From Gammaproteobacteria bacterium (lineage in GTDB: Bacteria > Pseudomonadota > Gammaproteobacteria > SZUA-229), in contig JADGFA010000011.1 in the NCBI GenBank assembly GCA_016744065.1, positions 1 to 64,000 on the forward strand: a DNA stretch of 64,000 bases, written 5' to 3'. Of this stretch, positions 1 through 64,000 are shown one piece after another. The number at the start of each line of letters is the position of its first letter. The first letter of the stretch is position 1. A program made the position numbers and the translations under genes. The notes below the pieces were generated by a model. The model was not told the origin of the DNA, made no database searches, and saw only the letters and a program-made list of their open reading frames with translations.

Positions 1-79
1 CCTGAGCGAAGCCGAAGGATCTAATGTCATGCTCTGTCTGGTTGCTTTATTACGACAGGCTCTCATTTACGTTCATAAC
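1..79. repeat. Interspersed repeat, copy 1 (cut by window edge)
   Basis: The first bases match a second block at 152-235 over about 80 bp with scattered mismatches. The shared core reads CCTGAG-C/T-GAAGCCGAAGGATCT, followed by a common GCTCTGTCTGGTTGCTTTA and a weaker TCTCATTTA segment. Similar CCTGAGCGAAG..GAAGGAT elements are widespread short intergenic repeats in bacteria. Copy 1 is probably truncated by the window start. No ORF is associated with it. Confidence 0.7.
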
Positions 80-151
80 AGGTGTGTTGTGATTATTTTC
101 TTTTCAAATAAATAGACTAAATACCAACGGGGAATAATGGCGAGTATCTGT

Positions 152-235
152 CGTCCTGAGTGAAGCCGAAGGATCTGCTGTTATGCTCTGTCTGGTTGCT
201 TTAGCACCGCAGATTTCTCATTTATGTTTAAGCAA
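152..235. repeat. Interspersed repeat, copy 2
   Basis: Second copy of the element at 1-79, about 154 bp downstream in the same orientation. It lies in the noncoding gap beyond the 3' end of fusA2. The short AGGAT/ATCCT-like ends could allow weak pairing, but there is no strong hairpin and no coding potential. Confidence 0.7.
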
Positions 236-290
236 TGTAAGGCTCAAAGTGTATAAGAGGTTAGTTTTTTGTATTTTTAAAATAGATATA

Positions 291-317
291 AAAAAGGGTG
301 CCTCAAAGGGCACCCTT
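291..317 (-). terminator. Rho-independent terminator of fusA2
   Basis: On the minus strand a perfect 9-bp stem (AAGGGTGCC / GGCACCCTT) with a 6-nt loop is followed directly by a T-run (TTTTTAT). It lies 25 bp past the fusA2 stop codon, so fusA2 appears to be transcribed on its own. Confidence 0.9.
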
Positions 318-341
318 AATAGTAAGCAAATTTAAAAGTGA

Positions 342-2426
342 TTACTTATTTGCTTTACGTTCCTGAGCTTCTTTAATAACTTCTTCCGCAACATTCTTTG
401 GGCAAGGGTTGTAGTGTGAGAACTCCATAGAGAACTGACCACGACCTGAAGTCATTGTACGCAGGTCACCGATGTAACCAAACATTTCACTCAGTGGTGC
501 ATCTGCTTTAATGCGTACACCCGTTGGGCCAGCTTCCTGTCCCTGAATCATTGCACGACGACGGTTAAGGTCACCAATAACATCACCTACGTGATCTTCT
601 GGTGTGAAAACGTCAACTTTCATGATTGGTTCAATTAACTGTGGGCCTGCTTTTGCAATTGACTGACGGTATGCGCCACGTGCTGCAATTTCAAATGCCA
701 CTGCAGAGGAGTCAACCGCGTGGAAAGCGCCATCTATCAGAGTGAATTTCACGTCTAATAGTGGGTATTCAGCTAAAACGCCTTTGCCCATCATGTTCTT
801 GAAGCCTTTTTCAACAGCAGGCCAGAATTCACGAGGTACGTTACCACCTGTTACTTTTGATTCGAACTCAAAACCTGAGTTAGCTTCACCTGGCTCGATG
901 ATGTAATCGATCTTACCAAACTGACCAGAACCACCAGACTGTTTCTTATGCGTGTAACTATCTTCAATTTTTTGTGTAATTGTTTCACGGTAGGCAACCT
1001 GTGGCTTACCAACTGTAACGTCAACACCGTGAGTACGTTTAAGAATATCGATCTTGATATCCAGGTGAAGCTCACCCATACCACGTAGAATTGTTTCGCC
1101 AGACTCTTCATCTGTATTTACATAGAATGAAGGATCTTCCTGAACCATTTTAGATAGAGCAAGCCCCATTTTTTCAGAACCACCTTTATCATTAGGTGAG
1201 ATTGCAATAGAAATAACGGGATCAGGGAATACCATAGGCTCTAATGTTGCAGGGTTCTTTTCATCAGCCAGTGTGTGACCTGTTTGAACGTTCTTCAAAC
1301 CAACGAATGCTACAATATCACCCGCCTGACAACTGTTAATTTCTTCAGCTTTGTCAGCGTGCATCATAACCATACGGCCTATACGCTCTTTCTTGCCTGT
1401 AAAGGTATTAATCAGCGTATCACCCTTGTTGATTGTGCCTGAATAAACACGTACAAAAGTTAGTGCTCCAAAACGGTCATCCATGATCTTGAATGCCAGT
1501 GCACGAACAGGGCGTGTTGGATCAACGATTGCAAATTCACCTGTTTCTTCACCTTCTTCATCAACTTCTGGTTGAGGTGGCACATCAGTTGGGCAGGGCA
1601 GGTAATCAACAACCGCGTTAAGCATGGGCTGAACACCCTTGTTCTTGAATGCAGAACCGGTATAAGTTGGGAAAAAGTCCAGAGCGATAGTGCCCTTACG
1701 GATACAGCGCTTAAGGTCTTCTTCGGAGGGCTCTTCACCTTCCAGATATTTTTCCATCAGGTCATCGTCCTGCTCAACTGCAGTTTCGATTAGCTTTTCA
1801 CGCCATTCTTCAACCTGGTCAACCATATCAGCAGGAACGTCTTCTAATGTATAAGCAGATGGGTCACCTGACTCATCCCATACCCATGCTTTACGGGTAA
1901 TAAGGTCAACGATGCCTTTTAACTGGTCTTCTGCGCCAATTGGCAGAACCATAACCAGAGGAGTCGCCGCAAGAACATCTTCGATCTGCTTAACAACACG
2001 GTAGAAGTCAGCGCCAATACGATCCATCTTGTTGATGAAGATAACCCGTGCAACAGCTGACTCATTCGCATAACGCCAGTTAGTTTCAGACTGGGGCTCA
2101 ACACCACCAGATGCACAGAATACACCCACACCGCCATCAAGAACCTTAAGCGAACGATATACTTCGATTGTGAAGTCAACGTGGCCTGGTGTATCGATAA
2201 TATTGAACTGATGATCATCCCAGAAACAGGTCGTTGCTGCTGACTGGATGGTAATACCGCGCTCAGCTTCCTGTTCCATGAAGTCAGTAGTTGCAGCACC
2301 ATCGTGTACTTCACCAATCTTATGGATTTTACCTGTCAGCTTTAAAATACGCTCTGTAGTGGTGGTTTTACCCGCATCTACGTGGGCGAATATGCCGATA
2401 TTTCTGTAACGAGATAGATCTGTCAT
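342..2426 (-). CDS. fusA2: Translation elongation factor G (second-type EF-G, FusA2)
   Basis: A 694-aa GTPase that drives ribosome translocation in the cytoplasm. The sequence shows G1 AHVDAGKTT near residue 16, the switch region [10 protein letters not shown]3 DTPGH, G4 NKMD, and the EF-G domain IV and V signatures (for example [11 protein letters not shown] and GDLNRRRA). The N-terminal wording and full length resemble the second EF-G (FusA2) of Vibrio and relatives rather than the copy in the rpsL-rpsG-fusA-tuf operon. No str-operon neighbours are present, which agrees with a stand-alone paralogue. The ATG is preceded by a modest AAGAG/GTAAG ribosome site. A strong terminator follows at 291-317 and a candidate promoter lies at 2596-2608. 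The EF-G family call is secure; the fusA2 subtype is inferred. Confidence 0.95.
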
Positions 2427-2595
2427 GTTCTTACTCTTAAATAAGTTAAATAATATTGTTGTCGACTAATGCTTTTTAATTAATCGAATGTGCTTGCAAA
2501 ATTAATGTTAATCAATGACTTACGATATATATCTAAAGTCATATAAGATTAAAACACCGGGTTTGGCAAACAACACTAAATCTGTATAAAACGAA

Positions 2596-2608
2596 GGCGC
2601 GGATTATA
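2596..2608 (-). promoter_or_regulatory. Candidate fusA2 promoter with GC-rich discriminator
   Basis: Read on the minus strand, a consensus TATAAT (2603-2608) is followed at once by CCGCGCC. GC-rich discriminators of this kind are typical of stringently controlled translation genes in gammaproteobacteria. No good -35 hexamer is visible. The resulting leader would be about 165 nt. Confidence 0.45.
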
Positions 2609-3006
2609 CTAAAAAAGAGGGGTAAAACATAGGTGTATATTAGAGAAAGTTTAAACTATATACAGCTTAGTATTGTCGTTCTGCTGCCAGTATTAAGATC
2701 ACTGCAGTGAGTAAGATAGAATAGTGCTATGTTATGATTTTTATCACTGGGTAATATGGGTATATTGTTTAGAAAAATTAGCTTTAATTATTTGCTTATC
2801 TGTCATGTGCTTTGTCTATACCTGGCATATAGTTTTTAAATATTTAATAAGGATATTGTTTTATTAATTAATATACAGTGTCGTTGCACTTAATCAGGGT
2901 GGGAATGTTGTGTAATCTTCATTATGAAAGTAGAAAGGGTGTTTCCTGCCTGTAATTGAAGATATTTTTTCAAATGTATTTTTTGATTTTGAGAGGCCAG
3001 GTTGAA
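2609..3006. other. Noncoding gap between fusA2 promoter and ung
   Basis: About 400 bp of A+T-rich DNA between the putative fusA2 promoter and the end of ung. I see no convincing ORF, RNA gene or terminator hairpin here. Confidence 0.5.
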
Positions 3007-3693
3007 TTAGTTTGTCCAGTCAATTTCAGTTTGTTCGTGTTTTAGTAAAAAATTATTAATTTGTGAAAATGGTTTGCTTCCGAAAAAACCTCGGTAGGAA
3101 GATAAAGGGGAGGGGTGAGGTGAGCGAATAACTAAATGCTTTTTCTCATTTATTATTTTACCTTTTTTTTGAGCATATGCTCCCCAAAGTACAAAAACAA
3201 CAGGTCTGTTAAGCTCATTAACGGTGGAAATAATTTTATCAGTAAATATCTCCCAGCCTTTTCCCTGGTGTGAATTGGCTTTATGGCTTTCAACAGTTAA
3301 TACACTGTTCAGTAATAACACACCCTGATCTGCCCAGTGTTGTAAATTCCCATGCTGATTAATAATATTTAGATCTTCTTTAAGTTCTTTATAAATATTA
3401 GCCAGTGATTTTGGAATGGGTTTAACATCGGGCATAACTGAAAAGCATAAGCCATGTGCATGCCCCGGTGTTGGGTAGGGGTCCTGTCCTAGTATGACTA
3501 CTTTTACCTTATCTAGTGGCGTACTGTTTAAAGCATTAAACCAGAGTTCTTGTGGAGGTAAAATTTTTGTTCTTTTATTTATTTCAGTTTGCAGAAAAGT
3601 ATTAAGGTTTGTTATATAGTCTTTTTTCAGGTCTGCGGCCAGGCTATCTTTCCAGCTTTTATCCAGAGCGGGCATCAGGTTTGTGGAGTTCAT
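3007..3693 (-). CDS. ung: Uracil-DNA glycosylase, family 1
   Basis: A 228-aa base-excision repair enzyme that removes uracil from DNA. The water-activating motif is present as GQDPYPTPGHAHGLCFSV, with the catalytic Asp of GQDPY. The usual GQDPYH histidine is replaced by proline, a small deviation. The DNA-intercalation motif HPSPLSSYRGFFG and the central LLLNSVLTVE and GWEIFTDKII blocks match the family. Length fits the usual 220-230 aa. The gene is monocistronic, transcribed away from the cyclase gene at 3805. Confidence 0.96.
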   Translation of the reverse strand: MNSTNLMPALDKSWKDSLAADLKKDYITNLNTFLQTEINKRTKILPPQELWFNALNSTPLDKVKVVILGQDPYPTPGHAHGLCFSVMPDVKPIPKSLANIYKELKEDLNIINQHGNLQHWADQGVLLLNSVLTVESHKANSHQGKGWEIFTDKIISTVNELNRPVVFVLWGAYAQKKGKIINEKKHLVIRSPHPSPLSSYRGFFGSKPFSQINNFLLKHEQTEIDWTN

Positions 3694-3804
3694 AAATAAT
3701 TACCGATAAATACTGATTTTTTCTATATTATATGCAACAACTGCTTTCGGGCAGATTACTTTAATATAAATATATTTTCAATATGATTACAGGCATTTAA
3801 CTCC

Positions 3805-4701
3805 ATGGATAAAACACAGCAAAATTTCGCTGTTATGTTTGCAGATATTGCAGGCAGTACACGTTTGTACGAGCGCCTGGGCGATCAGGTTGCAAACCAG
3901 ATGATTGGAGATGCTATAAACCTCGCAGCGGGTCTAATTAAGAATAATAAAGGGGTTATAGTAAAGCATATTGGTGATGAGGTTATGTGCCGTTTTTCAA
4001 GTGCCGATAATGCGGTGCTTTGTGCCTGTGAAATCCATGAAATGATGGCGGTACAGCCTGTGCAAAACGGTGTTGGTCTGGTGTTTCGAATCGGCATTAA
4101 CTGGGGGCCCGCTATTTTACGTGATGATGGCGATATTTTTGGTGATGCGGTTAATCTGGCGGCAAGAATGGCGGGGGTTGCAAAAGCCAGGCAGATAATT
4201 ACAACAGAATTTGTTAAGCAGAAGCTTTCTGATAGTCGGTTGTTATCCAAGTGTCGTGAAATAGACTGTACCTATGTTAAAGGTAAGCTGGAAGCCGTAT
4301 CCATTATAGAAGTTATGTGGGAACCTAATGATGTTACCCGCATGTCGACAATTATCAGTAATAATGTGATGCATATTAGTGATCGGCCATTATGCCTCTA
4401 TTTTCAACATAAAAAACATGAGTTAAGTCCTACGGCAGGTGCTTATACGTTTGGGCGAGATATTCAGTGTAGCCAGATGGTCGCATCTACACTGGTTTCC
4501 AGAGTACATGCAAAAATTGAATGTCGGCGGGGTAAGTTTATATTGATAGATGAAAGTACTAATGGTACTTATTTGCAGGTGCAGGATAACAGCCCCATAT
4601 TTTTAAAAAGGGAAGAAGTTGTGTTGCAGGGTAAGGGTGTTATTAGTTTTGGTGAAGAGCTTAATATAAGCAGTGATTTTTTATTGCGTTTTCATTTTTA
4701 G
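3805..4701 (+). CDS. Class III adenylate cyclase with C-terminal FHA domain
   Basis: A 298-aa soluble two-domain protein. Residues about 5-175 form a class III cyclase homology domain. Metal-binding Asp14 lies in FADIAGSTR and Asp58 in HIGDEVM. Lys54 and the Asp of DIFGDAVNLAARM occupy positions that select ATP, and the Asn and Arg of VNLAAR are the transition-state residues, so it looks catalytically intact and likely makes cAMP. Residues about 195-298 form an FHA phosphothreonine-binding domain (FGRD, SRVHAKIE, DESTNGTYL). There is no signal peptide or membrane segment. The FHA suggests recruitment to, or control by, a Ser/Thr-phosphorylated partner. FHA proteins also occur in T6SS control (compare tagH at 58057), but a functional link here is only inference. 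No strong ribosome site precedes the ATG. Confidence 0.88.
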   Translation: MDKTQQNFAVMFADIAGSTRLYERLGDQVANQMIGDAINLAAGLIKNNKGVIVKHIGDEVMCRFSSADNAVLCACEIHEMMAVQPVQNGVGLVFRIGINWGPAILRDDGDIFGDAVNLAARMAGVAKARQIITTEFVKQKLSDSRLLSKCREIDCTYVKGKLEAVSIIEVMWEPNDVTRMSTIISNNVMHISDRPLCLYFQHKKHELSPTAGAYTFGRDIQCSQMVASTLVSRVHAKIECRRGKFILIDESTNGTYLQVQDNSPIFLKREEVVLQGKGVISFGEELNISSDFLLRFHF

Positions 4702-4850
4702 GGCTGGTTGTTGGCAAGCATGTTTAAAAAATTATACTTCAGTGTTTTTAGCTTGAGTATAAGCAGGGGGCGAAACAGGGATAACAGAATTGTTTAATTT
4801 GCTGTTTTGCTGGGATAAGGTCAGATCAATGCTTACCAATACAGTGCTTA

Positions 4851-4971
4851 TTGATATAAAGCTCAATAAATATAAAAGAGGCTGTAATTATTGATGTAAA
4901 TATCAATTCATAAAATTGACATATATGTCAACATGATCTAATATTTAATTATCTATTGATATAAAGGTCAA
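4851..4971 (+). promoter_or_regulatory. Four 16-bp operator-like dyads upstream of hipB
   Basis: Four related palindromes lie between the cyclase gene and hipB: TTGATATAAAGCTCAA (4851-4866), TTGATGTAAATATCAA (4891-4906), TTGACATATATGTCAA (4916-4931, perfect) and TTGATATAAAGGTCAA (4956-4971). Their starts are 40, 25 and 40 bp apart. The third covers the -35 box and the fourth ends 4 bp before the hipB ATG and includes its AAGG ribosome site. HipB-type antitoxins repress their own operons by binding several such sites, so these are the probable HipB operators. Confidence 0.8.
4916..4944 (+). promoter_or_regulatory. hipBA sigma-70 promoter
   Basis: A perfect -35 TTGACA (4916-4921), a 17-bp spacer and -10 TAATAT (4939-4944) predict a start near 4951 and a leader of about 25 nt. 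The -35 is embedded in the perfect dyad 4916-4931, so repressor binding there would block RNA polymerase. Confidence 0.75.
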
Positions 4972-4975
4972 GATA

Positions 4976-5218
4976 ATGAGCATGACTACTCAGTTGCTTA
5001 CACAGATACTGGAATTGGCCAAACGTAAAGGGCTTAAACAAAAAGAGCTGGCAGAGCGTGCAGGGCTTTCAGCGGAGTCTATTTCAAGAGCAAAGAAAGC
5101 GGGTGATATGCACCTGTCCAGTTTGCAAAATCTGGCTGGTATAGTTGGTTTAAAGCTGTTTCTAGGGCCTGATGAGCCTGTAATGCAAAAAATTAACAGT
5201 GGTTCACTGTTTAAATAA
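4976..5218 (+). CDS. hipB: HipB-like antitoxin, XRE-family helix-turn-helix
   Basis: An 80-aa DNA-binding protein. Residues about 18-50 form an XRE helix-turn-helix (KQKELAERAGLSAESISRAK), and the tail runs into LKLFLGPDE. Size, domain and position 9 bp upstream of a HipA-type kinase identify it as the antitoxin half of a HipBA pair, which neutralises HipA and represses the operon. The array of four dyads over its promoter and ribosome site fits autoregulation. Which HipBA subfamily it belongs to is not clear from sequence alone. Confidence 0.85.
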   Translation: MSMTTQLLTQILELAKRKGLKQKELAERAGLSAESISRAKKAGDMHLSSLQNLAGIVGLKLFLGPDEPVMQKINSGSLFK

Positions 5219-5227
5219 GTAATTTAG

Positions 5228-6601
5228 ATGCAGCGTGATAGACAGGCAGTAGTGTGGACGCGTCAATCGGGTAAACCTGTAAAAATGGGGCGTTTATATC
5301 TGACTGAGTCGGATTGTCGCTTTACTTATGAGCTGGATTATCTGTCATTACAGCACCCTGGCCTGGGTTTGTTGTATGCGCCTGAGATCGTTCAGGAAAG
5401 TACAATTGTTCGGCCCCGAACTGCTTTTTTTGATTTTCTTCCTCCCATACAGTCTTTATTGCCCCCTAAAGGTGAACATAATTTTCAGCGTAAGCTGGTA
5501 TTAACCTATCTGGCTAAAAAAGGTATACAGCCTTCAACTGGCCTGGATGCAGACTGGGAAATACTAAAAATGAGCGGGCATGGGGCTATTGGTCATTTAG
5601 ATGTCTTTGAGAATGATGATAAAGCACTTAAATGGTATTCGACACCGCCAGCAGCAGAATTATTTCAGGTGTCTGAAGACCTGGGTTTCTCATTAAAAGA
5701 GATGCTTAGCTGGCTGGATCAGGATGCCAGTGAGTTAATTAATATAATTGGTCCAACTCCCAGTGTAGGGGGGGCGATTCCTAAAATCCTGCTTAGTATT
5801 CCAGAAACCGGCTGGGATAATAGAATCGGTTTGCCCAGCCGTGGCTTAGCTCCAAAAATGACCGATGTGGTTGTAAAGTTTGAGCAAAGTACAGCATATC
5901 CTGGTATAAGTGAGTTAGAGGCCTTAGCGCTGGATGTGCATCAAAAAGCCGGTTTTAAAATACCAAGGTACTGGTTATCAGATATGCGCGGCATTCCCAT
6001 GCTTGCAGTCGAGCGCTTTGATCGGGATGCTGCAAACACACCGGTGTTTATGGAAACACTGTATTCAATTTTAGCTACGGGTGATACGGATGTTACACAT
6101 CATTACAGTTACAGCTATGATGCTATTGGTACCGCCATAGATAAAAGCCCAATGGATATTGTTAGCCAGCGTAAAGAAGGAAAGCACCATTTAATGAAGC
6201 GCCTGATATTGTCTTTGTTAACAGGCAATGGTGATTTGCATATGGAAAACCTTTCCGTATTACTTGCTAATAATGAAGCTGAATTTACGCCTGTTTATGA
6301 TCCAACGCCTATGCGGGCTTATGCCATACATAATATGATATCGGTAATGCCATTTGGCGATTATGGGCAATTACTTAATGAAAGTGATGACCCTGTTAAC
6401 CTGCAACAGGCTATTCGACGCCTGGCAAAAAATTTAGGCCTGACGCCAACTCAAACAGAGGAAATTATTTACACCAGTTTACAGGCAACAGAAGACTTTA
6501 CCGATAAAGTATCGGCGTTAAATACGCTACCTGAATTAAATAAAAATAACCTGATAAAAATCGTTAATAAGGTAAGGAAGAAAATAGAGTTTATGCTATA
6601 G
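5228..6601 (+). CDS. hipA: HipA-like serine/threonine kinase toxin
   Basis: A 457-aa HipA-family kinase. Known members phosphorylate aminoacyl-tRNA synthetases and cause growth arrest; the target here is unknown. An ATP loop-like segment is seen at GGAIPKILLS, a candidate lysine in VVVKF (about residue 217), the catalytic loop NGDLHMENL with Asp336 and Asn341, and the metal-binding Asp358 in YDPTP. The LAVERFDRD segment is typical of the family. The N-terminal subdomain is present in the same chain, so this is not a split HipS/HipT type. Its length is close to the 440 aa of E. coli HipA, and all key residues look intact. It follows hipB by 9 bp in one operon and ends just before the first copy of an 88-bp direct repeat. 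Confidence 0.9.
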   Translation: MQRDRQAVVWTRQSGKPVKMGRLYLTESDCRFTYELDYLSLQHPGLGLLYAPEIVQESTIVRPRTAFFDFLPPIQSLLPPKGEHNFQRKLVLTYLAKKGIQPSTGLDADWEILKMSGHGAIGHLDVFENDDKALKWYSTPPAAELFQVSEDLGFSLKEMLSWLDQDASELINIIGPTPSVGGAIPKILLSIPETGWDNRIGLPSRGLAPKMTDVVVKFEQSTAYPGISELEALALDVHQKAGFKIPRYWLSDMRGIPMLAVERFDRDAANTPVFMETLYSILATGDTDVTHHYSYSYDAIGTAIDKSPMDIVSQRKEGKHHLMKRLILSLLTGNGDLHMENLSVLLANNEAEFTPVYDPTPMRAYAIHNMISVMPFGDYGQLLNESDDPVNLQQAIRRLAKNLGLTPTQTEEIIYTSLQATEDFTDKVSALNTLPELNKNNLIKIVNKVRKKIEFML

Positions 6602-6627
6602 GCAGGTGGTGTCACAGGCCTGCTTTT
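6602..6627 (+). terminator. Possible weak terminator after hipA
   Basis: Immediately after the hipA stop, GCAGG (6602-6606) can pair with CCTGC (6619-6623), followed by TTTT. The stem is only 5 bp with a 12-nt loop, so it is weak. The right arm overlaps the start of the 88-bp direct repeat. Confidence 0.35.
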
Positions 6628-6705
6628 AATTAATCCTGTCGTTTTGTATTTCGCTCGGTTTTATTGTTCTAATTACATTAATTTATTTGCATATTATTTG
6701 TCCTG
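6618..6705. repeat. 88-bp direct repeat, left copy
   Basis: This segment begins GCCTGCTTTTAATTAA and ends GCATATTATTTGTC. It recurs in the same orientation at 9332-9417 with only about seven mismatches. The two copies bracket the 401-aa, 286-aa and receiver-domain genes. The sequence has no terminal inverted repeats or integrase signature. Confidence 0.9.
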
Positions 6706-6840
6706 AAAAAATGTTCGGTTGGATTTGACCAGTACATAAAGCAGCATTTAAGCCACATGTTGCTGAATTATCCATAATGTGTAGAATAACTCTGCATAAT
6801 AGAACCATAAAAAGCTCAATTTAATAAGGAAGTTAATTTA

Positions 6841-8046
6841 ATGTCAGCGAATAACTCGCCCGTAATCGCGGGAAAAACATCTGGTATTCCCATAGAAGCA
6901 ACACCTCAGGCTCAACTGGTTTTCAAAAACCTTGAAAGACAGGCCCCTAAGAACTATTGGGCGCATATGATCGTCAACGGTATAAATGCCCTTTGTTCTG
7001 GCCAGATGAGCGTGAATAATGTCTTTATTAAAGAACAGGCATACTCCAAAGGCGCAAAAGGCAGTGAATTTTACGTTGTTTTACCCGGCTGCACAGCTTC
7101 GATGAAGAAATTGTCAACAGGTCGATATAAGCTTTTGCATATGACGGCTGATATGAATTATTTTGATGGACAGAAAAAGGCATTAAAACCTGGAACCTAT
7201 ACAGCTATAAAAGACGATCAAGATTGGAGTACAAAATTTATACCTACTGGCAATATCTCACAAAAAGAAGATAGAGTTGTTGCTATAACTGACGGTATTT
7301 ATAACGAACCAGATGATGCGGCATCTCAATGTGAAGGCTTTATTGTAAATTCACCAGTTTCAGGAGGTGAGTACACTATTTATAAAAATGGCTTTGATAT
7401 GCATTTCACGCCAGGGACTGGTAGGATTGGTGGTCTAAGCAATCTTAAACAGGCTTTTAACTCTGAAAATAGCCCAGGCCTACATGAATCGGCTTATCTT
7501 TTGGCTAAAACTATGCAAGATGCAAAAGATATTGATGGGGTAAGATGGATAGCAGAACGGGGTGGTTCTGGCGTTTTAACTCAGGCAATGCGAATACTTG
7601 CGGACAAAGGTGTAACGCTTGAAAAGCATACGGTTTTTCTTAGCAATCCACACACTCAACAACATAAGATCATTGAGCTTGGTAGTAAATTGAATTTAAG
7701 AACAGCTAGAAACATCAGCATAAACAACACTATACACCCAAGTGAGTTAGTCGGGGGGGTATTTTTTGGTGTAGGTGGTTATTACACTGCAACGAAAAGA
7801 CTCCAATTTGAAAATAACTATACGAAATTAAATTTTGTTGGTGATATAGCAAAAGAAACGGTTAACCTGAAGGGCGCAGGCGGTACCGGTATTGCCATTG
7901 GTGCAGCCATGGGTATTTCATTAGGCGTTACTTTACCTGCTGTTTTTGCATTTGTCGGCGCAGTAGGTGCTTCCATGGGTGTTAGTTCAAAATTAGCCGA
8001 AACGTTTATACCCCGTTTATTTAATAAAATGAAAGGGAAATTCTGA
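6841..8046 (+). CDS. Unknown 401-aa protein with glycine-rich hydrophobic C-terminus
   Basis: I do not recognise this family. Residues about 1-330 look soluble, without a signal peptide. Residues about 343-385 form a long glycine- and alanine-rich hydrophobic stretch (such as GTGIAIGAAMGISLGV and FVGAVGASMGV) that could form one or two glycine-zipper membrane helices. A basic tail (FNKMKGKF) follows. A leaderless protein with a buried hydrophobic hairpin near its end is a shape shared by some membrane-disrupting toxins and T6SS cargo, but this is inference only. A good AAGGA ribosome site precedes the ATG. The next gene starts 2 bp after the stop, so the two are very probably co-translated. 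Both lie inside the 88-bp direct-repeat bracket. Confidence 0.75.
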   Translation: MSANNSPVIAGKTSGIPIEATPQAQLVFKNLERQAPKNYWAHMIVNGINALCSGQMSVNNVFIKEQAYSKGAKGSEFYVVLPGCTASMKKLSTGRYKLLHMTADMNYFDGQKKALKPGTYTAIKDDQDWSTKFIPTGNISQKEDRVVAITDGIYNEPDDAASQCEGFIVNSPVSGGEYTIYKNGFDMHFTPGTGRIGGLSNLKQAFNSENSPGLHESAYLLAKTMQDAKDIDGVRWIAERGGSGVLTQAMRILADKGVTLEKHTVFLSNPHTQQHKIIELGSKLNLRTARNISINNTIHPSELVGGVFFGVGGYYTATKRLQFENNYTKLNFVGDIAKETVNLKGAGGTGIAIGAAMGISLGVTLPAVFAFVGAVGASMGVSSKLAETFIPRLFNKMKGKF

Positions 8047-8048
8047 TT

Positions 8049-8909
8049 ATGATGAATACACCTTTCAGATTAAGAAGACTAAAAGAATATTGCACACCCA
8101 AAGGCCCTGCGTTTAAACAGTCTCAGGCTATTGTTTTTTCTATTGATGGCACAATGATAGGTCTTAAAGCACCTAAACATAAAACGGTATACTCATCCAA
8201 CGAACAAATAAAACCTAAACGACGTTATCAATTATCTGAGTTTATATTTAGAGATTACCCGAGGGACTTCGTCAAAGATCAAAGCTGGAAAAAAGCAATC
8301 ATATTTTCTCGCTCATGGAGTTTTTATGGCCCGTGGTTTACAGGGCCTGTAGCCGAGCTACCATTTAGTACAACACTCATTAAAGCAACCAATAAAAAAT
8401 CAGAATCTTATTTCCATCCCCGCGCATTTGAAACCGCAGTAAGCGACTTTATAAGCCAACAGTACTCACATGATTTTGATCAGAATAATGTTCAGGAATG
8501 GTTAGCCCCAATCGACTGGCAACCTTACAGTAACGGTGTGCGATTTAAAGTTACTCCAAATCCGAATGTCATTAACGCCAGCTTCATAAGAGAGTATGCC
8601 ATGGTAGCTTTAACCGATGATATAATACTGGTGTTTACATTCTGGCTGCGCCAAAGAGTTTCTGGTGTTATCAAAGACAAGGATAAAATGGTTAACCGTC
8701 AACCACTTGAGGATCTGGTCGGTGACATTATTGACCATATCAAAATAGATTTTTCACCTGAAGCACAGGCACAAAAAGACAAAGCATTAGAGGGGCTGGA
8801 AGACGCTTCACTCTCGCCTGCATTCGCACCATTAAAATGGAGTAATGCTGAACAGCCTATAAATACAAATAAAGAGCCAGACGCCCTGAGCTTTAACACA
8901 GATAATTAA
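8049..8909 (+). CDS. Unknown 286-aa protein paired with the 401-aa protein
   Basis: No family is recognised. It has no signal peptide. Aromatic-rich motifs (FSRSWSFYGPWFTG, FHPRAFETAVSDF, WLAPIDW) and a short hydrophobic strand (VALTDDIILVFTFWL) suggest a compact alpha/beta domain, with an acidic, low-complexity tail after about residue 240. It starts 2 bp after the 401-aa gene and must be its functional partner: an immunity protein, chaperone or second subunit would all fit. A tandem ATG-ATG marks the start. Confidence 0.75.
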   Translation: MMNTPFRLRRLKEYCTPKGPAFKQSQAIVFSIDGTMIGLKAPKHKTVYSSNEQIKPKRRYQLSEFIFRDYPRDFVKDQSWKKAIIFSRSWSFYGPWFTGPVAELPFSTTLIKATNKKSESYFHPRAFETAVSDFISQQYSHDFDQNNVQEWLAPIDWQPYSNGVRFKVTPNPNVINASFIREYAMVALTDDIILVFTFWLRQRVSGVIKDKDKMVNRQPLEDLVGDIIDHIKIDFSPEAQAQKDKALEGLEDASLSPAFAPLKWSNAEQPINTNKEPDALSFNTDN

Positions 8910-8976
8910 TTGCTATTTTATATGTTCATCACCCTGTATAAAACTAGTGTCTCATTTATGATGCTAATAACACATA

Positions 8977-9225
8977 TCAAATTATAAACAACCCATTAAC
9001 ATGTACCGTAATCTTTGGAGGGGCAAATCCTCTGGTTGCTGCTGTTTCTTTTATCCATAAGATAACCCCATAGCCAGTGCTTCTTTCGTCATCGCCTAAA
9101 TCGTGATCAAAGCTAATCCCTTCGACTTGCTCTGTTTTTAAAAGCGCTATTGCTTCATCATCAGGCCAGTAAACATGTATCCAGCCATCTGGTGTTTTAC
9201 GTAAATCATCAAGATAAACTTTCAT
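8977..9225 (-). CDS. Cyclic-phosphate-type receiver domain protein, shortened C-terminus
   Basis: An 82-aa protein resembling the small stand-alone receiver-like family (cREC) proposed to act in cyclic-phosphate processing. It shows the hallmark MKVYLDDLR start, the ISFDHDLGDDE block with acidic pocket residues, TGYGVILWI, and RGFAPPKITVH. Family members normally continue past the TVH strand with a helix rich in basic residues. Here the reading frame ends abruptly in VNGLFII, so the last helix is missing and the gene may be decayed. It is the only minus-strand gene in the repeat-bracketed island. Confidence 0.7.
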   Translation of the reverse strand: MKVYLDDLRKTPDGWIHVYWPDDEAIALLKTEQVEGISFDHDLGDDERSTGYGVILWIKETAATRGFAPPKITVHVNGLFII

Positions 9226-9331
9226 ATTTTAAGGGTTTTAAATGTGTTTGTAATTCAGGTTGTGCTCTCTAACATATTGTTTTTAAATATGATGTTTATG
9301 GGTAGTCTCACTACGTGCAATTTACCTGATA

Positions 9332-9417
9332 GCCTGCTTTTAATTAACCCTGTTGCTTTGTATTTCGCTCGGTTTAGTTGTTCTAATTACATTAATTTAA
9401 TTGCATATTATTTGTCT
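9332..9417. repeat. 88-bp direct repeat, right copy
   Basis: Right-hand partner of 6618-6705, in the same orientation and about 92% identical. It lies in the noncoding gap before the Calx-beta lipoprotein gene. The spacing between copies is about 2.7 kb. Confidence 0.9.
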
Positions 9418-9638
9418 CTGTATTTAATGGTTGATTAATTGGTAGGGTCTTTTCCTGTAAAATACCATTTTAGAGGGTGAGCGGTGGTTTTTTTGTGACA
9501 AAATTCATCCAGAATCAGTTGCTTATCATATATCCGTCATGTTTTTTCTGTATAATGAGTGGCTGGTTTCCGTATCAAAATGACTATAAAATTTCATCCG
9601 GGTATATACAGTATCCGGTACTCTAAAGGAAGATAATA

Positions 9639-10748
9639 ATGAGCGTTGTTCGTAAGCATAAAGTTTTGTCTCTAATAACTAGCGCCTGTTTCGGAGTGGT
9701 TTTTCTGCTGGGGCTTCAGGGTTGTGGCGGTGGTTCCAGTTCACCTTCTGTATCTATTGGAGGTGCGACGGTGACGGAGGGGGACAGTGGTACACAAACC
9801 CTGATTTTCACGGTGACCACATCTGCTGCTGCGGGGGCAAATGCCAGTGTCACTTATGCAACAGCGGATGGCACGGCTCTGGCGGGTTCAGATTACACCG
9901 CAAAAACAGGTACATTGGTTATTCCATCAGGGTCAAGCAGTGCGACAATTACAGTGGATGTGACAGGTGATACGGCATTTGAATTTGATGAGACATTAAT
10001 CTTAACCCTGTCTGCTCCATCAGGGCTGGCATTAGGTACTGATTCCAGTGCTACCGGCACAATTACCGATGATGATGATGCAGATACCAGAGGGTATTTT
10101 ACAGGTTCTGCAGCCGTAAACAGTGCATCGTATACAGACATAACAGGCATTGCTCATAATGGTCGTTTAATGGTGTTTAGTCCAACGGCTAATGTACTTT
10201 ATGATATTGATATTGATACTGTTACGGGCACAGATTTTACGGGCACAGTTGATGTGTATGCCAATGGAAATATACTCATGGGTAATATAACAGTATCAGG
10301 TACAACGAATGAGTCTCAGGTGCAGGGCGCGTTTGGCGGAGGCGGCACAGGTTTTCAGGTAGGTTCATTTGATATTTTATTTGATACGCAGAATAACCGT
10401 GGTGCGACACTATCAAGAATAAGTACAAATAATGTAAATCAGCCAGGCAGTTTTTTTGGTTATGCCACAGATACTGGGATAATGAGAGTGAGTACGGTAG
10501 GGGGATATGCTGGAGGGGACGATGGTGATCCATCATGTGGTTTTTTGAGTAATTATACTTTACCCGATAGTGCAGTTAATATTTATGACATGGCACATAA
10601 TATAACGGACAGTCTTAATTGTGCGTTTCTTCCTTCAACAGCTCATACTGGCCTAGCATCTGTAGTGGATACGACATCTACGGATGATACTATTGTTTTT
10701 GCATTTGCAAACGGAATAATTTCATTATTCGGAACTGTAAATAAGTAG
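9639..10748 (+). CDS. Lipoprotein with a Calx-beta domain
   Basis: A 369-aa surface or outer-membrane lipoprotein. A hydrophobic leader ends in LQGC, making Cys29 the probable lipidated residue, followed by a GGGSSS tether. Residues about 36-145 form a Calx-beta domain (VTYATADGTA..GSDY, GDTAFEFDETLILTLSAP, TGTITDDDDAD), a calcium-binding beta-sandwich common in adhesins. The remaining 220 residues are a glycine-, serine- and threonine-rich beta region I do not recognise. A good AAGGA ribosome site precedes the ATG. It lies 76 bp upstream of the giant TpsA gene and may be an accessory surface protein for it. Confidence 0.8.
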   Translation: MSVVRKHKVLSLITSACFGVVFLLGLQGCGGGSSSPSVSIGGATVTEGDSGTQTLIFTVTTSAAAGANASVTYATADGTALAGSDYTAKTGTLVIPSGSSSATITVDVTGDTAFEFDETLILTLSAPSGLALGTDSSATGTITDDDDADTRGYFTGSAAVNSASYTDITGIAHNGRLMVFSPTANVLYDIDIDTVTGTDFTGTVDVYANGNILMGNITVSGTTNESQVQGAFGGGGTGFQVGSFDILFDTQNNRGATLSRISTNNVNQPGSFFGYATDTGIMRVSTVGGYAGGDDGDPSCGFLSNYTLPDSAVNIYDMAHNITDSLNCAFLPSTAHTGLASVVDTTSTDDTIVFAFANGIISLFGTVNK

Positions 10749-10824
10749 CTTAATAAAAAACTTAAGGAATGGTAAATGGAATTACCACATAGTATTAACT
10801 GGATTTTAATATGGAATCAAACTT

Positions 10825-13800
10825 ATGATTAATCAGCGCTTTTCTCAAATAACTTATTTGTCTATTTCTTTTTTTTCTAAAGCCAGGCAAAAATGTTATG
10901 AAGTAAGTCAGGTGCTTGCTTATTCATTAATTCTTTCCCACTTAACATTTATTCCTTATGTGCATGCGGGGCCTGTGGGTGGTCAGATTACGGGTGGAAC
11001 CGGCAGCATTAGTCAGGCAAATCTAAGTACCATTATTAACCAGACATCAGGCTCGATGGCCATTAACTGGGACAGTTATAATCTTGGTGCTAATGAGCGG
11101 GTTCAGTATATTCAACCTGGCTCATCTTCTCTTTCTCTGAATCGTATTCTTAGTAATAATGGTTCACAAATTCATGGCCGTATTGATGCAAATGGTACGG
11201 TTATTCTGGTTAACCCAAACGGTGTGTTTTTTGGTGCAAATTCACAGATTAATGTCGGTGGCTTAATTGCATCGGGTCTGGATATTTCCCCTACGGATTT
11301 TATGAATGGCAATTATATTTTCAAAGAGGTCCTGGGGACTGATGGTGCGGTCATTAACAGTGGTTTAATAAACGCCTCGCTGGGTGGTAATGTTACGCTT
11401 ATTGGCAAACAGGTTAAAAATGAGGGAGTTATTAATGCGCACCTGGGCGCGGTTAATATGGCCGTGGGTAGACAGGCGGTTTTAACTTTTGATCAACAGG
11501 GTTTAATTGGTGTAAAGGTTACTAAAGAAATTTTGCAGAATGAATTAGGTATTGATCCCGCGCTGATTAATAGCGGTGAGATTAATGCGGAAAGTGGTCG
11601 GGTTTTATTAACCGCCAGTGTGAGTCGCGATGTTTTTTCACAGGCAGTTAATACCGGCGATATTGAGCAGGCAACCAGTGTTCTGCTTAATGAAGATGGC
11701 AGCTTTAGTTTAGGCGGCGGTGCAGATGTGCTGAATAACGGTGTTATTAATGTGTCGTCTATAGAAAATAATAATGCGGGTGATGTGGTTATTATTGGTG
11801 AGAATATAACGCATACGGGAGTTATCAGGGCCGATGTTAATTCCGGAAATGCCGGCAATATTGAACTGCATGCAAAAAATAAAACAGAGCTAAGAGAGGA
11901 TGCACTTATCTCTGCCCAGGCACGGGCTTCCGGTTCAGGTGGTGATATTAAAGTGCTAGGGGATAAAATTGGTTTATTTGATAACGCCCAGATCAATGCC
12001 AGTGGCGCAAATGCGGGGGGGCGTGTTTTAGTTGGGGGTGACAGGCAGGGCCTGAACAACCAGGTGCGTAATGCAGATTTTTTATTTTTAGGTGAACAGA
12101 CACGTATTTTTGCCGATGCACAGGTTGATGGAAATGGCGGAAAAATCATTGCCTATGCAAATGATACGGGGCGATTTTATGGGGGGCTTTATGCCAGAGG
12201 TGGAGAGTTAGGGGGCGATGGCGGCTTCATTGAAACATCGGGTAAAAAAAGTTTTTCAATATTGAATGCACCGGATGTTTCAGCCAGTGCTGGGCAGGGT
12301 GGTTTGTGGTTGATAGACCCTTATAACATTACCATAACAGGTGCGGATCTCAATCTGGATACATCAGGCTCAAACCCGACTATTTATTCACCGGATGGTT
12401 TGGTTGCCGGTGCTACTGTTAATGTAGATACCATTCGAGCTGGTTTGCTTAATGGCTCTGTTGAAATACTAACCTCCGCAGGGCCAGCCGTATCTGGAGA
12501 GGACGGAGATATAATTTTTGCGGCTAGCCTTGATTATAATGAAAGAGGTGATTTTAATTCTAGTGGTAGTAATACTTTAACGCTAAATGCAGATGGTAAC
12601 ATAACTTTCACTATTGCGGGACAAATTCAAGATACTAGTAATTCTGGTGATTCATTAAATGTTATCTTATATGCTAACGATGAAATATCACTTGCTGCTG
12701 GTGTTAATATTGATACTCAGGGCGGCAACTTTATCGTAGGTGGTGCAGGTGGTAATACACCAACAAGCTTTACTTCAACAGGTGCAACCATTGATACATC
12801 GGGACGCGCCAACGTATCTGATGGCGGTAATATAAATATAACGACCACAGGCACAATTGTAACAGGTTCATTAACGTCTAATGGCGGTTCTAGCAGCAGT
12901 AATAATACGGGCAGAAATGCAGGTTCAATTACCCTGGAGGCAACCAGTACCATAATTATAAATGGGGCTATTACAGCGGATGGTACAAATGGTGATAATT
13001 CAGGATCGGGTGGTGGTAATAATGAGCAATACCCAGGTGGAAATGCTGGGGCAATTAGTATTACATCGACTCTGTCATCTATTTCTATTGATAGCACAAT
13101 AAGCTCAGTGGGTGGCAGTGCTGATGGAGATGGAGGTGAGAATGTAAACGGGGGTAATGCGGGTAGTATTTTATTAAGTAGTCAGGCTGGTGCAGGCAAT
13201 ATTATATTGGGGGGTGATGTTATCTCTTCTGGCGGAGCTGCTTTTGGTACTGGAACACAGGGAGCGGCTGGTACCATAACATTTGCAGGAAATACAATAC
13301 TGGACTCTCCAGCCTCGGGTATAAGAGTTGATACAGACGGTCTTGATAATGGCTCATCTGGTGCAAATATTTCTTTTTCAGGCAGCATTGATCAGGGCTT
13401 ATCAAATCAAACCTTAACGCTTGATGCTGGTACGGCTGATATAAGTGTTACGGGTTCTATTGGTAATGCTACGGAATTACAGACGTTTACTATTGAAGAA
13501 GCTAACCTGGTTGATATAGGAGCGATAACAACGCGTGACGGTGGCGTGTCTATATCGGCTAATACAATGACCTTGAGGGGAAATATAGACACAATTGCCG
13601 CTGGTGCGATTGCGGGTAATCTTACTTTAAATGGTAATGTCGCATTGGGTAGTAGTTTAATACTTAATACAAATGCCACGTCTACGGATGGAGTTATATC
13701 TATAACCGGCGATATCAATGCTGATCTGGCAACCAATAATCGTGCTTTAATAATTAATGCTGGTGAGGAGAATGTAACATTAAATAATGTTGGTAATTCA

Positions 13801-16800
13801 CAGGCTTTGCAGGGACTTTCCATATTCGCTGCAACAACTAATTTGAACAATGCCATTAACACACGAGAGGGGGGGGTGAGTGTTTCTTCTTCTTCTATTA
13901 TTAATTTAGGTGGAAATATTAATACTGCTAGAAACACAGCGTTAAATAATGCAGGTTTAGTTAATTTAGTGGGTGAAATAATATTAACAAATAATATTGC
14001 TATTGATACGGATGCAAGTGGTTTGGATGGTACTGTTTTCCTTAATGGAACGGTTGATGCGGATGCAAATATAAATAACAGGACACTATCGATTACAGCG
14101 GGTAGTGGCAGTGTTTTTTTTGCTCAGGACGCAGGTGTTAATCAGGCTTTACAGAGTTTAATTATAAACAGTGCAAACTCTGTTTTTTTGAAGGAAGTTA
14201 GAACTCGTTCTGGCGGTATCAATGTAAATGCCAATGCGGTAACACTGGGTGGCAATATACTAACCAATACGCAGAATGATGCGGGTGACGTTACGCTTTT
14301 TTCTAATACAGACATTATTACTTTAACGAGTAGTGTGTTAATTGATTCTGTTGGTTCAAATACAGATGGTTTCATTAACTTAACCGGTAATATTGATGCT
14401 GATGCTGCTATTAATGACAGGGTATTAACCTTAGCTACTGATACAGAAGATATTACAATTGATGGTGACATAGGGGTTAATGACGCGTTATTGGGATTTA
14501 ATATTCTTGATGCGAATGATGTTTCAATTGATGGGGTAAATACTCAAAGTGGGGGGGTGCAGATTGATGCAGATACAGTTGCACTGGGTGGAAATATTAA
14601 TACCACCAGAAATATTGCGGCGGCAGCAGGTGTTGTTGATATTGCTGGTTCAGATTCAAACCCGGGAAGTACCAGTGTCACACTGGATAGTAATGTAACG
14701 ATTACTACAAATACGCCAGTTAATTCAGAAGTTGATGCAGCCGTTTCTATTGCGGGTGATATTAATAATAATAATTCAGGCACGGCTTTTGATCTTAATA
14801 TTAATGCGGGGTTTGCCGATTTAACTTTGGCTAATGTGGGTGCCGCCCAGGCGATTAAGAGCTTTACGGTTGCCAGTTCTAATACAACAACAGTTGGTGC
14901 AATAGAAACGGGTGGTGTTGTTGATATTAGTGCATCTAGTATAGCGGATAATGCGATTCAGTTGCTTGGCGATATCAGTACCAACAATAACGGTGTTGTA
15001 ACTGCAGGTGATGTTACTTTTACAGGTGCTGTTGAGCTGGGTAATTCTCTCAGTATTAATACGAATGCAACAAACAGTGGTGCAGTTACATTTGAAAATA
15101 TTATTAATGCCGATGTTGCTGCATCTGGAAGAGCTTTAGTTATTAATGCAGGTACAGCAGATATTGATTTTCAGGATACGCTTGGTGTAAGCAGAAATAT
15201 TCAGGGGTTAACAATTAGCAGTGCGGGTGATGTTCAGTTAGCGCAGACATTAACTCGGCAGGGTGGAGTTGATATTACAGCCAGCTCAATGACATTAAAT
15301 GGCGATATTGATACCGGTGCCCAGGTAACAGCGGGTAATGTGGTTTTAAATGTAGGGGCTGGTACGGTTGCATTAGCTACTGATGTTTCAATAGATACTG
15401 CTTCCACAAATGATGCGGCAATTAATATTACAGGTAATGTAACGGCTATAACTGCTGGAGCAGGTGCTGAGTCCTTAACATTAAATGCAGGTACTGATAA
15501 CACGGCGGACATTACTATTATTGGTGATGTCGGTTCTGCATTAGCATTGCGAGAATTTACTATAAATAATGCGGATAATGTTTCAATTGACGGGGTTAAT
15601 ACGCGGGATGGTGGTGTAACGATTACTACGGCGACGACTGTTGGCCTGGGGGGGGATATTGATACTACATTTGGTACAGATGCAGGTCTTGTCAATATTA
15701 CTGCACCGATTAATTTAGAGGCTAATACAAGTATTACAACGAATCATGCGTCTGGCGTAGATGCAAGTATAGTATTAAATGAAGTGGATGGTAATAGTGT
15801 TTTTCTGCTTGATGCGGGTAGTGCAGATATAACCTTTAGTAATGATTTAGGGGGCACAACTGCAATTGCAGGTTTAACTGTAATAAGCGCGGCCACAACC
15901 AATGTGAGTGCTAATATAAATACCCGAGGTAATGGGGTTAATATTATTTCAGGTGATATTAATCTGGGTGGTGATATTTCAACAGTTGAAGGTGGAACAG
16001 CAGGTTCTGTTTTCTTAAATGGTTCAGTTAATTTATTGACATCATCTAATATAAATACAAATGCATCTTCTGATGGAAGCATCACTTTTGTTGGTAATGT
16101 GAATGGTGCTAACGATTTAATTATTGATGCGGGAGCCGCTATTGTCGATTTTCAGAGTGCAATTGGGAATACAGTTGCACTGGAATCATTAAGTGTTATA
16201 AATTCAGGCGTGCTTAATTTAAATTCAGTGTTAACACGCAGTGGTGGAATTAATGCGGCAAGTTCTGGCACCATTAATTTATTTAATAATTTAAGTACAA
16301 CGGCAGAAGCCAGTAATGCTGGAAGTATTATGCTGGCTGGAAATGTGCTTTTGAATAATGATGTTTTTTTAAATACAAATAAAGCTGTAGATGCCTCAGT
16401 TACAATAACAGGTACAGTGGATTCGTCTGGAGGAGCCAGAAATTTTATTATTTCTTCAGGTAATGCCGATGTTGATTTGCAGTCGGCTTTAGGCAGTTCA
16501 AGTGCGCTGGGTTCTTTAGATATTAATAGCAGTGGTAGCCTGGGTACATTAAATCTTAATTCAGTAACTACCGCAGCGGGTAATATTCGTGTTGCGGCAA
16601 ATCTTATTAATTTACAGGGTAACTTAGATACGACAGATGGCGTTGTTCTAGATGTTGCAACGGGAAACATTACAATAGATGGTGAAGTTAATCTGGCAGG
16701 TGCAACGACATTAAATACAGATGCAGCAACCTCGCTTACAGATGGTTTAATTACCTTTACTAACCGGGTTTCAGGCGCTCAAAATCTTGATGTGATTTCT

Positions 16801-19590
16801 GGTCAGGCAAATGTACAGTTTTTTGATACTGTAGGGCAGAACAGTGCAGATGCTTTTATTGGTGTTAATCGTTTCTTTGTTAACAATGGTGTTACGAATG
16901 CGGGTATTGCTTCCCTGAATACGGTTGTAACAGGGGGTGGTGGAATAAATGTAACGGCCAGTAATATTAATTTACAGGGTGATTTAAGCAGTGATAATAC
17001 GGCTACAGCAGGTGATATTAATTTAAATGGTGATGTCAGGGTTGCAAATGATATAAGGATAGATTCCGGCTCGGGAACCAGTGCATCGATAGTGATTAAT
17101 GGTGATGTGCTTGCGGATTCGGCTATTCAAAATCGTCTGATTACATTTAGTGCGGGTGATCAAAATTTAACTGTAAATGGTTCATTAGGAACCAACTCAA
17201 ATAGTTTAGGTGGGGTTATTGTAGAAGATGCGGCTACTGCATCGTTTGATATTATTATGACTCAGACACAGGGTGTTGATGTCACCGCCAGTAACATTGA
17301 GCTGGGGGGGAACATCAATACAGATCGAGGTGTATCTGGAAGTGCAGGTGCTGTTAATTTAGATGGTAATGTGACGCTGGTCTCTAATGTTGTTATTGAT
17401 ACTAATGCATCAGGCACGGATGCTGATCTGGTTGTAACAGGAACAATTGACGCAGATAGTACAGCAAATAACCGAGTCTTTTTTGCTTCTGTCGGTAACG
17501 GGAATATTGATATACAGGGCGATGTAGGTACGGGATTTAATGGTGTTGTAAGCCGATTTGTCGCTTTGTCAAATAGTGGAATAGTAAATGTTGCGAATAT
17601 TATTTCAGGTAGTTCAGGTATTGGTCTGGAGGGTGGAACAATAAATCTGGCCGGAAATTTAAGTTCTAATGGTAATACAAATGCAGGAAGCATAGTCGTA
17701 CAAAGTACAGGTAACTTAAATTTATTAAACAATATTAATTTTAATTCAAATGCGGCAGGTATAGATCAGCTTATTAGTATTGGAGCCAGCACCATAGAGG
17801 GTAACAATAATGCGTTATCGCTTAATTCTGGTAATAACTCAACGTCTATTTCAACCGCAGTTACCAATGTTTCACAATTTGATATTTTACAATCGCAGTC
17901 ATCTATCCTGAATGGGGTAAATGTTAATGGTGCGGGTTCTTTAAATATCAATGCCAATAATGGGGTTTCATTAACAGGTGATTATACAACGGGCACTGGG
18001 CAAATTATAATTAACGCTGATGTGGATGCCGATAAGTCGGGTTTAATCAGTCTTAATAATAATTCCAGTTTTACTACAGTTGATAATATTATTTCTTTTA
18101 CCGCAGCAACATTAACGCCGGGTACAGGTGTATTAATAAACAGTGGTATTGCCGGGCAGGTTTTATTTAATTCCACAGGTGATATTTCCCTGGGTAACTC
18201 GGTATCGGGTATGAATATAACCAATAACCTGGTAAATGCGATTGTCGCCAGTAATGTGCAGCTCACTGCTGCTGATGCATTGCATGTTGATGGTGCAAAT
18301 GTAAGTAAAGCGCTTTCGTTTGTAACGACTAATGGAGATATTAATTTTACTGGTGCAGCCTCAAATTTTGACTCATTGCTAATTAATACATTAAATGATG
18401 TTCTGTTAGGTGCCGATGTTATTTCAGCTAATTCGGTTGATGTTTCAGCGGCTAATATTGTGTCTAATGGGGCTGGCAGTTTTACTTCAACAAATGCGGG
18501 TATTGCTTTAACAGGTAATTTAACGGGAACGGATACACTTAATCTAAATGCTTTGAATGGTAATGTGGATTTACAGGCTACTACAATTACTAATTTAGAT
18601 AGTTTAACGATAGATGCTGATAATATTCAGTTTGCAGCTGCAACACCCGTTGTGACTTTAAATGATATTAACCTTACAGTAAGAACAACAGGTGTCCAGT
18701 ACGAACAGCTAGTTGATTTAACCAGCACCAATGGCAGTATTTCATTTAATACCAGTAGTGCCGATCTGGTTTTTAATGCATCAACCACTTTAACTGCGCA
18801 AAATGCAATTACTCTATCGGCCGATAATGGTGATGTGGGTTTATCGGCTGTTTCAGTTGGTGCAGGGAGTATTAATGTTAATGCACTAAATGGCGCTATT
18901 ACAGATAATAACTCTGATCAAAATAATCTTACGGCATCTTCAGTTGTTTTACGTGCTGATAGTGGCATTGGTACTGCAACTGATGCCATTGAAACGGTAA
19001 CGGGACAGTTAGATGTCATTAATAATGGTGCCGCTTCTGGTACCGTTGATATAGCCAATACAGGTGATGTGCTGATAACGAATCTGGTTAATAATGGAAA
19101 TATTGGTTTTACAAATACCAGTGATGTAACAATTGATCATATTGATGCAGGTTTTACCACAGGTTTATTTCAGATGGATATATCAGACGGGGCTGTGTTT
19201 GGTATAGATAGAGGTTCTATTGATTTTTTAACGGTTCCGGATATTACAGCAGATAGTGCATTTATAACGGTTAATGGTGAATTCGGTACCTTTGAAAGAC
19301 CTATTGTTCTTAAATTAAACAGTGAGTTTTTCCTTGCGTCAACAGTCAGTAGTACCTTTTTTCTTGGTGGGCCACCACCGGTTAATAATGATACCTCGGC
19401 GCTACAGATTAGCGTGTTTGATTCCATTAACAGTGTATCGGGCCAGCAGTTAATCGAGGTTGAGTCAATTGCCGATATTGATCCGGCAATATTTACAGAA
19501 TTACGTAATTATAATGAAGAAGATGTGGCCATTAGATTGCCCCGAGATCAGGTGTTTGAGGATGAGCTGGATACATATGATCGTTTATAA
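10825..19590 (+). CDS. Giant two-partner secretion exoprotein (TpsA, filamentous haemagglutinin-like)
   Basis: A 2921-aa secreted adhesin-like protein. It has an extended N-terminal leader of about 48 residues ending in YVHA, then a TPS secretion domain (about 50-290) with the typical NPNGVFFG motif at residues 130-137. A GGLWLIDPYNITITG segment near residue 500 is common in haemagglutination-type exoproteins. From about residue 880 to 2300 it carries about 13 degenerate repeats of about 113 aa, each with a TR-x-GG-[VI]-x-[VI] turn and an NRxLxIxAG turn, as expected for a long right-handed beta-helix. Cysteine is nearly absent. There is no LPXTG motif, C-terminal autotransporter barrel or obvious toxin domain, and it ends in an acidic segment. 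The TpsB transporter lies 0.7 kb downstream. The ribosome site is weak. Confidence 0.93.
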   Translation: MINQRFSQITYLSISFFSKARQKCYEVSQVLAYSLILSHLTFIPYVHAGPVGGQITGGTGSISQANLSTIINQTSGSMAINWDSYNLGANERVQYIQPGSSSLSLNRILSNNGSQIHGRIDANGTVILVNPNGVFFGANSQINVGGLIASGLDISPTDFMNGNYIFKEVLGTDGAVINSGLINASLGGNVTLIGKQVKNEGVINAHLGAVNMAVGRQAVLTFDQQGLIGVKVTKEILQNELGIDPALINSGEINAESGRVLLTASVSRDVFSQAVNTGDIEQATSVLLNEDGSFSLGGGADVLNNGVINVSSIENNNAGDVVIIGENITHTGVIRADVNSGNAGNIELHAKNKTELREDALISAQARASGSGGDIKVLGDKIGLFDNAQINASGANAGGRVLVGGDRQGLNNQVRNADFLFLGEQTRIFADAQVDGNGGKIIAYANDTGRFYGGLYARGGELGGDGGFIETSGKKSFSILNAPDVSASAGQGGLWLIDPYNITITGADLNLDTSGSNPTIYSPDGLVAGATVNVDTIRAGLLNGSVEILTSAGPAVSGEDGDIIFAASLDYNERGDFNSSGSNTLTLNADGNITFTIAGQIQDTSNSGDSLNVILYANDEISLAAGVNIDTQGGNFIVGGAGGNTPTSFTSTGATIDTSGRANVSDGGNINITTTGTIVTGSLTSNGGSSSSNNTGRNAGSITLEATSTIIINGAITADGTNGDNSGSGGGNNEQYPGGNAGAISITSTLSSISIDSTISSVGGSADGDGGENVNGGNAGSILLSSQAGAGNIILGGDVISSGGAAFGTGTQGAAGTITFAGNTILDSPASGIRVDTDGLDNGSSGANISFSGSIDQGLSNQTLTLDAGTADISVTGSIGNATELQTFTIEEANLVDIGAITTRDGGVSISANTMTLRGNIDTIAAGAIAGNLTLNGNVALGSSLILNTNATSTDGVISITGDINADLATNNRALIINAGEENVTLNNVGNSQALQGLSIFAATTNLNNAINTREGGVSVSSSSIINLGGNINTARNTALNNAGLVNLVGEIILTNNIAIDTDASGLDGTVFLNGTVDADANINNRTLSITAGSGSVFFAQDAGVNQALQSLIINSANSVFLKEVRTRSGGINVNANAVTLGGNILTNTQNDAGDVTLFSNTDIITLTSSVLIDSVGSNTDGFINLTGNIDADAAINDRVLTLATDTEDITIDGDIGVNDALLGFNILDANDVSIDGVNTQSGGVQIDADTVALGGNINTTRNIAAAAGVVDIAGSDSNPGSTSVTLDSNVTITTNTPVNSEVDAAVSIAGDINNNNSGTAFDLNINAGFADLTLANVGAAQAIKSFTVASSNTTTVGAIETGGVVDISASSIADNAIQLLGDISTNNNGVVTAGDVTFTGAVELGNSLSINTNATNSGAVTFENIINADVAASGRALVINAGTADIDFQDTLGVSRNIQGLTISSAGDVQLAQTLTRQGGVDITASSMTLNGDIDTGAQVTAGNVVLNVGAGTVALATDVSIDTASTNDAAINITGNVTAITAGAGAESLTLNAGTDNTADITIIGDVGSALALREFTINNADNVSIDGVNTRDGGVTITTATTVGLGGDIDTTFGTDAGLVNITAPINLEANTSITTNHASGVDASIVLNEVDGNSVFLLDAGSADITFSNDLGGTTAIAGLTVISAATTNVSANINTRGNGVNIISGDINLGGDISTVEGGTAGSVFLNGSVNLLTSSNINTNASSDGSITFVGNVNGANDLIIDAGAAIVDFQSAIGNTVALESLSVINSGVLNLNSVLTRSGGINAASSGTINLFNNLSTTAEASNAGSIMLAGNVLLNNDVFLNTNKAVDASVTITGTVDSSGGARNFIISSGNADVDLQSALGSSSALGSLDINSSGSLGTLNLNSVTTAAGNIRVAANLINLQGNLDTTDGVVLDVATGNITIDGEVNLAGATTLNTDAATSLTDGLITFTNRVSGAQNLDVISGQANVQFFDTVGQNSADAFIGVNRFFVNNGVTNAGIASLNTVVTGGGGINVTASNINLQGDLSSDNTATAGDINLNGDVRVANDIRIDSGSGTSASIVINGDVLADSAIQNRLITFSAGDQNLTVNGSLGTNSNSLGGVIVEDAATASFDIIMTQTQGVDVTASNIELGGNINTDRGVSGSAGAVNLDGNVTLVSNVVIDTNASGTDADLVVTGTIDADSTANNRVFFASVGNGNIDIQGDVGTGFNGVVSRFVALSNSGIVNVANIISGSSGIGLEGGTINLAGNLSSNGNTNAGSIVVQSTGNLNLLNNINFNSNAAGIDQLISIGASTIEGNNNALSLNSGNNSTSISTAVTNVSQFDILQSQSSILNGVNVNGAGSLNINANNGVSLTGDYTTGTGQIIINADVDADKSGLISLNNNSSFTTVDNIISFTAATLTPGTGVLINSGIAGQVLFNSTGDISLGNSVSGMNITNNLVNAIVASNVQLTAADALHVDGANVSKALSFVTTNGDINFTGAASNFDSLLINTLNDVLLGADVISANSVDVSAANIVSNGAGSFTSTNAGIALTGNLTGTDTLNLNALNGNVDLQATTITNLDSLTIDADNIQFAAATPVVTLNDINLTVRTTGVQYEQLVDLTSTNGSISFNTSSADLVFNASTTLTAQNAITLSADNGDVGLSAVSVGAGSINVNALNGAITDNNSDQNNLTASSVVLRADSGIGTATDAIETVTGQLDVINNGAASGTVDIANTGDVLITNLVNNGNIGFTNTSDVTIDHIDAGFTTGLFQMDISDGAVFGIDRGSIDFLTVPDITADSAFITVNGEFGTFERPIVLKLNSEFFLASTVSSTFFLGGPPPVNNDTSALQISVFDSINSVSGQQLIEVESIADIDPAIFTELRNYNEEDVAIRLPRDQVFEDELDTYDRL
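13450..17700 (+). repeat. About 13 degenerate repeats of about 340 bp inside the TpsA gene
   Basis: Counting turns of the type TRDGGV, TREGGV, TRSGGI, TQSGGV, TRQGGV, TRGNGV, TGGGGI and TQTQGV gives 13 units between about 13520 and 17610, a mean period of about 340 bp or 113 aa. Units are well diverged in DNA, so recombination between them should be limited. Confidence 0.75.
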
Positions 19591-19792
19591 AAGTTGACTG
19601 GTGATGTGTTAATGCTGATGATTCATAGTGCTTTTTAATTTTCTTGAATTAATCACATTGTAAAAATACTGTATTCTTAAAGGTATAAGATGACGGTATT
19701 TGAAATGTAAAAAATTAATAAATATTTCATGATGGAAGTATTCAATTTTCATCTCTAGTTGTTTTGTATAACAACCTGCCTCCTGTTTTATT

Positions 19793-19840
19793 TAAAGCTG
19801 ATTGCAATGCGATTTTATCCTCTTCTGGTTATCAGCTTTA
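19793..19840 (+). other. Hairpin in the tpsA-tpsB gap
   Basis: A perfect 10-bp stem (TAAAGCTGAT / ATCAGCTTTA) encloses a 28-nt loop and is followed by TTATTT. It could be a weak terminator or attenuator after tpsA. A shorter GTTGTT/AACAAC hairpin lies about 30 bp upstream. Confidence 0.4.
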
Positions 19841-19863
19841 TTATTTAAAATGAAATTGTTTTT

Positions 19864-20058
19864 ATGCCAAATGATAATATTGATTTAAGAAGTTTTGTAT
19901 TAGATGTTAGTGAGAATGAAGTTAGTAGAATGCTTTCTACTTTTTCTTTACGCTATGCTCCTGGTAATAATGCGCCAGTTATTGCTGAAGCTATGTCACA
20001 ACCTGATTTAAAACCTGTAATTGAAAGTAAAATTAAAAAAATAGAAAACCCTCATTAA
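19864..20058 (+). CDS. Small ORF of 64 aa between tpsA and tpsB
   Basis: I do not recognise it. The predicted protein is leaderless and soluble, with the mixed charged composition of a real protein (ENEVSRMLSTFSLRYAPG) and lysine-rich ends. It has no clear ribosome site. Position between the TPS exoprotein and transporter genes is the main reason to keep it. It could also be spurious. Confidence 0.4.
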   Translation: MPNDNIDLRSFVLDVSENEVSRMLSTFSLRYAPGNNAPVIAEAMSQPDLKPVIESKIKKIENPH

Positions 20059-20313
20059 CGATACGTTTAATTAGTTTTTATTATCAGGTGCTTTATTGTT
20101 GCCTGTTTTTCGTTTTAGTCCGCTTTGTTTTTTCTATTTTTACACATGAATTTTTCAATCTAAACATGTATAATTCGAGAATTCGTGTAAATGATGTGGT
20201 GGTTTGTTATCCAGGTTGATTTACGGGGAACAGGGGGGGAATAATTGTCATCTCCAGTTAAATGATCATCTGGAATGAATTACACAGAATGACCTAATGC
20301 ATCAGGGCCGAAC

Positions 20314-22212
20314 TTGCAAAATAAAATAATATTATCTTTATCTATCCTGTTTATGGTTTTTTGTTTGCCTGCTGCTTCATGGGCAGGATTTCTTGAAATG
20401 CCTGAAATTACGGAAATGCCTGAGCTTGAGCGAAAATCGATGCTTAAAGATCTTGATATTCCCAGTGTGCGTGACCGTGACCCAGACCCTGAGTCTGGCC
20501 CTCGTTTAAATGTTGCCAGATTCAAGCTTCAGGGTATCGTCGAATACCCTGATCTGGGTATTACAAAAAGTGACATTGATCAGCTCATAGAAGATATTCG
20601 TTTTGAGCTTATGCAGGAATACAAAGTTGAAAAATCAGGCTTTACCAAAACAGAGCTGGAGGAAGTCTCTAATTTACTGGTAGATATTGAAGAAGAGACG
20701 ATGGAGCGACATGTTTCGGATCTTGAGGTTCAAAAGCTGGTTTGGCTGATACGTGAACAACGATCTAATCGTGGTATTACCCTGGGTACGATAGAGACCG
20801 TTGCAGATAGAATTACTCAGTTTTATCGTGAGCGGGGGTTTATTTTAGCAAAAGCCTATATACCCAGGCAGGAAGTGCGCGATGGGATTGTTACATTAAC
20901 ATTGCTACTGGGTAATCTGGGTGAGGTTGAAGTCTTTGATAATGATCTATACAACAGCAAAATTATCTCTTCTGTTTTTGATAGTGATCTGGCGTTACCG
21001 GTTACCAGTGATGTGGTAGAAGAAAATATATATTTAATTAATGATTATCCAGGGCTTTCCGTAACGGGCTTCTTTGAGCCAGGTGCCCAGGTTGGAGATA
21101 CGAAGCTTAATCTTAATGTGAAATCTGAAGAGCGTTATTATGCCAATCTTCGTTATGATAATCACGGGTCTGATGATACGGGGGATCAACGTATATACGG
21201 CGAAGTACTGTTTAATAACCTGATTGGAACAGGTGATTTACTGCATATCGGAGCATTAACATCATTTTCGCCTGATAATACAACCTACTGGCAGTTACGC
21301 TACTCTTCGATGCTGTTTAGTCCGCGATGGGCCTTTGATCTAGGGATAACACAAAACCAGTTTGTATTAGCGCAAAATGAGTCTGAGTTATTATCACAAT
21401 TTGAATTAAGTGGTAAAACAGAGCAAACCGATGTTTCTTTAATATATAAAATTAAACGTAGCCGGGTTGAAAATTATAATGTCCAGCTTTCCTGGGAAAA
21501 TATTGTTTCCGATTTACAGTTAGGCAATATAAGAGATCCAAGTGGCCTGTTAGATGATGAAATTATTAATAATACCTTAACGTTTAATTTTGATCTGCTT
21601 CAGGAGGAGAGCCGAATTTTGCATCAGGGCTTTGTTAATTATACTTCTGGTGAATTCATTGAGGGTGTTGATCCTGGTCAGGATGAGAGGTTTGGTATTT
21701 TAACGTCTGAATATACTTTACTGTCGTTTCTTCATGTTCCGTATTTTGATGTTGATACCCGGTTAATTTTTCGTTCATCTCTGCAACTAACTGAATCTGC
21801 TTTGTCCTCAATTAGTCAGTATTCGCTGGGGGGGCCAACGGCTGCGCGTGGTTATCCAGTTAATCAGTTTTCTGCCGACAATGCTGCATATATAGGTGTA
21901 GACTGGGTTTTTACCTGGCCATCATGGCTGAATTTCAGTGTGTCTGAGTCTTATAGCCTGAAAAACTTTTCCCAGCCTTTCCTTTTTCTTGATGCGTCCT
22001 ATGGAATAAAAAAATCTATTGTGGTCGGTGAGGAAGATAGCGAGGCAACCCTGACAGACATTGGTTTAGGGTTTCGTATATTTTACCTCAATGATTTACA
22101 GGGAAATTTGCAGTTTGCATTTCCTTTAAGTAGTAAATTAACCGATATTGAGCTTGATGAACCAGATGACAGTGTAAGAATTGTCTTTGATTTTCAATAT
22201 AGCTTCAGGTAG
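20314..22212 (+). CDS. TpsB outer-membrane transporter (ShlB/FhaC family)
   Basis: A 632-aa Omp85-superfamily barrel that exports the TpsA protein across the outer membrane. The start is TTG at 20314, preceded by CAGGG. Residues 1-24 are a signal peptide ending in SWAG. POTRA-type segments follow, including RITQFYRERGFILAKAYIP and VTLTLLLGNLGEVEVF. The 16-stranded barrel fills the C-terminal half, with the conserved LGGPTAARGYP motif (the ARGYP is equivalent to the VRGY/F loop motif of FhaC) and a terminal aromatic-rich strand (FDFQYSFR). POTRA1 is split by an acidic helical insertion of about 70 residues (about 90-160), which is unusual. The transporter follows the exoprotein gene rather than preceding it. 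Confidence 0.92.
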   Translation: MQNKIILSLSILFMVFCLPAASWAGFLEMPEITEMPELERKSMLKDLDIPSVRDRDPDPESGPRLNVARFKLQGIVEYPDLGITKSDIDQLIEDIRFELMQEYKVEKSGFTKTELEEVSNLLVDIEEETMERHVSDLEVQKLVWLIREQRSNRGITLGTIETVADRITQFYRERGFILAKAYIPRQEVRDGIVTLTLLLGNLGEVEVFDNDLYNSKIISSVFDSDLALPVTSDVVEENIYLINDYPGLSVTGFFEPGAQVGDTKLNLNVKSEERYYANLRYDNHGSDDTGDQRIYGEVLFNNLIGTGDLLHIGALTSFSPDNTTYWQLRYSSMLFSPRWAFDLGITQNQFVLAQNESELLSQFELSGKTEQTDVSLIYKIKRSRVENYNVQLSWENIVSDLQLGNIRDPSGLLDDEIINNTLTFNFDLLQEESRILHQGFVNYTSGEFIEGVDPGQDERFGILTSEYTLLSFLHVPYFDVDTRLIFRSSLQLTESALSSISQYSLGGPTAARGYPVNQFSADNAAYIGVDWVFTWPSWLNFSVSESYSLKNFSQPFLFLDASYGIKKSIVVGEEDSEATLTDIGLGFRIFYLNDLQGNLQFAFPLSSKLTDIELDEPDDSVRIVFDFQYSFR

Positions 22213-22291
22213 CTTGTAGGAATTTGGTGTATATTGCAGATTTATGCACTAACTATATGAATTATTTCACAAAAATTAAATTTCAAACCCG

Positions 22292-22320
22292 TTGATTAGT
22301 GCCGAATTATGATCTATTAT
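22292..22320 (+). promoter_or_regulatory. Candidate hcp promoter
   Basis: TTGATT (22292-22297), a 17-bp spacer and TATTAT (22315-22320) match a sigma-70 promoter. They would give a leader of about 43 nt with a strong AGAAGGGA ribosome site (22353-22360) 9 bp before the hcp ATG, consistent with high expression. Confidence 0.55.
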
Positions 22321-22369
22321 CAATAACACTTTCGATCAACTTTAAATTAAACAGAAGGGAACTTATATA

Positions 22370-22852
22370 ATGGCTATTTATCTTCAATACGATGGTATTA
22401 AAGGAAATGTAACTGCAGAAGGTTACAAAGATCACATTGCAGTACTGGGTGTTCAGTTCGGCGTTGGTCGTGGCATTTCAATGGAAGCAGGTAATCTGTC
22501 TAACCGTGAATCCACTCGTCCAAGCCTGAGCGAAATCACTATCTCTAAAGTTGCTGATAACTCAGTAACGGCTATCTTCAAAGAGGCAGTTACGGGTAAT
22601 GCAGGTAAAACGGTTAAGGTTAAATTCGTACGTACCGGTGCTGATAAAGTGCAGGAATATATGGATTTTGAATTATCAGATGTTTTGGTAAGTGGCTACT
22701 CAATCTCTGCTGATGCGGAAGGTGAGCCAGTTGAATCTATTACACTTAGTTACTCAAAAATCATGATTAATTATAGTGATTTTGATAAGACTAATAAGTC
22801 AGGTAATCCACAGCGTGTGGGTTATGATTTGGAAACTGCTAAGCCTTTATAA
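22370..22852 (+). CDS. hcp: T6SS tube protein Hcp (TssD)
   Basis: A 160-aa member of the Hcp family, whose hexameric rings stack into the T6SS inner tube and are expelled with the spike. It begins MAIYLQYDGIKGNVTAEGY and contains the family patterns SRxSLSEI-like RPSLSEITISK and YMDFELSDVLVSGYS, ending with ITLSYSKIMINY. It has no signal peptide, as expected. The very strong ribosome site and smooth codon use suggest abundant expression. It opens the plus-strand effector module and is separated from vgrG by a stable hairpin. Confidence 0.95.
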   Translation: MAIYLQYDGIKGNVTAEGYKDHIAVLGVQFGVGRGISMEAGNLSNRESTRPSLSEITISKVADNSVTAIFKEAVTGNAGKTVKVKFVRTGADKVQEYMDFELSDVLVSGYSISADAEGEPVESITLSYSKIMINYSDFDKTNKSGNPQRVGYDLETAKPL

Positions 22853-22914
22853 GCTGCATGCTTCAAAAATAAGCAATGGTATTGTTTTTCAATTCAGCTG
22901 CTTATGACAATGAT

Positions 22915-22948
22915 TGTTATTCCAGGTTAGATTTAGCCTGGAATAACA
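22915..22948 (+). other. Hairpin between hcp and vgrG
   Basis: A perfect 12-bp stem (TGTTATTCCAGG / CCTGGAATAACA) with a 10-nt loop lies 62 bp after the hcp stop. There is no T-run, so it is more likely a 3'-end stabiliser or partial terminator that keeps hcp mRNA in excess over vgrG. Confidence 0.6.
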
Positions 22949-23030
22949 GCATAAATTCTAATAATAATGTGGTTCTTTTTACCCATGGAAGAGGCTTTTC
23001 TTATGGTCTCGCTACGAGGGTTTGTATTTT

Positions 23031-25016
23031 ATGAGTGACCTGACTCAAGATTCGCGATTAATTTCAATATCATCTCCTTTACCTAAAGATGAATTACTTC
23101 TGACTTCATTTGAGGGTACAGAATATATTTCTGACCTGTTCGAATTTCAAATTGAAGTACTTTCAAGTAATCATAGCATCAAGCCAGATCAGCTAATTGG
23201 TAAAACAGTTGATATTACTATTCAAAATGACCAGAAAAGAACGTTTAATGGCTACATTAGTCGTTTTACCTATGGCGAAGTAAAGTCAGATAATCTTCGT
23301 TCATACTATTTAACGATGGTTCCCTGGTTATGGTTTTTATCCAACACAAATAATCATCGTATTTTTCAGGAAATGACGACAAAAGATATTATTTCCCAGG
23401 TGTTTATGGATCTTGGTTTTAATGATTTTGATTATAAAGCCACGGGTAACCCTGCTTTACGTGAGTATTGTGTTCAGCACAATGAAAGCGACTTAAATTT
23501 TATAAGCCGATTGTTTGAAGAAGATGGTATTTCATATTTCTTTGAACAAAAGAGTGGCAAACATATTATGCAAATAGTTGATGCTGCAAATGCACATCAG
23601 CTATGTCCTGAAACGGACCTAACCTATTCAAAGGGTAATCAACCAAATACACAGCTAACTCGTTGGGAACATGTATACGAGTTTAAAAAAGGTAAGTGGA
23701 GTCTGGATGATTATGATTTTAAAACACCCCCAAAAGATCAATTCCAGACAACAGCATCAACCAGTAAATTCGCTAATGTAAGTCAGTATGAGCATTACGA
23801 ATACACGCCTTATCATGACTTTGCTGGTTTAAAGGACTTATCAAAAAAACGTATTGAAGCAGAAGAAACATCGCTAGATATTATAGAAGCATCGAGTGAT
23901 TGCAGCAGCTTTTATGCTGGTGGTAAGTTTAAACTTTCCAAGCATGCAGTGAAAGAAGAGCTGGGCATTTATGTTATTACAGCAATAAGGCACCGTGCTT
24001 TTGATAATAGTTATCTTGCTGGAAAGGAAAGCCAGTCTGAGTATGGTAATGATTTAACCTGTATTCCAGAAAAAGTACATTTTCGCCCCCAACTTGTTCA
24101 TTTAAAGCCTGTCATGCGTGGTCCTCAGTCTGCGGTTGTTGTTGGCCCTGCGGGTGAAGAAATTTATGTTGATGAATTAGGCAGAATTAAGGTTCAGTTT
24201 CACTGGGATCGTATTGGTAAAAACAATGAAACCAGTACCTGTTATATTCGTGTAGTGCAACCCTGGTCTGGTGCCGGTTGGGGTACATCGTTTATCCCCC
24301 GTATTGGTATGGAAGTTATTATTAACTTTCTGGATGGAGACCCAGACAGGCCAATTGTTACCGGATCTGTTTATAATGGCGATAATGCCCCACCATTTAC
24401 CTCAAAAACTCAGAGTGGTATACGTACACGCTCCAGTAAAGGGGGAACAGCCAGTAACTGTAATGAACTTCGGTTTGATGATCTAAAAGACTCTGAGCAG
24501 ATTTTTGTCCATGCTGAGAAAAACATGGATACAGAGGTTGAGAATAATGAAACCTTAACAGTTGATGTAGATCGAACTAAAAAGATTGGTAATAATGAAT
24601 CTTATACGATAGGTAAAGATCGTGAAAAAACGATTGGTGAAAATCAGACTGAAACCATAGGTAAGGATAAAGAAACAACTGTCGGCACCAACTATACCGA
24701 GAGTATTGGTAAAGATAAAACAATTACAGTTGGCAATGATCACAATGAAAGTATTGACAGTAATATGTCTATTACCGTTGGTAAAAATCTTTCAGAGAGT
24801 ATTGGTAAAAACTACAGTGGTGAGGTAGGTAAGTCATTAACCTTGACCGCAGGTGATGAAATTGTACTTAAAACAGGTTCTGCATCAATTATCATGAAAA
24901 AAAATGGAGATATTACTATTAAGGGTAAGAATATTAAACTTAATGGCTCCGGTAAGATTGATGTTAAAGCCAGTGGTGCTGTTGCTATTAAAGGCAGTGC
25001 GGTTTCTACTAATTAA
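23031..25016 (+). CDS. vgrG: T6SS spike protein VgrG (TssI)
   Basis: A 661-aa trimeric spike that sits on the Hcp tube. Residues about 1-370 match the gp27/gp44-like base. The gp5 OB-fold follows, with the signatures DELGRIKVQFHWDR, VRVVQPWSG-like RVVQPWSGAGWGTSFIPR and GMEVIINFLDGDPDRPI. Residues about 490-600 form a repetitive beta-helix of IGKDxExTIG-type turns, closing with a KNGDITIKGKNIKL strand. No catalytic extension follows, so cargo is probably carried by the downstream PAAR-like proteins. I prefer the ATG at 23031, 10 bp after GAGGG, over the in-frame TTG at 23022, which is only 1 bp after it. Confidence 0.95.
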   Translation: MSDLTQDSRLISISSPLPKDELLLTSFEGTEYISDLFEFQIEVLSSNHSIKPDQLIGKTVDITIQNDQKRTFNGYISRFTYGEVKSDNLRSYYLTMVPWLWFLSNTNNHRIFQEMTTKDIISQVFMDLGFNDFDYKATGNPALREYCVQHNESDLNFISRLFEEDGISYFFEQKSGKHIMQIVDAANAHQLCPETDLTYSKGNQPNTQLTRWEHVYEFKKGKWSLDDYDFKTPPKDQFQTTASTSKFANVSQYEHYEYTPYHDFAGLKDLSKKRIEAEETSLDIIEASSDCSSFYAGGKFKLSKHAVKEELGIYVITAIRHRAFDNSYLAGKESQSEYGNDLTCIPEKVHFRPQLVHLKPVMRGPQSAVVVGPAGEEIYVDELGRIKVQFHWDRIGKNNETSTCYIRVVQPWSGAGWGTSFIPRIGMEVIINFLDGDPDRPIVTGSVYNGDNAPPFTSKTQSGIRTRSSKGGTASNCNELRFDDLKDSEQIFVHAEKNMDTEVENNETLTVDVDRTKKIGNNESYTIGKDREKTIGENQTETIGKDKETTVGTNYTESIGKDKTITVGNDHNESIDSNMSITVGKNLSESIGKNYSGEVGKSLTLTAGDEIVLKTGSASIIMKKNGDITIKGKNIKLNGSGKIDVKASGAVAIKGSAVSTN

Positions 25017-25021
25017 TGTGA

Positions 25022-25597
25022 GTGATTGTGAAAGAAAAAGAATTAACTCAAGAGAGCCTGGAAGCCCCCGTTAATTTGCAGGATAAGCAAATTGCTAAAG
25101 GTGAAATTATTATAGGCACCTTAATGGGACTAGATCACCAGGGTAAGCCGTTAGTTGATTTTTCAGGAAACCTGAAAAACGAAGCGATTGCAGCAATATC
25201 GACTGTATCTGTAAATTTACAAAATTCAGGTCGTCAGGTAGCGTTACTATTTGAAAATAATAACATTGAAAAACCTGTTATTATTGGCCTGATACATAAT
25301 CCTTTACAGGATATTCTGGATAATTTTGAATTAGCGAATATTGATAATAGTGTACCAGAGAGTGCTGATTCAGAAATAAGTGACAGTGTTGATAAAGCAA
25401 TGACTACAAAAGTAGATGGTATGCTTATGGATGGTGAGCGCGTTATTTTTGAAGCCAGAAAAGAAATAGTGCTTAAGTGCGGTGAATCGAGTATAACGTT
25501 GACGAAAGCAGGTAAAATATTAATTAAAGGGAAATATCTTCTTAATCGCTCTTCTGGTGTTAACCGAATTATGGGTGGTTCGGTTCAAATTAATTAA
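25022..25597 (+). CDS. DUF6484-type T6SS accessory protein
   Basis: A 191-aa leaderless protein that I assign to the DUF6484-type family found beside vgrG. The N-terminal half holds a small beta-barrel-like segment (GEIIIGTLMGLDHQGKPLVDF..VALLFENNNIEKPVIIGLI). The C-terminal 55 residues (VIFEARKEIVLKCGESSITLTKAGKILIKG) resemble a VgrG-type beta-helix tip strand set. It starts with GTG 5 bp after the vgrG stop and is probably translationally coupled to it. A role in spike decoration or cargo assembly is inferred from position. Confidence 0.75.
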   Translation: MIVKEKELTQESLEAPVNLQDKQIAKGEIIIGTLMGLDHQGKPLVDFSGNLKNEAIAAISTVSVNLQNSGRQVALLFENNNIEKPVIIGLIHNPLQDILDNFELANIDNSVPESADSEISDSVDKAMTTKVDGMLMDGERVIFEARKEIVLKCGESSITLTKAGKILIKGKYLLNRSSGVNRIMGGSVQIN

Positions 25598-25645
25598 TTG
25601 CTCTTAAATCTAACAGGCTAATAAGTTACTAATTGATATAAATAA

Positions 25646-26899
25646 ATGAGCACTTCTCTTACTACTGGTGAGTTGGCATATCTGGATATATATGAGCAGT
25701 ATGTTGATGAGGCCTCTTTTCTCTGGTTAATGCACACTATAGCAGTCGATCAACCTCACTACAGTGTTGTTGAACTCAACAGGCTAGAAAAAAGAATAGA
25801 AACACAATTAAATGGCTTAATGGGTAATTTTGATATTGCCTGGAAAGTTTGTGAAGATTTTTTTGAAAATGCGGGTTCTGGTGAAATATTTACAGCTGCT
25901 GTTCTTGCTTTTCGAAGTCATGATCAAAGTAAAATTCAAAATGTTGTAGAAATGGGTATGTCGTCTGATGAGTGTTATCAGGGGTTATTGTATGCATTAG
26001 TATGGTTGCCAGGAAGCCTGGTGCATGACTGGATAAAACGTTTTTTTACCAGTAAAGATCTTAATCATAAGCGTTTAGCTATCCAGGTGTGTAACCTCAG
26101 ACATGAAAACCCGGCAGATTATCTGGTTAATATATTTCAGCGTGAAGATTGCCTTGAAGATTTAAGATTATATACGGCTGCATTAAAAATTTCCGGTGAC
26201 CTTAAACGTCTCGATTTGATGGAATATATAAATAAAGCGATTCAGCATGATGATGATGTTATTAAGTTTTGGGCCATTCGTTCAGCTATATTAGTCGGTG
26301 ATAAATCCCAGGTTAAAAAATTAGAACCTTACATAACCTTACCTTCTGATTTGCAGTTTGAAGCAATTAATATTGCATTCAGAGTTTTACCTGTAAATGA
26401 AGCAAGATTATGGGTTGGAAAACTGGTAGATGATCCAGAACAAGTTCGCACGTTAATAATTATTACAGGAGTAATGGGAGATCCATTTGCCATAGACTGG
26501 CTAATACAGAAAATGCAAACTACAGAGTTTGCTCGAGTCTCTGCTGAAGCCTTCTGTTTGATTACAGGTACCGATTTAGTGAAAATGAATATGACGGTAA
26601 AAGCACCTGTAGATAGTGATGTGTCTCCAACCGAAGACTCGGGAGATGAGAATGTTAAAATGCATGATGATGAAAACTTACCGTGGCCAGATGTTGTGAA
26701 GCTAAATAATTACTGGAATTCTGTTAAAAGTAATTATACTGCAGGTACACGCTATCTGCTCGGTAGTCATATTGGCTTAATGTTTTTAAAAAATAATTTA
26801 GATAAAGTGTGTCAACGGCAACGTCATGCTATTGCTTATGAAATCGCATTAATTGATAGAAGTGAAAAACTATTTAATACTCGTGGCAAAGTGAGTTAA
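25646..26899 (+). CDS. TIGR02270-family T6SS-associated protein
   Basis: A 417-aa leaderless, mostly alpha-helical protein matching the TIGR02270 type found in T6SS vgrG operons. Repeating helical pairs (for example LNHKRLAIQVCNLRHENPAD, DDDVIKFWAIRSAILVG and ARVSAEAFCLITG) resemble HEAT-like repeats. A PWPD motif near residue 353 precedes a conserved-looking C-terminal block (TRYLLGSHIG..RQRHAIAYEIAL). Its molecular role is unknown. It directly abuts the DUF2169 gene, whose ATG follows the stop codon without a gap. Confidence 0.8.
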   Translation: MSTSLTTGELAYLDIYEQYVDEASFLWLMHTIAVDQPHYSVVELNRLEKRIETQLNGLMGNFDIAWKVCEDFFENAGSGEIFTAAVLAFRSHDQSKIQNVVEMGMSSDECYQGLLYALVWLPGSLVHDWIKRFFTSKDLNHKRLAIQVCNLRHENPADYLVNIFQREDCLEDLRLYTAALKISGDLKRLDLMEYINKAIQHDDDVIKFWAIRSAILVGDKSQVKKLEPYITLPSDLQFEAINIAFRVLPVNEARLWVGKLVDDPEQVRTLIIITGVMGDPFAIDWLIQKMQTTEFARVSAEAFCLITGTDLVKMNMTVKAPVDSDVSPTEDSGDENVKMHDDENLPWPDVVKLNNYWNSVKSNYTAGTRYLLGSHIGLMFLKNNLDKVCQRQRHAIAYEIALIDRSEKLFNTRGKVS

Positions 26900-27922
26900 A
26901 TGTTAGAAATAAAAAATCATACCGCTTTAACGGCAGAAATAATCCCGGGTCTGGATAAAAACGGTTTTGATTATGCCGCGTTAATTATTAAGGGCAACTT
27001 TGTACTTAATCCATCTAATATGAATCTGGTATTGTCAGATCAACCGGCAAAGTTAATTAAAGCCGACAAGTATTATGACGAAGCAGATAATTCCAGTGTT
27101 CAATATGAAGCAGATACCTGCATACTTAAGCAGGGAACTGATATTGTGCTAAATGGGCATGCATATGTCCCAGGTAATCAAATGCAACGAGCGGTTGATG
27201 TTGGTTTACAAATTAATGATCGTAATATTTCTTATCGTGTTTTTGGTGACAGGCAATGGGAAAAAAACGGACTTAGCTGGAATATAACACAGGCCGAAAG
27301 ATTTGATCGGTTACCTTTGATCTATGAAAATGCATTTGGTGGTATTGACACATCAACTTTGGAAGATGATGTTGTACAGTATTCAGACTTTAACCCGACA
27401 GGAAAGGGTTTTGTTGGTAATAAAAAAACACCTGTAGAAGGTCTGTTTTTACCTAATATTGAAAACCCACAAAAGTTAATCTCGCAATATACAGACAGGC
27501 CTTTACCATCTGGCTTCGGTTTTATTTCACGTACCTGGCAGCCCAGGGTTAAATTGGCAGGTACATATGATGAAAACTGGCAAACTAATCGTTCACCCTT
27601 ATTACCATTAGATTTTGATGAGAAATATTTTAATGCAGCGCATCCAGATTTAATCACCCCTGGTCATTTGTCAGGTGGTGAAAAAATACTATTAAGAAAT
27701 TTAAGTAAACTGGGTGATATCGGTTTTATTATTCCTGAATGGACTGCACCTGTTAAAGTCACTGTTAAAGGACGTAGTAAATCTATTCAACCTTTACTAG
27801 ATACAGTTATTATTGAACCGGATATTAATAATGTTTCTTTAACATGGCGTGTGACTATGCCGTGTTATAAACAGTTTCTTTATATTAATTCAATTTCAAT
27901 TGGCAGGAAACGTAAAGCATGA
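26900..27922 (+). CDS. DUF2169-family T6SS adaptor
   Basis: A 340-aa leaderless protein of the DUF2169 family. Members act as chaperone-adaptors that load PAAR or effector cargo onto VgrG. Matching features are the N-terminal KNHTALTAEIIPGLDKNGFD, ADTCILKQGTDIVLNGHAY, the FGDRQW and RLPLIYENAFGG motifs, NPTGKGFVG, and late segments HLSGGEKILLRNL and WRVTMPCYKQF. The ATG follows the upstream stop directly and its end overlaps the next gene by 4 bp (ATGA), so the three genes are translationally coupled. It probably serves the DUF4150 proteins that follow. Confidence 0.9.
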   Translation: MLEIKNHTALTAEIIPGLDKNGFDYAALIIKGNFVLNPSNMNLVLSDQPAKLIKADKYYDEADNSSVQYEADTCILKQGTDIVLNGHAYVPGNQMQRAVDVGLQINDRNISYRVFGDRQWEKNGLSWNITQAERFDRLPLIYENAFGGIDTSTLEDDVVQYSDFNPTGKGFVGNKKTPVEGLFLPNIENPQKLISQYTDRPLPSGFGFISRTWQPRVKLAGTYDENWQTNRSPLLPLDFDEKYFNAAHPDLITPGHLSGGEKILLRNLSKLGDIGFIIPEWTAPVKVTVKGRSKSIQPLLDTVIIEPDINNVSLTWRVTMPCYKQFLYINSISIGRKRKA

Positions 27923-28992
27923 TATCTAAAAAGTCATCTGTTGTCGTTACTGCCATAGGTGCTCTTACACCATTGGGAGCTGGTGTAGATGCGACCTGTG
28001 CTGCAATCGAAGCAGGTATCAGTCGTGTTACTGAACATGCTTTTTATCAATGTATACCAGATGATCCGGAGTGGGATGAAGATTTAACCTGTCTGTCTGC
28101 AACTGTACCGATAATTGATCCATTTACCGATGGCCTGGAGCGTTTTTTAGAGCTCGCTATACCTGCATTAACAGAAGTGTTTGAAGCTGCCAATCTAAAA
28201 CGGGCAGATTTAGCACAGACAGCACTTTGTCTAGCTCTTCCACAAATAGATGAAGCAACCTTTAATATAGGGCTGGCAGCTAATTTTATGCCTGAACTGT
28301 GTAAGCGTACTGGTTTAACCGCTTTTCAAAGTACTCATATTAATCATACAGGGCATACAGGTGTTTTTGCCCATATTAATGAGGCTATTGATAAGCTGGA
28401 GTCCGCTTCTTCTGAGTACTGTATTGTAGGCGGTGTTGATTCATATTTACTGGAGAATCGTCTTAAATTTATGGATAAAAACTGGCGTATACGAAGTGAT
28501 AAGGCTGTTGATGGGTTCATCCCTGGTGAAGCCTCAATTATGCTTATGTTAGAGACTGAAGCCCACGCAAAAGCCAGAGGTGCTGAGATACTGGCGAAAA
28601 TAACCGCACTGGCTGAAGGTCAGGAAGAGAGTGTGATTGGCTCTGAAAAAACGAGCAGTGGTAGTGGTTTAACCGATGCAATAAAGGGTATATTAGAAAA
28701 TACGGATCAGGATGGTCATTTTCACTCTGTATACTGTAGTTTGAATGGTGAAAGCTACTATGCGCATGAATGGGGTCTTCAGCTAGCAAGATTGAGTCAG
28801 GTATTTGAAAAATTAACTAATCTTGTACATCCTGCGGAATATGTAGGTGATATAGGGGCTGCAACAGGTGCATTGCTTATTGCCTGTGCAACTAATGAAC
28901 TAAAACAAAGCTCAGATGATAATAACAGGGCTTTGTTATGGTCATCAGCAGATAATAATCAAAGAATGGCGATATGCCTCGAACAGGTTTGA
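27919..28992 (+). CDS. Ketosynthase-like protein lacking catalytic residues
   Basis: A 357-aa protein with a thiolase/beta-ketoacyl-synthase fold. The N-terminus VVVTAIGALTPLGAGVDATC and the mid-region YCIVGGVDSYLLENRL are typical of the fold, as is GEASIMLMLE. The nucleophilic Cys is absent: the position reads NHTGHTGVFAHIN. The two catalytic His motifs are also lost: NGESYYAHEW is where GTGT normally sits, and VGDIGAATGAL carries Asp where GH is expected. It is therefore very unlikely to condense acyl chains and probably acts as a scaffold or cargo-binding protein in T6SS loading. It overlaps the DUF2169 gene by 4 bp, and the first DUF4150 gene follows within 20 bp. Confidence 0.85.
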   Translation: MISKKSSVVVTAIGALTPLGAGVDATCAAIEAGISRVTEHAFYQCIPDDPEWDEDLTCLSATVPIIDPFTDGLERFLELAIPALTEVFEAANLKRADLAQTALCLALPQIDEATFNIGLAANFMPELCKRTGLTAFQSTHINHTGHTGVFAHINEAIDKLESASSEYCIVGGVDSYLLENRLKFMDKNWRIRSDKAVDGFIPGEASIMLMLETEAHAKARGAEILAKITALAEGQEESVIGSEKTSSGSGLTDAIKGILENTDQDGHFHSVYCSLNGESYYAHEWGLQLARLSQVFEKLTNLVHPAEYVGDIGAATGALLIACATNELKQSSDDNNRALLWSSADNNQRMAICLEQV

Positions 28993-29010
28993 TATAAAAG
29001 GATAGAGATT

Positions 29011-29478
29011 ATGGCGGCAAGTACTAATGTAAATAATAGAACGGTTGTTCATAAATCCAGTAGTGGTATAGCTACCAATTTCCCTGATGTCTGTAAAACC
29101 CCCACACCCGGTGGGCCAGTTCCAATTCCTTATCCCAATATTGCCATGTCCAGTGATACCACAAGTGGCAGTACTAGCGTAAAGATAGATGGGAACCCTA
29201 TTATGCTGAATAATTCAAACTTTAAAACAAGTACAGGCGACGAAGCTGGATCAATAGGCGGAGTGGCTTCTGGTTGCATAAAGGGCATCGCTGAATTTGT
29301 TAATTACTCATTTGACGTTAAGGTAGACGGTAAAAATGTTCCGAGATTAGGGGATATGATGATACAGAATAAGAAAAACACACCTCCAATGCCTGAGGTT
29401 CAACCTCCCGTTATTGTTGTACCAACAGTTGATAAAGAAGAAGTTGAGAATAAAGTTACTTCTGTAAAAGTCATATAA
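29011..29478 (+). CDS. DUF4150 PAAR-like spike tip protein, copy A
   Basis: A 155-aa DUF4150 (PAAR-like) protein that caps the VgrG spike and carries cargo. The family pattern is clear: SSGIATNFPDVCKTPTPGG, PVPIPYPNIA, SGSTSVKIDGNPIMLNNS, GDEAGS and SGCIKGIAEF. The proline- and valine-rich C-terminus is a flexible tail and there is no fused toxin. A good AAGGA site precedes the start. The effector gene follows after 14 bp. Only two residues differ from copy B (32075), although the genes differ at many synonymous sites. Confidence 0.93.
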   Translation: MAASTNVNNRTVVHKSSSGIATNFPDVCKTPTPGGPVPIPYPNIAMSSDTTSGSTSVKIDGNPIMLNNSNFKTSTGDEAGSIGGVASGCIKGIAEFVNYSFDVKVDGKNVPRLGDMMIQNKKNTPPMPEVQPPVIVVPTVDKEEVENKVTSVKVI

Positions 29479-29492
29479 AGGGAGATTGAGTC

Positions 29493-30926
29493 ATGACTAT
29501 AAAGCAATGGGTTAATTTACCAAAAAAACCGATATTTAAAGACAGTGATATAGATAGTGTAGACCGTTGTGGTGAATTAACAGTTGAGGTGGAAGTTGAT
29601 AAAGCTAAAAAGGCAATTTCCTATAAAGCAAGAATCACTGCGGTGGGATCGGATAATGTAACGTATAACGCTGCTGAGCTGGCACGCAACAAAAAATTTA
29701 AAATGGACAAGGGTATTTTAGGTATAGTTGATGAAAAAACAATTAAAATTGAGGGAATAAGGCTACCACCAGCAGGTGGAAATAAATATAAAATTGAAGT
29801 TCAGGATGCAGCGGGTAATATTGTTTCAACACCTGTTGAAGTAAAAACCATAAGAAAGCTCTATTACCAGAAAATTTCAATGCAAACCGGAACAGATACT
29901 GTTCCTTCTTACTCATTAACTTCACTGGAAACAGATAGTTTAAAGCATCATATTGAAATAGTAAGCAAAGGAACTGAAGCAAAAATACCTTACTATAAAA
30001 CAGTGATGCTACAAAGTAATGGCAATAACTTAAATGCATTTGGTGCATCAGTGGCAGGTGCATTTAATATTGATAATGAATTAAAAAAGCTGGGTATGGC
30101 AATCGTATACTCTGAGTACCTGGCTAAAAAAGGCCAGCGAGATTTTGTTGGTGTGGTTGGTTTAGGGACAACTGGAGGAACATTTCAGGCACAGTTAACG
30201 AGAACACATTTGATCGTAACAGGTGATCGATATTTATGGCATGCCCTGGATGATACAGAAGATCAGAATAAAGAATACTTTATTGATGGCGTTGTTAAAT
30301 ATACTGACCCTGCGGATGCCAGCCAGAACTTAACTTACTTTATTACTAGGGCCGATGTAGATATTGATGGAGCAGCAGCTTTTACTCATGGTGGTCATCA
30401 TAAAATAAAAATATCTATACCGACTGGAACCAGTCTTGAAACTATGGCACAAAAAACAACCGGTATAATTGAAGCAACTTTAGAGGTAAATGTAGCTGCA
30501 GGCTGGATAAATGGGTTTAGCTGGGAGTACTCTGGTGCAAAACTGATAACCTGTGCCAGAAGAACAACCTGGACAGATATGCCGATACAGACGCAGGATT
30601 ATACATGGATACATGAAATTGGGCATCGTTTTGGAATGGTTGCCTACGGTGATAAAAATCACACAGGTAACACTCGATTTACACATAAACCATTTTTACC
30701 AGATGCTCCAAGTACATTATATGGTGAAAACCGTGGTGTTAATGATAAAGGCCATTCAGGGCCTCATTGTGAAAAAGGGGCTACATATAACTCGTCGACT
30801 CGGGTCTGGTCTGGTGCGCCTGGTTGCGTTATGTTCGGTGCAAATGGTATTGGCAGCAATCATGCACCGAAAGATTATTGCAGTGAGTGTAAACCAATAG
30901 TACGTAAGCTTGATTTATCAGATTAA
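29493..30926 (+). CDS. Zinc metallopeptidase T6SS effector (HExxH)
   Basis: A 477-aa leaderless protein, the probable toxin of this cassette. Residues about 1-135 form a beta-rich N-terminal domain that is conserved in the decayed copy B and probably serves delivery. Residues about 140-477 hold the enzyme. The zinc motif HEIGHRFG is at 374-381; His390 in GDKNH or a later His/Glu could be the third ligand. The C-terminal part is cysteine-rich (GPHCEKG, GCVMFG, YCSECKP) and ends KLDLSD. This layout resembles the metallopeptidase domain of Pseudomonas VgrG2b, which acts in the prey periplasm, but that is a similarity of motifs that I have not tested. The gene lies 14 bp after the PAAR-like gene and 4 bp before an exported candidate immunity gene. 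Confidence 0.83.
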   Translation: MTIKQWVNLPKKPIFKDSDIDSVDRCGELTVEVEVDKAKKAISYKARITAVGSDNVTYNAAELARNKKFKMDKGILGIVDEKTIKIEGIRLPPAGGNKYKIEVQDAAGNIVSTPVEVKTIRKLYYQKISMQTGTDTVPSYSLTSLETDSLKHHIEIVSKGTEAKIPYYKTVMLQSNGNNLNAFGASVAGAFNIDNELKKLGMAIVYSEYLAKKGQRDFVGVVGLGTTGGTFQAQLTRTHLIVTGDRYLWHALDDTEDQNKEYFIDGVVKYTDPADASQNLTYFITRADVDIDGAAAFTHGGHHKIKISIPTGTSLETMAQKTTGIIEATLEVNVAAGWINGFSWEYSGAKLITCARRTTWTDMPIQTQDYTWIHEIGHRFGMVAYGDKNHTGNTRFTHKPFLPDAPSTLYGENRGVNDKGHSGPHCEKGATYNSSTRVWSGAPGCVMFGANGIGSNHAPKDYCSECKPIVRKLDLSD

Positions 30927-30930
30927 ATTC

Positions 30931-31569
30931 ATGTCTTTAAAGCGTAATAAACTAATCAGTTATATGGCTTTGTTGCTGATGACATTACATGTGAGTGCCA
31001 GTGAAAAAATGAGTGAAAATAAAATATTATATAGTATACCTACAGACTGTGATTTTTTGGCTGTTGGAAATAATGACTCGATTGAGTATGACTGTAGTCC
31101 AAAATTAACAGATCGATTTTTTAGTGAATTTAAAGGTATTTTAATAAATACACCGAAAGAAATTATATGGCCTGATAATACATCTATAGATGACTACCAG
31201 TCGTTTCCAAACGGGAACAATAACAGTCCACTTAAGTTTATGTTGGCCGGGTTAGCGAACGTGCCTGATTCAACAGTTAAAAATAATGCAGAGATAGCGT
31301 TTGAAATAGTGGTTGTAGCGGTTAATCAGAAAACAGCAGAATCCTATAGTGGAAAGATGATTGAGATGAGTGATGTTAACGCTATTCCTGAATTAGTTCC
31401 CGATGTTAATAATGGAGCAGCACCTGATATCACACGTAAACATTATTTTAATATTGATCTTATTGAGAATTTAGGTGTTCCTGTTTCAGATGCGATTTAT
31501 ACCGTTTATGCTACTCTGGGTGAATATAAATCGAATATTATGACTGTAAATACGAAAATCAAGAAATAA
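30931..31569 (+). CDS. Exported candidate immunity protein, copy A
   Basis: A protein of about 212 aa from the ATG at 30931. The in-frame TTG at 30910 overlaps the effector and would spoil the leader. From the ATG a clean signal peptide appears (ISYMALLLMTLHVSASEK). The mature protein has two cysteines (TDCDF and DCSPK) that are conserved in the copies at 33401 and 34661 and could form a disulphide. The C-terminus ends in VYATLGEYKSNIM. Position 4 bp after a metallopeptidase effector and periplasmic export suggest that it neutralises the toxin in the producer's periplasm. Confidence 0.75.
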   Translation: MSLKRNKLISYMALLLMTLHVSASEKMSENKILYSIPTDCDFLAVGNNDSIEYDCSPKLTDRFFSEFKGILINTPKEIIWPDNTSIDDYQSFPNGNNNSPLKFMLAGLANVPDSTVKNNAEIAFEIVVVAVNQKTAESYSGKMIEMSDVNAIPELVPDVNNGAAPDITRKHYFNIDLIENLGVPVSDAIYTVYATLGEYKSNIMTVNTKIKK

Positions 31570-31620
31570 ATTTAAGCTATAAAAAACCTGTATATTTAAT
31601 GTTATATAAGTAGATGTATC

Positions 31621-31977
31621 GTGAAAGATAAACATTCTTTAAAAATAGATTTAATACAAAAAACCACTCACTTTAATGAGTTAAAAATAAGAGGTGAGTT
31701 TACGGTATCGAATAAAGAGGAGAATATAGAATTCGAAGGCGCTCAAATTCTTAAACATATTGTTTTAGTCGTTACACGGTCTGGAAACTACCAGTCAGTG
31801 TCACCATTTTCTAATACAGTTATATTTAAAGATGATGTTAGAGAAGAATCGGGGGCTATTTCAGGTGTTTTTAATATTTTGCTTAGTGAGCAAATAGATT
31901 TTGATGGAGATGGTGAGTATTTCATCATGTGTTCATTAGGTGTTCATTTATCTAATATCTTAAAAATAGATATCTAA
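31621..31977 (+). CDS. Leaderless partner of the immunity protein, copy A
   Basis: A 118-aa protein with a GTG start and no signal peptide. It is beta-rich (IRGEFTV, KHIVLVVTRSGNYQSVSPFSN) and ends in YFIMCSLGVHLSNILKI. That ending has the same LG-x-x-x-SNI signature as the exported neighbour, which hints at a common fold. It is paralogous to 34027-34389 and to the broken gene at 35277. Function is unknown; a cytoplasmic second immunity factor or a regulator would fit. Confidence 0.65.
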   Translation: MKDKHSLKIDLIQKTTHFNELKIRGEFTVSNKEENIEFEGAQILKHIVLVVTRSGNYQSVSPFSNTVIFKDDVREESGAISGVFNILLSEQIDFDGDGEYFIMCSLGVHLSNILKIDI

Positions 31978-32074
31978 ATTAATTGATATAAATTTTTAGT
32001 CATTTAAGAGATGTAATTACTTCATATAAAAATTAGTGGTGTAGGTGTTGTATTTAATTTAAAAGGATAGAGAT

Positions 32075-32542
32075 ATGGCAGCAAGTACGAATGTCAACAA
32101 CAGAACCGTTGTTCATAAAACCAGTAGTGGTATAGCTACTAATTTCCCCGATGTCTGTAAAACGCCCACGCCTGGTGGGCCAGTTCCAATTCCATACCCT
32201 AATATTGCTATGTCCAGTGATACCACAAGTGGCAGTAGCAGTGTGAAAATAGATGGAAACCCTATTATGCTTAACAATTCAAATTTTAAAACAAGCACGG
32301 GAGATGAAGCGGGATCAATAGGTGGCGTTGCTTCTGGTTGTATAAAAGGTATAGCTGAATTCGTTAATTACTCATTTGATGTAAAAGTGGATGGTAAAAA
32401 TGTACCCAGATTAGGGGATATGATGATACAGAATAAAAAAAATACACCTCCTATGCCTGAAGTTCAACCACCGGTTATTGTTGTGCCAACAGTTGATAAA
32501 GAAGAAGTTGAAAATAAGGTTACTTCTGTCAAAGTCATATAA
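32075..32542 (+). CDS. DUF4150 PAAR-like spike tip protein, copy B
   Basis: A 155-aa near twin of the copy A tip protein, differing only by Ser-to-Thr at residue 16 and Thr-to-Ser in the SGSxSVKIDG block. Many third-codon positions have changed, so the protein has been held constant by selection or by partial gene conversion. It carries the same AAGGATAGAGAT ribosome-site segment. Although its adjacent effector is broken, it remains a full-length, probably working VgrG tip. Confidence 0.93.
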   Translation: MAASTNVNNRTVVHKTSSGIATNFPDVCKTPTPGGPVPIPYPNIAMSSDTTSGSSSVKIDGNPIMLNNSNFKTSTGDEAGSIGGVASGCIKGIAEFVNYSFDVKVDGKNVPRLGDMMIQNKKNTPPMPEVQPPVIVVPTVDKEEVENKVTSVKVI

Positions 32543-32556
32543 AGGGAGGCTGGGTC

Positions 32557-33389
32557 ATGACTATAAAACAATGGATTAATTTACCCAAAAAACCCATATT
32601 TAAAGACAGTGATATAGATAGTGTGGACCGTTGTGGCGCTTTAACAGTTGAGGTCGAAGTAGATAAAGCCGATATTGCTATTTCCTATAAAGCAAAAATT
32701 TCCCCTGTAGGGTCTGATAATGTTACTTATAATGCCGCTGAGTTGTTACGCAATAGTAAATTTAAAATGGATAAAGGTATTCTGGGTATAGTTGATGAAA
32801 AAACAATTAAAATTGAAGGAATAAAGTTACCACCAGCAGGTGGAAATAAATATAAGATTGAGGTTCAGGATGCGGCGGGTAATGTGGTTTCAACATCTGT
32901 TGAAGTAGAAACAATAAGAAAGCTTTATTATCAGAAAATTTCGATGCAGACAGGATCTAATACTGTACCATCATATTCATTATCTTCACTAGAATCAGAT
33001 AGTTTACAGCATCATATTGAAATTGTGAGTAAAGGTAGTGAAGCTAAAATTCCATATTTAAAAACAGTGATGATGCAAGATAGTGGGCATAACTTAACTC
33101 CTTTTGGTGCTTCCGTATCAAATGCATTTAACATAGATAATGAATTAAAAAAAATGGGGGTTGCAGTCGTTTATTCAGATTATTTGGCAGATAAGGGTAA
33201 TGACACTTTTACTGGGATTATAGCCCTCATTGTGAAAAAGGAGCTACTTTTAGTAATCAAACCAATACCTGGTCAGGTTCACCTGGATGTGTAATGTTTG
33301 GAGCAAATAGTATTGGATCAAATCACGCTCCAAATAGTTACTGTGCTGAATGTAAGCCAATCGTTAGAAAGCTTGATCTATCAGAATAA
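32557..33389 (+). pseudogene. Decayed copy B of the metallopeptidase effector
   Basis: The first 220 or so codons align closely with the copy A effector at 29493, including the N-terminal domain and the YSDYLADKG region. Near 33220 the sequence jumps to what corresponds to copy A position 30761, a loss of about 601 bp that removes the HEIGH active site and changes the frame. An ORF continues for 245 codons with a meaningless tail, ending at 33294. In another frame, 33225-33389 still encodes the original C-terminus (PHCEKGA, GCVMFGANSIGSNH, YCAECKPIVRKLDLSE). The retained N-terminal piece could still be made and perhaps dock on the tip, but cannot be a protease. Confidence 0.88.
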
Positions 33390-33400
33390 CAAAGCTATAT

Positions 33401-34024
33401 ATGTTTTTTAAATTATTAATATTATTTTTGTTTTCTTTAACTCTTTATGCGAGTGAAAAAATGAATCAAGACACAAGTCTATATGAGTTACCTGTAAACT
33501 GTGATTTCTCTAAAGTTGGTAATAACCATACTATGGAAACAGGGTGTAGCCCTGTACTTAAAGATCCTTTTTTTAGTGAATTTATTGGGTTAGTAATAAA
33601 TACTCCAAAAATATTTTTATGGCCTAAGAATGATTCTATAGAAAATTACCAATCATTTCCAAATGGAGGTAATGAGAGCCCATTAAAATTTTCAATTTCA
33701 GGATTGGCAAAAATTCCGGACTCTGTTCTAAACTATGATGGTGATATATCTTATGAAATTGTAGTTACTGCTGTAAATCAAAAAACAGCAGAAGTGTACA
33801 GTGCAAAGATGATCAAAAATGGAATGTCAGGGACTAAACCAGGTTCAACTTTAAGCAATACAAATGACTTACCACATGATTTTATCAGGAAACATTATTT
33901 TAATATAGATCTCGTGAGTAATGCTGGATTACCTATATCAGAAGCAATATATACCGTTTACGCTATGATTGGTAAATATAAATCTAATGTTATTACTGTA
34001 ACTACAAAATTTAAAGATAATTAA
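33401..34024 (+). CDS. Exported candidate immunity protein, copy B
   Basis: A 207-aa paralogue of the exported protein at 30931, with a signal peptide (KLLILFLFSLTLYASEK) and the same two-cysteine framework (NCDF, GCSP). Shared blocks include YQSFPNGGNESPLKF, VTAVNQKTAEVYS and RKHYFNIDL, and the C-terminal YTVYAMIGKYKSN. It is intact although the linked effector is not, as expected if it still protects against sister-cell toxin. It starts 11 bp after the pseudogene stop. Confidence 0.75.
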   Translation: MFFKLLILFLFSLTLYASEKMNQDTSLYELPVNCDFSKVGNNHTMETGCSPVLKDPFFSEFIGLVINTPKIFLWPKNDSIENYQSFPNGGNESPLKFSISGLAKIPDSVLNYDGDISYEIVVTAVNQKTAEVYSAKMIKNGMSGTKPGSTLSNTNDLPHDFIRKHYFNIDLVSNAGLPISEAIYTVYAMIGKYKSNVITVTTKFKDN

Positions 34025-34026
34025 TT

Positions 34027-34389
34027 ATGAATAAAGAATATGGTATTAAAATTAATGTATCTGAGACTGTTACTAACTTTGATGATATAGTCATTAACGG
34101 TGAATTTACTATTGATAATAAAGATATTAGTACACAAGCTAATAATGAAGTATTTTTTAAACACATTATATTAATTGTAACGAGATCGGCTAATTATCAT
34201 GCAATAGCACCATTTTCTAATATGGTTTTTTTTCCAGATGATGTAAAAATCAACTCAAATATAGTTACAGGTGCATTTTTCTTATCACTTAAAGACAATA
34301 TTCCATTTAGTGGTAATGGCGATTACTATGTTTTATGTTCATTAGGCGTTTCATTATCTAATGCTTTAAAAGTTTCTGTCGTATCATAA
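34027..34389 (+). CDS. Leaderless partner of the immunity protein, copy B
   Basis: A 120-aa paralogue of the leaderless protein at 31621 (INGEFTI, FKHIILIVTRSANYH, APFSN and YVLCSLGVSLSNALKV). It starts 2 bp after its exported neighbour, so the pair is probably co-translated. No signal peptide or membrane segment. The tight coupling to the exported gene in copies A and B suggests that the two proteins work together. Confidence 0.68.
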   Translation: MNKEYGIKINVSETVTNFDDIVINGEFTIDNKDISTQANNEVFFKHIILIVTRSANYHAIAPFSNMVFFPDDVKINSNIVTGAFFLSLKDNIPFSGNGDYYVLCSLGVSLSNALKVSVVS

Positions 34390-34660
34390 TGTGAGGTTCC
34401 TTTTGTACTCTGTTTTATAGCTAAAAATAGTAAATAGGGGGCGATTAATGTTTTTCACAGGTGTTTTTACTGTTGCTCATTTTACGCTTCATTCCAGCGA
34501 CTCGTATCCTGAAAGGGTTAAATGTGTTTACATGATTTGACAGGAAGAGTAGGAGTTCGATGTAAAAGAAATAAGTAACTTGGTATGAAGAGTATGGGCG
34601 TACGGGAGATCATTGCTTTACATTATATCGCTGATATCATGTGAGTGATAATTTATTAGC

Positions 34661-35284
34661 ATGAAATTTTACAGTCAGTACAGTTTAAGTATATGTTTAA
34701 TTATTTGCTCCTGTGGTTCAGATAATCAGGAACAAAACGCTATATTTGAAGGTGAAAATAATAAAATGCAAAATAGTTATAAAATTCCAGATAATTGTGA
34801 TTTTAGTAAAATCGATCATGCGTTTTCTTCAAATTCATGTTCACCAAAAATTATAAAACCTGTGTTTGAAGGGGTAATTATTAATATGCCTAAAAAAATA
34901 TTTTCTGGAAGTGATATGACGGCATTTTTGGCATGTAGTTTTTCATTTTCAAATAAAAGAGATTTAGGGTTTTTTGGAAACGTTCGAAATGAAATAGTTT
35001 TTACGGTAGTTGATGCGGAGCACCATACTCCACAGTCTGGGAAAGTGCCTGGAATTCAAAACCCTATTCCTGTTCCTTCGCCAGTACATAACAATAAATA
35101 TAACAAAGAGAATAATAAGGAAAATCTGCCTCTTCAATATTTGAGGGGGTATGTTAATCTGGATGTTTTTCAGGTGATTAATGCATCTAAAAAACCAGGA
35201 GTGTACCTGGCGTATGCAACCATATCAACTTATAAATCAAATATTATACAGTTTGAAATTTTAGAAAAAAATAGTAATGAGTAA
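34661..35284 (+). CDS. Lipoprotein member of the candidate immunity family, copy C
   Basis: A 207-aa divergent paralogue of the exported proteins at 30931 and 33401. It has a lipobox (LIICSC, Cys18) instead of a cleavable leader, so it is probably membrane-anchored in the periplasm. The conserved frame remains: IPDNCDF, SCSPKI, VIINMPKKI and YATISTYKSNII. No effector or tip gene accompanies it. The 271-bp gap before it shows no recognisable remnant. It looks like an orphan immunity gene kept against other strains' toxins. Confidence 0.68.
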   Translation: MKFYSQYSLSICLIICSCGSDNQEQNAIFEGENNKMQNSYKIPDNCDFSKIDHAFSSNSCSPKIIKPVFEGVIINMPKKIFSGSDMTAFLACSFSFSNKRDLGFFGNVRNEIVFTVVDAEHHTPQSGKVPGIQNPIPVPSPVHNNKYNKENNKENLPLQYLRGYVNLDVFQVINASKKPGVYLAYATISTYKSNIIQFEILEKNSNE

Positions 35285-35620
35285 TATGCATTCTATACCA
35301 ATGGTTGTGGGATTAAATATAAAGTTGTTAATGACAAAAATAATAATATAATTATTTCGGGTGAGTTTAGAATACGTGAAAATGAAAATTATGGTTTGAA
35401 CGATAAGTTGCACTCAGCTATTATTATGGTTGTTACAACGCCTACTTCTTTTTATTCATTTAATCCTTTTGATGATGTTGATGTAAAAAATGGATTCATA
35501 AGTAGTGGTTTTAATGTTAATTTCTCTGAAGTAGTTTCTGGAATGAAGGATGTTCGCTTTAATGTTTTGATAACATTAGGTGATTATATGTCTAATATTG
35601 AAAAAATAACTATAAACTGA
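35277..35620 (+). pseudogene. Frameshifted copy C of the leaderless immunity partner
   Basis: Codons from about 35312 onward encode GIKYKVV and IIISGEFRI and then AIIMVVTTPTSFYSFNPF and FNVLITLGDYMSNI, aligning with the whole length of the 118-120 aa copies A and B. No start codon opens this frame: it is preceded directly by the TAA of the upstream lipoprotein gene. The ATGs at 35277 and 35286 lie in another frame that stops at about 35351. A single-base indel between about 35288 and 35312 would restore the gene. A short internal TTG start at 35396 is possible but loses a third of the domain. Confidence 0.7.
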
Positions 35621-35863
35621 TAAATGAAAGCGTGGTTTAATGCGCTCATGAAAGAGGCTAATACACATATGTGCCGTATTTATAACTGTTTTTATAAGTA
35701 GCCAGGTAAGTGTAAAAATAAACGTAAATTTAGTTTAAGCTTTAAAGTGGGCCAGTAGGATATGTGAGATACCAGAGCATATTAGTTTCTGCTGAAGTCG
35801 CTCTACGTGAATTGAATTTTTATACACGGACTCGGCTTTATTCATGATTTTAAACTTTATTAT

Positions 35864-36103
35864 TTAATTAGATTGTTTAGGTAGGACGGGGTCAAATAGA
35901 TCACCAAACAGGCTGTGTAGAACTAGTTTTCTTTCAGCTTTTTTGCTTTTCTTGATGTCCTTCCAGGGTACAACATAAAGGATTTTAGGCAGTTCTTTAT
36001 TGCCTTTAATTGTTGTAGTTCTAAGTTCTATTTTATCTTCAGAGTAAGATGTTAATGATATAAATAACAATAGAATAAAAAGTATGGCTTTGATTTTAGT
36101 CAT
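35864..36103 (-). CDS. Small exported protein of 79 aa
   Basis: It has a clear signal peptide (KAILFILLLFISLTSYS), leaving a mature peptide of about 60 lysine-rich residues. I do not recognise it. It overlaps the upstream TPR lipoprotein gene by 8 bp, so it is the last gene of the TPR operon and probably acts with it in the periplasm. Confidence 0.6.
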   Translation of the reverse strand: MTKIKAILFILLLFISLTSYSEDKIELRTTTIKGNKELPKILYVVPWKDIKKSKKAERKLVLHSLFGDLFDPVLPKQSN

Positions 36104-36722
36104 TTTTAAGCGTACCCTCTAAATGTGTTATCCATTCCTCTGTGGTAAGGTCCTTCTCTTTTAATAATGACAAATAGGTCTTGTAGTGTTTTATTGCGAG
36201 CTTTATTTCCTGTAGATAAATATCATATAAAAGAGCTAAATTGTATTGAGCATTAGCGTACTTTGGTTTTGATTTTATAGCTAATAAATAATCTTTTTTG
36301 GCTTCATGTATTTTTCCATTCATAACAAAAAGCTGTGCTCTTAAATTTAATGCTTGTGCCTGTTTTGGATTTAGTTTTAATGCTTTGTTAACGTGCTTAA
36401 GGGCCTTTTTGTATTCCTTCTTTTTGAAATGTATTAAAGCAAGATTTGTATACCCGCCTGCTAATTCAGGTTTGTTTCGAACAAATTCACTAAATATGCT
36501 CTGCGCTTTAGACAGGTTATTGTTATATAAAGCGGTAATACCAGAGCGGTATTTTTCACGCTCTGATTTTGATACAGACTTATTTTTAACGCTTTCATCT
36601 ATCAGGTCTGATTCAGGTGCTTTTAGTTGTTCTTGTGCACAGGAAAACAGGCTGATTAAGGATGTAAGTACCAGTATTTTAAATGATATATGCTTATATT
36701 TTAAAGATAAAACTAACTTCAT
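36096..36722 (-). CDS. TPR lipoprotein
   Basis: A 208-aa lipoprotein (lipobox LFSC, Cys28). Residues about 55-190 hold about four tetratricopeptide repeats (ALYNNNLSKAQSIFSEFV, LALIHFKKKEYKKALKHVNK, AQLFVMNGKIHEAKKDYLLA, LALLYDIY) that form a protein-binding superhelix. It is likely anchored at the inner leaflet of the outer membrane. The gene lies 41 bp after the 937-aa TPR gene and overlaps the next small exported gene, so all belong to one operon. Confidence 0.82.
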   Translation of the reverse strand: MKLVLSLKYKHISFKILVLTSLISLFSCAQEQLKAPESDLIDESVKNKSVSKSEREKYRSGITALYNNNLSKAQSIFSEFVRNKPELAGGYTNLALIHFKKKEYKKALKHVNKALKLNPKQAQALNLRAQLFVMNGKIHEAKKDYLLAIKSKPKYANAQYNLALLYDIYLQEIKLAIKHYKTYLSLLKEKDLTTEEWITHLEGTLKND

Positions 36723-36763
36723 AAGTTTAATCCTTTGTTTTTCTTGGGCTAACTAAATAATTT

Positions 36764-39577
36764 TTAATGCAGTACATTTATATAGCTATCCACTTTAGGT
36801 TTTCTGTTGTATCGAGTAGGGAACAGACCTGTTAATTGTTCATGGCTTTTCTTTATCCATTTGTTATAATGGCCATCTTTAATTCTGTTCAGATTTATTT
36901 CAAAAAATTCTATTGATTTGTCTTCAAATGGAAAAGCCTGGTCTTCAAGCAGGATTTCATATTGATCTAGTTCTTCTGAATTTAGTTTTCCTGGTCTGTC
37001 AGATTCAAGCAATGATATGCTGAAGTCTTTGTATATCAGAGCTATTGAATGAGTCGCTTCTGTTGCAGCTTCATATATTTTATATTTTGATGCGTTACCA
37101 TAATATTTTACAGAATTTTTCATAGCAAACTTTTTCTTTTTCAAACTGCGTTTCAGAGGTAATGTTAGTTTAATTTTATCAAAACGTGCTTTTTCACTAC
37201 GAGCGAGTCCAAGGTATGCGAATGACGCAATGTATTTTGTTCTATCTGTTTTAGCATTATTCAATGCTTTTTTATCTGCCTTAATGATGCTTTTATACCC
37301 GTTATTCAGCTTTTTGGTTGAACCTTTTTTCGCATAAAGCTCGGTTAATTTATTCATAGACTCAAGGTATTGAGGGTAGGGTTTCTTGAATTTTCTTGCA
37401 TACTCTTCATATGATCTAATAGCATCATTGAATTTATTTTTTTCTTCATATAGCTCTGCAGCTTGCCATAATGCCGCGGATTTTAATGCTATATCATTTC
37501 CCATAGATGATATCTTTTCAAATTCTACAGCTGCTTTAATCCCCTGGTTTGAACTCAGGTAGGCAACTGATAGTTTTTTAGATACATCAGTTTGTAATTT
37601 ATTTGCAGGATATAATTTTTTGAAGCGCTTTATATCACTTATTGCACTTTCCCACTGCTTGTGTTGCATGTTTAGTGCTATTGCATCATACAGGCCTGTA
37701 GCAGCAATAGTGGAGCTGGCCGCAAGCATAGATATTCTTGAGAAGTGTTTTATTGCCTGAGGCGTGTTTTTTTCACTTTGTGCAAGCTCCCCCTGCTTGT
37801 AAATAGAGAGTGCGAGCTTGTCTGTATATTTTTTCTTTTGTTTTGAAGGTATGTTGTTTAGTTTTATTAGTTCTTTATATATTGATTCAGATTCAGCGTA
37901 TTCTTTTAATTTAAAATATGATTCAGCTTTAAGCGTATTTATATATGTATTTTTTTTATTCTTATTGTTATTAATTAATATATCAGCTAATTCGATAGTG
38001 GTTTTGTATTCTGTTGCTTTATAAGCAAGTTCGGCTGCATGTTGTATGATTTGATGCGTTTTTTTATCGGCAGGATATTTCTGTGCATATTTTAGTGCAT
38101 AATTAATGTGTTTTTTAAGGTAAGCTTTATTTTTTATGTTTTTGGTTAATAGCTTATCGCTAATTATGATTGATGCATAAGCTGCTTTTTTATGAATAAT
38201 TAATTCATTGTCATAAGCTGCCAGTTCATAATACTTAAGTGATTCACTGTATCTTTTCTTTTGTGCTAGTAATTCAGCATATAAAAAGTATATGTTATCT
38301 TTTTGAGCATAAGCACTGTAATGTTTTAAATATCGTTTATACCAGAGCTCAGTTCTTTTATAGTCATTGTTTTTTTCTGTTGTTTGGTATTTGTTATGAT
38401 AATAGCCTGTCATTAATACAACATATTCTTTTAATGATCGTCTTATAGCCCTGTTGATACTTGATTTTTCATTTTGATTTTTCCAATACATGCTTGAGGG
38501 GTTGTATTGTATATAAAAGCTTTCTATAGCACCGTAAACTTTATTGGTAAAACCACTGTTTTTCCATATTTCTATTATTTTAAGGTGAGAATAAGGGATG
38601 TTATTTGATTCTGGATACAGCTTTATAAATTGCTGATGTGTATTAACTGCATCAGAATAGCGTTCCTGTTTTAAATATATTTCTCCAACCATTGAGTATG
38701 TATGGTATGTATATATAAAATCAGGTTGGTTTTTGAAATATTCGTCTAAAGGTTCAGAGCCGCCTAAATATGAAAAGGCAAGGCCTACAGCCCTGAAATA
38801 TTCATTAAACTGTTCTTTTTCTGATTTATTGAGTTTTTCAAACTCATCAAATTCATGTTCTAATACAGCCTGAAGAAAATCATCCACTGCATCAGTATAA
38901 TATTGTTGTTTAAATCTGGACCACCCACGTTTAAATAATGATTTTTCATAAAAAATACTATTTTCTTTAGCAGTGATAACCTCAGTATATGAAAATTCAG
39001 CAGTGCTATAGTCCTGGTATGCGAATGCATCTTCAGCAATTCTAAATTGTGCTTCAGCATAAAATGAGCTTTTAGGGTATGTATCAACGAGTCTAGTTAA
39101 TGCGTCAACGGATTCCTGATGATTACCTCGTTGGTTATGTGCTTTTGCTATTTGATAGAGCAGGGTGTCATTGTTTTTAGATTTTGGATAGTCTCTAAGT
39201 GATGTGTTTAATAAATTTATAGTTTTATCCAGACGTGAATTATAGAGTTTATCGTCAAATGCATCTTTTTCACTCGGAGTTAAATTCTCCTGTTTCTGTA
39301 AAAGTTTATCACTGTAACTAAATTCTAATTCTGCAAGTCTACTTAATGCTTCTAGTCTTGAGTTGTCATCTTCACCTGCATTTTCAAGGTACTGAGTATA
39401 AGCAGATCTTATTTCTTTCTCAGTTTTTGGCTTTATAAAAACTTTATTTTTTGATTTTTTGTCCGATAAAACATCTATATCCGCCAGGCTGGATGGTGCA
39501 TCATCTGAATTACATGCAGTAACTAATAATATACTTAAAATAAAAAAACTGTGTTTAATGATGAGGTTAATAGACAT
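36764..39577 (-). CDS. Large TPR-repeat lipoprotein of 937 aa
   Basis: It has a lipobox (LLVTAC, Cys22) and then an almost wholly alpha-helical chain with many TPR/Sel1-like helical pairs (for example QIAKAHNQRGNHQESVDALT, AEAQFRIAEDAFAYQDY, AAELYEEKNKFNDAIRSYEE). It is lysine- and tyrosine-rich. It probably forms a large periplasmic superhelical scaffold on the outer membrane. The preceding gene ends 3 bp before its start, indicating translational coupling. Comparable long TPR lipoproteins occur beside ExbB/ExbD/TonB-like energisers in other gammaproteobacteria, but no such genes are present here. Confidence 0.8.
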   Translation of the reverse strand: MSINLIIKHSFFILSILLVTACNSDDAPSSLADIDVLSDKKSKNKVFIKPKTEKEIRSAYTQYLENAGEDDNSRLEALSRLAELEFSYSDKLLQKQENLTPSEKDAFDDKLYNSRLDKTINLLNTSLRDYPKSKNNDTLLYQIAKAHNQRGNHQESVDALTRLVDTYPKSSFYAEAQFRIAEDAFAYQDYSTAEFSYTEVITAKENSIFYEKSLFKRGWSRFKQQYYTDAVDDFLQAVLEHEFDEFEKLNKSEKEQFNEYFRAVGLAFSYLGGSEPLDEYFKNQPDFIYTYHTYSMVGEIYLKQERYSDAVNTHQQFIKLYPESNNIPYSHLKIIEIWKNSGFTNKVYGAIESFYIQYNPSSMYWKNQNEKSSINRAIRRSLKEYVVLMTGYYHNKYQTTEKNNDYKRTELWYKRYLKHYSAYAQKDNIYFLYAELLAQKKRYSESLKYYELAAYDNELIIHKKAAYASIIISDKLLTKNIKNKAYLKKHINYALKYAQKYPADKKTHQIIQHAAELAYKATEYKTTIELADILINNNKNKKNTYINTLKAESYFKLKEYAESESIYKELIKLNNIPSKQKKKYTDKLALSIYKQGELAQSEKNTPQAIKHFSRISMLAASSTIAATGLYDAIALNMQHKQWESAISDIKRFKKLYPANKLQTDVSKKLSVAYLSSNQGIKAAVEFEKISSMGNDIALKSAALWQAAELYEEKNKFNDAIRSYEEYARKFKKPYPQYLESMNKLTELYAKKGSTKKLNNGYKSIIKADKKALNNAKTDRTKYIASFAYLGLARSEKARFDKIKLTLPLKRSLKKKKFAMKNSVKYYGNASKYKIYEAATEATHSIALIYKDFSISLLESDRPGKLNSEELDQYEILLEDQAFPFEDKSIEFFEINLNRIKDGHYNKWIKKSHEQLTGLFPTRYNRKPKVDSYINVLH

Positions 39578-39580
39578 GTT

Positions 39581-40987
39581 TTATTCATCTGCTGCTTGAG
39601 CGCTATCATATAAGCGAGCAAGACCATACCGGGATTGATTAAGGTAACTTTTTAAATATTCTTTTCTCTTGACGGATAAATCATCAATAATCTTTTTATA
39701 TATAGAATTATATTTTGATATTAATTTAGATATTTTTTTCTTAATTTTAGAGTTACCTGTTAAATTGTTAAATTCATTGAGTCTCTGAAAGTTTTTAATG
39801 AAAGATTTTGGATATCGACTTCCGTAATCAAAGCTATTGTTTTGAAGTATAAAGCTAGATATGTCTTCGTTATATTCTAATTTTGAAAAATCAGTATTTT
39901 TTAATGATATATTATTGAGGTGATTTATGCGTTTTTGATAATAGTTCATCGCTTCAGTATAGGTGGCTGTAACAGTAATTTCCTGTTGTAATTTTTCATA
40001 GACATAAGGAACGAGCAGATAAGATTCATCTACAGATAAGTCAAAGGTTTTTTTATCTTTAAGAATGGTAAGTGCATTTAAACCGCCAATAAAATCACCC
40101 TGGCTGGTAGCCGTTAACCCAATGCCTAATAAAGCCCTGTTAGTATATCTACTATTTAATCCTATATTTCTGAATGCATTGCGTGCATCACGATAGTACT
40201 CTCGTTGTAATAAGGCATAACCTAATACCAGGTATAGTCGGTTGGTTAATTCATCTTTATTCGTCTTATTGTATTGTAAAATTAAGTTCTGGATTTTAGT
40301 CTGGGCATCGGTCCACCAACCCTGTCTAATATTGGCAATAGCAGTATTAAGTTGCGCATAACCGTAATATTGAGAAGTATCCTTAATTTTACTGTAATTA
40401 TTAACGGCTTTACGGTGTTGTTTTAAATGTTGAAGGGCAGAACCATTAAGTAGATATGCGTAGGATGCATCTTCTTCTGAGAGTTCTGAGAATATCCCCG
40501 TTAATAACTTATTAACCTGTTGCCACTCATTTCTCTGGGAATGATATTTAGCAAATATAAACTGTATTGTTGCTAAAAGTGACTGGTCACCTTCATCTTT
40601 AATGTCATGAAACAATGTATTAGCAAGATTCCATTCATTTTTATTGAGTAAAAGCTCTATAAATATAAAGATAGCTTTTGTGTCCAGATTATTTCTGATC
40701 GTATCTATATTAGTGTAAATTAATTGAATAGCTGCTACTGACTGGTTTGAATTATGGAGTCTATTTACTGCAGCTAGTAATAGATCAATATCAGTAATGC
40801 TTTGTCGGCTTTTTTCTGTGTAGCTTGATGAATCTTGATAAAACTCGGTAGAAAGGCGTTTAAAGTCATTTTCTATTAAGTTAATTTTATTGTTTATTTT
40901 TATCTGGTCAGCATGGGCTGACTGGAAACTAATCAGGAATAGAAATAGGAGTAGTGTGTCTAAAGCATATTTAACCCCGTTGCTCAT
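39581..40987 (-). CDS. Exported TPR-like protein
   Basis: About 468 aa from the ATG at 40987. A longer frame opens with a TTG at 41035, but the ATG gives a proper signal peptide (TLLLFLFLISFQSAHA, then DQ). The mature protein is alpha-helical with TPR-like repeats (FAKYHSQRNEWQQVNKLL, YLLNGSALQHLKQHRKAVN, YLVLGYALLQREYYRDARN). It is the first gene of the TPR operon and ends 3 bp before the 937-aa gene. It is probably periplasmic and works with the two TPR lipoproteins. Confidence 0.78.
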   Translation of the reverse strand: MSNGVKYALDTLLLFLFLISFQSAHADQIKINNKINLIENDFKRLSTEFYQDSSSYTEKSRQSITDIDLLLAAVNRLHNSNQSVAAIQLIYTNIDTIRNNLDTKAIFIFIELLLNKNEWNLANTLFHDIKDEGDQSLLATIQFIFAKYHSQRNEWQQVNKLLTGIFSELSEEDASYAYLLNGSALQHLKQHRKAVNNYSKIKDTSQYYGYAQLNTAIANIRQGWWTDAQTKIQNLILQYNKTNKDELTNRLYLVLGYALLQREYYRDARNAFRNIGLNSRYTNRALLGIGLTATSQGDFIGGLNALTILKDKKTFDLSVDESYLLVPYVYEKLQQEITVTATYTEAMNYYQKRINHLNNISLKNTDFSKLEYNEDISSFILQNNSFDYGSRYPKSFIKNFQRLNEFNNLTGNSKIKKKISKLISKYNSIYKKIIDDLSVKRKEYLKSYLNQSRYGLARLYDSAQAADE

Positions 40988-41216
40988 TGCATTAAATCCA
41001 TTTCCCAATATTGCTTCTATTTTAAATAAAATCAATAACTTAGTTTTTGTATGATTGTTTTTCAGGTGGGAAATATACCATTAGAGACGTTTTCTGGCAA
41101 ATTTGTTTGGAGCTTAAATAGAAGCCTGTTAAATACTCTGTTTGGCGTATTTTAAGAGGCCTCTATTTGTTGTGCGCCTGTACCGTTAAGAGGCTGAAGA
41201 AGGGCGGTGTTGTTTA

Positions 41217-42965
41217 TTATGCGCCCAGCATTCCTCCATTGATAACCCTGCGTATTGACTGAGCTACCATAGGGTCTCTGGAGCTAAAACTTATTTTACT
41301 GTTTTTAAGATATTTAATACCGTGACTTTTTATATAAGCAACAGCGGTATGGGTATTATCAAAATCTTTTTGTATGCCCGTACCACTGCTATCTAACATG
41401 CTATATAAATTTGTACATATACCACTATTTAAACAAAGCGCAGCCAAAGCAGGTGATTCTTCACAAATACCACCAAACCACTGATTAAAGCGTGCAGGGT
41501 TTCGATGGATGAGTTTTTCGGCGCTTATTTTGCTGCCTCCACTATTGCGAAAGCTTGTGTTTTGATCCCAGTAGGTTTTTGCCTGTTTTAGAATGTCTTT
41601 AGTGCCCGATACATCGGCGAATAACTGCACTACGTCAATAATGGCGAATATTCCGGCTCTGACTATGGAGACAATAACGCCTATACCCGAGGTCATTAGT
41701 TGGATCGCGCCATCAAATACACCCGCAGCAGTACTTTTAAGCCCTTGCCAGATATCACTGGTCATTTCTGAATAAATAGAGTCAATCATCATTTTGGCAT
41801 GCCCAGCCTTAATTTTAGCTCTTTTAAGAAGGCCACGTGCTTTCCACTTAATAATTGCTGCTTTAGTTGTTTTATATATTCCTTCAAGTGTTTTAACTGC
41901 AGCACCGCCTAGTGGAACGGCAATTTTGAAAATTTCTTTAATAATTAAACTAATGCCATATTCTATTGCGGATCTGGTTGCCTGTACGGCTCCCATTTTT
42001 AACAAACTTTTTAATGACTCCCATAGATCCATAAAAACTTTTCTGAGTTTAGTTTTCCAGGTATTTAAAACAGGCTGATCAGCACTAATATTTTTGGTTC
42101 CTTTATCATTTTGAGTTGCTGCAGCAGAGGCTACAGCCTTTGTAGCAACTTTATTACGTACACTGTCAATACCATTATGCATGGTATTTGAAGATGATCT
42201 CTTCGTTGTAGCATCAAAAACAGACCCTCTTTTTTCAGCAAACGTTGAGACATTGCTATAGTTAGTATTGAATTTATTGATACCTGGTGTTGCATGTACA
42301 CTGGCACCAGGTACACCATCCGGGGCTCTGCCTCCCAGGCCATTGATATAACCATGAGTATGTTTTGTAATGCCAGTCGCACCAGCAACACTCAATGCAG
42401 ATGAGAAGAGTTGTTTAGCAATGGCTTCAGGGCTATTACTCAGGTTTGTATTGCCTAATAAATATAGAACCCCTAGTCTCTGATGGTCGTTTTCATTCTC
42501 TTCTCCCATTGCATTACCTGAAAGTGAAGCTGACTTACCCATCTCAGTCGCTTCCTGCTTAATGAAACTGTCTAAATCTGTAATAGCGCCTTTTTTATTA
42601 CGGCTACTATTCATCCAGCTAAGGCCCTTTGTTTTCTTCCAGGCCTCAAATGCCTGCATAAGCGGTTGATAGTTTGTAGGTGTTCGATTTTCAAGATAAG
42701 TTTTGAGGTATGAATCGACGGTTTTTAACTGTTTACTGCGTCCAGAAATATTAGTAGCAACAAAAGTGCGTTCTTTCCAGCTTTTATAGGTAAGCAGAAT
42801 ACGTAGCTTAGGTGGTGGGGCTTTTGGCTGCTTTTTAGAGCTGCTGACTGGACTCGTTGACGATATACGTTGGGCAAAAATATTGGTTGCGCCACAAATA
42901 CTACAAACAGCGCCCTTTTCTGTATTTTTGATAACACCGTTACAGTTGGGGATAACGCACTTCAT
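41217..42965 (-). CDS. Unknown 582-aa protein with N-terminal zinc ribbon
   Basis: I do not recognise the family. It begins with a zinc-ribbon pattern, CVIPNCNG and CSICGATN (Cys3, Cys8, Cys21, Cys24), then a basic, proline- and serine-rich linker. A central Gly/Asn region follows (about 185-265) with HTHGYINGLGGRAPDGVPG. A helical, hydrophobic middle (about 320-450, including IGVIVSIVRAGIFAIIDVVQ) could insert into membranes. The C-terminal domain holds several Cys (GICEESPALAALCLNSGICTN). With no signal peptide and lying in the T6SS locus, it is a reasonable cargo or effector candidate, but there is no direct evidence. Confidence 0.7.
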   Translation of the reverse strand: MKCVIPNCNGVIKNTEKGAVCSICGATNIFAQRISSTSPVSSSKKQPKAPPPKLRILLTYKSWKERTFVATNISGRSKQLKTVDSYLKTYLENRTPTNYQPLMQAFEAWKKTKGLSWMNSSRNKKGAITDLDSFIKQEATEMGKSASLSGNAMGEENENDHQRLGVLYLLGNTNLSNSPEAIAKQLFSSALSVAGATGITKHTHGYINGLGGRAPDGVPGASVHATPGINKFNTNYSNVSTFAEKRGSVFDATTKRSSSNTMHNGIDSVRNKVATKAVASAAATQNDKGTKNISADQPVLNTWKTKLRKVFMDLWESLKSLLKMGAVQATRSAIEYGISLIIKEIFKIAVPLGGAAVKTLEGIYKTTKAAIIKWKARGLLKRAKIKAGHAKMMIDSIYSEMTSDIWQGLKSTAAGVFDGAIQLMTSGIGVIVSIVRAGIFAIIDVVQLFADVSGTKDILKQAKTYWDQNTSFRNSGGSKISAEKLIHRNPARFNQWFGGICEESPALAALCLNSGICTNLYSMLDSSGTGIQKDFDNTHTAVAYIKSHGIKYLKNSKISFSSRDPMVAQSIRRVINGGMLGA

Positions 42966-43160
42966 TAATAACTCCTAATTTACTTATTATCACAGATTGA
43001 CAGACAGTTATAAAACATAGCAATCTAGTTAGTGAATTTAGACTAGTTTTAAGCTAAAGAGAAGCCAAATAATGAATGAAGTCTGATTTTTTAAAAGGTT
43101 ATCTTAGGCGCATTGTTATGGAAAAAGCTTAGAGAGTACCTAACTGTTAATTTATATTAA

Positions 43161-43637
43161 TTAGTTTTCAAAAATTGAATTAAAGTACTTTATACCTACA
43201 GCAAGTATTATTGCAAACATAAAAAATATAGCCACCATTAGCCCATACTTAAGGGGGGATATGTTTTTCGATGTTATTAAACAGGAGTTACCAGGGTTTT
43301 TAGGGCTATAGTAGACAGTTATCTCTCTGGCATTCTGGTATTTGTTTATTAATTCCTGAGCATGTTTTTCATCGGAAAAAACATTGGGGATTAAGGGGTA
43401 GAACTGGGAGCCCTTATAATTAATGTTGTTAACAGAGTAGCTGTATTCCATGTTGATTTTATATTCTGTAAATTTTTTGTTTGTAGACATGGGGGAAATA
43501 GTGTCATTATGAACTTTTTCAAGTTCAATATATTCTATTGTTCCTTTTGATTCATGCCAGCTACGACTGTCAAAAAATAACCATAATGTGAAAGCAATGA
43601 TTATGAGTACAATTGATAATGTTATATATAGTGACAT
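43161..43637 (-). CDS. DUF3592-type membrane protein
   Basis: About 158 aa from the ATG at 43637. A longer frame from 43685 overlaps the upstream gene and would only add polar residues. Two membrane helices (ITLSIVLIIIAFTLWLFF near the start and MVAIFFMFAIILAVGI near the end) flank a periplasmic domain typical of DUF3592 (YSYSVNNINYKGSQF, ITVYYSPKNPGNSCL). It is the last gene of a three-gene set with the 606-aa and 278-aa proteins and may be part of their immunity. Confidence 0.72.
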   Translation of the reverse strand: MSLYITLSIVLIIIAFTLWLFFDSRSWHESKGTIEYIELEKVHNDTISPMSTNKKFTEYKINMEYSYSVNNINYKGSQFYPLIPNVFSDEKHAQELINKYQNAREITVYYSPKNPGNSCLITSKNISPLKYGLMVAIFFMFAIILAVGIKYFNSIFEN

Positions 43638-43647
43638 GGCTGAATTA

Positions 43648-44484
43648 TTATCTGACAATTGTCCAGTTTCCCTTGATCCTGGCAAAGTACAGGCCTATAT
43701 CAAAATACATGTCTTCAGATTCTATAATGATTGCATCCTCATTGTTTTTTCTGGTCATGTTTATTAGCTGGCCACTGCCACAAATATTAAATTTTATTTC
43801 ATCGGGGTCAATTTCATCAATCTTTAGATTTTCCTGTTTTTGTAACCATTCATAACTTTTAACCGCAACTTCTTTAAGCCTGTCTACAGTTTTTCCTTCG
43901 GAAAGAGCGTCGTCCTGTATTTTGTATAACTGTAAATCAACGGCCTGTTTAGTGTTGTTTAGAACTGAGTTAGCCAGTTTATTTGCAAGCTGGATCATTT
44001 GTGCTTTATCTTGAGAATTAATTGAATTAATAGTTTCTGCATCATCCCACAATTTTGTAAAGATTTTATTATTAATATTAAATTTAATACTTTTTGTAAA
44101 TGGGTATTTAACTTCAGGGTCAGAAGTATGTTCAATTGTTGCTAATATTTTTAAAGGTGTAGGTATCTCTTGCTTGTCATCATGTAGAAAAATTGATGCA
44201 CTTAATTTTGGTGAATAACCTGTTGATTCTTCATGTGGATAAATGCTGTAAGAAATAGTGTTTTCTCCATTTCTTAACCATAAATTAACGGGTTCAGTTG
44301 TAACTAAACCATCAGTATCGAGGTTTTTTATAAATGGAACCCCATTTATTGAAATGTCTGATATGGCATCTGTCATTTCAACTTTTATATATTGTTTTGA
44401 AATAGTTATTTCCTGGCTCATAGTATTCTCATGTGTAAATATGGTAAGTAGTAAAAATATTTTTAAGATATATACGTGTTTCAT
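43648..44484 (-). CDS. Exported unknown protein of 278 aa
   Basis: A hydrophobic leader (HVYILKIFLLLTIFTHENTMS) suggests export. The first half is beta-rich (ISINGVPFIKN, LWLRNGENTISYSIYPHE). The second half has helices (AQMIQLANKLANSVLNNTKQAVDLQ) and ends in GLYFARIKGNWTIVR. Family not recognised. It starts 15 bp after the 606-aa gene and is followed 10 bp later by the DUF3592 gene. Export and position fit an immunity protein for the 606-aa candidate effector, but this is inference. Confidence 0.65.
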   Translation of the reverse strand: MKHVYILKIFLLLTIFTHENTMSQEITISKQYIKVEMTDAISDISINGVPFIKNLDTDGLVTTEPVNLWLRNGENTISYSIYPHEESTGYSPKLSASIFLHDDKQEIPTPLKILATIEHTSDPEVKYPFTKSIKFNINNKIFTKLWDDAETINSINSQDKAQMIQLANKLANSVLNNTKQAVDLQLYKIQDDALSEGKTVDRLKEVAVKSYEWLQKQENLKIDEIDPDEIKFNICGSGQLINMTRKNNEDAIIIESEDMYFDIGLYFARIKGNWTIVR

Positions 44485-44499
44485 GATATTTAGACTCTT

Positions 44500-46320
44500 T
44501 TATTTAGGTAAGAGTTTTTTGTTCTCACTCTTGTATATTTCAACCTGTTTCCAGGGTTCCCATTTTTTAACTTTTGTTTTAGATCTTACCTTAAAGTACC
44601 TGATAGTCACTTTTGCTGTTCCAATAAAAGGCGTTAGCAAAATATTTGTCTGTAAATATAGCCCTGTTTTATCGAGTGATAAAATGTCCTCACCTGTTAC
44701 CTTGGACTCTCCAGAAACTGACATAGCAACAGATACAACATAATCACTTCCTGCTCTGGCAAGTAGTTCTAATGCGACTCCTCCCTCCGTTGAAAACTTA
44801 GCCTCTCCTGTTATATCTTTACTACCATCAGAATAAAATTTACCTGCAGGCTTACCCAGTAGCGATGCCTTGCAGTTAGCCGCAGCAGATAGTTGTATAT
44901 CAAGTAAGTGTTCAGTCGCTAGTTTAGCTAAATTTGGAGGTATACCAGCTGCAGTTAAAGCAAGTGTCCCCATACTTAATATTATTTTAATTTCTATTCC
45001 AAGAATTGGATTAAGGCCAAAATCACTTGAAATATTATAATACGCACGCCAGTCTTTATCTTCTTTCCATCCCCAGTTTGCTGAGAAGGAGCCTGTAGGA
45101 GCTGTGATTTTTGGTGCCAGCTCAACTGGACTCATACTAAAAAAACTCTTGCCCCAGTGTTCCCAGCCTTCATTTACTTTATCGGCCCAAACTTTAAAGA
45201 TTGATAAATCACCCTGGAGGGTATAGTACTGACTAGGAAAACACTCTATTTGTACCGTTTTACCAGCTTTATCACAACCATGCCCCTGTATACTGGTAGT
45301 CGTTGCTGAAGCATCAATAGGCCACTTATCCAGCTTTTCTTTATTTTCCCCTTTGAGTAGTATTTTGCTACTTTCCTTATTTACAAGTTCATTTGTTTCA
45401 TCTGTTATATAAAAACAGGAGCTGCTTTTATTGTTTTGAAGATTAACACTGCAATCTATTTCGTCTTTACCTGCAAACTCTTCCTTTAGAGTAACTTTTA
45501 CACCCATAAGTTCATATTCTTCCATGCGGGTTTTGTCTGGAGTCGGAACGACCTGAAGTATGCCTTTTTTGTTTTGGCTTCTTCCATGAGAGCATTTTAC
45601 ATTCAGGCTGTTAATTGTGCAGTTGCACTCTTCTGACTGGTTAAGTCCACTACCGGCAATGGGCTCGGGACCTTTACTGGCATCTTTATCACTGTGCTTT
45701 TCCCCAGCATCTGGAGTAGAGTCGCTAGAAGGGGGGGCTGAATACCTGTCAACAACAACGACAATTGCGCCTGATGCCAGGCTGCTTGTTACTGATGTTA
45801 ATAGCTTACTCTCTGACCCCGTTTGTGGTAAGTCGAGTTCTTTGCATACATTTTTTAACTGCTCTGTGCTTGGTGATAGTTCCTTTATATATTTCTCAGC
45901 TTCTACTTTACTCGTAAATTTTTTTACTTCTCTAGGATTGCTGATTAATAAACTGGCTGCTGGAGCAAAGGTATGCTTGTTGTTATTTTTATCTTTAACC
46001 GTTCTTTTTTCAGGTGCATCCTCAGACGGAGAAGGGATGTCTATTTTAAAGGCTTTAATTTGTCCTTTATTAAATAGTTTGGCTACGGCACTAACTAACT
46101 GGCTATTATTATAAACTGGCTTAGCGTTTAATGTTGTTGACGCGTATATTTTTAACCAGAAATCAGTTGGAACGACCAGATTATATATAAACTGTGTCGC
46201 CTGAATATGGCTATGAAACTGCTCTGCTTTTATTGTTGCCGGTGCAGGTTTGTCTTTGTTGATATGGATTTTATAATACTGGCCAAAATGGTCTTTTACA
46301 AGCTGACTATTTACTAACAT
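44500..46320 (-). CDS. Candidate T6SS cargo protein of 606 aa
   Basis: A leaderless multidomain protein with no recognised catalytic motif. Residues about 1-205 form an N-terminal domain with a FAPAASLLISNPREVKKFTS block and ending ASGAIVVVVDRYS. Such N-termini precede varied C-terminal domains in secreted proteins. A Ser/Asp/Pro-rich linker (about 206-235) follows. Next is a beta-type region with CNCTINSLNVKCSHGR. The rest includes GSFSANWGWKEDKDWRAYYNIS and a moderately hydrophobic stretch (IEIKIILSMGTLALTAAGIP). It lies between clpV and an exported 278-aa protein, suggesting an effector with its immunity gene. Confidence 0.68.
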   Translation of the reverse strand: MLVNSQLVKDHFGQYYKIHINKDKPAPATIKAEQFHSHIQATQFIYNLVVPTDFWLKIYASTTLNAKPVYNNSQLVSAVAKLFNKGQIKAFKIDIPSPSEDAPEKRTVKDKNNNKHTFAPAASLLISNPREVKKFTSKVEAEKYIKELSPSTEQLKNVCKELDLPQTGSESKLLTSVTSSLASGAIVVVVDRYSAPPSSDSTPDAGEKHSDKDASKGPEPIAGSGLNQSEECNCTINSLNVKCSHGRSQNKKGILQVVPTPDKTRMEEYELMGVKVTLKEEFAGKDEIDCSVNLQNNKSSSCFYITDETNELVNKESSKILLKGENKEKLDKWPIDASATTTSIQGHGCDKAGKTVQIECFPSQYYTLQGDLSIFKVWADKVNEGWEHWGKSFFSMSPVELAPKITAPTGSFSANWGWKEDKDWRAYYNISSDFGLNPILGIEIKIILSMGTLALTAAGIPPNLAKLATEHLLDIQLSAAANCKASLLGKPAGKFYSDGSKDITGEAKFSTEGGVALELLARAGSDYVVSVAMSVSGESKVTGEDILSLDKTGLYLQTNILLTPFIGTAKVTIRYFKVRSKTKVKKWEPWKQVEIYKSENKKLLPK

Positions 46321-46621
46321 GGCTTCCTTGATTCAAATTATGATTAACTCTCGTTTATATACTAACTAAAAAAAGTTGTAACTTCATTAGGTTAGGTTTA
46401 ATTCTTTTAACTATTTATAGGTGCTTTTGTTTGGGGTTACTGATTGATTGCTGTGACAGGGGACTCAGGACTAATGCGCTCGTTTCAATGTAATGATTCA
46501 CTTTACAAATACCTCTTAACTTATTGATATAATTCTTATTTCTATAACAATTTATTTTGGGGCTATCATACCCTCCAAACCGATGTTCGGGGATATGATC
46601 GTCTTTTAAAGCCCAGTATAA
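46321..46621. other. Gap after clpV with an imperfect hairpin
   Basis: 301 bp between the clpV stop and the 606-aa gene. It holds a long imperfect hairpin at 46560-46614 (outer GGGCT/AGCCC; inner ATCATACCC/GGG-A-TATGAT). There is no T-run on the minus strand, so termination would be partial at best. No ORF or clear promoter is seen. Confidence 0.4.
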
Positions 46622-49309
46622 TTAACTGATTGCGTATCCAAACTTACCTTCGTCATCTACCGTTACATGAATTTTGTTAATTTCTTCAGTATTAGCGATA
46701 CGAGTCAGGCACTCTGATGCCATTTCAGGTAGCATTGTACGAGTAAGGATATTTTCTATGTTTCTTGCACCTGTATCCACTTCCTGGCTTCTCGCAACAA
46801 TATGTAACATCAGGTCTTCATCATATGTGAATTCAGCACCATAATGGTTTTTGATGCGTTTTTCGATTCTATTCATATTAATTTTACAAATTTTCAATAA
46901 ATCCTCATCGCTCAACGGGTAATAGGGTATTACTGTTGTTCTACCAAGAAATGCCGGTTTGAAATACTGTAATAATTGAGGACGGAAGTTATCCAGTAGT
47001 ACTTCCGGTTCTGGTAGCTCTTCACCTGCAGCGCACATGGCACGTATATGTTCTTCACCCGCATTAGAAGTCATAATTATAACGGTATTACGGAAATCAA
47101 TATCACGGCCTTCACCGTCTTTAATGGTACCTTTATCGAGCAGGTTATAAAAAATATCCTGAACACCTGGATGCGCCTTTTCCATTTCATCCAGTAAAAT
47201 GACACTGTATGGTTTTCTGCGTACGGCTTCTGTTAATACCCCGCCTTCACCAAAACCAACATACCCTGGAGGAGAGCCTAATAGCATAGAGACTTTGTGC
47301 TCTTCCTTAAATTCAGACATGTTGATAGTTGTAATGTTTTGTTCACCACCATAAAGTAAATCAGCCAGGGCGAGAGCGGTTTCTGTTTTACCCACTCCGC
47401 TTGAACCAACTAGAAAGAATACGCCAATTGGTTTACGTGGATCGGTTAAACCGGCACGTGATGTTCGAATAGCCTGAGCAATTGCATCAAGACCATGTTT
47501 TTGTCCAATAACACGTTGTCCGAGTACATTAGTAAGGTCAAGTATATTATTAATTTCATCTGATACCATTTTACCAACGGGTATACCAGTCCAGTTGGCT
47601 ACGACTTCAGCGATTGCCTGGCTATCGACATTTACCTGAATAAGAGGGTTTTCACCCTGTAATTCAGTTAGCTCATCCATTTTCTTATGTAGGTCAGTTT
47701 TTATCGCTTCACGTTCTGTATCATCCAGTTTTTGTGGAGCATCTTCTTTTTTAGCGTTGTCTTCAGACAGGTTCTGTGCGTGAAAATCATCTTCAATTTT
47801 TCCCTGGAGCTCATGAATTTGATCGACTATTTCACTTTCTTTTTCCCATTGTGCGGTCTGGATTTCTAACTCATTTTCAAGTTGGGCCTTTTCATCTCTT
47901 ATTTCTGCTATGCGTTCATCACAGTTTCCCAGAGTGGCATTTTCACGTTCTAAAGAAATAACATTAGTTTCGTGCTGGGTTATCTGTCTGCGAGTATCCT
48001 CAATTGCTGCAGGTGTTGTACTCTGGCTTAATGAAACTCTGGCACAGGCGGTATCTAATAAGCTGACTGATTTATCGGGCAGCTGGCGTGCTGTGATATA
48101 ACGACTGGATAGTTTTACCGAATCAATAATTGCTTCATCCATAATGCGTACACCGTGATGATTAGCAAGCATGACAGAAATAGAGCGCATCATATTTATA
48201 GCTTTTGTTTCATCAGGTTCTTCTATTTTAACGACCTGGAAGCGGCGAGTAAGAGCGGGGTCCCGTTCAAAATATTTTTTATATTCTGCCCAGGTTGTTG
48301 CAGCAATGGTGCGTAATTCACCACGAGCAAGGGCAGGCTTTAATAAGTTGGCCGCATCTCCCTGGCCTTCTTTACCGCCTGCACCAATTAAGGTATGTGC
48401 TTCATCAATAAACATAATAATGGGGTCTGGTGAAGCTTTGACTTCAGCTATAACTGATTTTAGCCTGTTTTCAAATTCACCTTTTACACTGGCCCCAGCC
48501 TGTAATAAACCCAGGTCAAGGCTTCGAACAGATACACCTTTTAAAATGTCGGGTACATCACCAGATGCAATTCGTAATGCAAAACCTTCAACTACAGCGG
48601 TTTTACCTACACCCGCTTCACCGGTAAGAATAGGGTTGTTCTGTCTGCGTCGCGTTAAGATATCAATGATTTGCCTGACTTCTTCATCTCGGCCAAGTAC
48701 GGCATCAATTTTTCCGCTTTTAGCATCATCAGTAAGGTTAATGGTGAATTTATCGAGTGACGGTGTGTTCGTGGGACCAACTGGTGTATTACCATCAGAA
48801 GATGAGGTGTCACCAACCCCCGCTGAAACAGACTCAGTTGTACTACCAACAATACTGGGTAAAACAGCACGCAATGATTCAGGTGCAATTTTCTTTAGTT
48901 CCCCAGAGGTAATAGGTGTTGCTCGACGCAGGTTTTCATCTAACATTAAAGCAGCAAGAATATGTGCTGATGTTGCCTGTGGGTGAGCATATTCTACTGA
49001 TGCTAACATCCAGGCATTTTTAGCTAAATCGACAACGCTAGGGGAAAGTGCTGGTGCACGTGTATTACCTGACTTAACTCTGTCCAGTTCTTTATTTATA
49101 TCCTCAACCAGTTTTCCTGGATTAATTTCAAATTTTTCTAATAAAGCCGTAATATCACTATCGGGTAATTCCAGTAGTTTTAATAACCAGTGTTCAATTT
49201 CAATATTATAATGAGTGCGTGCCATACAGATACCTGCAGCACCTTCTAATGCGGTACGGCATGAATCATTTAGTTTTCCTACTAATGATTTTAGGTCGAT
49301 TGTAATCAT
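46622..49309 (-). CDS. clpV: T6SS sheath-recycling ATPase ClpV (TssH)
   Basis: An 895-aa AAA+ disaggregase that dismantles the contracted TssB/TssC sheath in the cytoplasm. A Clp-N domain covers about 1-150. The first AAA+ module has Walker A GEAGVGKT at 230-237 and Walker B IIMFIDEAHTLIG. The coiled middle domain spans about 410-540. The second module has GSSGVGKT, VILLDEMEKAHPG and the sensor TSNAG. The insert after Clp-N (residues about 155-185) is a Ser/Gly-rich linker. Length and the N-terminal LVGKLNDSCRTALEGAA set it apart from ClpB. A strong AAGGAAA ribosome site precedes the ATG. It follows tssG in the core operon. Confidence 0.96.
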   Translation of the reverse strand: MITIDLKSLVGKLNDSCRTALEGAAGICMARTHYNIEIEHWLLKLLELPDSDITALLEKFEINPGKLVEDINKELDRVKSGNTRAPALSPSVVDLAKNAWMLASVEYAHPQATSAHILAALMLDENLRRATPITSGELKKIAPESLRAVLPSIVGSTTESVSAGVGDTSSSDGNTPVGPTNTPSLDKFTINLTDDAKSGKIDAVLGRDEEVRQIIDILTRRRQNNPILTGEAGVGKTAVVEGFALRIASGDVPDILKGVSVRSLDLGLLQAGASVKGEFENRLKSVIAEVKASPDPIIMFIDEAHTLIGAGGKEGQGDAANLLKPALARGELRTIAATTWAEYKKYFERDPALTRRFQVVKIEEPDETKAINMMRSISVMLANHHGVRIMDEAIIDSVKLSSRYITARQLPDKSVSLLDTACARVSLSQSTTPAAIEDTRRQITQHETNVISLERENATLGNCDERIAEIRDEKAQLENELEIQTAQWEKESEIVDQIHELQGKIEDDFHAQNLSEDNAKKEDAPQKLDDTEREAIKTDLHKKMDELTELQGENPLIQVNVDSQAIAEVVANWTGIPVGKMVSDEINNILDLTNVLGQRVIGQKHGLDAIAQAIRTSRAGLTDPRKPIGVFFLVGSSGVGKTETALALADLLYGGEQNITTINMSEFKEEHKVSMLLGSPPGYVGFGEGGVLTEAVRRKPYSVILLDEMEKAHPGVQDIFYNLLDKGTIKDGEGRDIDFRNTVIIMTSNAGEEHIRAMCAAGEELPEPEVLLDNFRPQLLQYFKPAFLGRTTVIPYYPLSDEDLLKICKINMNRIEKRIKNHYGAEFTYDEDLMLHIVARSQEVDTGARNIENILTRTMLPEMASECLTRIANTEEINKIHVTVDDEGKFGYAIS

Positions 49310-49406
49310 GCGGGTTTCCTTTTCTTGTTTTTCTAATTTTAAAATTAGTTCAATATATTAATTAGTGTTTATTCTTTAATTATACCCAGTTATTTAGAAC
49401 CTTTCG

Positions 49407-50522
49407 TTAGCCTAATCTGCCTGCTGAAACAGAAATATCGAGTGTTTTATTTCTATCTTCAGGTGTGATAGGCCTATTGGATAACCAGGTGTTCCAGCCA
49501 ATAATAGCTGGTTCTTTTTTTCCTAGTCTGATTTTATCGGGTATATCTTTTCGTTTAATACGAATTATGAATTCGTAATCATTTTCCATTCCTACATACA
49601 TTCTCACCAGCTCATTAAGTGCTTTCAGAGCATAAGTGCCGGGGGCAAAAGCAGCTAATTGCTGTTTGTTTAAAGGCCCCAGTATTATGTGTATTTTCCC
49701 CTGGGCAAACCAGCCTTTTTTACCCAGCATAGCTGAACGACCCAGGCAGACATTTCTACCGTCTGGATTAAAGTTATCGGGTAATTTTGTGCGAACATCA
49801 TTAATCAAGTCCTGCCACTGGCCAACAAACTGGTCGATTTCAACAGGTATTTTAAAGTGAGAGCGTAAAATCTGTTTTAAACCGGTTGACGTTCGTACCT
49901 GTTGAGTAAGCAGTCCACTATAAAAAATTAGTGATTCATCTTTGGTGTATAAACGATTATTTAAACCTGAAGTACCCAATCCAATTAATGATAACAGAGC
50001 TTTAGTTTGTGGTTCATGTTGATTTTTAGATGCATAGTGTAAACGGTTTCGTTCATAGTGCAGGGGCAGGTTGTACTTTACTGAGGCCTGAAAAAAAAGA
50101 GATAGAGTTCTATGGTTAAATAAATCGAAGAATCTTTCCATTGATTCGTCTTTTTGTTTTTGTCGTTTCAGGATTAGTTCGGTGTAATGAAATGGTAAAA
50201 CGCCCATTGAGCCTGTTAAACCCATCAGGTTTACTATCATTTCCCATTGAGCCAGACCAGAGTGTTTATTTACCCGCTGAACATTATCAATTTCAGATGA
50301 TGAAAAGGCGAGTGACTGACTCGTCTTAAATCTTATTGATTCACTGGATGGAGGTGTAAAGCGTGCTACCGGATTACAGGAAATATTTGATTGTGAGTTT
50401 TCTTTTTCAAACACAGCAGAACGTTCCAACAGGCGTATAGCCTGTAGAAATTGAAAATCGTAAGGTGCTTCAGTTACTTTTCGAGTTACAGAAGTATTTT
50501 TTCGCCAGCCCTTGGTGGACAT
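49407..50522 (-). CDS. tssG: T6SS baseplate protein TssG
   Basis: A 371-aa baseplate wedge subunit that binds TssF. Typical features are the start DFQFLQAIRLLE, RFTPPSSESIRFK, the GLTGSMGVLPFHYTELIL block, FFDLFNHRTLSLFFQA, and the late LGRSAMLGKKGW and IHIILGPL segments. Its start overlaps the end of tssF by 37 bp, so the two are probably translated together to match their fixed ratio. Confidence 0.95.
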   Translation of the reverse strand: MSTKGWRKNTSVTRKVTEAPYDFQFLQAIRLLERSAVFEKENSQSNISCNPVARFTPPSSESIRFKTSQSLAFSSSEIDNVQRVNKHSGLAQWEMIVNLMGLTGSMGVLPFHYTELILKRQKQKDESMERFFDLFNHRTLSLFFQASVKYNLPLHYERNRLHYASKNQHEPQTKALLSLIGLGTSGLNNRLYTKDESLIFYSGLLTQQVRTSTGLKQILRSHFKIPVEIDQFVGQWQDLINDVRTKLPDNFNPDGRNVCLGRSAMLGKKGWFAQGKIHIILGPLNKQQLAAFAPGTYALKALNELVRMYVGMENDYEFIIRIKRKDIPDKIRLGKKEPAIIGWNTWLSNRPITPEDRNKTLDISVSAGRLG

Positions 50523-52321
50523 TTTTTAAGGTAACCTTCTTTACTTTTTAATTTAACAAGAACACGGGTAAATGAATTTAATGAGCAATATAATGCAAAG
50601 AAATGTTCAAGTATCGTGGCAAATAAATAACTACTACTACCGGTAAGTTGCGAGTCATCCAGTTCTATTTCTACTTCTATGCCTCTGCATAAAGCGGTTC
50701 GGCCATCTATAGTAAGAGGCGCGCTAATTGCTTTTGTATTTACACTCATAATTGATTCAATCTGAGCGCGATTAATAGAGGATTCTTTAAAGTCATATAA
50801 TCGTAAAATTTCTTTTAAAGCGTTAGTTGCATCATCTCTGCCTGTAATAGATAAATGATTAAGGCTTAAATGAGATATTAAACGCCAGCGAGCATTATTA
50901 CGCATAGACGGGCGTACTGTGTTGCCTGGTTGTGTTACACAGCGAATATGCTTACAGGGAGGTGCACTATCAATACATTGTAAACGTGGTTGGTCTGCAG
51001 AAAAAGGCAGTTTAGCAGGCTGGTCACGATTACTGCATGTTGTTTGCAGGCTTAAGGTACGGTCATCCGGATTATTAGGGTTGAAATAAAGATCAACCAG
51101 ACTCAAAAATACATCACTTCCATCATCTCTTAAGTGAGTACCCATTTTTGCGCTTCGGCGTTGTGCAAACCAGTAGGCATGATTTTCCTGATCATGACTT
51201 TCATGATTAGTGCCATATAGTGGTAGATAGGTTTCTTTATCTCCTGCCGAGGTTGATGCAGTTACATTATTTACTGAGTAAATTTCGTATCCAGTGGGTC
51301 TTCTTGCATCGGGAATAATTTGATATTCAGTTGTTGTATGATCCAGTTTTATAGGGTCTGTTCTATGCTCAAATAAATTAACTGCCGGGGAGCAGGCCAT
51401 TTGAAATGTTTCAGCAGAAATATTATGTTCAAGTTCAACATCAGATTTACCCAGATAAATATAAAATTCTAGAGTATCTAATGCATCATCAGGTATTTTT
51501 TTGGCAAAACCTTCAAACTCAATAAACATAAACTTTTCAGGAAAAGTAAAATATTCAGTTAACAAGCGATAACCCATAAATGAGGTGTCAGGGTAGGGTA
51601 ACAGACCTTCATCAACTTTAAATCCAACGGGTTTAATAATACTGGCAGGTAAGCGTACAGGCTTTGAGTCTGTTTCAGATGTGACCATGATAACAGCCTG
51701 GCAATCATTAAGGAGCAGTTCGTATAACGGATTTATATGCTGTGGTTGTCCCTTGAGATAAAAGCGAATATTGTCCGGCTTGTTTTCAGCAAATGTAATA
51801 TCTTCATTAAATGTTTTTAAGGACAGTTTTAAAACACCAGCTGAACCTTTTAAACCGTCTGAGCCAGGTGTTGTAAATGGGCGCCCTATTAAATTGGCTT
51901 CAGTTATTTTAAAGGGATGTAATTGAGTCTCATAAATTGCTGAGAAGCGGCATGTTTCACCACCAAATTGTTCTGTTTCCAGTAGCGTGTTTTTGGGCAG
52001 GTGATATGATGCTTCCAGTTTTTCTTCATCGGGTACAAACTGAATGATACTCATTGATGGAATAGGGCGTTGATAATGAGGAAACAGTACTTCCAGTAAA
52101 GCATCGCTTAATTCAGGGAAATCATCATCCAGTTTATGCTGGATTCGAGCATTTAAATAAGCAAAACCTTCAATTAAACGGGATACATGGGGGTCTTCAA
52201 TTGTTTCTGCATTTATACCTAAACGGCCAGCAATCTTTGGGTGTTCACCTGCAAATTCGGCTCCCATCTGGCGAATATAAGCCAGTTCTTTTTCATAGTA
52301 GGGAAGCAATTCATCAGCCAT
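50486..52321 (-). CDS. tssF: T6SS baseplate protein TssF
   Basis: A 611-aa baseplate wedge protein. Diagnostic blocks are LLPYYEKELAYIRQMGAEFA, HPKIAGRLGI, DPHVSRLIEGFAYLNARI, ALLEVLFPHYQRPIPSM, and the C-terminal GIEVEIELDD and LATILEHFFALY. The start overlaps tssE by 8 bp and the end overlaps tssG by 37 bp, so the tssE-tssF-tssG trio is tightly coupled. Confidence 0.96.
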   Translation of the reverse strand: MADELLPYYEKELAYIRQMGAEFAGEHPKIAGRLGINAETIEDPHVSRLIEGFAYLNARIQHKLDDDFPELSDALLEVLFPHYQRPIPSMSIIQFVPDEEKLEASYHLPKNTLLETEQFGGETCRFSAIYETQLHPFKITEANLIGRPFTTPGSDGLKGSAGVLKLSLKTFNEDITFAENKPDNIRFYLKGQPQHINPLYELLLNDCQAVIMVTSETDSKPVRLPASIIKPVGFKVDEGLLPYPDTSFMGYRLLTEYFTFPEKFMFIEFEGFAKKIPDDALDTLEFYIYLGKSDVELEHNISAETFQMACSPAVNLFEHRTDPIKLDHTTTEYQIIPDARRPTGYEIYSVNNVTASTSAGDKETYLPLYGTNHESHDQENHAYWFAQRRSAKMGTHLRDDGSDVFLSLVDLYFNPNNPDDRTLSLQTTCSNRDQPAKLPFSADQPRLQCIDSAPPCKHIRCVTQPGNTVRPSMRNNARWRLISHLSLNHLSITGRDDATNALKEILRLYDFKESSINRAQIESIMSVNTKAISAPLTIDGRTALCRGIEVEIELDDSQLTGSSSYLFATILEHFFALYCSLNSFTRVLVKLKSKEGYLKKCPPRAGEKILL

Positions 52322-52811
52322 GATTGGTTTCCTCTACACTTACAGTACGGGTTACGGGCTCAAGAATAGAATCGAAAACCACCATCTCTGGAGATGGGTC
52401 TGCATATAATGTTGCATCGATTCTAAATCTTAAGGTGCGGTCTAGTGAATCAGAGTTATCCATATATCTTACTTTAACCGATTTAAATCTGGGTTCATAC
52501 TCAATAAGAATGCTTTCCAGATGTTGTATAAATTCTTCGCGTTTTTCTTTATCTGAAATATTAACGGTTGCCAGATCAGGAAGTCCATAGTTTAACAATG
52601 AGCTTTGTATTTCGCTTAATTCATTGTCAGGCTCTACCATCCTGAAACGGGTATTAAGTAAGTTTTCAAGATCACGGCGTACGCTATTGCGAAGCTCTTT
52701 TAGTTTCTGATGTTGATCCGGGTCAACTTCCACATTATTGTTTGGATCATTATCAATTAAACGATCTAATATGGATGGACGCAGTTTCTTTTTCTTATCT
52801 ACTCTTGCCAT
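52314..52811 (-). CDS. tssE: T6SS baseplate protein TssE (gp25-like)
   Basis: A 165-aa homologue of phage T4 gp25, which begins sheath assembly on the baseplate. It shows RPSILDRLIDND near the start, the SVRRDLENLLNTRF motif with the conserved Arg-Asp-Leu-Glu core of the EPR-type region, LNYGLPDLATV, and the VRYMDN..LRFRIDATLYAD strands. It is 143 bp from the second tssC and overlaps tssF. Confidence 0.93.
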   Translation of the reverse strand: MARVDKKKKLRPSILDRLIDNDPNNNVEVDPDQHQKLKELRNSVRRDLENLLNTRFRMVEPDNELSEIQSSLLNYGLPDLATVNISDKEKREEFIQHLESILIEYEPRFKSVKVRYMDNSDSLDRTLRFRIDATLYADPSPEMVVFDSILEPVTRTVSVEETNHG

Positions 52812-52954
52812 TTTTATATCTATTTATGCAGCTGAAGTTTGTTAGTTAATGGCGCAGGGCGTTGTACTGTATTTCGACCTGGATTAACAGAGTAAATAAT
52901 TGCTTTGTTTATAATCACCAGGTAAGTAATAACGTTTTTTATCATAATGATGTA

Positions 52955-54451
52955 TCAGGCCGATTGGGCCAGTTCAGTAACCAGTTCCAGTTCTGAGACC
53001 ATATGGTCTAATTGATAATGTGGTCGAAGGTGAATGACACATACAAATTCACCGGGTTTTTCAGGGTGTTCTTTTACCTGTACGGCAGCTTCTCTTAATG
53101 GATAACGAGCCTGTTCTTCCCATTCTAAATCCTCACGACCTGTTGTGTATTTAAACAACCAGTTGCGTAAGAAATCTTCACATTCTTCAGCCGTGGTAAA
53201 TGAGCCCACTTTGTCACGTATCATTACTTTAATGTAATGTGCAATTCGTGCACCACATAAAACATGTTGTAACATAGCGGATAGTCGCGCGTTAACTTCA
53301 CCCTCACGATTCGACTGTCTTTTAGGTTTATGAGCAGACTGATTGCCATAGAAAGCAGCAAATGGTGTATCGTAACACTGGCAAAGAGGAATAAAACCAA
53401 GGTCACTAAGTTCACGTTCTTTTATATCGGTAATAATGACGTCAGTTACTGGTTTTGTTGCTATGTTTTCTGCATCGGTTTCATAGCTATCACAGAACAG
53501 GTTGGTTAGTAATCCTCCGCCAATCTGATTACGTGGAACACCTCTAATATGTCCAAACCAGCCTACATTTGCAAATTCACGAATCATAATTGCGGCAAAG
53601 CCATATGCGGCATTTCCCCAGCAATAATTTTCTCTTTCATGACTGGCAACCTGTTCATAAAAAAACATGCCTTTAAAGCTGCCGGGGGTTTTACGGTAGG
53701 GTAATCGCATCAAAATATGTGGCATGACCAGACCAATAAACTGAGAATCAATTTTACCTCTAAATGCACGCCATTTAATATATTCTTTTTGTGCAAAAAT
53801 ACTGTGTAAGTTTAAGGGGTTACCCAATGTTGAGTAATCATCAAGACCAAATAATTCAGGAGAAGCGCCTGTAATAAAGGGTGCAAAAGAAGCGGCAGCA
53901 ACCTGAGATATTCCTTCCAGTGTTGCCAGGTCATCGTATTTGTGCTCCTGTGACGGTTTATGACTAACTTCATAATCACCTATTAATACGCCATAAGGTT
54001 CACCACCAGGAGTTCCGTATTCTTCATTGTATATTTTCTGAAATAACTGGCTTTGATCAAACTCCAGTGCACGGGATATATCCCGTGATAGCTCTGGCCA
54101 TGTAGCATCAAATAATTTTATTTTTATACTTTTTATTCCATCAGCCTGAACGGCTAGATACCAGAGTCCACGCCAGGATGACTCTAATTTCTGAAAATGT
54201 CTGTGGTGGATTATTACATTTACCTGATCATTGATCATATAATCAATATCAGAAATTGAGCGTTGTATTGCGTCAATAATATCTTCAGGTTTTCTAAGAC
54301 TTTTAATCGGGGTAAATTCTGTTAACCAATAGGCAAGTGCTTTTAAATAATCAACTTCATCTAAAAATTGTTGAACACTGGTGATGTAAGCCGATTTTGA
54401 GCAAAGGCTATCTAAATTAATTTCAGATTCTGTCAGCTTATCCCTGGACAT
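52955..54451 (-). CDS. Second TssC-type sheath protein (TssC2)
   Basis: A 498-aa paralogue of the sheath large subunit, in tandem with tssC at 54546. It keeps the TssC core: [69 protein letters not shown], and FEDFLRNW-like CEDFLRNWL. The N-terminal 60 residues (where TssC contacts TssB) differ strongly from TssC, with an aromatic-rich LKALAYWLTEFTPIK segment. It is separated from tssC by a 13-bp hairpin. It may be a baseplate-proximal or alternative sheath subunit. Tandem TssC genes occur in some T6SS clusters, but the role of the second is unclear to me. Confidence 0.9.
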   Translation of the reverse strand: MSRDKLTESEINLDSLCSKSAYITSVQQFLDEVDYLKALAYWLTEFTPIKSLRKPEDIIDAIQRSISDIDYMINDQVNVIIHHRHFQKLESSWRGLWYLAVQADGIKSIKIKLFDATWPELSRDISRALEFDQSQLFQKIYNEEYGTPGGEPYGVLIGDYEVSHKPSQEHKYDDLATLEGISQVAAASFAPFITGASPELFGLDDYSTLGNPLNLHSIFAQKEYIKWRAFRGKIDSQFIGLVMPHILMRLPYRKTPGSFKGMFFYEQVASHERENYCWGNAAYGFAAIMIREFANVGWFGHIRGVPRNQIGGGLLTNLFCDSYETDAENIATKPVTDVIITDIKERELSDLGFIPLCQCYDTPFAAFYGNQSAHKPKRQSNREGEVNARLSAMLQHVLCGARIAHYIKVMIRDKVGSFTTAEECEDFLRNWLFKYTTGREDLEWEEQARYPLREAAVQVKEHPEKPGEFVCVIHLRPHYQLDHMVSELELVTELAQSA

Positions 54452-54492
54452 TCATTTACCGATTTGAATTGTATTTTAGCTAGTGAAGAAGC

Positions 54493-54523
54493 AGAAACCG
54501 TATCTATTAAAGATACGGTTTCT
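54493..54523 (-). other. Perfect 13-bp hairpin between tssC and tssC2
   Basis: AGAAACCGTATCT and its exact complement flank a 5-nt loop, 22 bp beyond the tssC stop. It lacks a T-run and so is not a typical terminator. It could protect the tssBC message from 3' decay or partly stop transcription, raising sheath protein over downstream components. Confidence 0.7.
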
Positions 54524-54545
54524 GGCAACACGCAGTGTTAAAGAT

Positions 54546-56036
54546 TTAACCGGCTTTAGGTATGCTTGCAACCATACGCATAGAAGCACTCAGTTCTTCC
54601 ATCTGTAACCATGGACGCATATAAGCAACAGCGCTATATGCACCTGGTTGTCCAGGAACTTCTTTAACTTCTATGCTTGCTTCTGCCAGTGGGAACCGTG
54701 CTTTCATTTCAGCACTTGCACCTGGGCTGGCATTAACATAGCTGGATATCCAGCGATTTAACCATTCCTCAGCATCACTGGCTTCCATAAATGAACCAAT
54801 CTTGTCGCGTGCCATTACTTTCAGGAAGTGTGCAATGCGGGAAGTAGCCATTATATAAGGAAGGCGAGCAGAGATTTCTGCATTCGCTGTTGCAGAAGGA
54901 TCATCAAACTTTTTAGCTTTCTGTGTTGTTTGCGCACCAAAGAAAACAGCATAGTCTGTATTTTTATAATGACATAAAGGCAGGAAGCCCAGTTTACTTA
55001 ATTCAGCTTCACGTCGATCAGTAATACCAATTTCTGTTGGGCATTTTGCATCAACATCACCATCATCACTAACAAATGCATGGCTTGGCAGACCTTCAAC
55101 TTTACCACCACCTTCAGCGCCACGTATACTCGTGCACCAGCCATATTCAGCATATGACTGTGTAAGTGTTGTGCCCATTGCATATGCTGCATTCATCCAG
55201 CAATACTCATCATGCTCACTCTCTAGCTGGCGACCATCTGAATCGAGTTTTGCTTCTTCAAAATTAAATGCTTCAACAGGTTTTGTTGCAGAACCATAAG
55301 GCAGGCGAGCCAGTACACGAGGCATTGTCAGGGTAACAAAACGTGAGTCTTCGCTATCGCGGAAACTACGCCACTTAGTGTATTCGGCAGAGTCAAAAAT
55401 CTTTTCAAGATCACGCGGTTTTGATAATTCGGTAAAACTGTCAAAGCCAAACATTTTAGGATCGGCTGCAGAGATGAATGGGCAAAAACCGGCGGCGGCT
55501 ACATTAGACATACTTGAAAGCATATCCAGGTCATCTGGGTGTCCTGAAAATTCAAAATCACCAATTAATGCAGCATAAGGTTCACCACCGGCAGTACCAA
55601 ATTCACTTTCATAAATTTTCTTGAATATCTGGCTTTGATCAAATTCAACCGCTTTTTCAAGATCTTTGGAGAGTTCTTTTTTGCTGATATTCATTACACG
55701 AATTTTTAAATCCGTGCTGGTTTCTGAGTTCATTACCAGATGATTAAGGCCGCGCCATGAGCCTTCCAGTTTTTGAAATTTTTCATTTTGCATAATTGCT
55801 GATAACTGTTTGGACATAACGTTATCAATTGCAGCAATAGCATTGTTAATAGTTACTGTTAGGTTTTTATCCCATTTAACAGTTCCATCCATTGCTTCTT
55901 TGGTGAGTGCTTTTAAAAGGCCTTCGGTTTCATCACGAGAGGTTTGTTTGGTTGCAGAAATTGCCTGCTCAAGAAAACTGACCTGTTCTTCGGCTTCAGC
56001 TTCGGCTGTCTGCGATTCTGTTTCTGTATCGCTCAT
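54546..56036 (-). CDS. tssC: T6SS sheath large subunit TssC (VipB)
   Basis: A 496-aa contractile sheath subunit. Hallmarks are [82 protein letters not shown] and [11 protein letters not shown]. The N-terminus has the acidic/hydrophobic helix ([12 protein letters not shown]) typical of the TssB-binding region. The ATG overlaps the tssB stop in a TAATG junction, so translation is coupled, matching the 1:1 sheath. Confidence 0.97.
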
Positions 56037-56554
56037 TATTCGTCACCTTTTTTATCGTCATCTGAGCCCAGCTCACCCTGTAAAGAGGCAAGTGAATCCG
56101 CATTGCTTAATACTTCTTCCAGTAAGTTTTCAAGATCTTCTGAACGGTCTGCTTTTGTAAGCAGGTCGCGTAATTTATTACGTGTTTCCATTAGCTTTTT
56201 AAGTGGATCTACTTTATTTACAATATTTTGTGGTTCAAAGTCTTCCATGCTTTTAAAGCCGAGTTCTACAGACATTTCGCTGCCATCACCCTCAAGTGTG
56301 TTTTCAACTTTCATGTTCGCCTGAGGTGATACATTATTCATAACTTCATTGAAATTATCACGATCAACCTGTGAAAACTTACGATCTTTTAATGCTTTTT
56401 TATTTTCGGTGTTATCGCCGGAGTAATCACCCATTACACCCATTACAAAAGGGATCTCTTTATTTTGTACGGCACCATTGGTTTCTACATCATAAGTGAT
56501 GTGAACACGGGGCTTCCTTACTCGTTTTAATTTGTCATGAATACTTTCAGACAT
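56036..56554 (-). CDS. tssB: T6SS sheath small subunit TssB (VipA)
   Basis: A 172-aa sheath subunit that pairs with TssC. The pattern [31 protein letters not shown]-like [33 protein letters not shown] and [12 protein letters not shown] is diagnostic. The C-terminus is acidic. An AGAGGAT ribosome site lies upstream. It is 37 bp downstream of tssA. Confidence 0.96.
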
Positions 56555-56591
56555 GATTTAATCCTCTTTATTTTTAATTAATATATCGTCT

Positions 56592-57707
56592 TCATTCGTC
56601 TTCAGTTTTAACGCCTGTTAAAGAACCATAAAAGTCTCTTGCAGAAGAGTCCGGTATAAGCTCCCTCATCAGGTCATCCAGTGGCATATCGCCCCATTTT
56701 ACCGCTCGCTCAAGTATATACGAAATTGGAGAATGTGGTTCTGTTTTACGGAAAAATTCAGAAATTTCTATCAATTTTTTAAATGCATCTGCTCTGGACT
56801 TTACCGGGCCTGATGCTTGTGCTGTCTGTCCTGTTGATTCACCTGAATCTGTGGATTCTCCATCAGACCCCTCAGAAGCTCCTTCATCGTTATCATCTGA
56901 TGGTATTTTGTACTTACCAATATGATTAATGGCTCCCCGGGACTCTTCAAGTATATTAATGATGTTGCTAACAGGAGGGGCATCATTTATGCCGCAGTAT
57001 TCATCCAGCATGCTACCAATTTCTCTGAACGTATCAATAGCTACGCTTACATCATCACGGATATTAACAAAAAACTCTTCACTGGACTCAGATACAGCAC
57101 GCTCTACATCTTCGTTACTAAAACCTAATTTGGAGGCTTTATCAGATTTGGCTTCTTCATCTATTATTTTTTCTATGTCCAGAGCCTGCTGGTACTTCCA
57201 TAAACTAAAAGGACCGGGCTCATTGCCCTGTGTTATTTCTACATTACGAATGGGGGCAATTAATACGCCTTCAGCGCCTTCGCCATTTAATCCGGTAAGA
57301 GAGGCTACTCGTGTTTCGACACCATCTTCATCCGGTAAGGGGTAGAGAGTATCCCAGTACTGATCAATTAAGCCATGTATTAATCTGAAGCCATCCCTTA
57401 AACCCTGAAATCCATAACGCCGAATCAGCGCTTCTGTGTACCAGCTTGCAACTTCCAGGTCTTTAGCTTTATTTTGCAAAATATCAGGAGCCTGATCGAG
57501 AATTTTTCGCCACTGTTCATCTGCTTCACTATTGTCGCCATCAAACATATTGCTACGTTCTGCAGCCCGGGCCGCATTACGAGCATCTTTAATAGAGTAA
57601 TAAGCAGATGTAGGAGAGGAATCATCGCGAATGTCATCGCCAACCGGGTTATCTTCTGATATAGGTTGTAACAGGTTATCCAGTTGTATTATTTCTTCTG
57701 ACGCCAT
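56592..57707 (-). CDS. tssA: T6SS cap/baseplate protein TssA
   Basis: A 371-aa protein with an ImpA-type N-terminal domain (LLQPISEDNPVGDDIR, WRKILDQAPDILQNKAKDLEVASWYTEAL split over about 5-100, QYWDTLYPLPDEDG). An acidic low-complexity linker spans about 275-300. A short C-terminal domain has EPHSPISYILERAVKWG and PLDDLMRELI. This layout is the short TssA class. TssA primes tube and sheath polymerisation. It is the first gene of the minus-strand core operon, with an AAGGA ribosome site. Confidence 0.94.
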   Translation of the reverse strand: MASEEIIQLDNLLQPISEDNPVGDDIRDDSSPTSAYYSIKDARNAARAAERSNMFDGDNSEADEQWRKILDQAPDILQNKAKDLEVASWYTEALIRRYGFQGLRDGFRLIHGLIDQYWDTLYPLPDEDGVETRVASLTGLNGEGAEGVLIAPIRNVEITQGNEPGPFSLWKYQQALDIEKIIDEEAKSDKASKLGFSNEDVERAVSESSEEFFVNIRDDVSVAIDTFREIGSMLDEYCGINDAPPVSNIINILEESRGAINHIGKYKIPSDDNDEGASEGSDGESTDSGESTGQTAQASGPVKSRADAFKKLIEISEFFRKTEPHSPISYILERAVKWGDMPLDDLMRELIPDSSARDFYGSLTGVKTEDE

Positions 57708-58056
57708 TTATTGTTATTCCTTCATACGTTATATTTTGCATCTATTAGCAAAGACTAATATAGAGCCTTCGCTGGCGTTTAATCTATGTATTTATAAGGT
57801 ATTGAATTGCTTATGTAAAGCTAACAGCGTAATTTATAGCTTTAAGTTAAAATATTTCTTAAGAATTGTCGTCAATTGCTTGGAACATCAACTATCTATA
57901 GGTAATATTTAGACTCGGGTCTGGTTTTAGATTTTTGAAAGACTACAATAGTCAGTACGTTAAACGGGATACTTTAAAATAATTCATAATTGTTTTGGAA
58001 ATATTCAGAGCCATAATTTAAAATACAAAATTGAGATTGTCAGGATGATATATTAA
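57708..58056. promoter_or_regulatory. Divergent control region between tssA and tagH
   Basis: 349 bp between the two divergent core operons, with no ORF that looks real. Visible elements are an interrupted dyad at 57741-57764 (TCTATTAG / CTAATATAGA) in the tssA leader and a short GACTA-CAA-TAGTC palindrome at 57941-57953. No sigma-54 GG-N10-GC box is seen. Confidence 0.5.
57990..58017 (+). promoter_or_regulatory. Candidate tagH promoter
   Basis: TTGTTT (57990-57995), a 16-bp spacer and CATAAT (58012-58017) form a plausible sigma-70 promoter about 40 bp before the tagH start. Confidence 0.35.
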
Positions 58057-59739
58057 ATGCCATTAATCGTAACCATTACTAACGCTCCAGATTCGGTCAA
58101 TCTGACTGAATCAACTAAAACCTTTGATGAGCAGGGTGGCTCACTTGGTCGAGGTAAGGATAATGTCTGGGTGTTAGATGATCCAGAACGATTTCTATCA
58201 TCGTGTCACTGCCAGTTTAGTTGTGAGAGTGGTCAGTTTTATATTACAGATGTAAGTACTAATGGCACATTTTTAAATGGTTCAGTTAATCCAATGGGCA
58301 AGGGAACTAAACTGCCACTTAATGATGGTGATGGTTTTGAGCTGGGTGATTATTCATTCTCCGTAAATATATCTGCTGGTACACAGCAGGCTTTTGGTGT
58401 TTCTGCAGATCCTTTTGGTAATGCAAATGCAGAACCAAATACGGCTATGGATGATATATTTTCAGCACCAGCATCAGATAGTGGATTTGGCCAGAGTGAT
58501 GCAAATCCATTTGGTGGAGGTCATGTTTCCACTGCGGATTCAATATTTAGTACAAATGCCGAAGAAACAGATCCTTTAGCCGCCTTAGATAAGGCACAGG
58601 GTGGAAGTTTAGATGCTGGAACGGATGATTTTCAGGGAGGATTTGATAATATCTCTGGTTCACCAGATCCATTTCAACCTGCACCGTCCAGTGATCCATT
58701 TGCTGGGTCTAGTCATTCAGATCAGTCCAGTGCTTTAAATCAGCAGGTCTCGTGGCCTGATGCGGCGCCAGAGCATTTATCAATGGATAACGGAATACCC
58801 GATGACTGGGATGATGATGACCTGATGTCATCAACACCACCTGCTTCACCCCCCGCACAAACTGTTGCGCCTCAGGTTAAGCCGTCCTTACCATTAACAG
58901 AACCGCCTGTTGTTCCCAGTCCACCACAGCGACAACCTGCACCGGCTGCGCCAGCTCCCCAGCCTGCTGCTGAACCTCCTGCACAACATCAACTTACCGG
59001 TAAATTTGACACGCCCGCGAATGAAGTCTTATTAGCGCAACATAAGGCGCAACAAAAACTTCAGTCTGAGTTTGAAATGCTTAAACAGCAGATGAAAGCA
59101 CAGAAAAATGGTGAGCCCAGTAAAGTGACTGTTGATACCAGCCTAATTAAGGCTATGGGATTGCAACAATTAAATATGGATGATGATGAAGTCACAAAAG
59201 TTAATCAGGTTGTTGGTGAAGTCGTAAGAGAGATGGTAGGTGGCCTGATGCAGGTACTGGGATCTAGAAGCTCTATAAAAAATGAATTTCGTATGAATGT
59301 TACAACTATTCAACCAATAGAAAATAACCCACTTAAATTTTCAGCCAATATAGATGATGCGCTTGAAAATATGTTTATTAAACAGGGTAATGCATATAAA
59401 AAACCAGTAGAAGCCGTAAAAGAAAGTTTTGATAGTATTGCGGAGCATCAGGTTGCCATTCTGGCAGGTATTCGAGCTGCTTTTAAAGGGGTTATTGAAC
59501 GCTTTGATCCTGCTCTGCTTGAGCAGCGATTTGCAAAACAGAAAAAGGCAGGCATTATACCGGCTAGCCAGAAAGCAAAAAACTGGGATGCTTATCTTGA
59601 GTATTATAATGAACTGGCAGGCGATATAGATAATTCATTCCAGTATCTTTTTGGCGATGAGTTTGTACAGGCTTATGAAGAGCAACTACAAAAATTGACA
59701 ATCGCAAGAAAGTCACAGATTAATAAAAAGGAACCATAG
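58057..59739 (+). CDS. tagH: T6SS FHA-domain protein TagH
   Basis: A 560-aa FHA-scaffold protein. Residues about 1-105 are the FHA domain (GGSLGRGKDNVWVL, SSCHCQFSCESGQFY, DVSTNGTFLNGS), where the usual SRxH is SSCH. A low-complexity linker rich in Asp-Pro-Phe, Ser and Pro covers about 110-320. The C-terminal TagH domain (about 320-560) has NEFRMNVTTIQPIENNPLKF and VKESFDSIAEHQVAILAGI. FHA proteins recruit phosphothreonine-marked partners in T6SS posttranslational control. No PpkA kinase, PppA phosphatase or TagF gene lies in the window, so any partner is further downstream or absent. It is first in the plus-strand core operon. Confidence 0.92.
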   Translation: MPLIVTITNAPDSVNLTESTKTFDEQGGSLGRGKDNVWVLDDPERFLSSCHCQFSCESGQFYITDVSTNGTFLNGSVNPMGKGTKLPLNDGDGFELGDYSFSVNISAGTQQAFGVSADPFGNANAEPNTAMDDIFSAPASDSGFGQSDANPFGGGHVSTADSIFSTNAEETDPLAALDKAQGGSLDAGTDDFQGGFDNISGSPDPFQPAPSSDPFAGSSHSDQSSALNQQVSWPDAAPEHLSMDNGIPDDWDDDDLMSSTPPASPPAQTVAPQVKPSLPLTEPPVVPSPPQRQPAPAAPAPQPAAEPPAQHQLTGKFDTPANEVLLAQHKAQQKLQSEFEMLKQQMKAQKNGEPSKVTVDTSLIKAMGLQQLNMDDDEVTKVNQVVGEVVREMVGGLMQVLGSRSSIKNEFRMNVTTIQPIENNPLKFSANIDDALENMFIKQGNAYKKPVEAVKESFDSIAEHQVAILAGIRAAFKGVIERFDPALLEQRFAKQKKAGIIPASQKAKNWDAYLEYYNELAGDIDNSFQYLFGDEFVQAYEEQLQKLTIARKSQINKKEP

Positions 59740-59746
59740 GGCTTTT

Positions 59747-60373
59747 ATGAAACACTATCAATTATTTAAAGTTATTATAATAACTTTGTTATTTGGGGCT
59801 TTAACAGCATGCCAGTCATTAAATGGTGCTGTTGGGGGATACTTCGGTCTGGATACAGATTTAGAAATTACTTTTGAAGTTGATGCAGATATTAACCCAG
59901 ATGAGCTTGGTAAGCCTTCACCATTGTTTATACGTATGTATGAGCTTAAATCTAAAAAAATGATGAAAAAATCTGACTTTATTGAAATATACGAGCGTGA
60001 TAAAGAAGTTCTGGGTGCTGATATGATTGCCGCACATAAATTAAAGCATTTCAAACCAGGTGAAAGTCGAGCAGAGCATTTTGTATTATCGCCAAAAACA
60101 CATTATGTTGCGCTTTATGGAGAGTTTCTTGAATTTAAAAATGCAGAGTATAAGTTAATCATTCCTGTTGTTGCCAATAATGTATTCAGAAACTCTGTTG
60201 TTGTTCGAGTGTCAGGAAATAAGCTTATCTTTAATGAAGAAATAGCTGAAGAAATAGATGATGGTAGTGGTTTAAAAGAAAATGCGAGTAAAACTAAGGA
60301 TGGTGCAGAAAAAGCACAGGGTACAGCTGATAAGACAAAAGAATCAGCAGATAAAATGAAGAAACTTTTTTAA
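59747..60373 (+). CDS. tssJ: T6SS outer-membrane lipoprotein TssJ
   Basis: A 208-aa lipoprotein (lipobox ALTAC, Cys22) that anchors the membrane complex to the outer membrane through TssM. The core matches TssJ (SPLFIRMYELKSK, FIEIYERDKEVLG, LSPKTHYVALYGEF). It is longer than usual because of a C-terminal lysine/alanine-rich helix of about 40 residues (KTKDGAEKAQGTADKTKESA) with an 11-residue-like pattern. An AGGG ribosome site lies 7 bp after the tagH stop. Confidence 0.92.
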   Translation: MKHYQLFKVIIITLLFGALTACQSLNGAVGGYFGLDTDLEITFEVDADINPDELGKPSPLFIRMYELKSKKMMKKSDFIEIYERDKEVLGADMIAAHKLKHFKPGESRAEHFVLSPKTHYVALYGEFLEFKNAEYKLIIPVVANNVFRNSVVVRVSGNKLIFNEEIAEEIDDGSGLKENASKTKDGAEKAQGTADKTKESADKMKKLF

Positions 60374-60441
60374 ATAACACGGTATGTTTGCATAGATAAG
60401 TATGATGCAGATTATTAATTAATAAAACTGGCGAATAAAAA

Positions 60442-61776
60442 ATGTCATTAGATAGTAAAGTTGTCTGGTCGGAAGGTATGTTTTTAAACCCTCAACATTT
60501 CCAGCAACAGGAGCGTTATTTTGAACGCCTGGTGGAAGGGAAGTGTTCTGCATATGGAGCATATGGATGGGGAATACATGAGTTTGAAATTGATCAACAA
60601 TTACTTACTCTGGGTAAAGTCTCAGTTATCAAGGGCAAGGGTGTTTTCCCCGATGGAACCCCCTTTAGTTTTCCTGATGTAGATGAGCCACCACCGGTAT
60701 TTGAAGTTCCTGAAAATACTCATAATAGCGTTTTATATGTTTGTGTCCCGGTTAAACGACCGGGTGCAGTAGATGTAATAGCAGAAGAGAATACTCAGGG
60801 ACTGGCACGATACTTCAGCTTTGAGCAGGAAACTCGTGATGTTTCTAATGAATCTGGTGATAATATTTCTATGCATGTTGGCAAATTACGCTTTCGCCTC
60901 ATGCTGGAAACAGATGACTTGAGTGGTTATGCCTGTATTGGTCTAATTCGTATTGCAGAATCCAGAGAAGATAAAAACATACTTTTAGATGACAGTTATA
61001 TTGCTACTTGCCTTGATTGTAAAAAATCACCGAAATTAGCTGGATTTTTAACAGAATTAATTGGTTTACTACATCATCGGGGGGAAGCAATAGCCGGTCG
61101 TCTTGCTGATGCCAATCGCGGTGGTACAGCTGAAATTGCTGATTATATGATGTTGCAATTAATTAATCGTCTTGAACCGATGTCAAACCACCTGTCAAAA
61201 ATGAATGGTTTGCACCCTGTAAATTTATTTGCTGAATCTGTGCAAATGGTTGGAGAACTCTCAACGTTTGTAAGCAAAAATAAGCGTACACCTACATTTC
61301 CAATGTACTTGCATGATGACCTACAAACGACATTTACACCGGTCATAAATGAATTAAGAAATTGCCTTAGCATGGTTTATGAGCAAACAGCTGTTTCGCT
61401 TAATCTGGTTGAGAAAAAATATGGTATACGTGTTGCTGAAATTGCAGATCGATCACTGATTGGTTCTGCCATGTTTATAATCTCAGCAAGAGCAGATGTT
61501 CCAGAAGATGCTTTACGTGCACATTTGCCAGCACAGATTAAAATTGGTCCAGTGGAACGTATTCGGCAGTTAGTGAATGCGGCTATGCCTGGTATTGCGA
61601 TTAAACCTCTTCCTGTTGCTCCAAGACAGATTCCTTTTCATGCGGGTTATACTTATTTTCAACTAGATCAGCAGAGTGACTTCTGGAATGAATTAAAACA
61701 TTCAGGTGGTTTTGCATTACATATTGGTGGTGACTTCCCAGGGTTAGAGTTAGAATTCTGGGCGGTTCGTCAATAG
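60442..61776 (+). CDS. tssK: T6SS baseplate protein TssK
   Basis: A 444-aa protein linking the baseplate to the membrane complex. Diagnostic features are KVVWSEGMFLNPQHFQQQER at the N-terminus, the FYxSRQ-like YDLxIxxS pattern in VNLFAESVQMVGELSTF, YLHDDLQTTFTPVINELR, and the C-terminal GIAIKPLPVAPRQIPF and YFQLDQQSDFWNELKHS. Length is normal for TssK. It sits between tssJ and tssL, the usual order. Confidence 0.96.
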   Translation: MSLDSKVVWSEGMFLNPQHFQQQERYFERLVEGKCSAYGAYGWGIHEFEIDQQLLTLGKVSVIKGKGVFPDGTPFSFPDVDEPPPVFEVPENTHNSVLYVCVPVKRPGAVDVIAEENTQGLARYFSFEQETRDVSNESGDNISMHVGKLRFRLMLETDDLSGYACIGLIRIAESREDKNILLDDSYIATCLDCKKSPKLAGFLTELIGLLHHRGEAIAGRLADANRGGTAEIADYMMLQLINRLEPMSNHLSKMNGLHPVNLFAESVQMVGELSTFVSKNKRTPTFPMYLHDDLQTTFTPVINELRNCLSMVYEQTAVSLNLVEKKYGIRVAEIADRSLIGSAMFIISARADVPEDALRAHLPAQIKIGPVERIRQLVNAAMPGIAIKPLPVAPRQIPFHAGYTYFQLDQQSDFWNELKHSGGFALHIGGDFPGLELEFWAVRQ

Positions 61777-61858
61777 ATAACCTTTTATGGCTTAGGTCTT
61801 ATATTTACCGTTGTTAAATATAAGTTAAAAATTTAAGAATTAATTCATGGAGCTAACA

Positions 61859-62827
61859 ATGTCATCAGGTGATTCTGACAAGACAGTATTCAGACAGCCA
61901 TCAGTGGATGGTGATCGTACCGTAATCAAGCCTATGCCTGGTGGACGAGGTGGAGCGCAACAACCTCCACCTCCGCCGCCAGTGCAACCACCGGTTCAAC
62001 AACAGCCCGTGCAAGCTCCGCCGATTCAACAACAACCGGCTCCAGCTTATCAGCAACAGCAGGCACAACCTCAAGCTGCCGGTGGCTCAGCTAATGCTTA
62101 TTTCAGTACCCGTAATGGTCTTAATCCTTTAGTTAATGCGGCATCAACTTTAATAGCCGTGTTCGAAAAAACACGTTCGTCGGTTTCCCATCCAGATGTA
62201 GGTGGGTTACACCAGCGAATGGTAAGTGAAATAAAAAACTTTGAAAGCACAGCCAAGCAAACAGGCATTAAACCTGAGGTTGTTCTATCAGCACGATATG
62301 CCTTATGTGTTGCACTTGATGAAGCCGTTTTAAATACACCCTGGGGTAGTGAAAGCGCCTGGCCCCAAAGAACGTTACTAAGTGTTTTTCATAATGAAAC
62401 ATCAGGTGGTGAGAAATTTTTTCTTATACTTGATCGTATGAAAGAACAGCCAGCAGAAAACTTATATATTCTTGAGTTGATGTATATATTGTTAAGCCTG
62501 GGGTTTGAAGGTAAATATCGGGTTATTCATCGTGGTCGTGACATGATTGAACAGATGAGAGATGACCTTTTTACTATAGTTCGTCGTCAAAAAGGTGAGT
62601 ATGAACGTTCATTATCACCTAGCTGGCATGGCCTGGGTAAAACACGCAATTCACTGGCTGATTATATTCCTATGTGGGTTGTCGGTAGTATTGTAGGTGC
62701 AATTCTGTTTTTAAGTTATTCGGGATTCAGGGTCTGGCTTTATGAGTCATCGTCACCGGTGGTTCAGCAACTGGATGAAATCACTGATATGCGTACAGTC
62801 GCACGTAAAACACCAGAAAAAAAATAA
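61859..62827 (+). CDS. tssL: T6SS inner-membrane protein TssL (DotU/IcmH type)
   Basis: A 322-aa protein of the membrane complex. I choose the ATG at 61859, preceded by GGAG at a 6-bp spacing, instead of the in-frame ATG at 61847. The N-terminal 80 residues are a Pro/Gln-rich linker. The DotU domain follows (NPLVNAASTLIAVFEKTRS, ARYALCVALDEAVLNTPWG, LLSVFHNETSGGEKFF, YRVIHRGRDMIEQMRDDL). A single membrane helix (WVVGSIVGAILFLSYSGFRV) lies near the end. There is no OmpA-like peptidoglycan-binding extension. Confidence 0.95.
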   Translation: MSSGDSDKTVFRQPSVDGDRTVIKPMPGGRGGAQQPPPPPPVQPPVQQQPVQAPPIQQQPAPAYQQQQAQPQAAGGSANAYFSTRNGLNPLVNAASTLIAVFEKTRSSVSHPDVGGLHQRMVSEIKNFESTAKQTGIKPEVVLSARYALCVALDEAVLNTPWGSESAWPQRTLLSVFHNETSGGEKFFLILDRMKEQPAENLYILELMYILLSLGFEGKYRVIHRGRDMIEQMRDDLFTIVRRQKGEYERSLSPSWHGLGKTRNSLADYIPMWVVGSIVGAILFLSYSGFRVWLYESSSPVVQQLDEITDMRTVARKTPEKK

Positions 62828-62911
62828 ATTAGATAGAGTAAACATGGTAAGTAAATACATAGACGTGTTTACTTATTACATTAAATTAAAATAATAATAG
62901 TTAAATAATTT

Positions 62912-64000
62912 ATGAAAAAAATTGCTGAGTTTTTTAAAAATAAAATTGTCATTTCTCTTATAGGCTTAATTGCGCTTTCTATTATTATCTGGTTTGTTGG
63001 GCCAATGATTAAGTTTGGTGAAGATAATTCTGCGCCATTAGGAAGCGTGGTCGCTCGCCTGGTTGCTATTATTGTTTTAGTTATTTTGTGGGGATTAAAT
63101 AATTTACGCGTCCAGATGATGGACAGAAAACAAAATGATGAACTGGTCGGTGATTTAGAGCACAATCAGGATGCGTTGGTACTTGATGGTTCATCAGATC
63201 AGACATCTGAAGAAATGCATCAGATGAATCAACGTTTTTCAGATGCATTATCTACATTAAAAAAATTAAAGTTTAGTGGAAAGGGCAGTAAAAAAGCACT
63301 TTATGAGTTGCCCTGGTATATTATTATTGGTCCGCCAGGTTCAGGTAAAACAACGGCGCTGGTTCATTCCAGTCTTGATTTTCCATTGGCAGAACAGTTC
63401 GGAAAAGGTGCATTACAGGGCATTGGTGGAACACGTAACTGTGACTGGTGGTTTACTAATGAAGCTGTACTTATTGATACAGCCGGTCGTTATACCACTC
63501 AGGATAGTCATAAAGTTGTTGATAGTAGTGCCTGGGAAGGTTTTTTACAGCTACTTAAAAAGAATCGTCGTCGACGCCCAATCAATGGTGCGATTATTGC
63601 TATCAGTATTCATGATCTGCTTTTGCAAACAGAAGAAGAGCGTATACAGCATGCAAAAATAATTAGAACACGTATTGATGAGTTAATGGAAAAACTTGAA
63701 ATTCGTTTTCCAATTTATTTAATGTTTACCAAGGCGGATCTCGCATCCGGTTTTACAGAATACTTTGAAGATTTAAGTAAAGAGGAAAGAGAGCAGGTCT
63801 GGGGTATCTCTTTACCTAATGCGCCTAAGCCATCTCAAAGTCCTGACTTTGATTACCTTGATGTTGAATATGGTAAATTACTGGAGAGGCTTTATTCCAG
63901 AGAGCTATCGCGTATACATTCAGAGCGTGATGTGAAACGCCGTGCTGCAATTCAGGGCTTCCCTCAGCAAATGGAAAACCTTAAAACTGTTATTGACAGT
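62912..64000 (+). CDS. tssM: T6SS inner-membrane protein TssM (5' part)
   Basis: The first 363 codons of an open frame that runs off the window. Full-length TssM is usually over 1,100 aa. Two N-terminal membrane helices (KIVISLIGLIALSIIIWFVG and LVAIIVLVILWGL) are followed by a cytoplasmic P-loop domain with Walker A GPPGSGKTT at residues 140-148 and the TRNCDWWFTNEAVLIDTAGR motif. NGAIIAISIHDLL and PIYLMFTKADL continue the NTPase. It completes the TssJLM membrane complex. Confidence 0.96.
   Translation, partial: MKKIAEFFKNKIVISLIGLIALSIIIWFVGPMIKFGEDNSAPLGSVVARLVAIIVLVILWGLNNLRVQMMDRKQNDELVGDLEHNQDALVLDGSSDQTSEEMHQMNQRFSDALSTLKKLKFSGKGSKKALYELPWYIIIGPPGSGKTTALVHSSLDFPLAEQFGKGALQGIGGTRNCDWWFTNEAVLIDTAGRYTTQDSHKVVDSSAWEGFLQLLKKNRRRRPINGAIIAISIHDLLLQTEEERIQHAKIIRTRIDELMEKLEIRFPIYLMFTKADLASGFTEYFEDLSKEEREQVWGISLPNAPKPSQSPDFDYLDVEYGKLLERLYSRELSRIHSERDVKRRAAIQGFPQQMENLKTVIDS

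Follow-up and report, generated by a model that had tools for sequence, protein, structure and literature searches.

Four operator-like dyads over a hipBA promoter keep their spacing across relatives with different operator sequences

A hipBA operon with an XRE-type HipB and a HipA-fold kinase

The window, by which we mean the whole 64,000-nucleotide stretch of DNA analysed here, carries two adjacent genes on its forward strand: hipB (4976..5218), encoding an 80-residue XRE/Cro-type HTH protein that would act as antitoxin and repressor, and hipA (5228..6601), encoding a 457-residue Ser/Thr kinase of the HipA fold (PF07804), the putative toxin. The arrangement has what defines a hipBA type II toxin-antitoxin system, with an antitoxin gene directly 5' of a kinase gene, a HipA domain in the one product and an XRE/Cro HTH in the other, and the pair is a hipBA operon in which the toxin and antitoxin roles are putative, assigned from sequence. 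On plasmids, the only relatives among the matches listed fall below 25% identity, and the subfamily is therefore not evidently plasmid-borne.

HipA matches PF07804 (HipA_C) with 96.5 bits (cut-off 30.5), and the GNGDLHxEN and YDP residues are invariant or nearly so across 26 HipA homologues. Its structural model matches E. coli HipA over the full length, with a TM-score of 0.62-0.68 and about 17% identity in the structural alignment. HipB scores 23.1 bits against PF01381 (cut-off 23) and 22.7 bits against PF13443 (cut-off 22); helices are predicted at residues 22-28 and 33-42, the second of which is the predicted recognition helix and contains Glu34. In Foldseek comparisons the HipB model falls closest to XRE proteins, among which are the HipB proteins of S. 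oneidensis, Legionella and E. coli; the E-values are weak (5e-3 and above), as is usual for a small HTH protein. HipB lies below the cut-off of NCBIfam TIGR03070 couple_hipB (Y4mF), at 18.4 versus 71.65 bits, and the locus falls outside the single-gene HipH/YjjJ kinase class, since hipB is a separate gene and PRK09775 scores 27.9 bits against a cut-off of 401. For the HipBA system of Shewanella oneidensis a ternary complex of HipA, HipB and operator is reportedly known (PDB 4pu3/4pu4); the folds of its proteins match those of both window proteins.

Four dyads cover the hipBA promoter

Upstream of hipB, four 16-bp dyads start at window positions 4851, 4891, 4916 and 4956 of the forward strand, exactly 40, 25 and 40 bp apart from start to start. 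They are O1 (4851..4866; TTGATATAAAGCTCAA), which has an equivalent site in relatives, O2 (4891..4906; TTGATGTAAATATCAA), O3 (4916..4931; TTGACATATATGTCAA, a perfect dyad) and O4 (4956..4971; TTGATATAAAGGTCAA). Of the eight halves, five match TTGAYAT exactly; the other three read TTGAGCT (O1, right), TTGATGT (O2, left) and TTGACCT (O4, right). O3 begins with TTGACA, a perfect -35 hexamer (4916..4921, forward strand), which is followed after a 17-bp spacer by the probable -10 hexamer TAATAT (4939..4944, forward strand). O4 comes immediately after the inferred transcription start and includes the Shine-Dalgarno-like AAGG of hipB (4964..4967, forward strand), 8 nt before the ATG at 4976.

The preliminary description of this DNA had noted four 16-bp TTGAYAT dyads with 40-25-40 spacing over the hipBA promoter, one of them over a perfect -35 box and another over the hipB ribosome site, and all of this is borne out in the window. 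We take the array to be genuine and, in all likelihood, functional.

The spacing is kept in homologous promoters

Of 96 related genomes, 41 gave a match to HipA, although some of these matches are weak and concern other HipA families. From an alignment of 26 HipA sequences we obtained 80 named loci, which come from Gammaproteobacteria, Nitrospirota and other MAGs. A hipB-like ORF lies directly upstream of hipA in nearly all of the homologous loci examined. We searched 74 homologous hipB promoters, mostly from uncultured Gammaproteobacteria and Nitrospirota, for arrays of any motif, leaving each of the three spacings free between 18 and 48 bp. The arrangement 39-41/24-26/39-41 was the best in 40 of these promoters and in none of 666 dinucleotide shuffles. 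With the spacing held to these ranges, an array score of at least 43 was reached by 51 of the 74 promoters, and by no control segment either further upstream (0 of 72) or inside hipA (0 of 76).

The array DNA is otherwise diverged, with a median nearest-neighbour identity of 0.61, and because these regions share so little sequence, the conserved spacing is not simply inherited DNA. At the level of sequence comparison, these data show the array geometry to be under selection, as would be expected for a multi-site complex. That the spacing is kept across relatives whose operator sequence has changed is the strongest point of the analysis, and one that the preliminary description had missed.

Departures from this geometry were also seen, and a clear four-site array with 40/25/40-type spacing is missing in about a quarter of the homologous loci (for example, L053, L062, L092, L125 and L126). 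Three loci with TTGCG sites have a spacing of 40/34/40, and five loci of a sister clade whose HipB helix reads DSSISR (L111, L113, L116, L117 and L124) have three sites at 39-40/35; the last operator of these five loci overlaps the hipB start or lies close to it. At L085 the spacing is 40/77/40, with a middle step that exceeds 24 bp by about five helical turns. As the variants keep the 40-bp pairs and alter only the middle gap (34, 35 or 77 bp), the 40-bp pair is the constant unit. At 10.5 bp per turn, middle steps of 24, 25, 34, 35 and 77 bp correspond to helical phases of 86-137 degrees, and a step of 26 bp to about 171 degrees. The middle step may thus vary by approximately whole helical turns (24-26, 34-35 and 77 bp), a pattern that is suggestive only, because the independent variants are few.

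The conservation of distance also bears on whether neighbouring HipB dimers need to touch at all. They could repress from the four dyads independently, with the additional sites doing no more than raise local occupancy, and it is consistent with this that the match to the consensus varies between sites and that Legionella HipBST has three operators, for which intermediate occupancy has been raised as against the cooperativity of E. coli (PMC10653801). However, independent sites need no fixed distances, whereas the spacing is held to about 1 bp in dozens of sequence-diverged loci, and we consider repression without mutual contact to be unlikely.

A fixed register between array and promoter

In 38 of 55 loci, the start of the best TATAAT-like hexamer lies 22-23 bases beyond that of O3, and this fixed distance indicates that the array keeps register with the promoter. 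Over all loci the match to the clade consensus is best at O1 and least at O3 and O4 (although O3 is perfect in the window), which is what would be expected if promoter elements constrain the latter two sites.

The overlap of O4 with the ribosome site had led to the suggestion of a further layer of control, at the start of translation; O4 in the mRNA, or HipB at O4, would then also govern translation of hipB. AAGG does lie inside O4 in the window, a weak hairpin can form in the leader, and O4 contains a Shine-Dalgarno-like tetramer at other loci as well, although in only 23 of 55. Against this, the start of O4 ranges from -16 to -48 relative to the hipB ATG across the 55 loci while the distance from O3 to the -10 hexamer is fixed; the fold of the window leader RNA has a z-score of -0.61, with 51 of 200 shuffles folding as well; and HipB is a DNA-binding protein of the XRE type. 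To our knowledge, no RNA-binding role has been described for HipB-type XRE proteins. The variable distance from O4 to the ATG, the limited overlap and the shuffle-like fold leave translational control unsupported, and we think it very unlikely to operate here; the overlap between O4 and the ribosome site follows from the shortness of the leader.

A position in the predicted HipB recognition helix tracks the operator core

While the geometry holds, the half-site differs by clade (TTGAY, TTATC, TTACC, TTTCC and TTGCG), and on the HipA tree the core dinucleotide of the operator has undergone eight changes or more. Where the half-sites are TTGAY, the HipB helix reads, for example, SAESISR or RQETLSR; EVGLSR or EITLSR go with TTATC, STLSK with TTACC and SPTRISK with TTTCC. 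Among the HipB columns compared across 55 loci, that of residue 34, which falls in the predicted recognition helix, tracks the operator core best (normalised mutual information 0.74), with all others at or below 0.35. The operator core is thus followed most closely by a single position of HipB, which makes HipB the most likely binder of the dyads in this family and the likely binder of those in the window.

Glu34 coincides with a TTGA core in 55 of 55 loci. The HipA tree has a single Glu34 switch, and the independent-pairs test of Glu34 against TTGA is left with one informative pair; the relation between Glu34 and TTGA is therefore a strong association, and not independent evidence of co-evolution.

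The array is nearly unique in its genome

The preliminary description had proposed looking for the same 16-mer elsewhere, and we counted dyads throughout the 3.88-Mb genome from which the window comes. The exact consensus 16-mer occurs in two places, O3 and a site in a coding gene on another contig (L001 1501-1516, within an ORF at 1101-1571). With zero or one mismatch there are about 20 places; allowing up to two mismatches gives 197, compared with 114 for the reversed control. At the resulting density of about one per 20 kb, four sites in 121 bp greatly exceed what chance would give. Pairs of TTGA-N8-TCAA dyads lying within 56 bp were found at four places in 3.88 Mb, three of which are in the window array, while the reversed control pattern gave none. 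The array is thus nearly unique.

The roughly 20 near-exact places could mean that the dyads belong to a different, global regulator with hipBA among its targets. We rejected a global regulon of the dyad, as no comparable array exists elsewhere in the genome, the sole other exact match is intragenic, and from locus to locus the operator core tracks the recognition helix of HipB; such a regulator is highly improbable. No TTGAYAT array at 40/25/40 was seen upstream of the HipA-family genes L127, L128, L129 and L131 of the same genome. One of these, L129, belongs to another hipBA pair, and dyads of other sequence (TGTTGACTGTTTGTCAACA and TTGACACTAATAGATGTCAA) lie some 80-200 bases ahead of the hipB in that pair.

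An origin of the array by chance in AT-rich DNA or by recent tandem duplication, which the AT-rich promoter and a 28-bp unit present three times at 68% identity or more might suggest, is refuted by the 0 of 666 shuffles and 0 of 148 control segments that reach the observed arrangement or score and by the identical geometry of loci with different half-sites, and has practically no chance of being correct.

Relation to known HipBA systems

In E. coli, HipB binds four operators cooperatively and bends the DNA by 70 degrees, with HipA as co-repressor (PMC3920265, PMC3376134), and HipA-HipA contacts at the promoter matter for the high-persistence allele hipA7 (PMC7029023). In the literature that we searched, cooperative binding and bending are described for E. 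coli HipB alone. The hipBA locus of E. coli K-12 shares with the window a hipB-hipA operon, an XRE antitoxin, four symmetric dyads over the promoter and the HipA fold, and both arrays contain a 39-40 bp step. The E. coli sites, however, are TATCC-N8-GGATA at 28/39/28, whereas the window has TTGAYAT at 40/25/40 and lacks an array of the E. coli type. The placement also differs: in the window O3 covers the -35 box and O4 falls downstream of the start, while in E. coli one of the sites seems to be located between -35 and -10. Given that the order is short-long-short in E. coli and long-short-long in the window, the HipB-HipA assembly must be arranged differently in the two.

The HipBST system of Legionella pneumophila resembles the window in its XRE-type HipB and in having several operators with a regular spacing conserved across species; it differs in the number of sites, three, which are separated by 53-bp gaps, and in its toxin, which is split into HipS and HipT (PMC10653801). 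Moreover, the Legionella O1 sequence is almost perfectly conserved (PMC10653801), whereas in the window subfamily the sequence drifts and the distance holds. For hipBA1 and hipBA2 of Caulobacter crescentus, series of inverted repeats have been described at intervals that the authors consider compatible with the E. coli complex (PMC7029023). A system of this kind is therefore already known; as far as the literature that we searched shows, a 40/25/40 geometry that is kept through a change of motif has not been described.

A model for autoregulation through fixed distances

The array very probably represents the autoregulatory operators of the hipBA operon, with HipB and HipA repressing their own promoter much as in E. 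coli hipBA. Repression by HipB through a four-operator array, as put forward in the preliminary description, is most likely given the conserved geometry and the position of O3 over the -35 box. We infer HipB binding, cooperativity, bending, HipA bridging and release at the window array, bending and cooperativity by homology with E. coli HipB only.

In such a model, one HipB dimer would occupy each 16-bp dyad, O1-O2 and O3-O4 forming two 40-bp pairs separated by a middle step of 24-25 bp. HipB, together with HipA as co-repressor, would fill all four sites to give a defined higher-order complex that covers the -35 box (at O3) and the start region (at O4) and thereby blocks RNA polymerase. The operon would be repressed while HipB is plentiful and re-expressed once HipB falls. 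The distances would be locked because neighbouring HipB-HipA units touch, and the sequence of the sites would be free to drift provided that the recognition helix of HipB drifts along. Extended to a HipBA subfamily found so far mostly in uncultured bacteria, the model becomes a distance code of two 40-bp pairs and a middle step, with the distances set by a HipB-HipA assembly unlike that of E. coli, operator and recognition helix drifting together and the middle step changing mainly by whole turns; our confidence in this wider proposal is evenly divided.

Since operator sequence and geometry evolve separately in these loci, the geometry can serve as a fingerprint for the complex of repressor and toxin, and it allows operators to be predicted at hipBA loci whose motif is not known. 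The loci also provide a natural series in which equal distances are combined with five or more half-sites, suited to working out the specificity of HipB, in which position 34 tracks the core. The same series serves to test the bridging of neighbouring operators by HipA, a contact thought to be weakened in E. coli hipA7 (PMC7029023).

Genes adjoining the operon

The two copies of an 85-bp direct repeat (window positions 6618-6702 and 9332-9416; 93% identical), which has no further copy in the genome, enclose a 2.7-kb stretch that holds two unclassified genes, their products being 401 and 286 residues long. These adjacent genes (6841-8909) gave no match in Pfam, PADLOC or NCBIfam and none in the examined flanks of related hipBA loci; on the latter ground the repeat-flanked stretch may be an insertion. 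At 3805-4701, adjoining hipBA, lies a gene in which an adenylate/guanylate cyclase domain is fused to an FHA domain, and it also neighbours hipBA in two close relatives.
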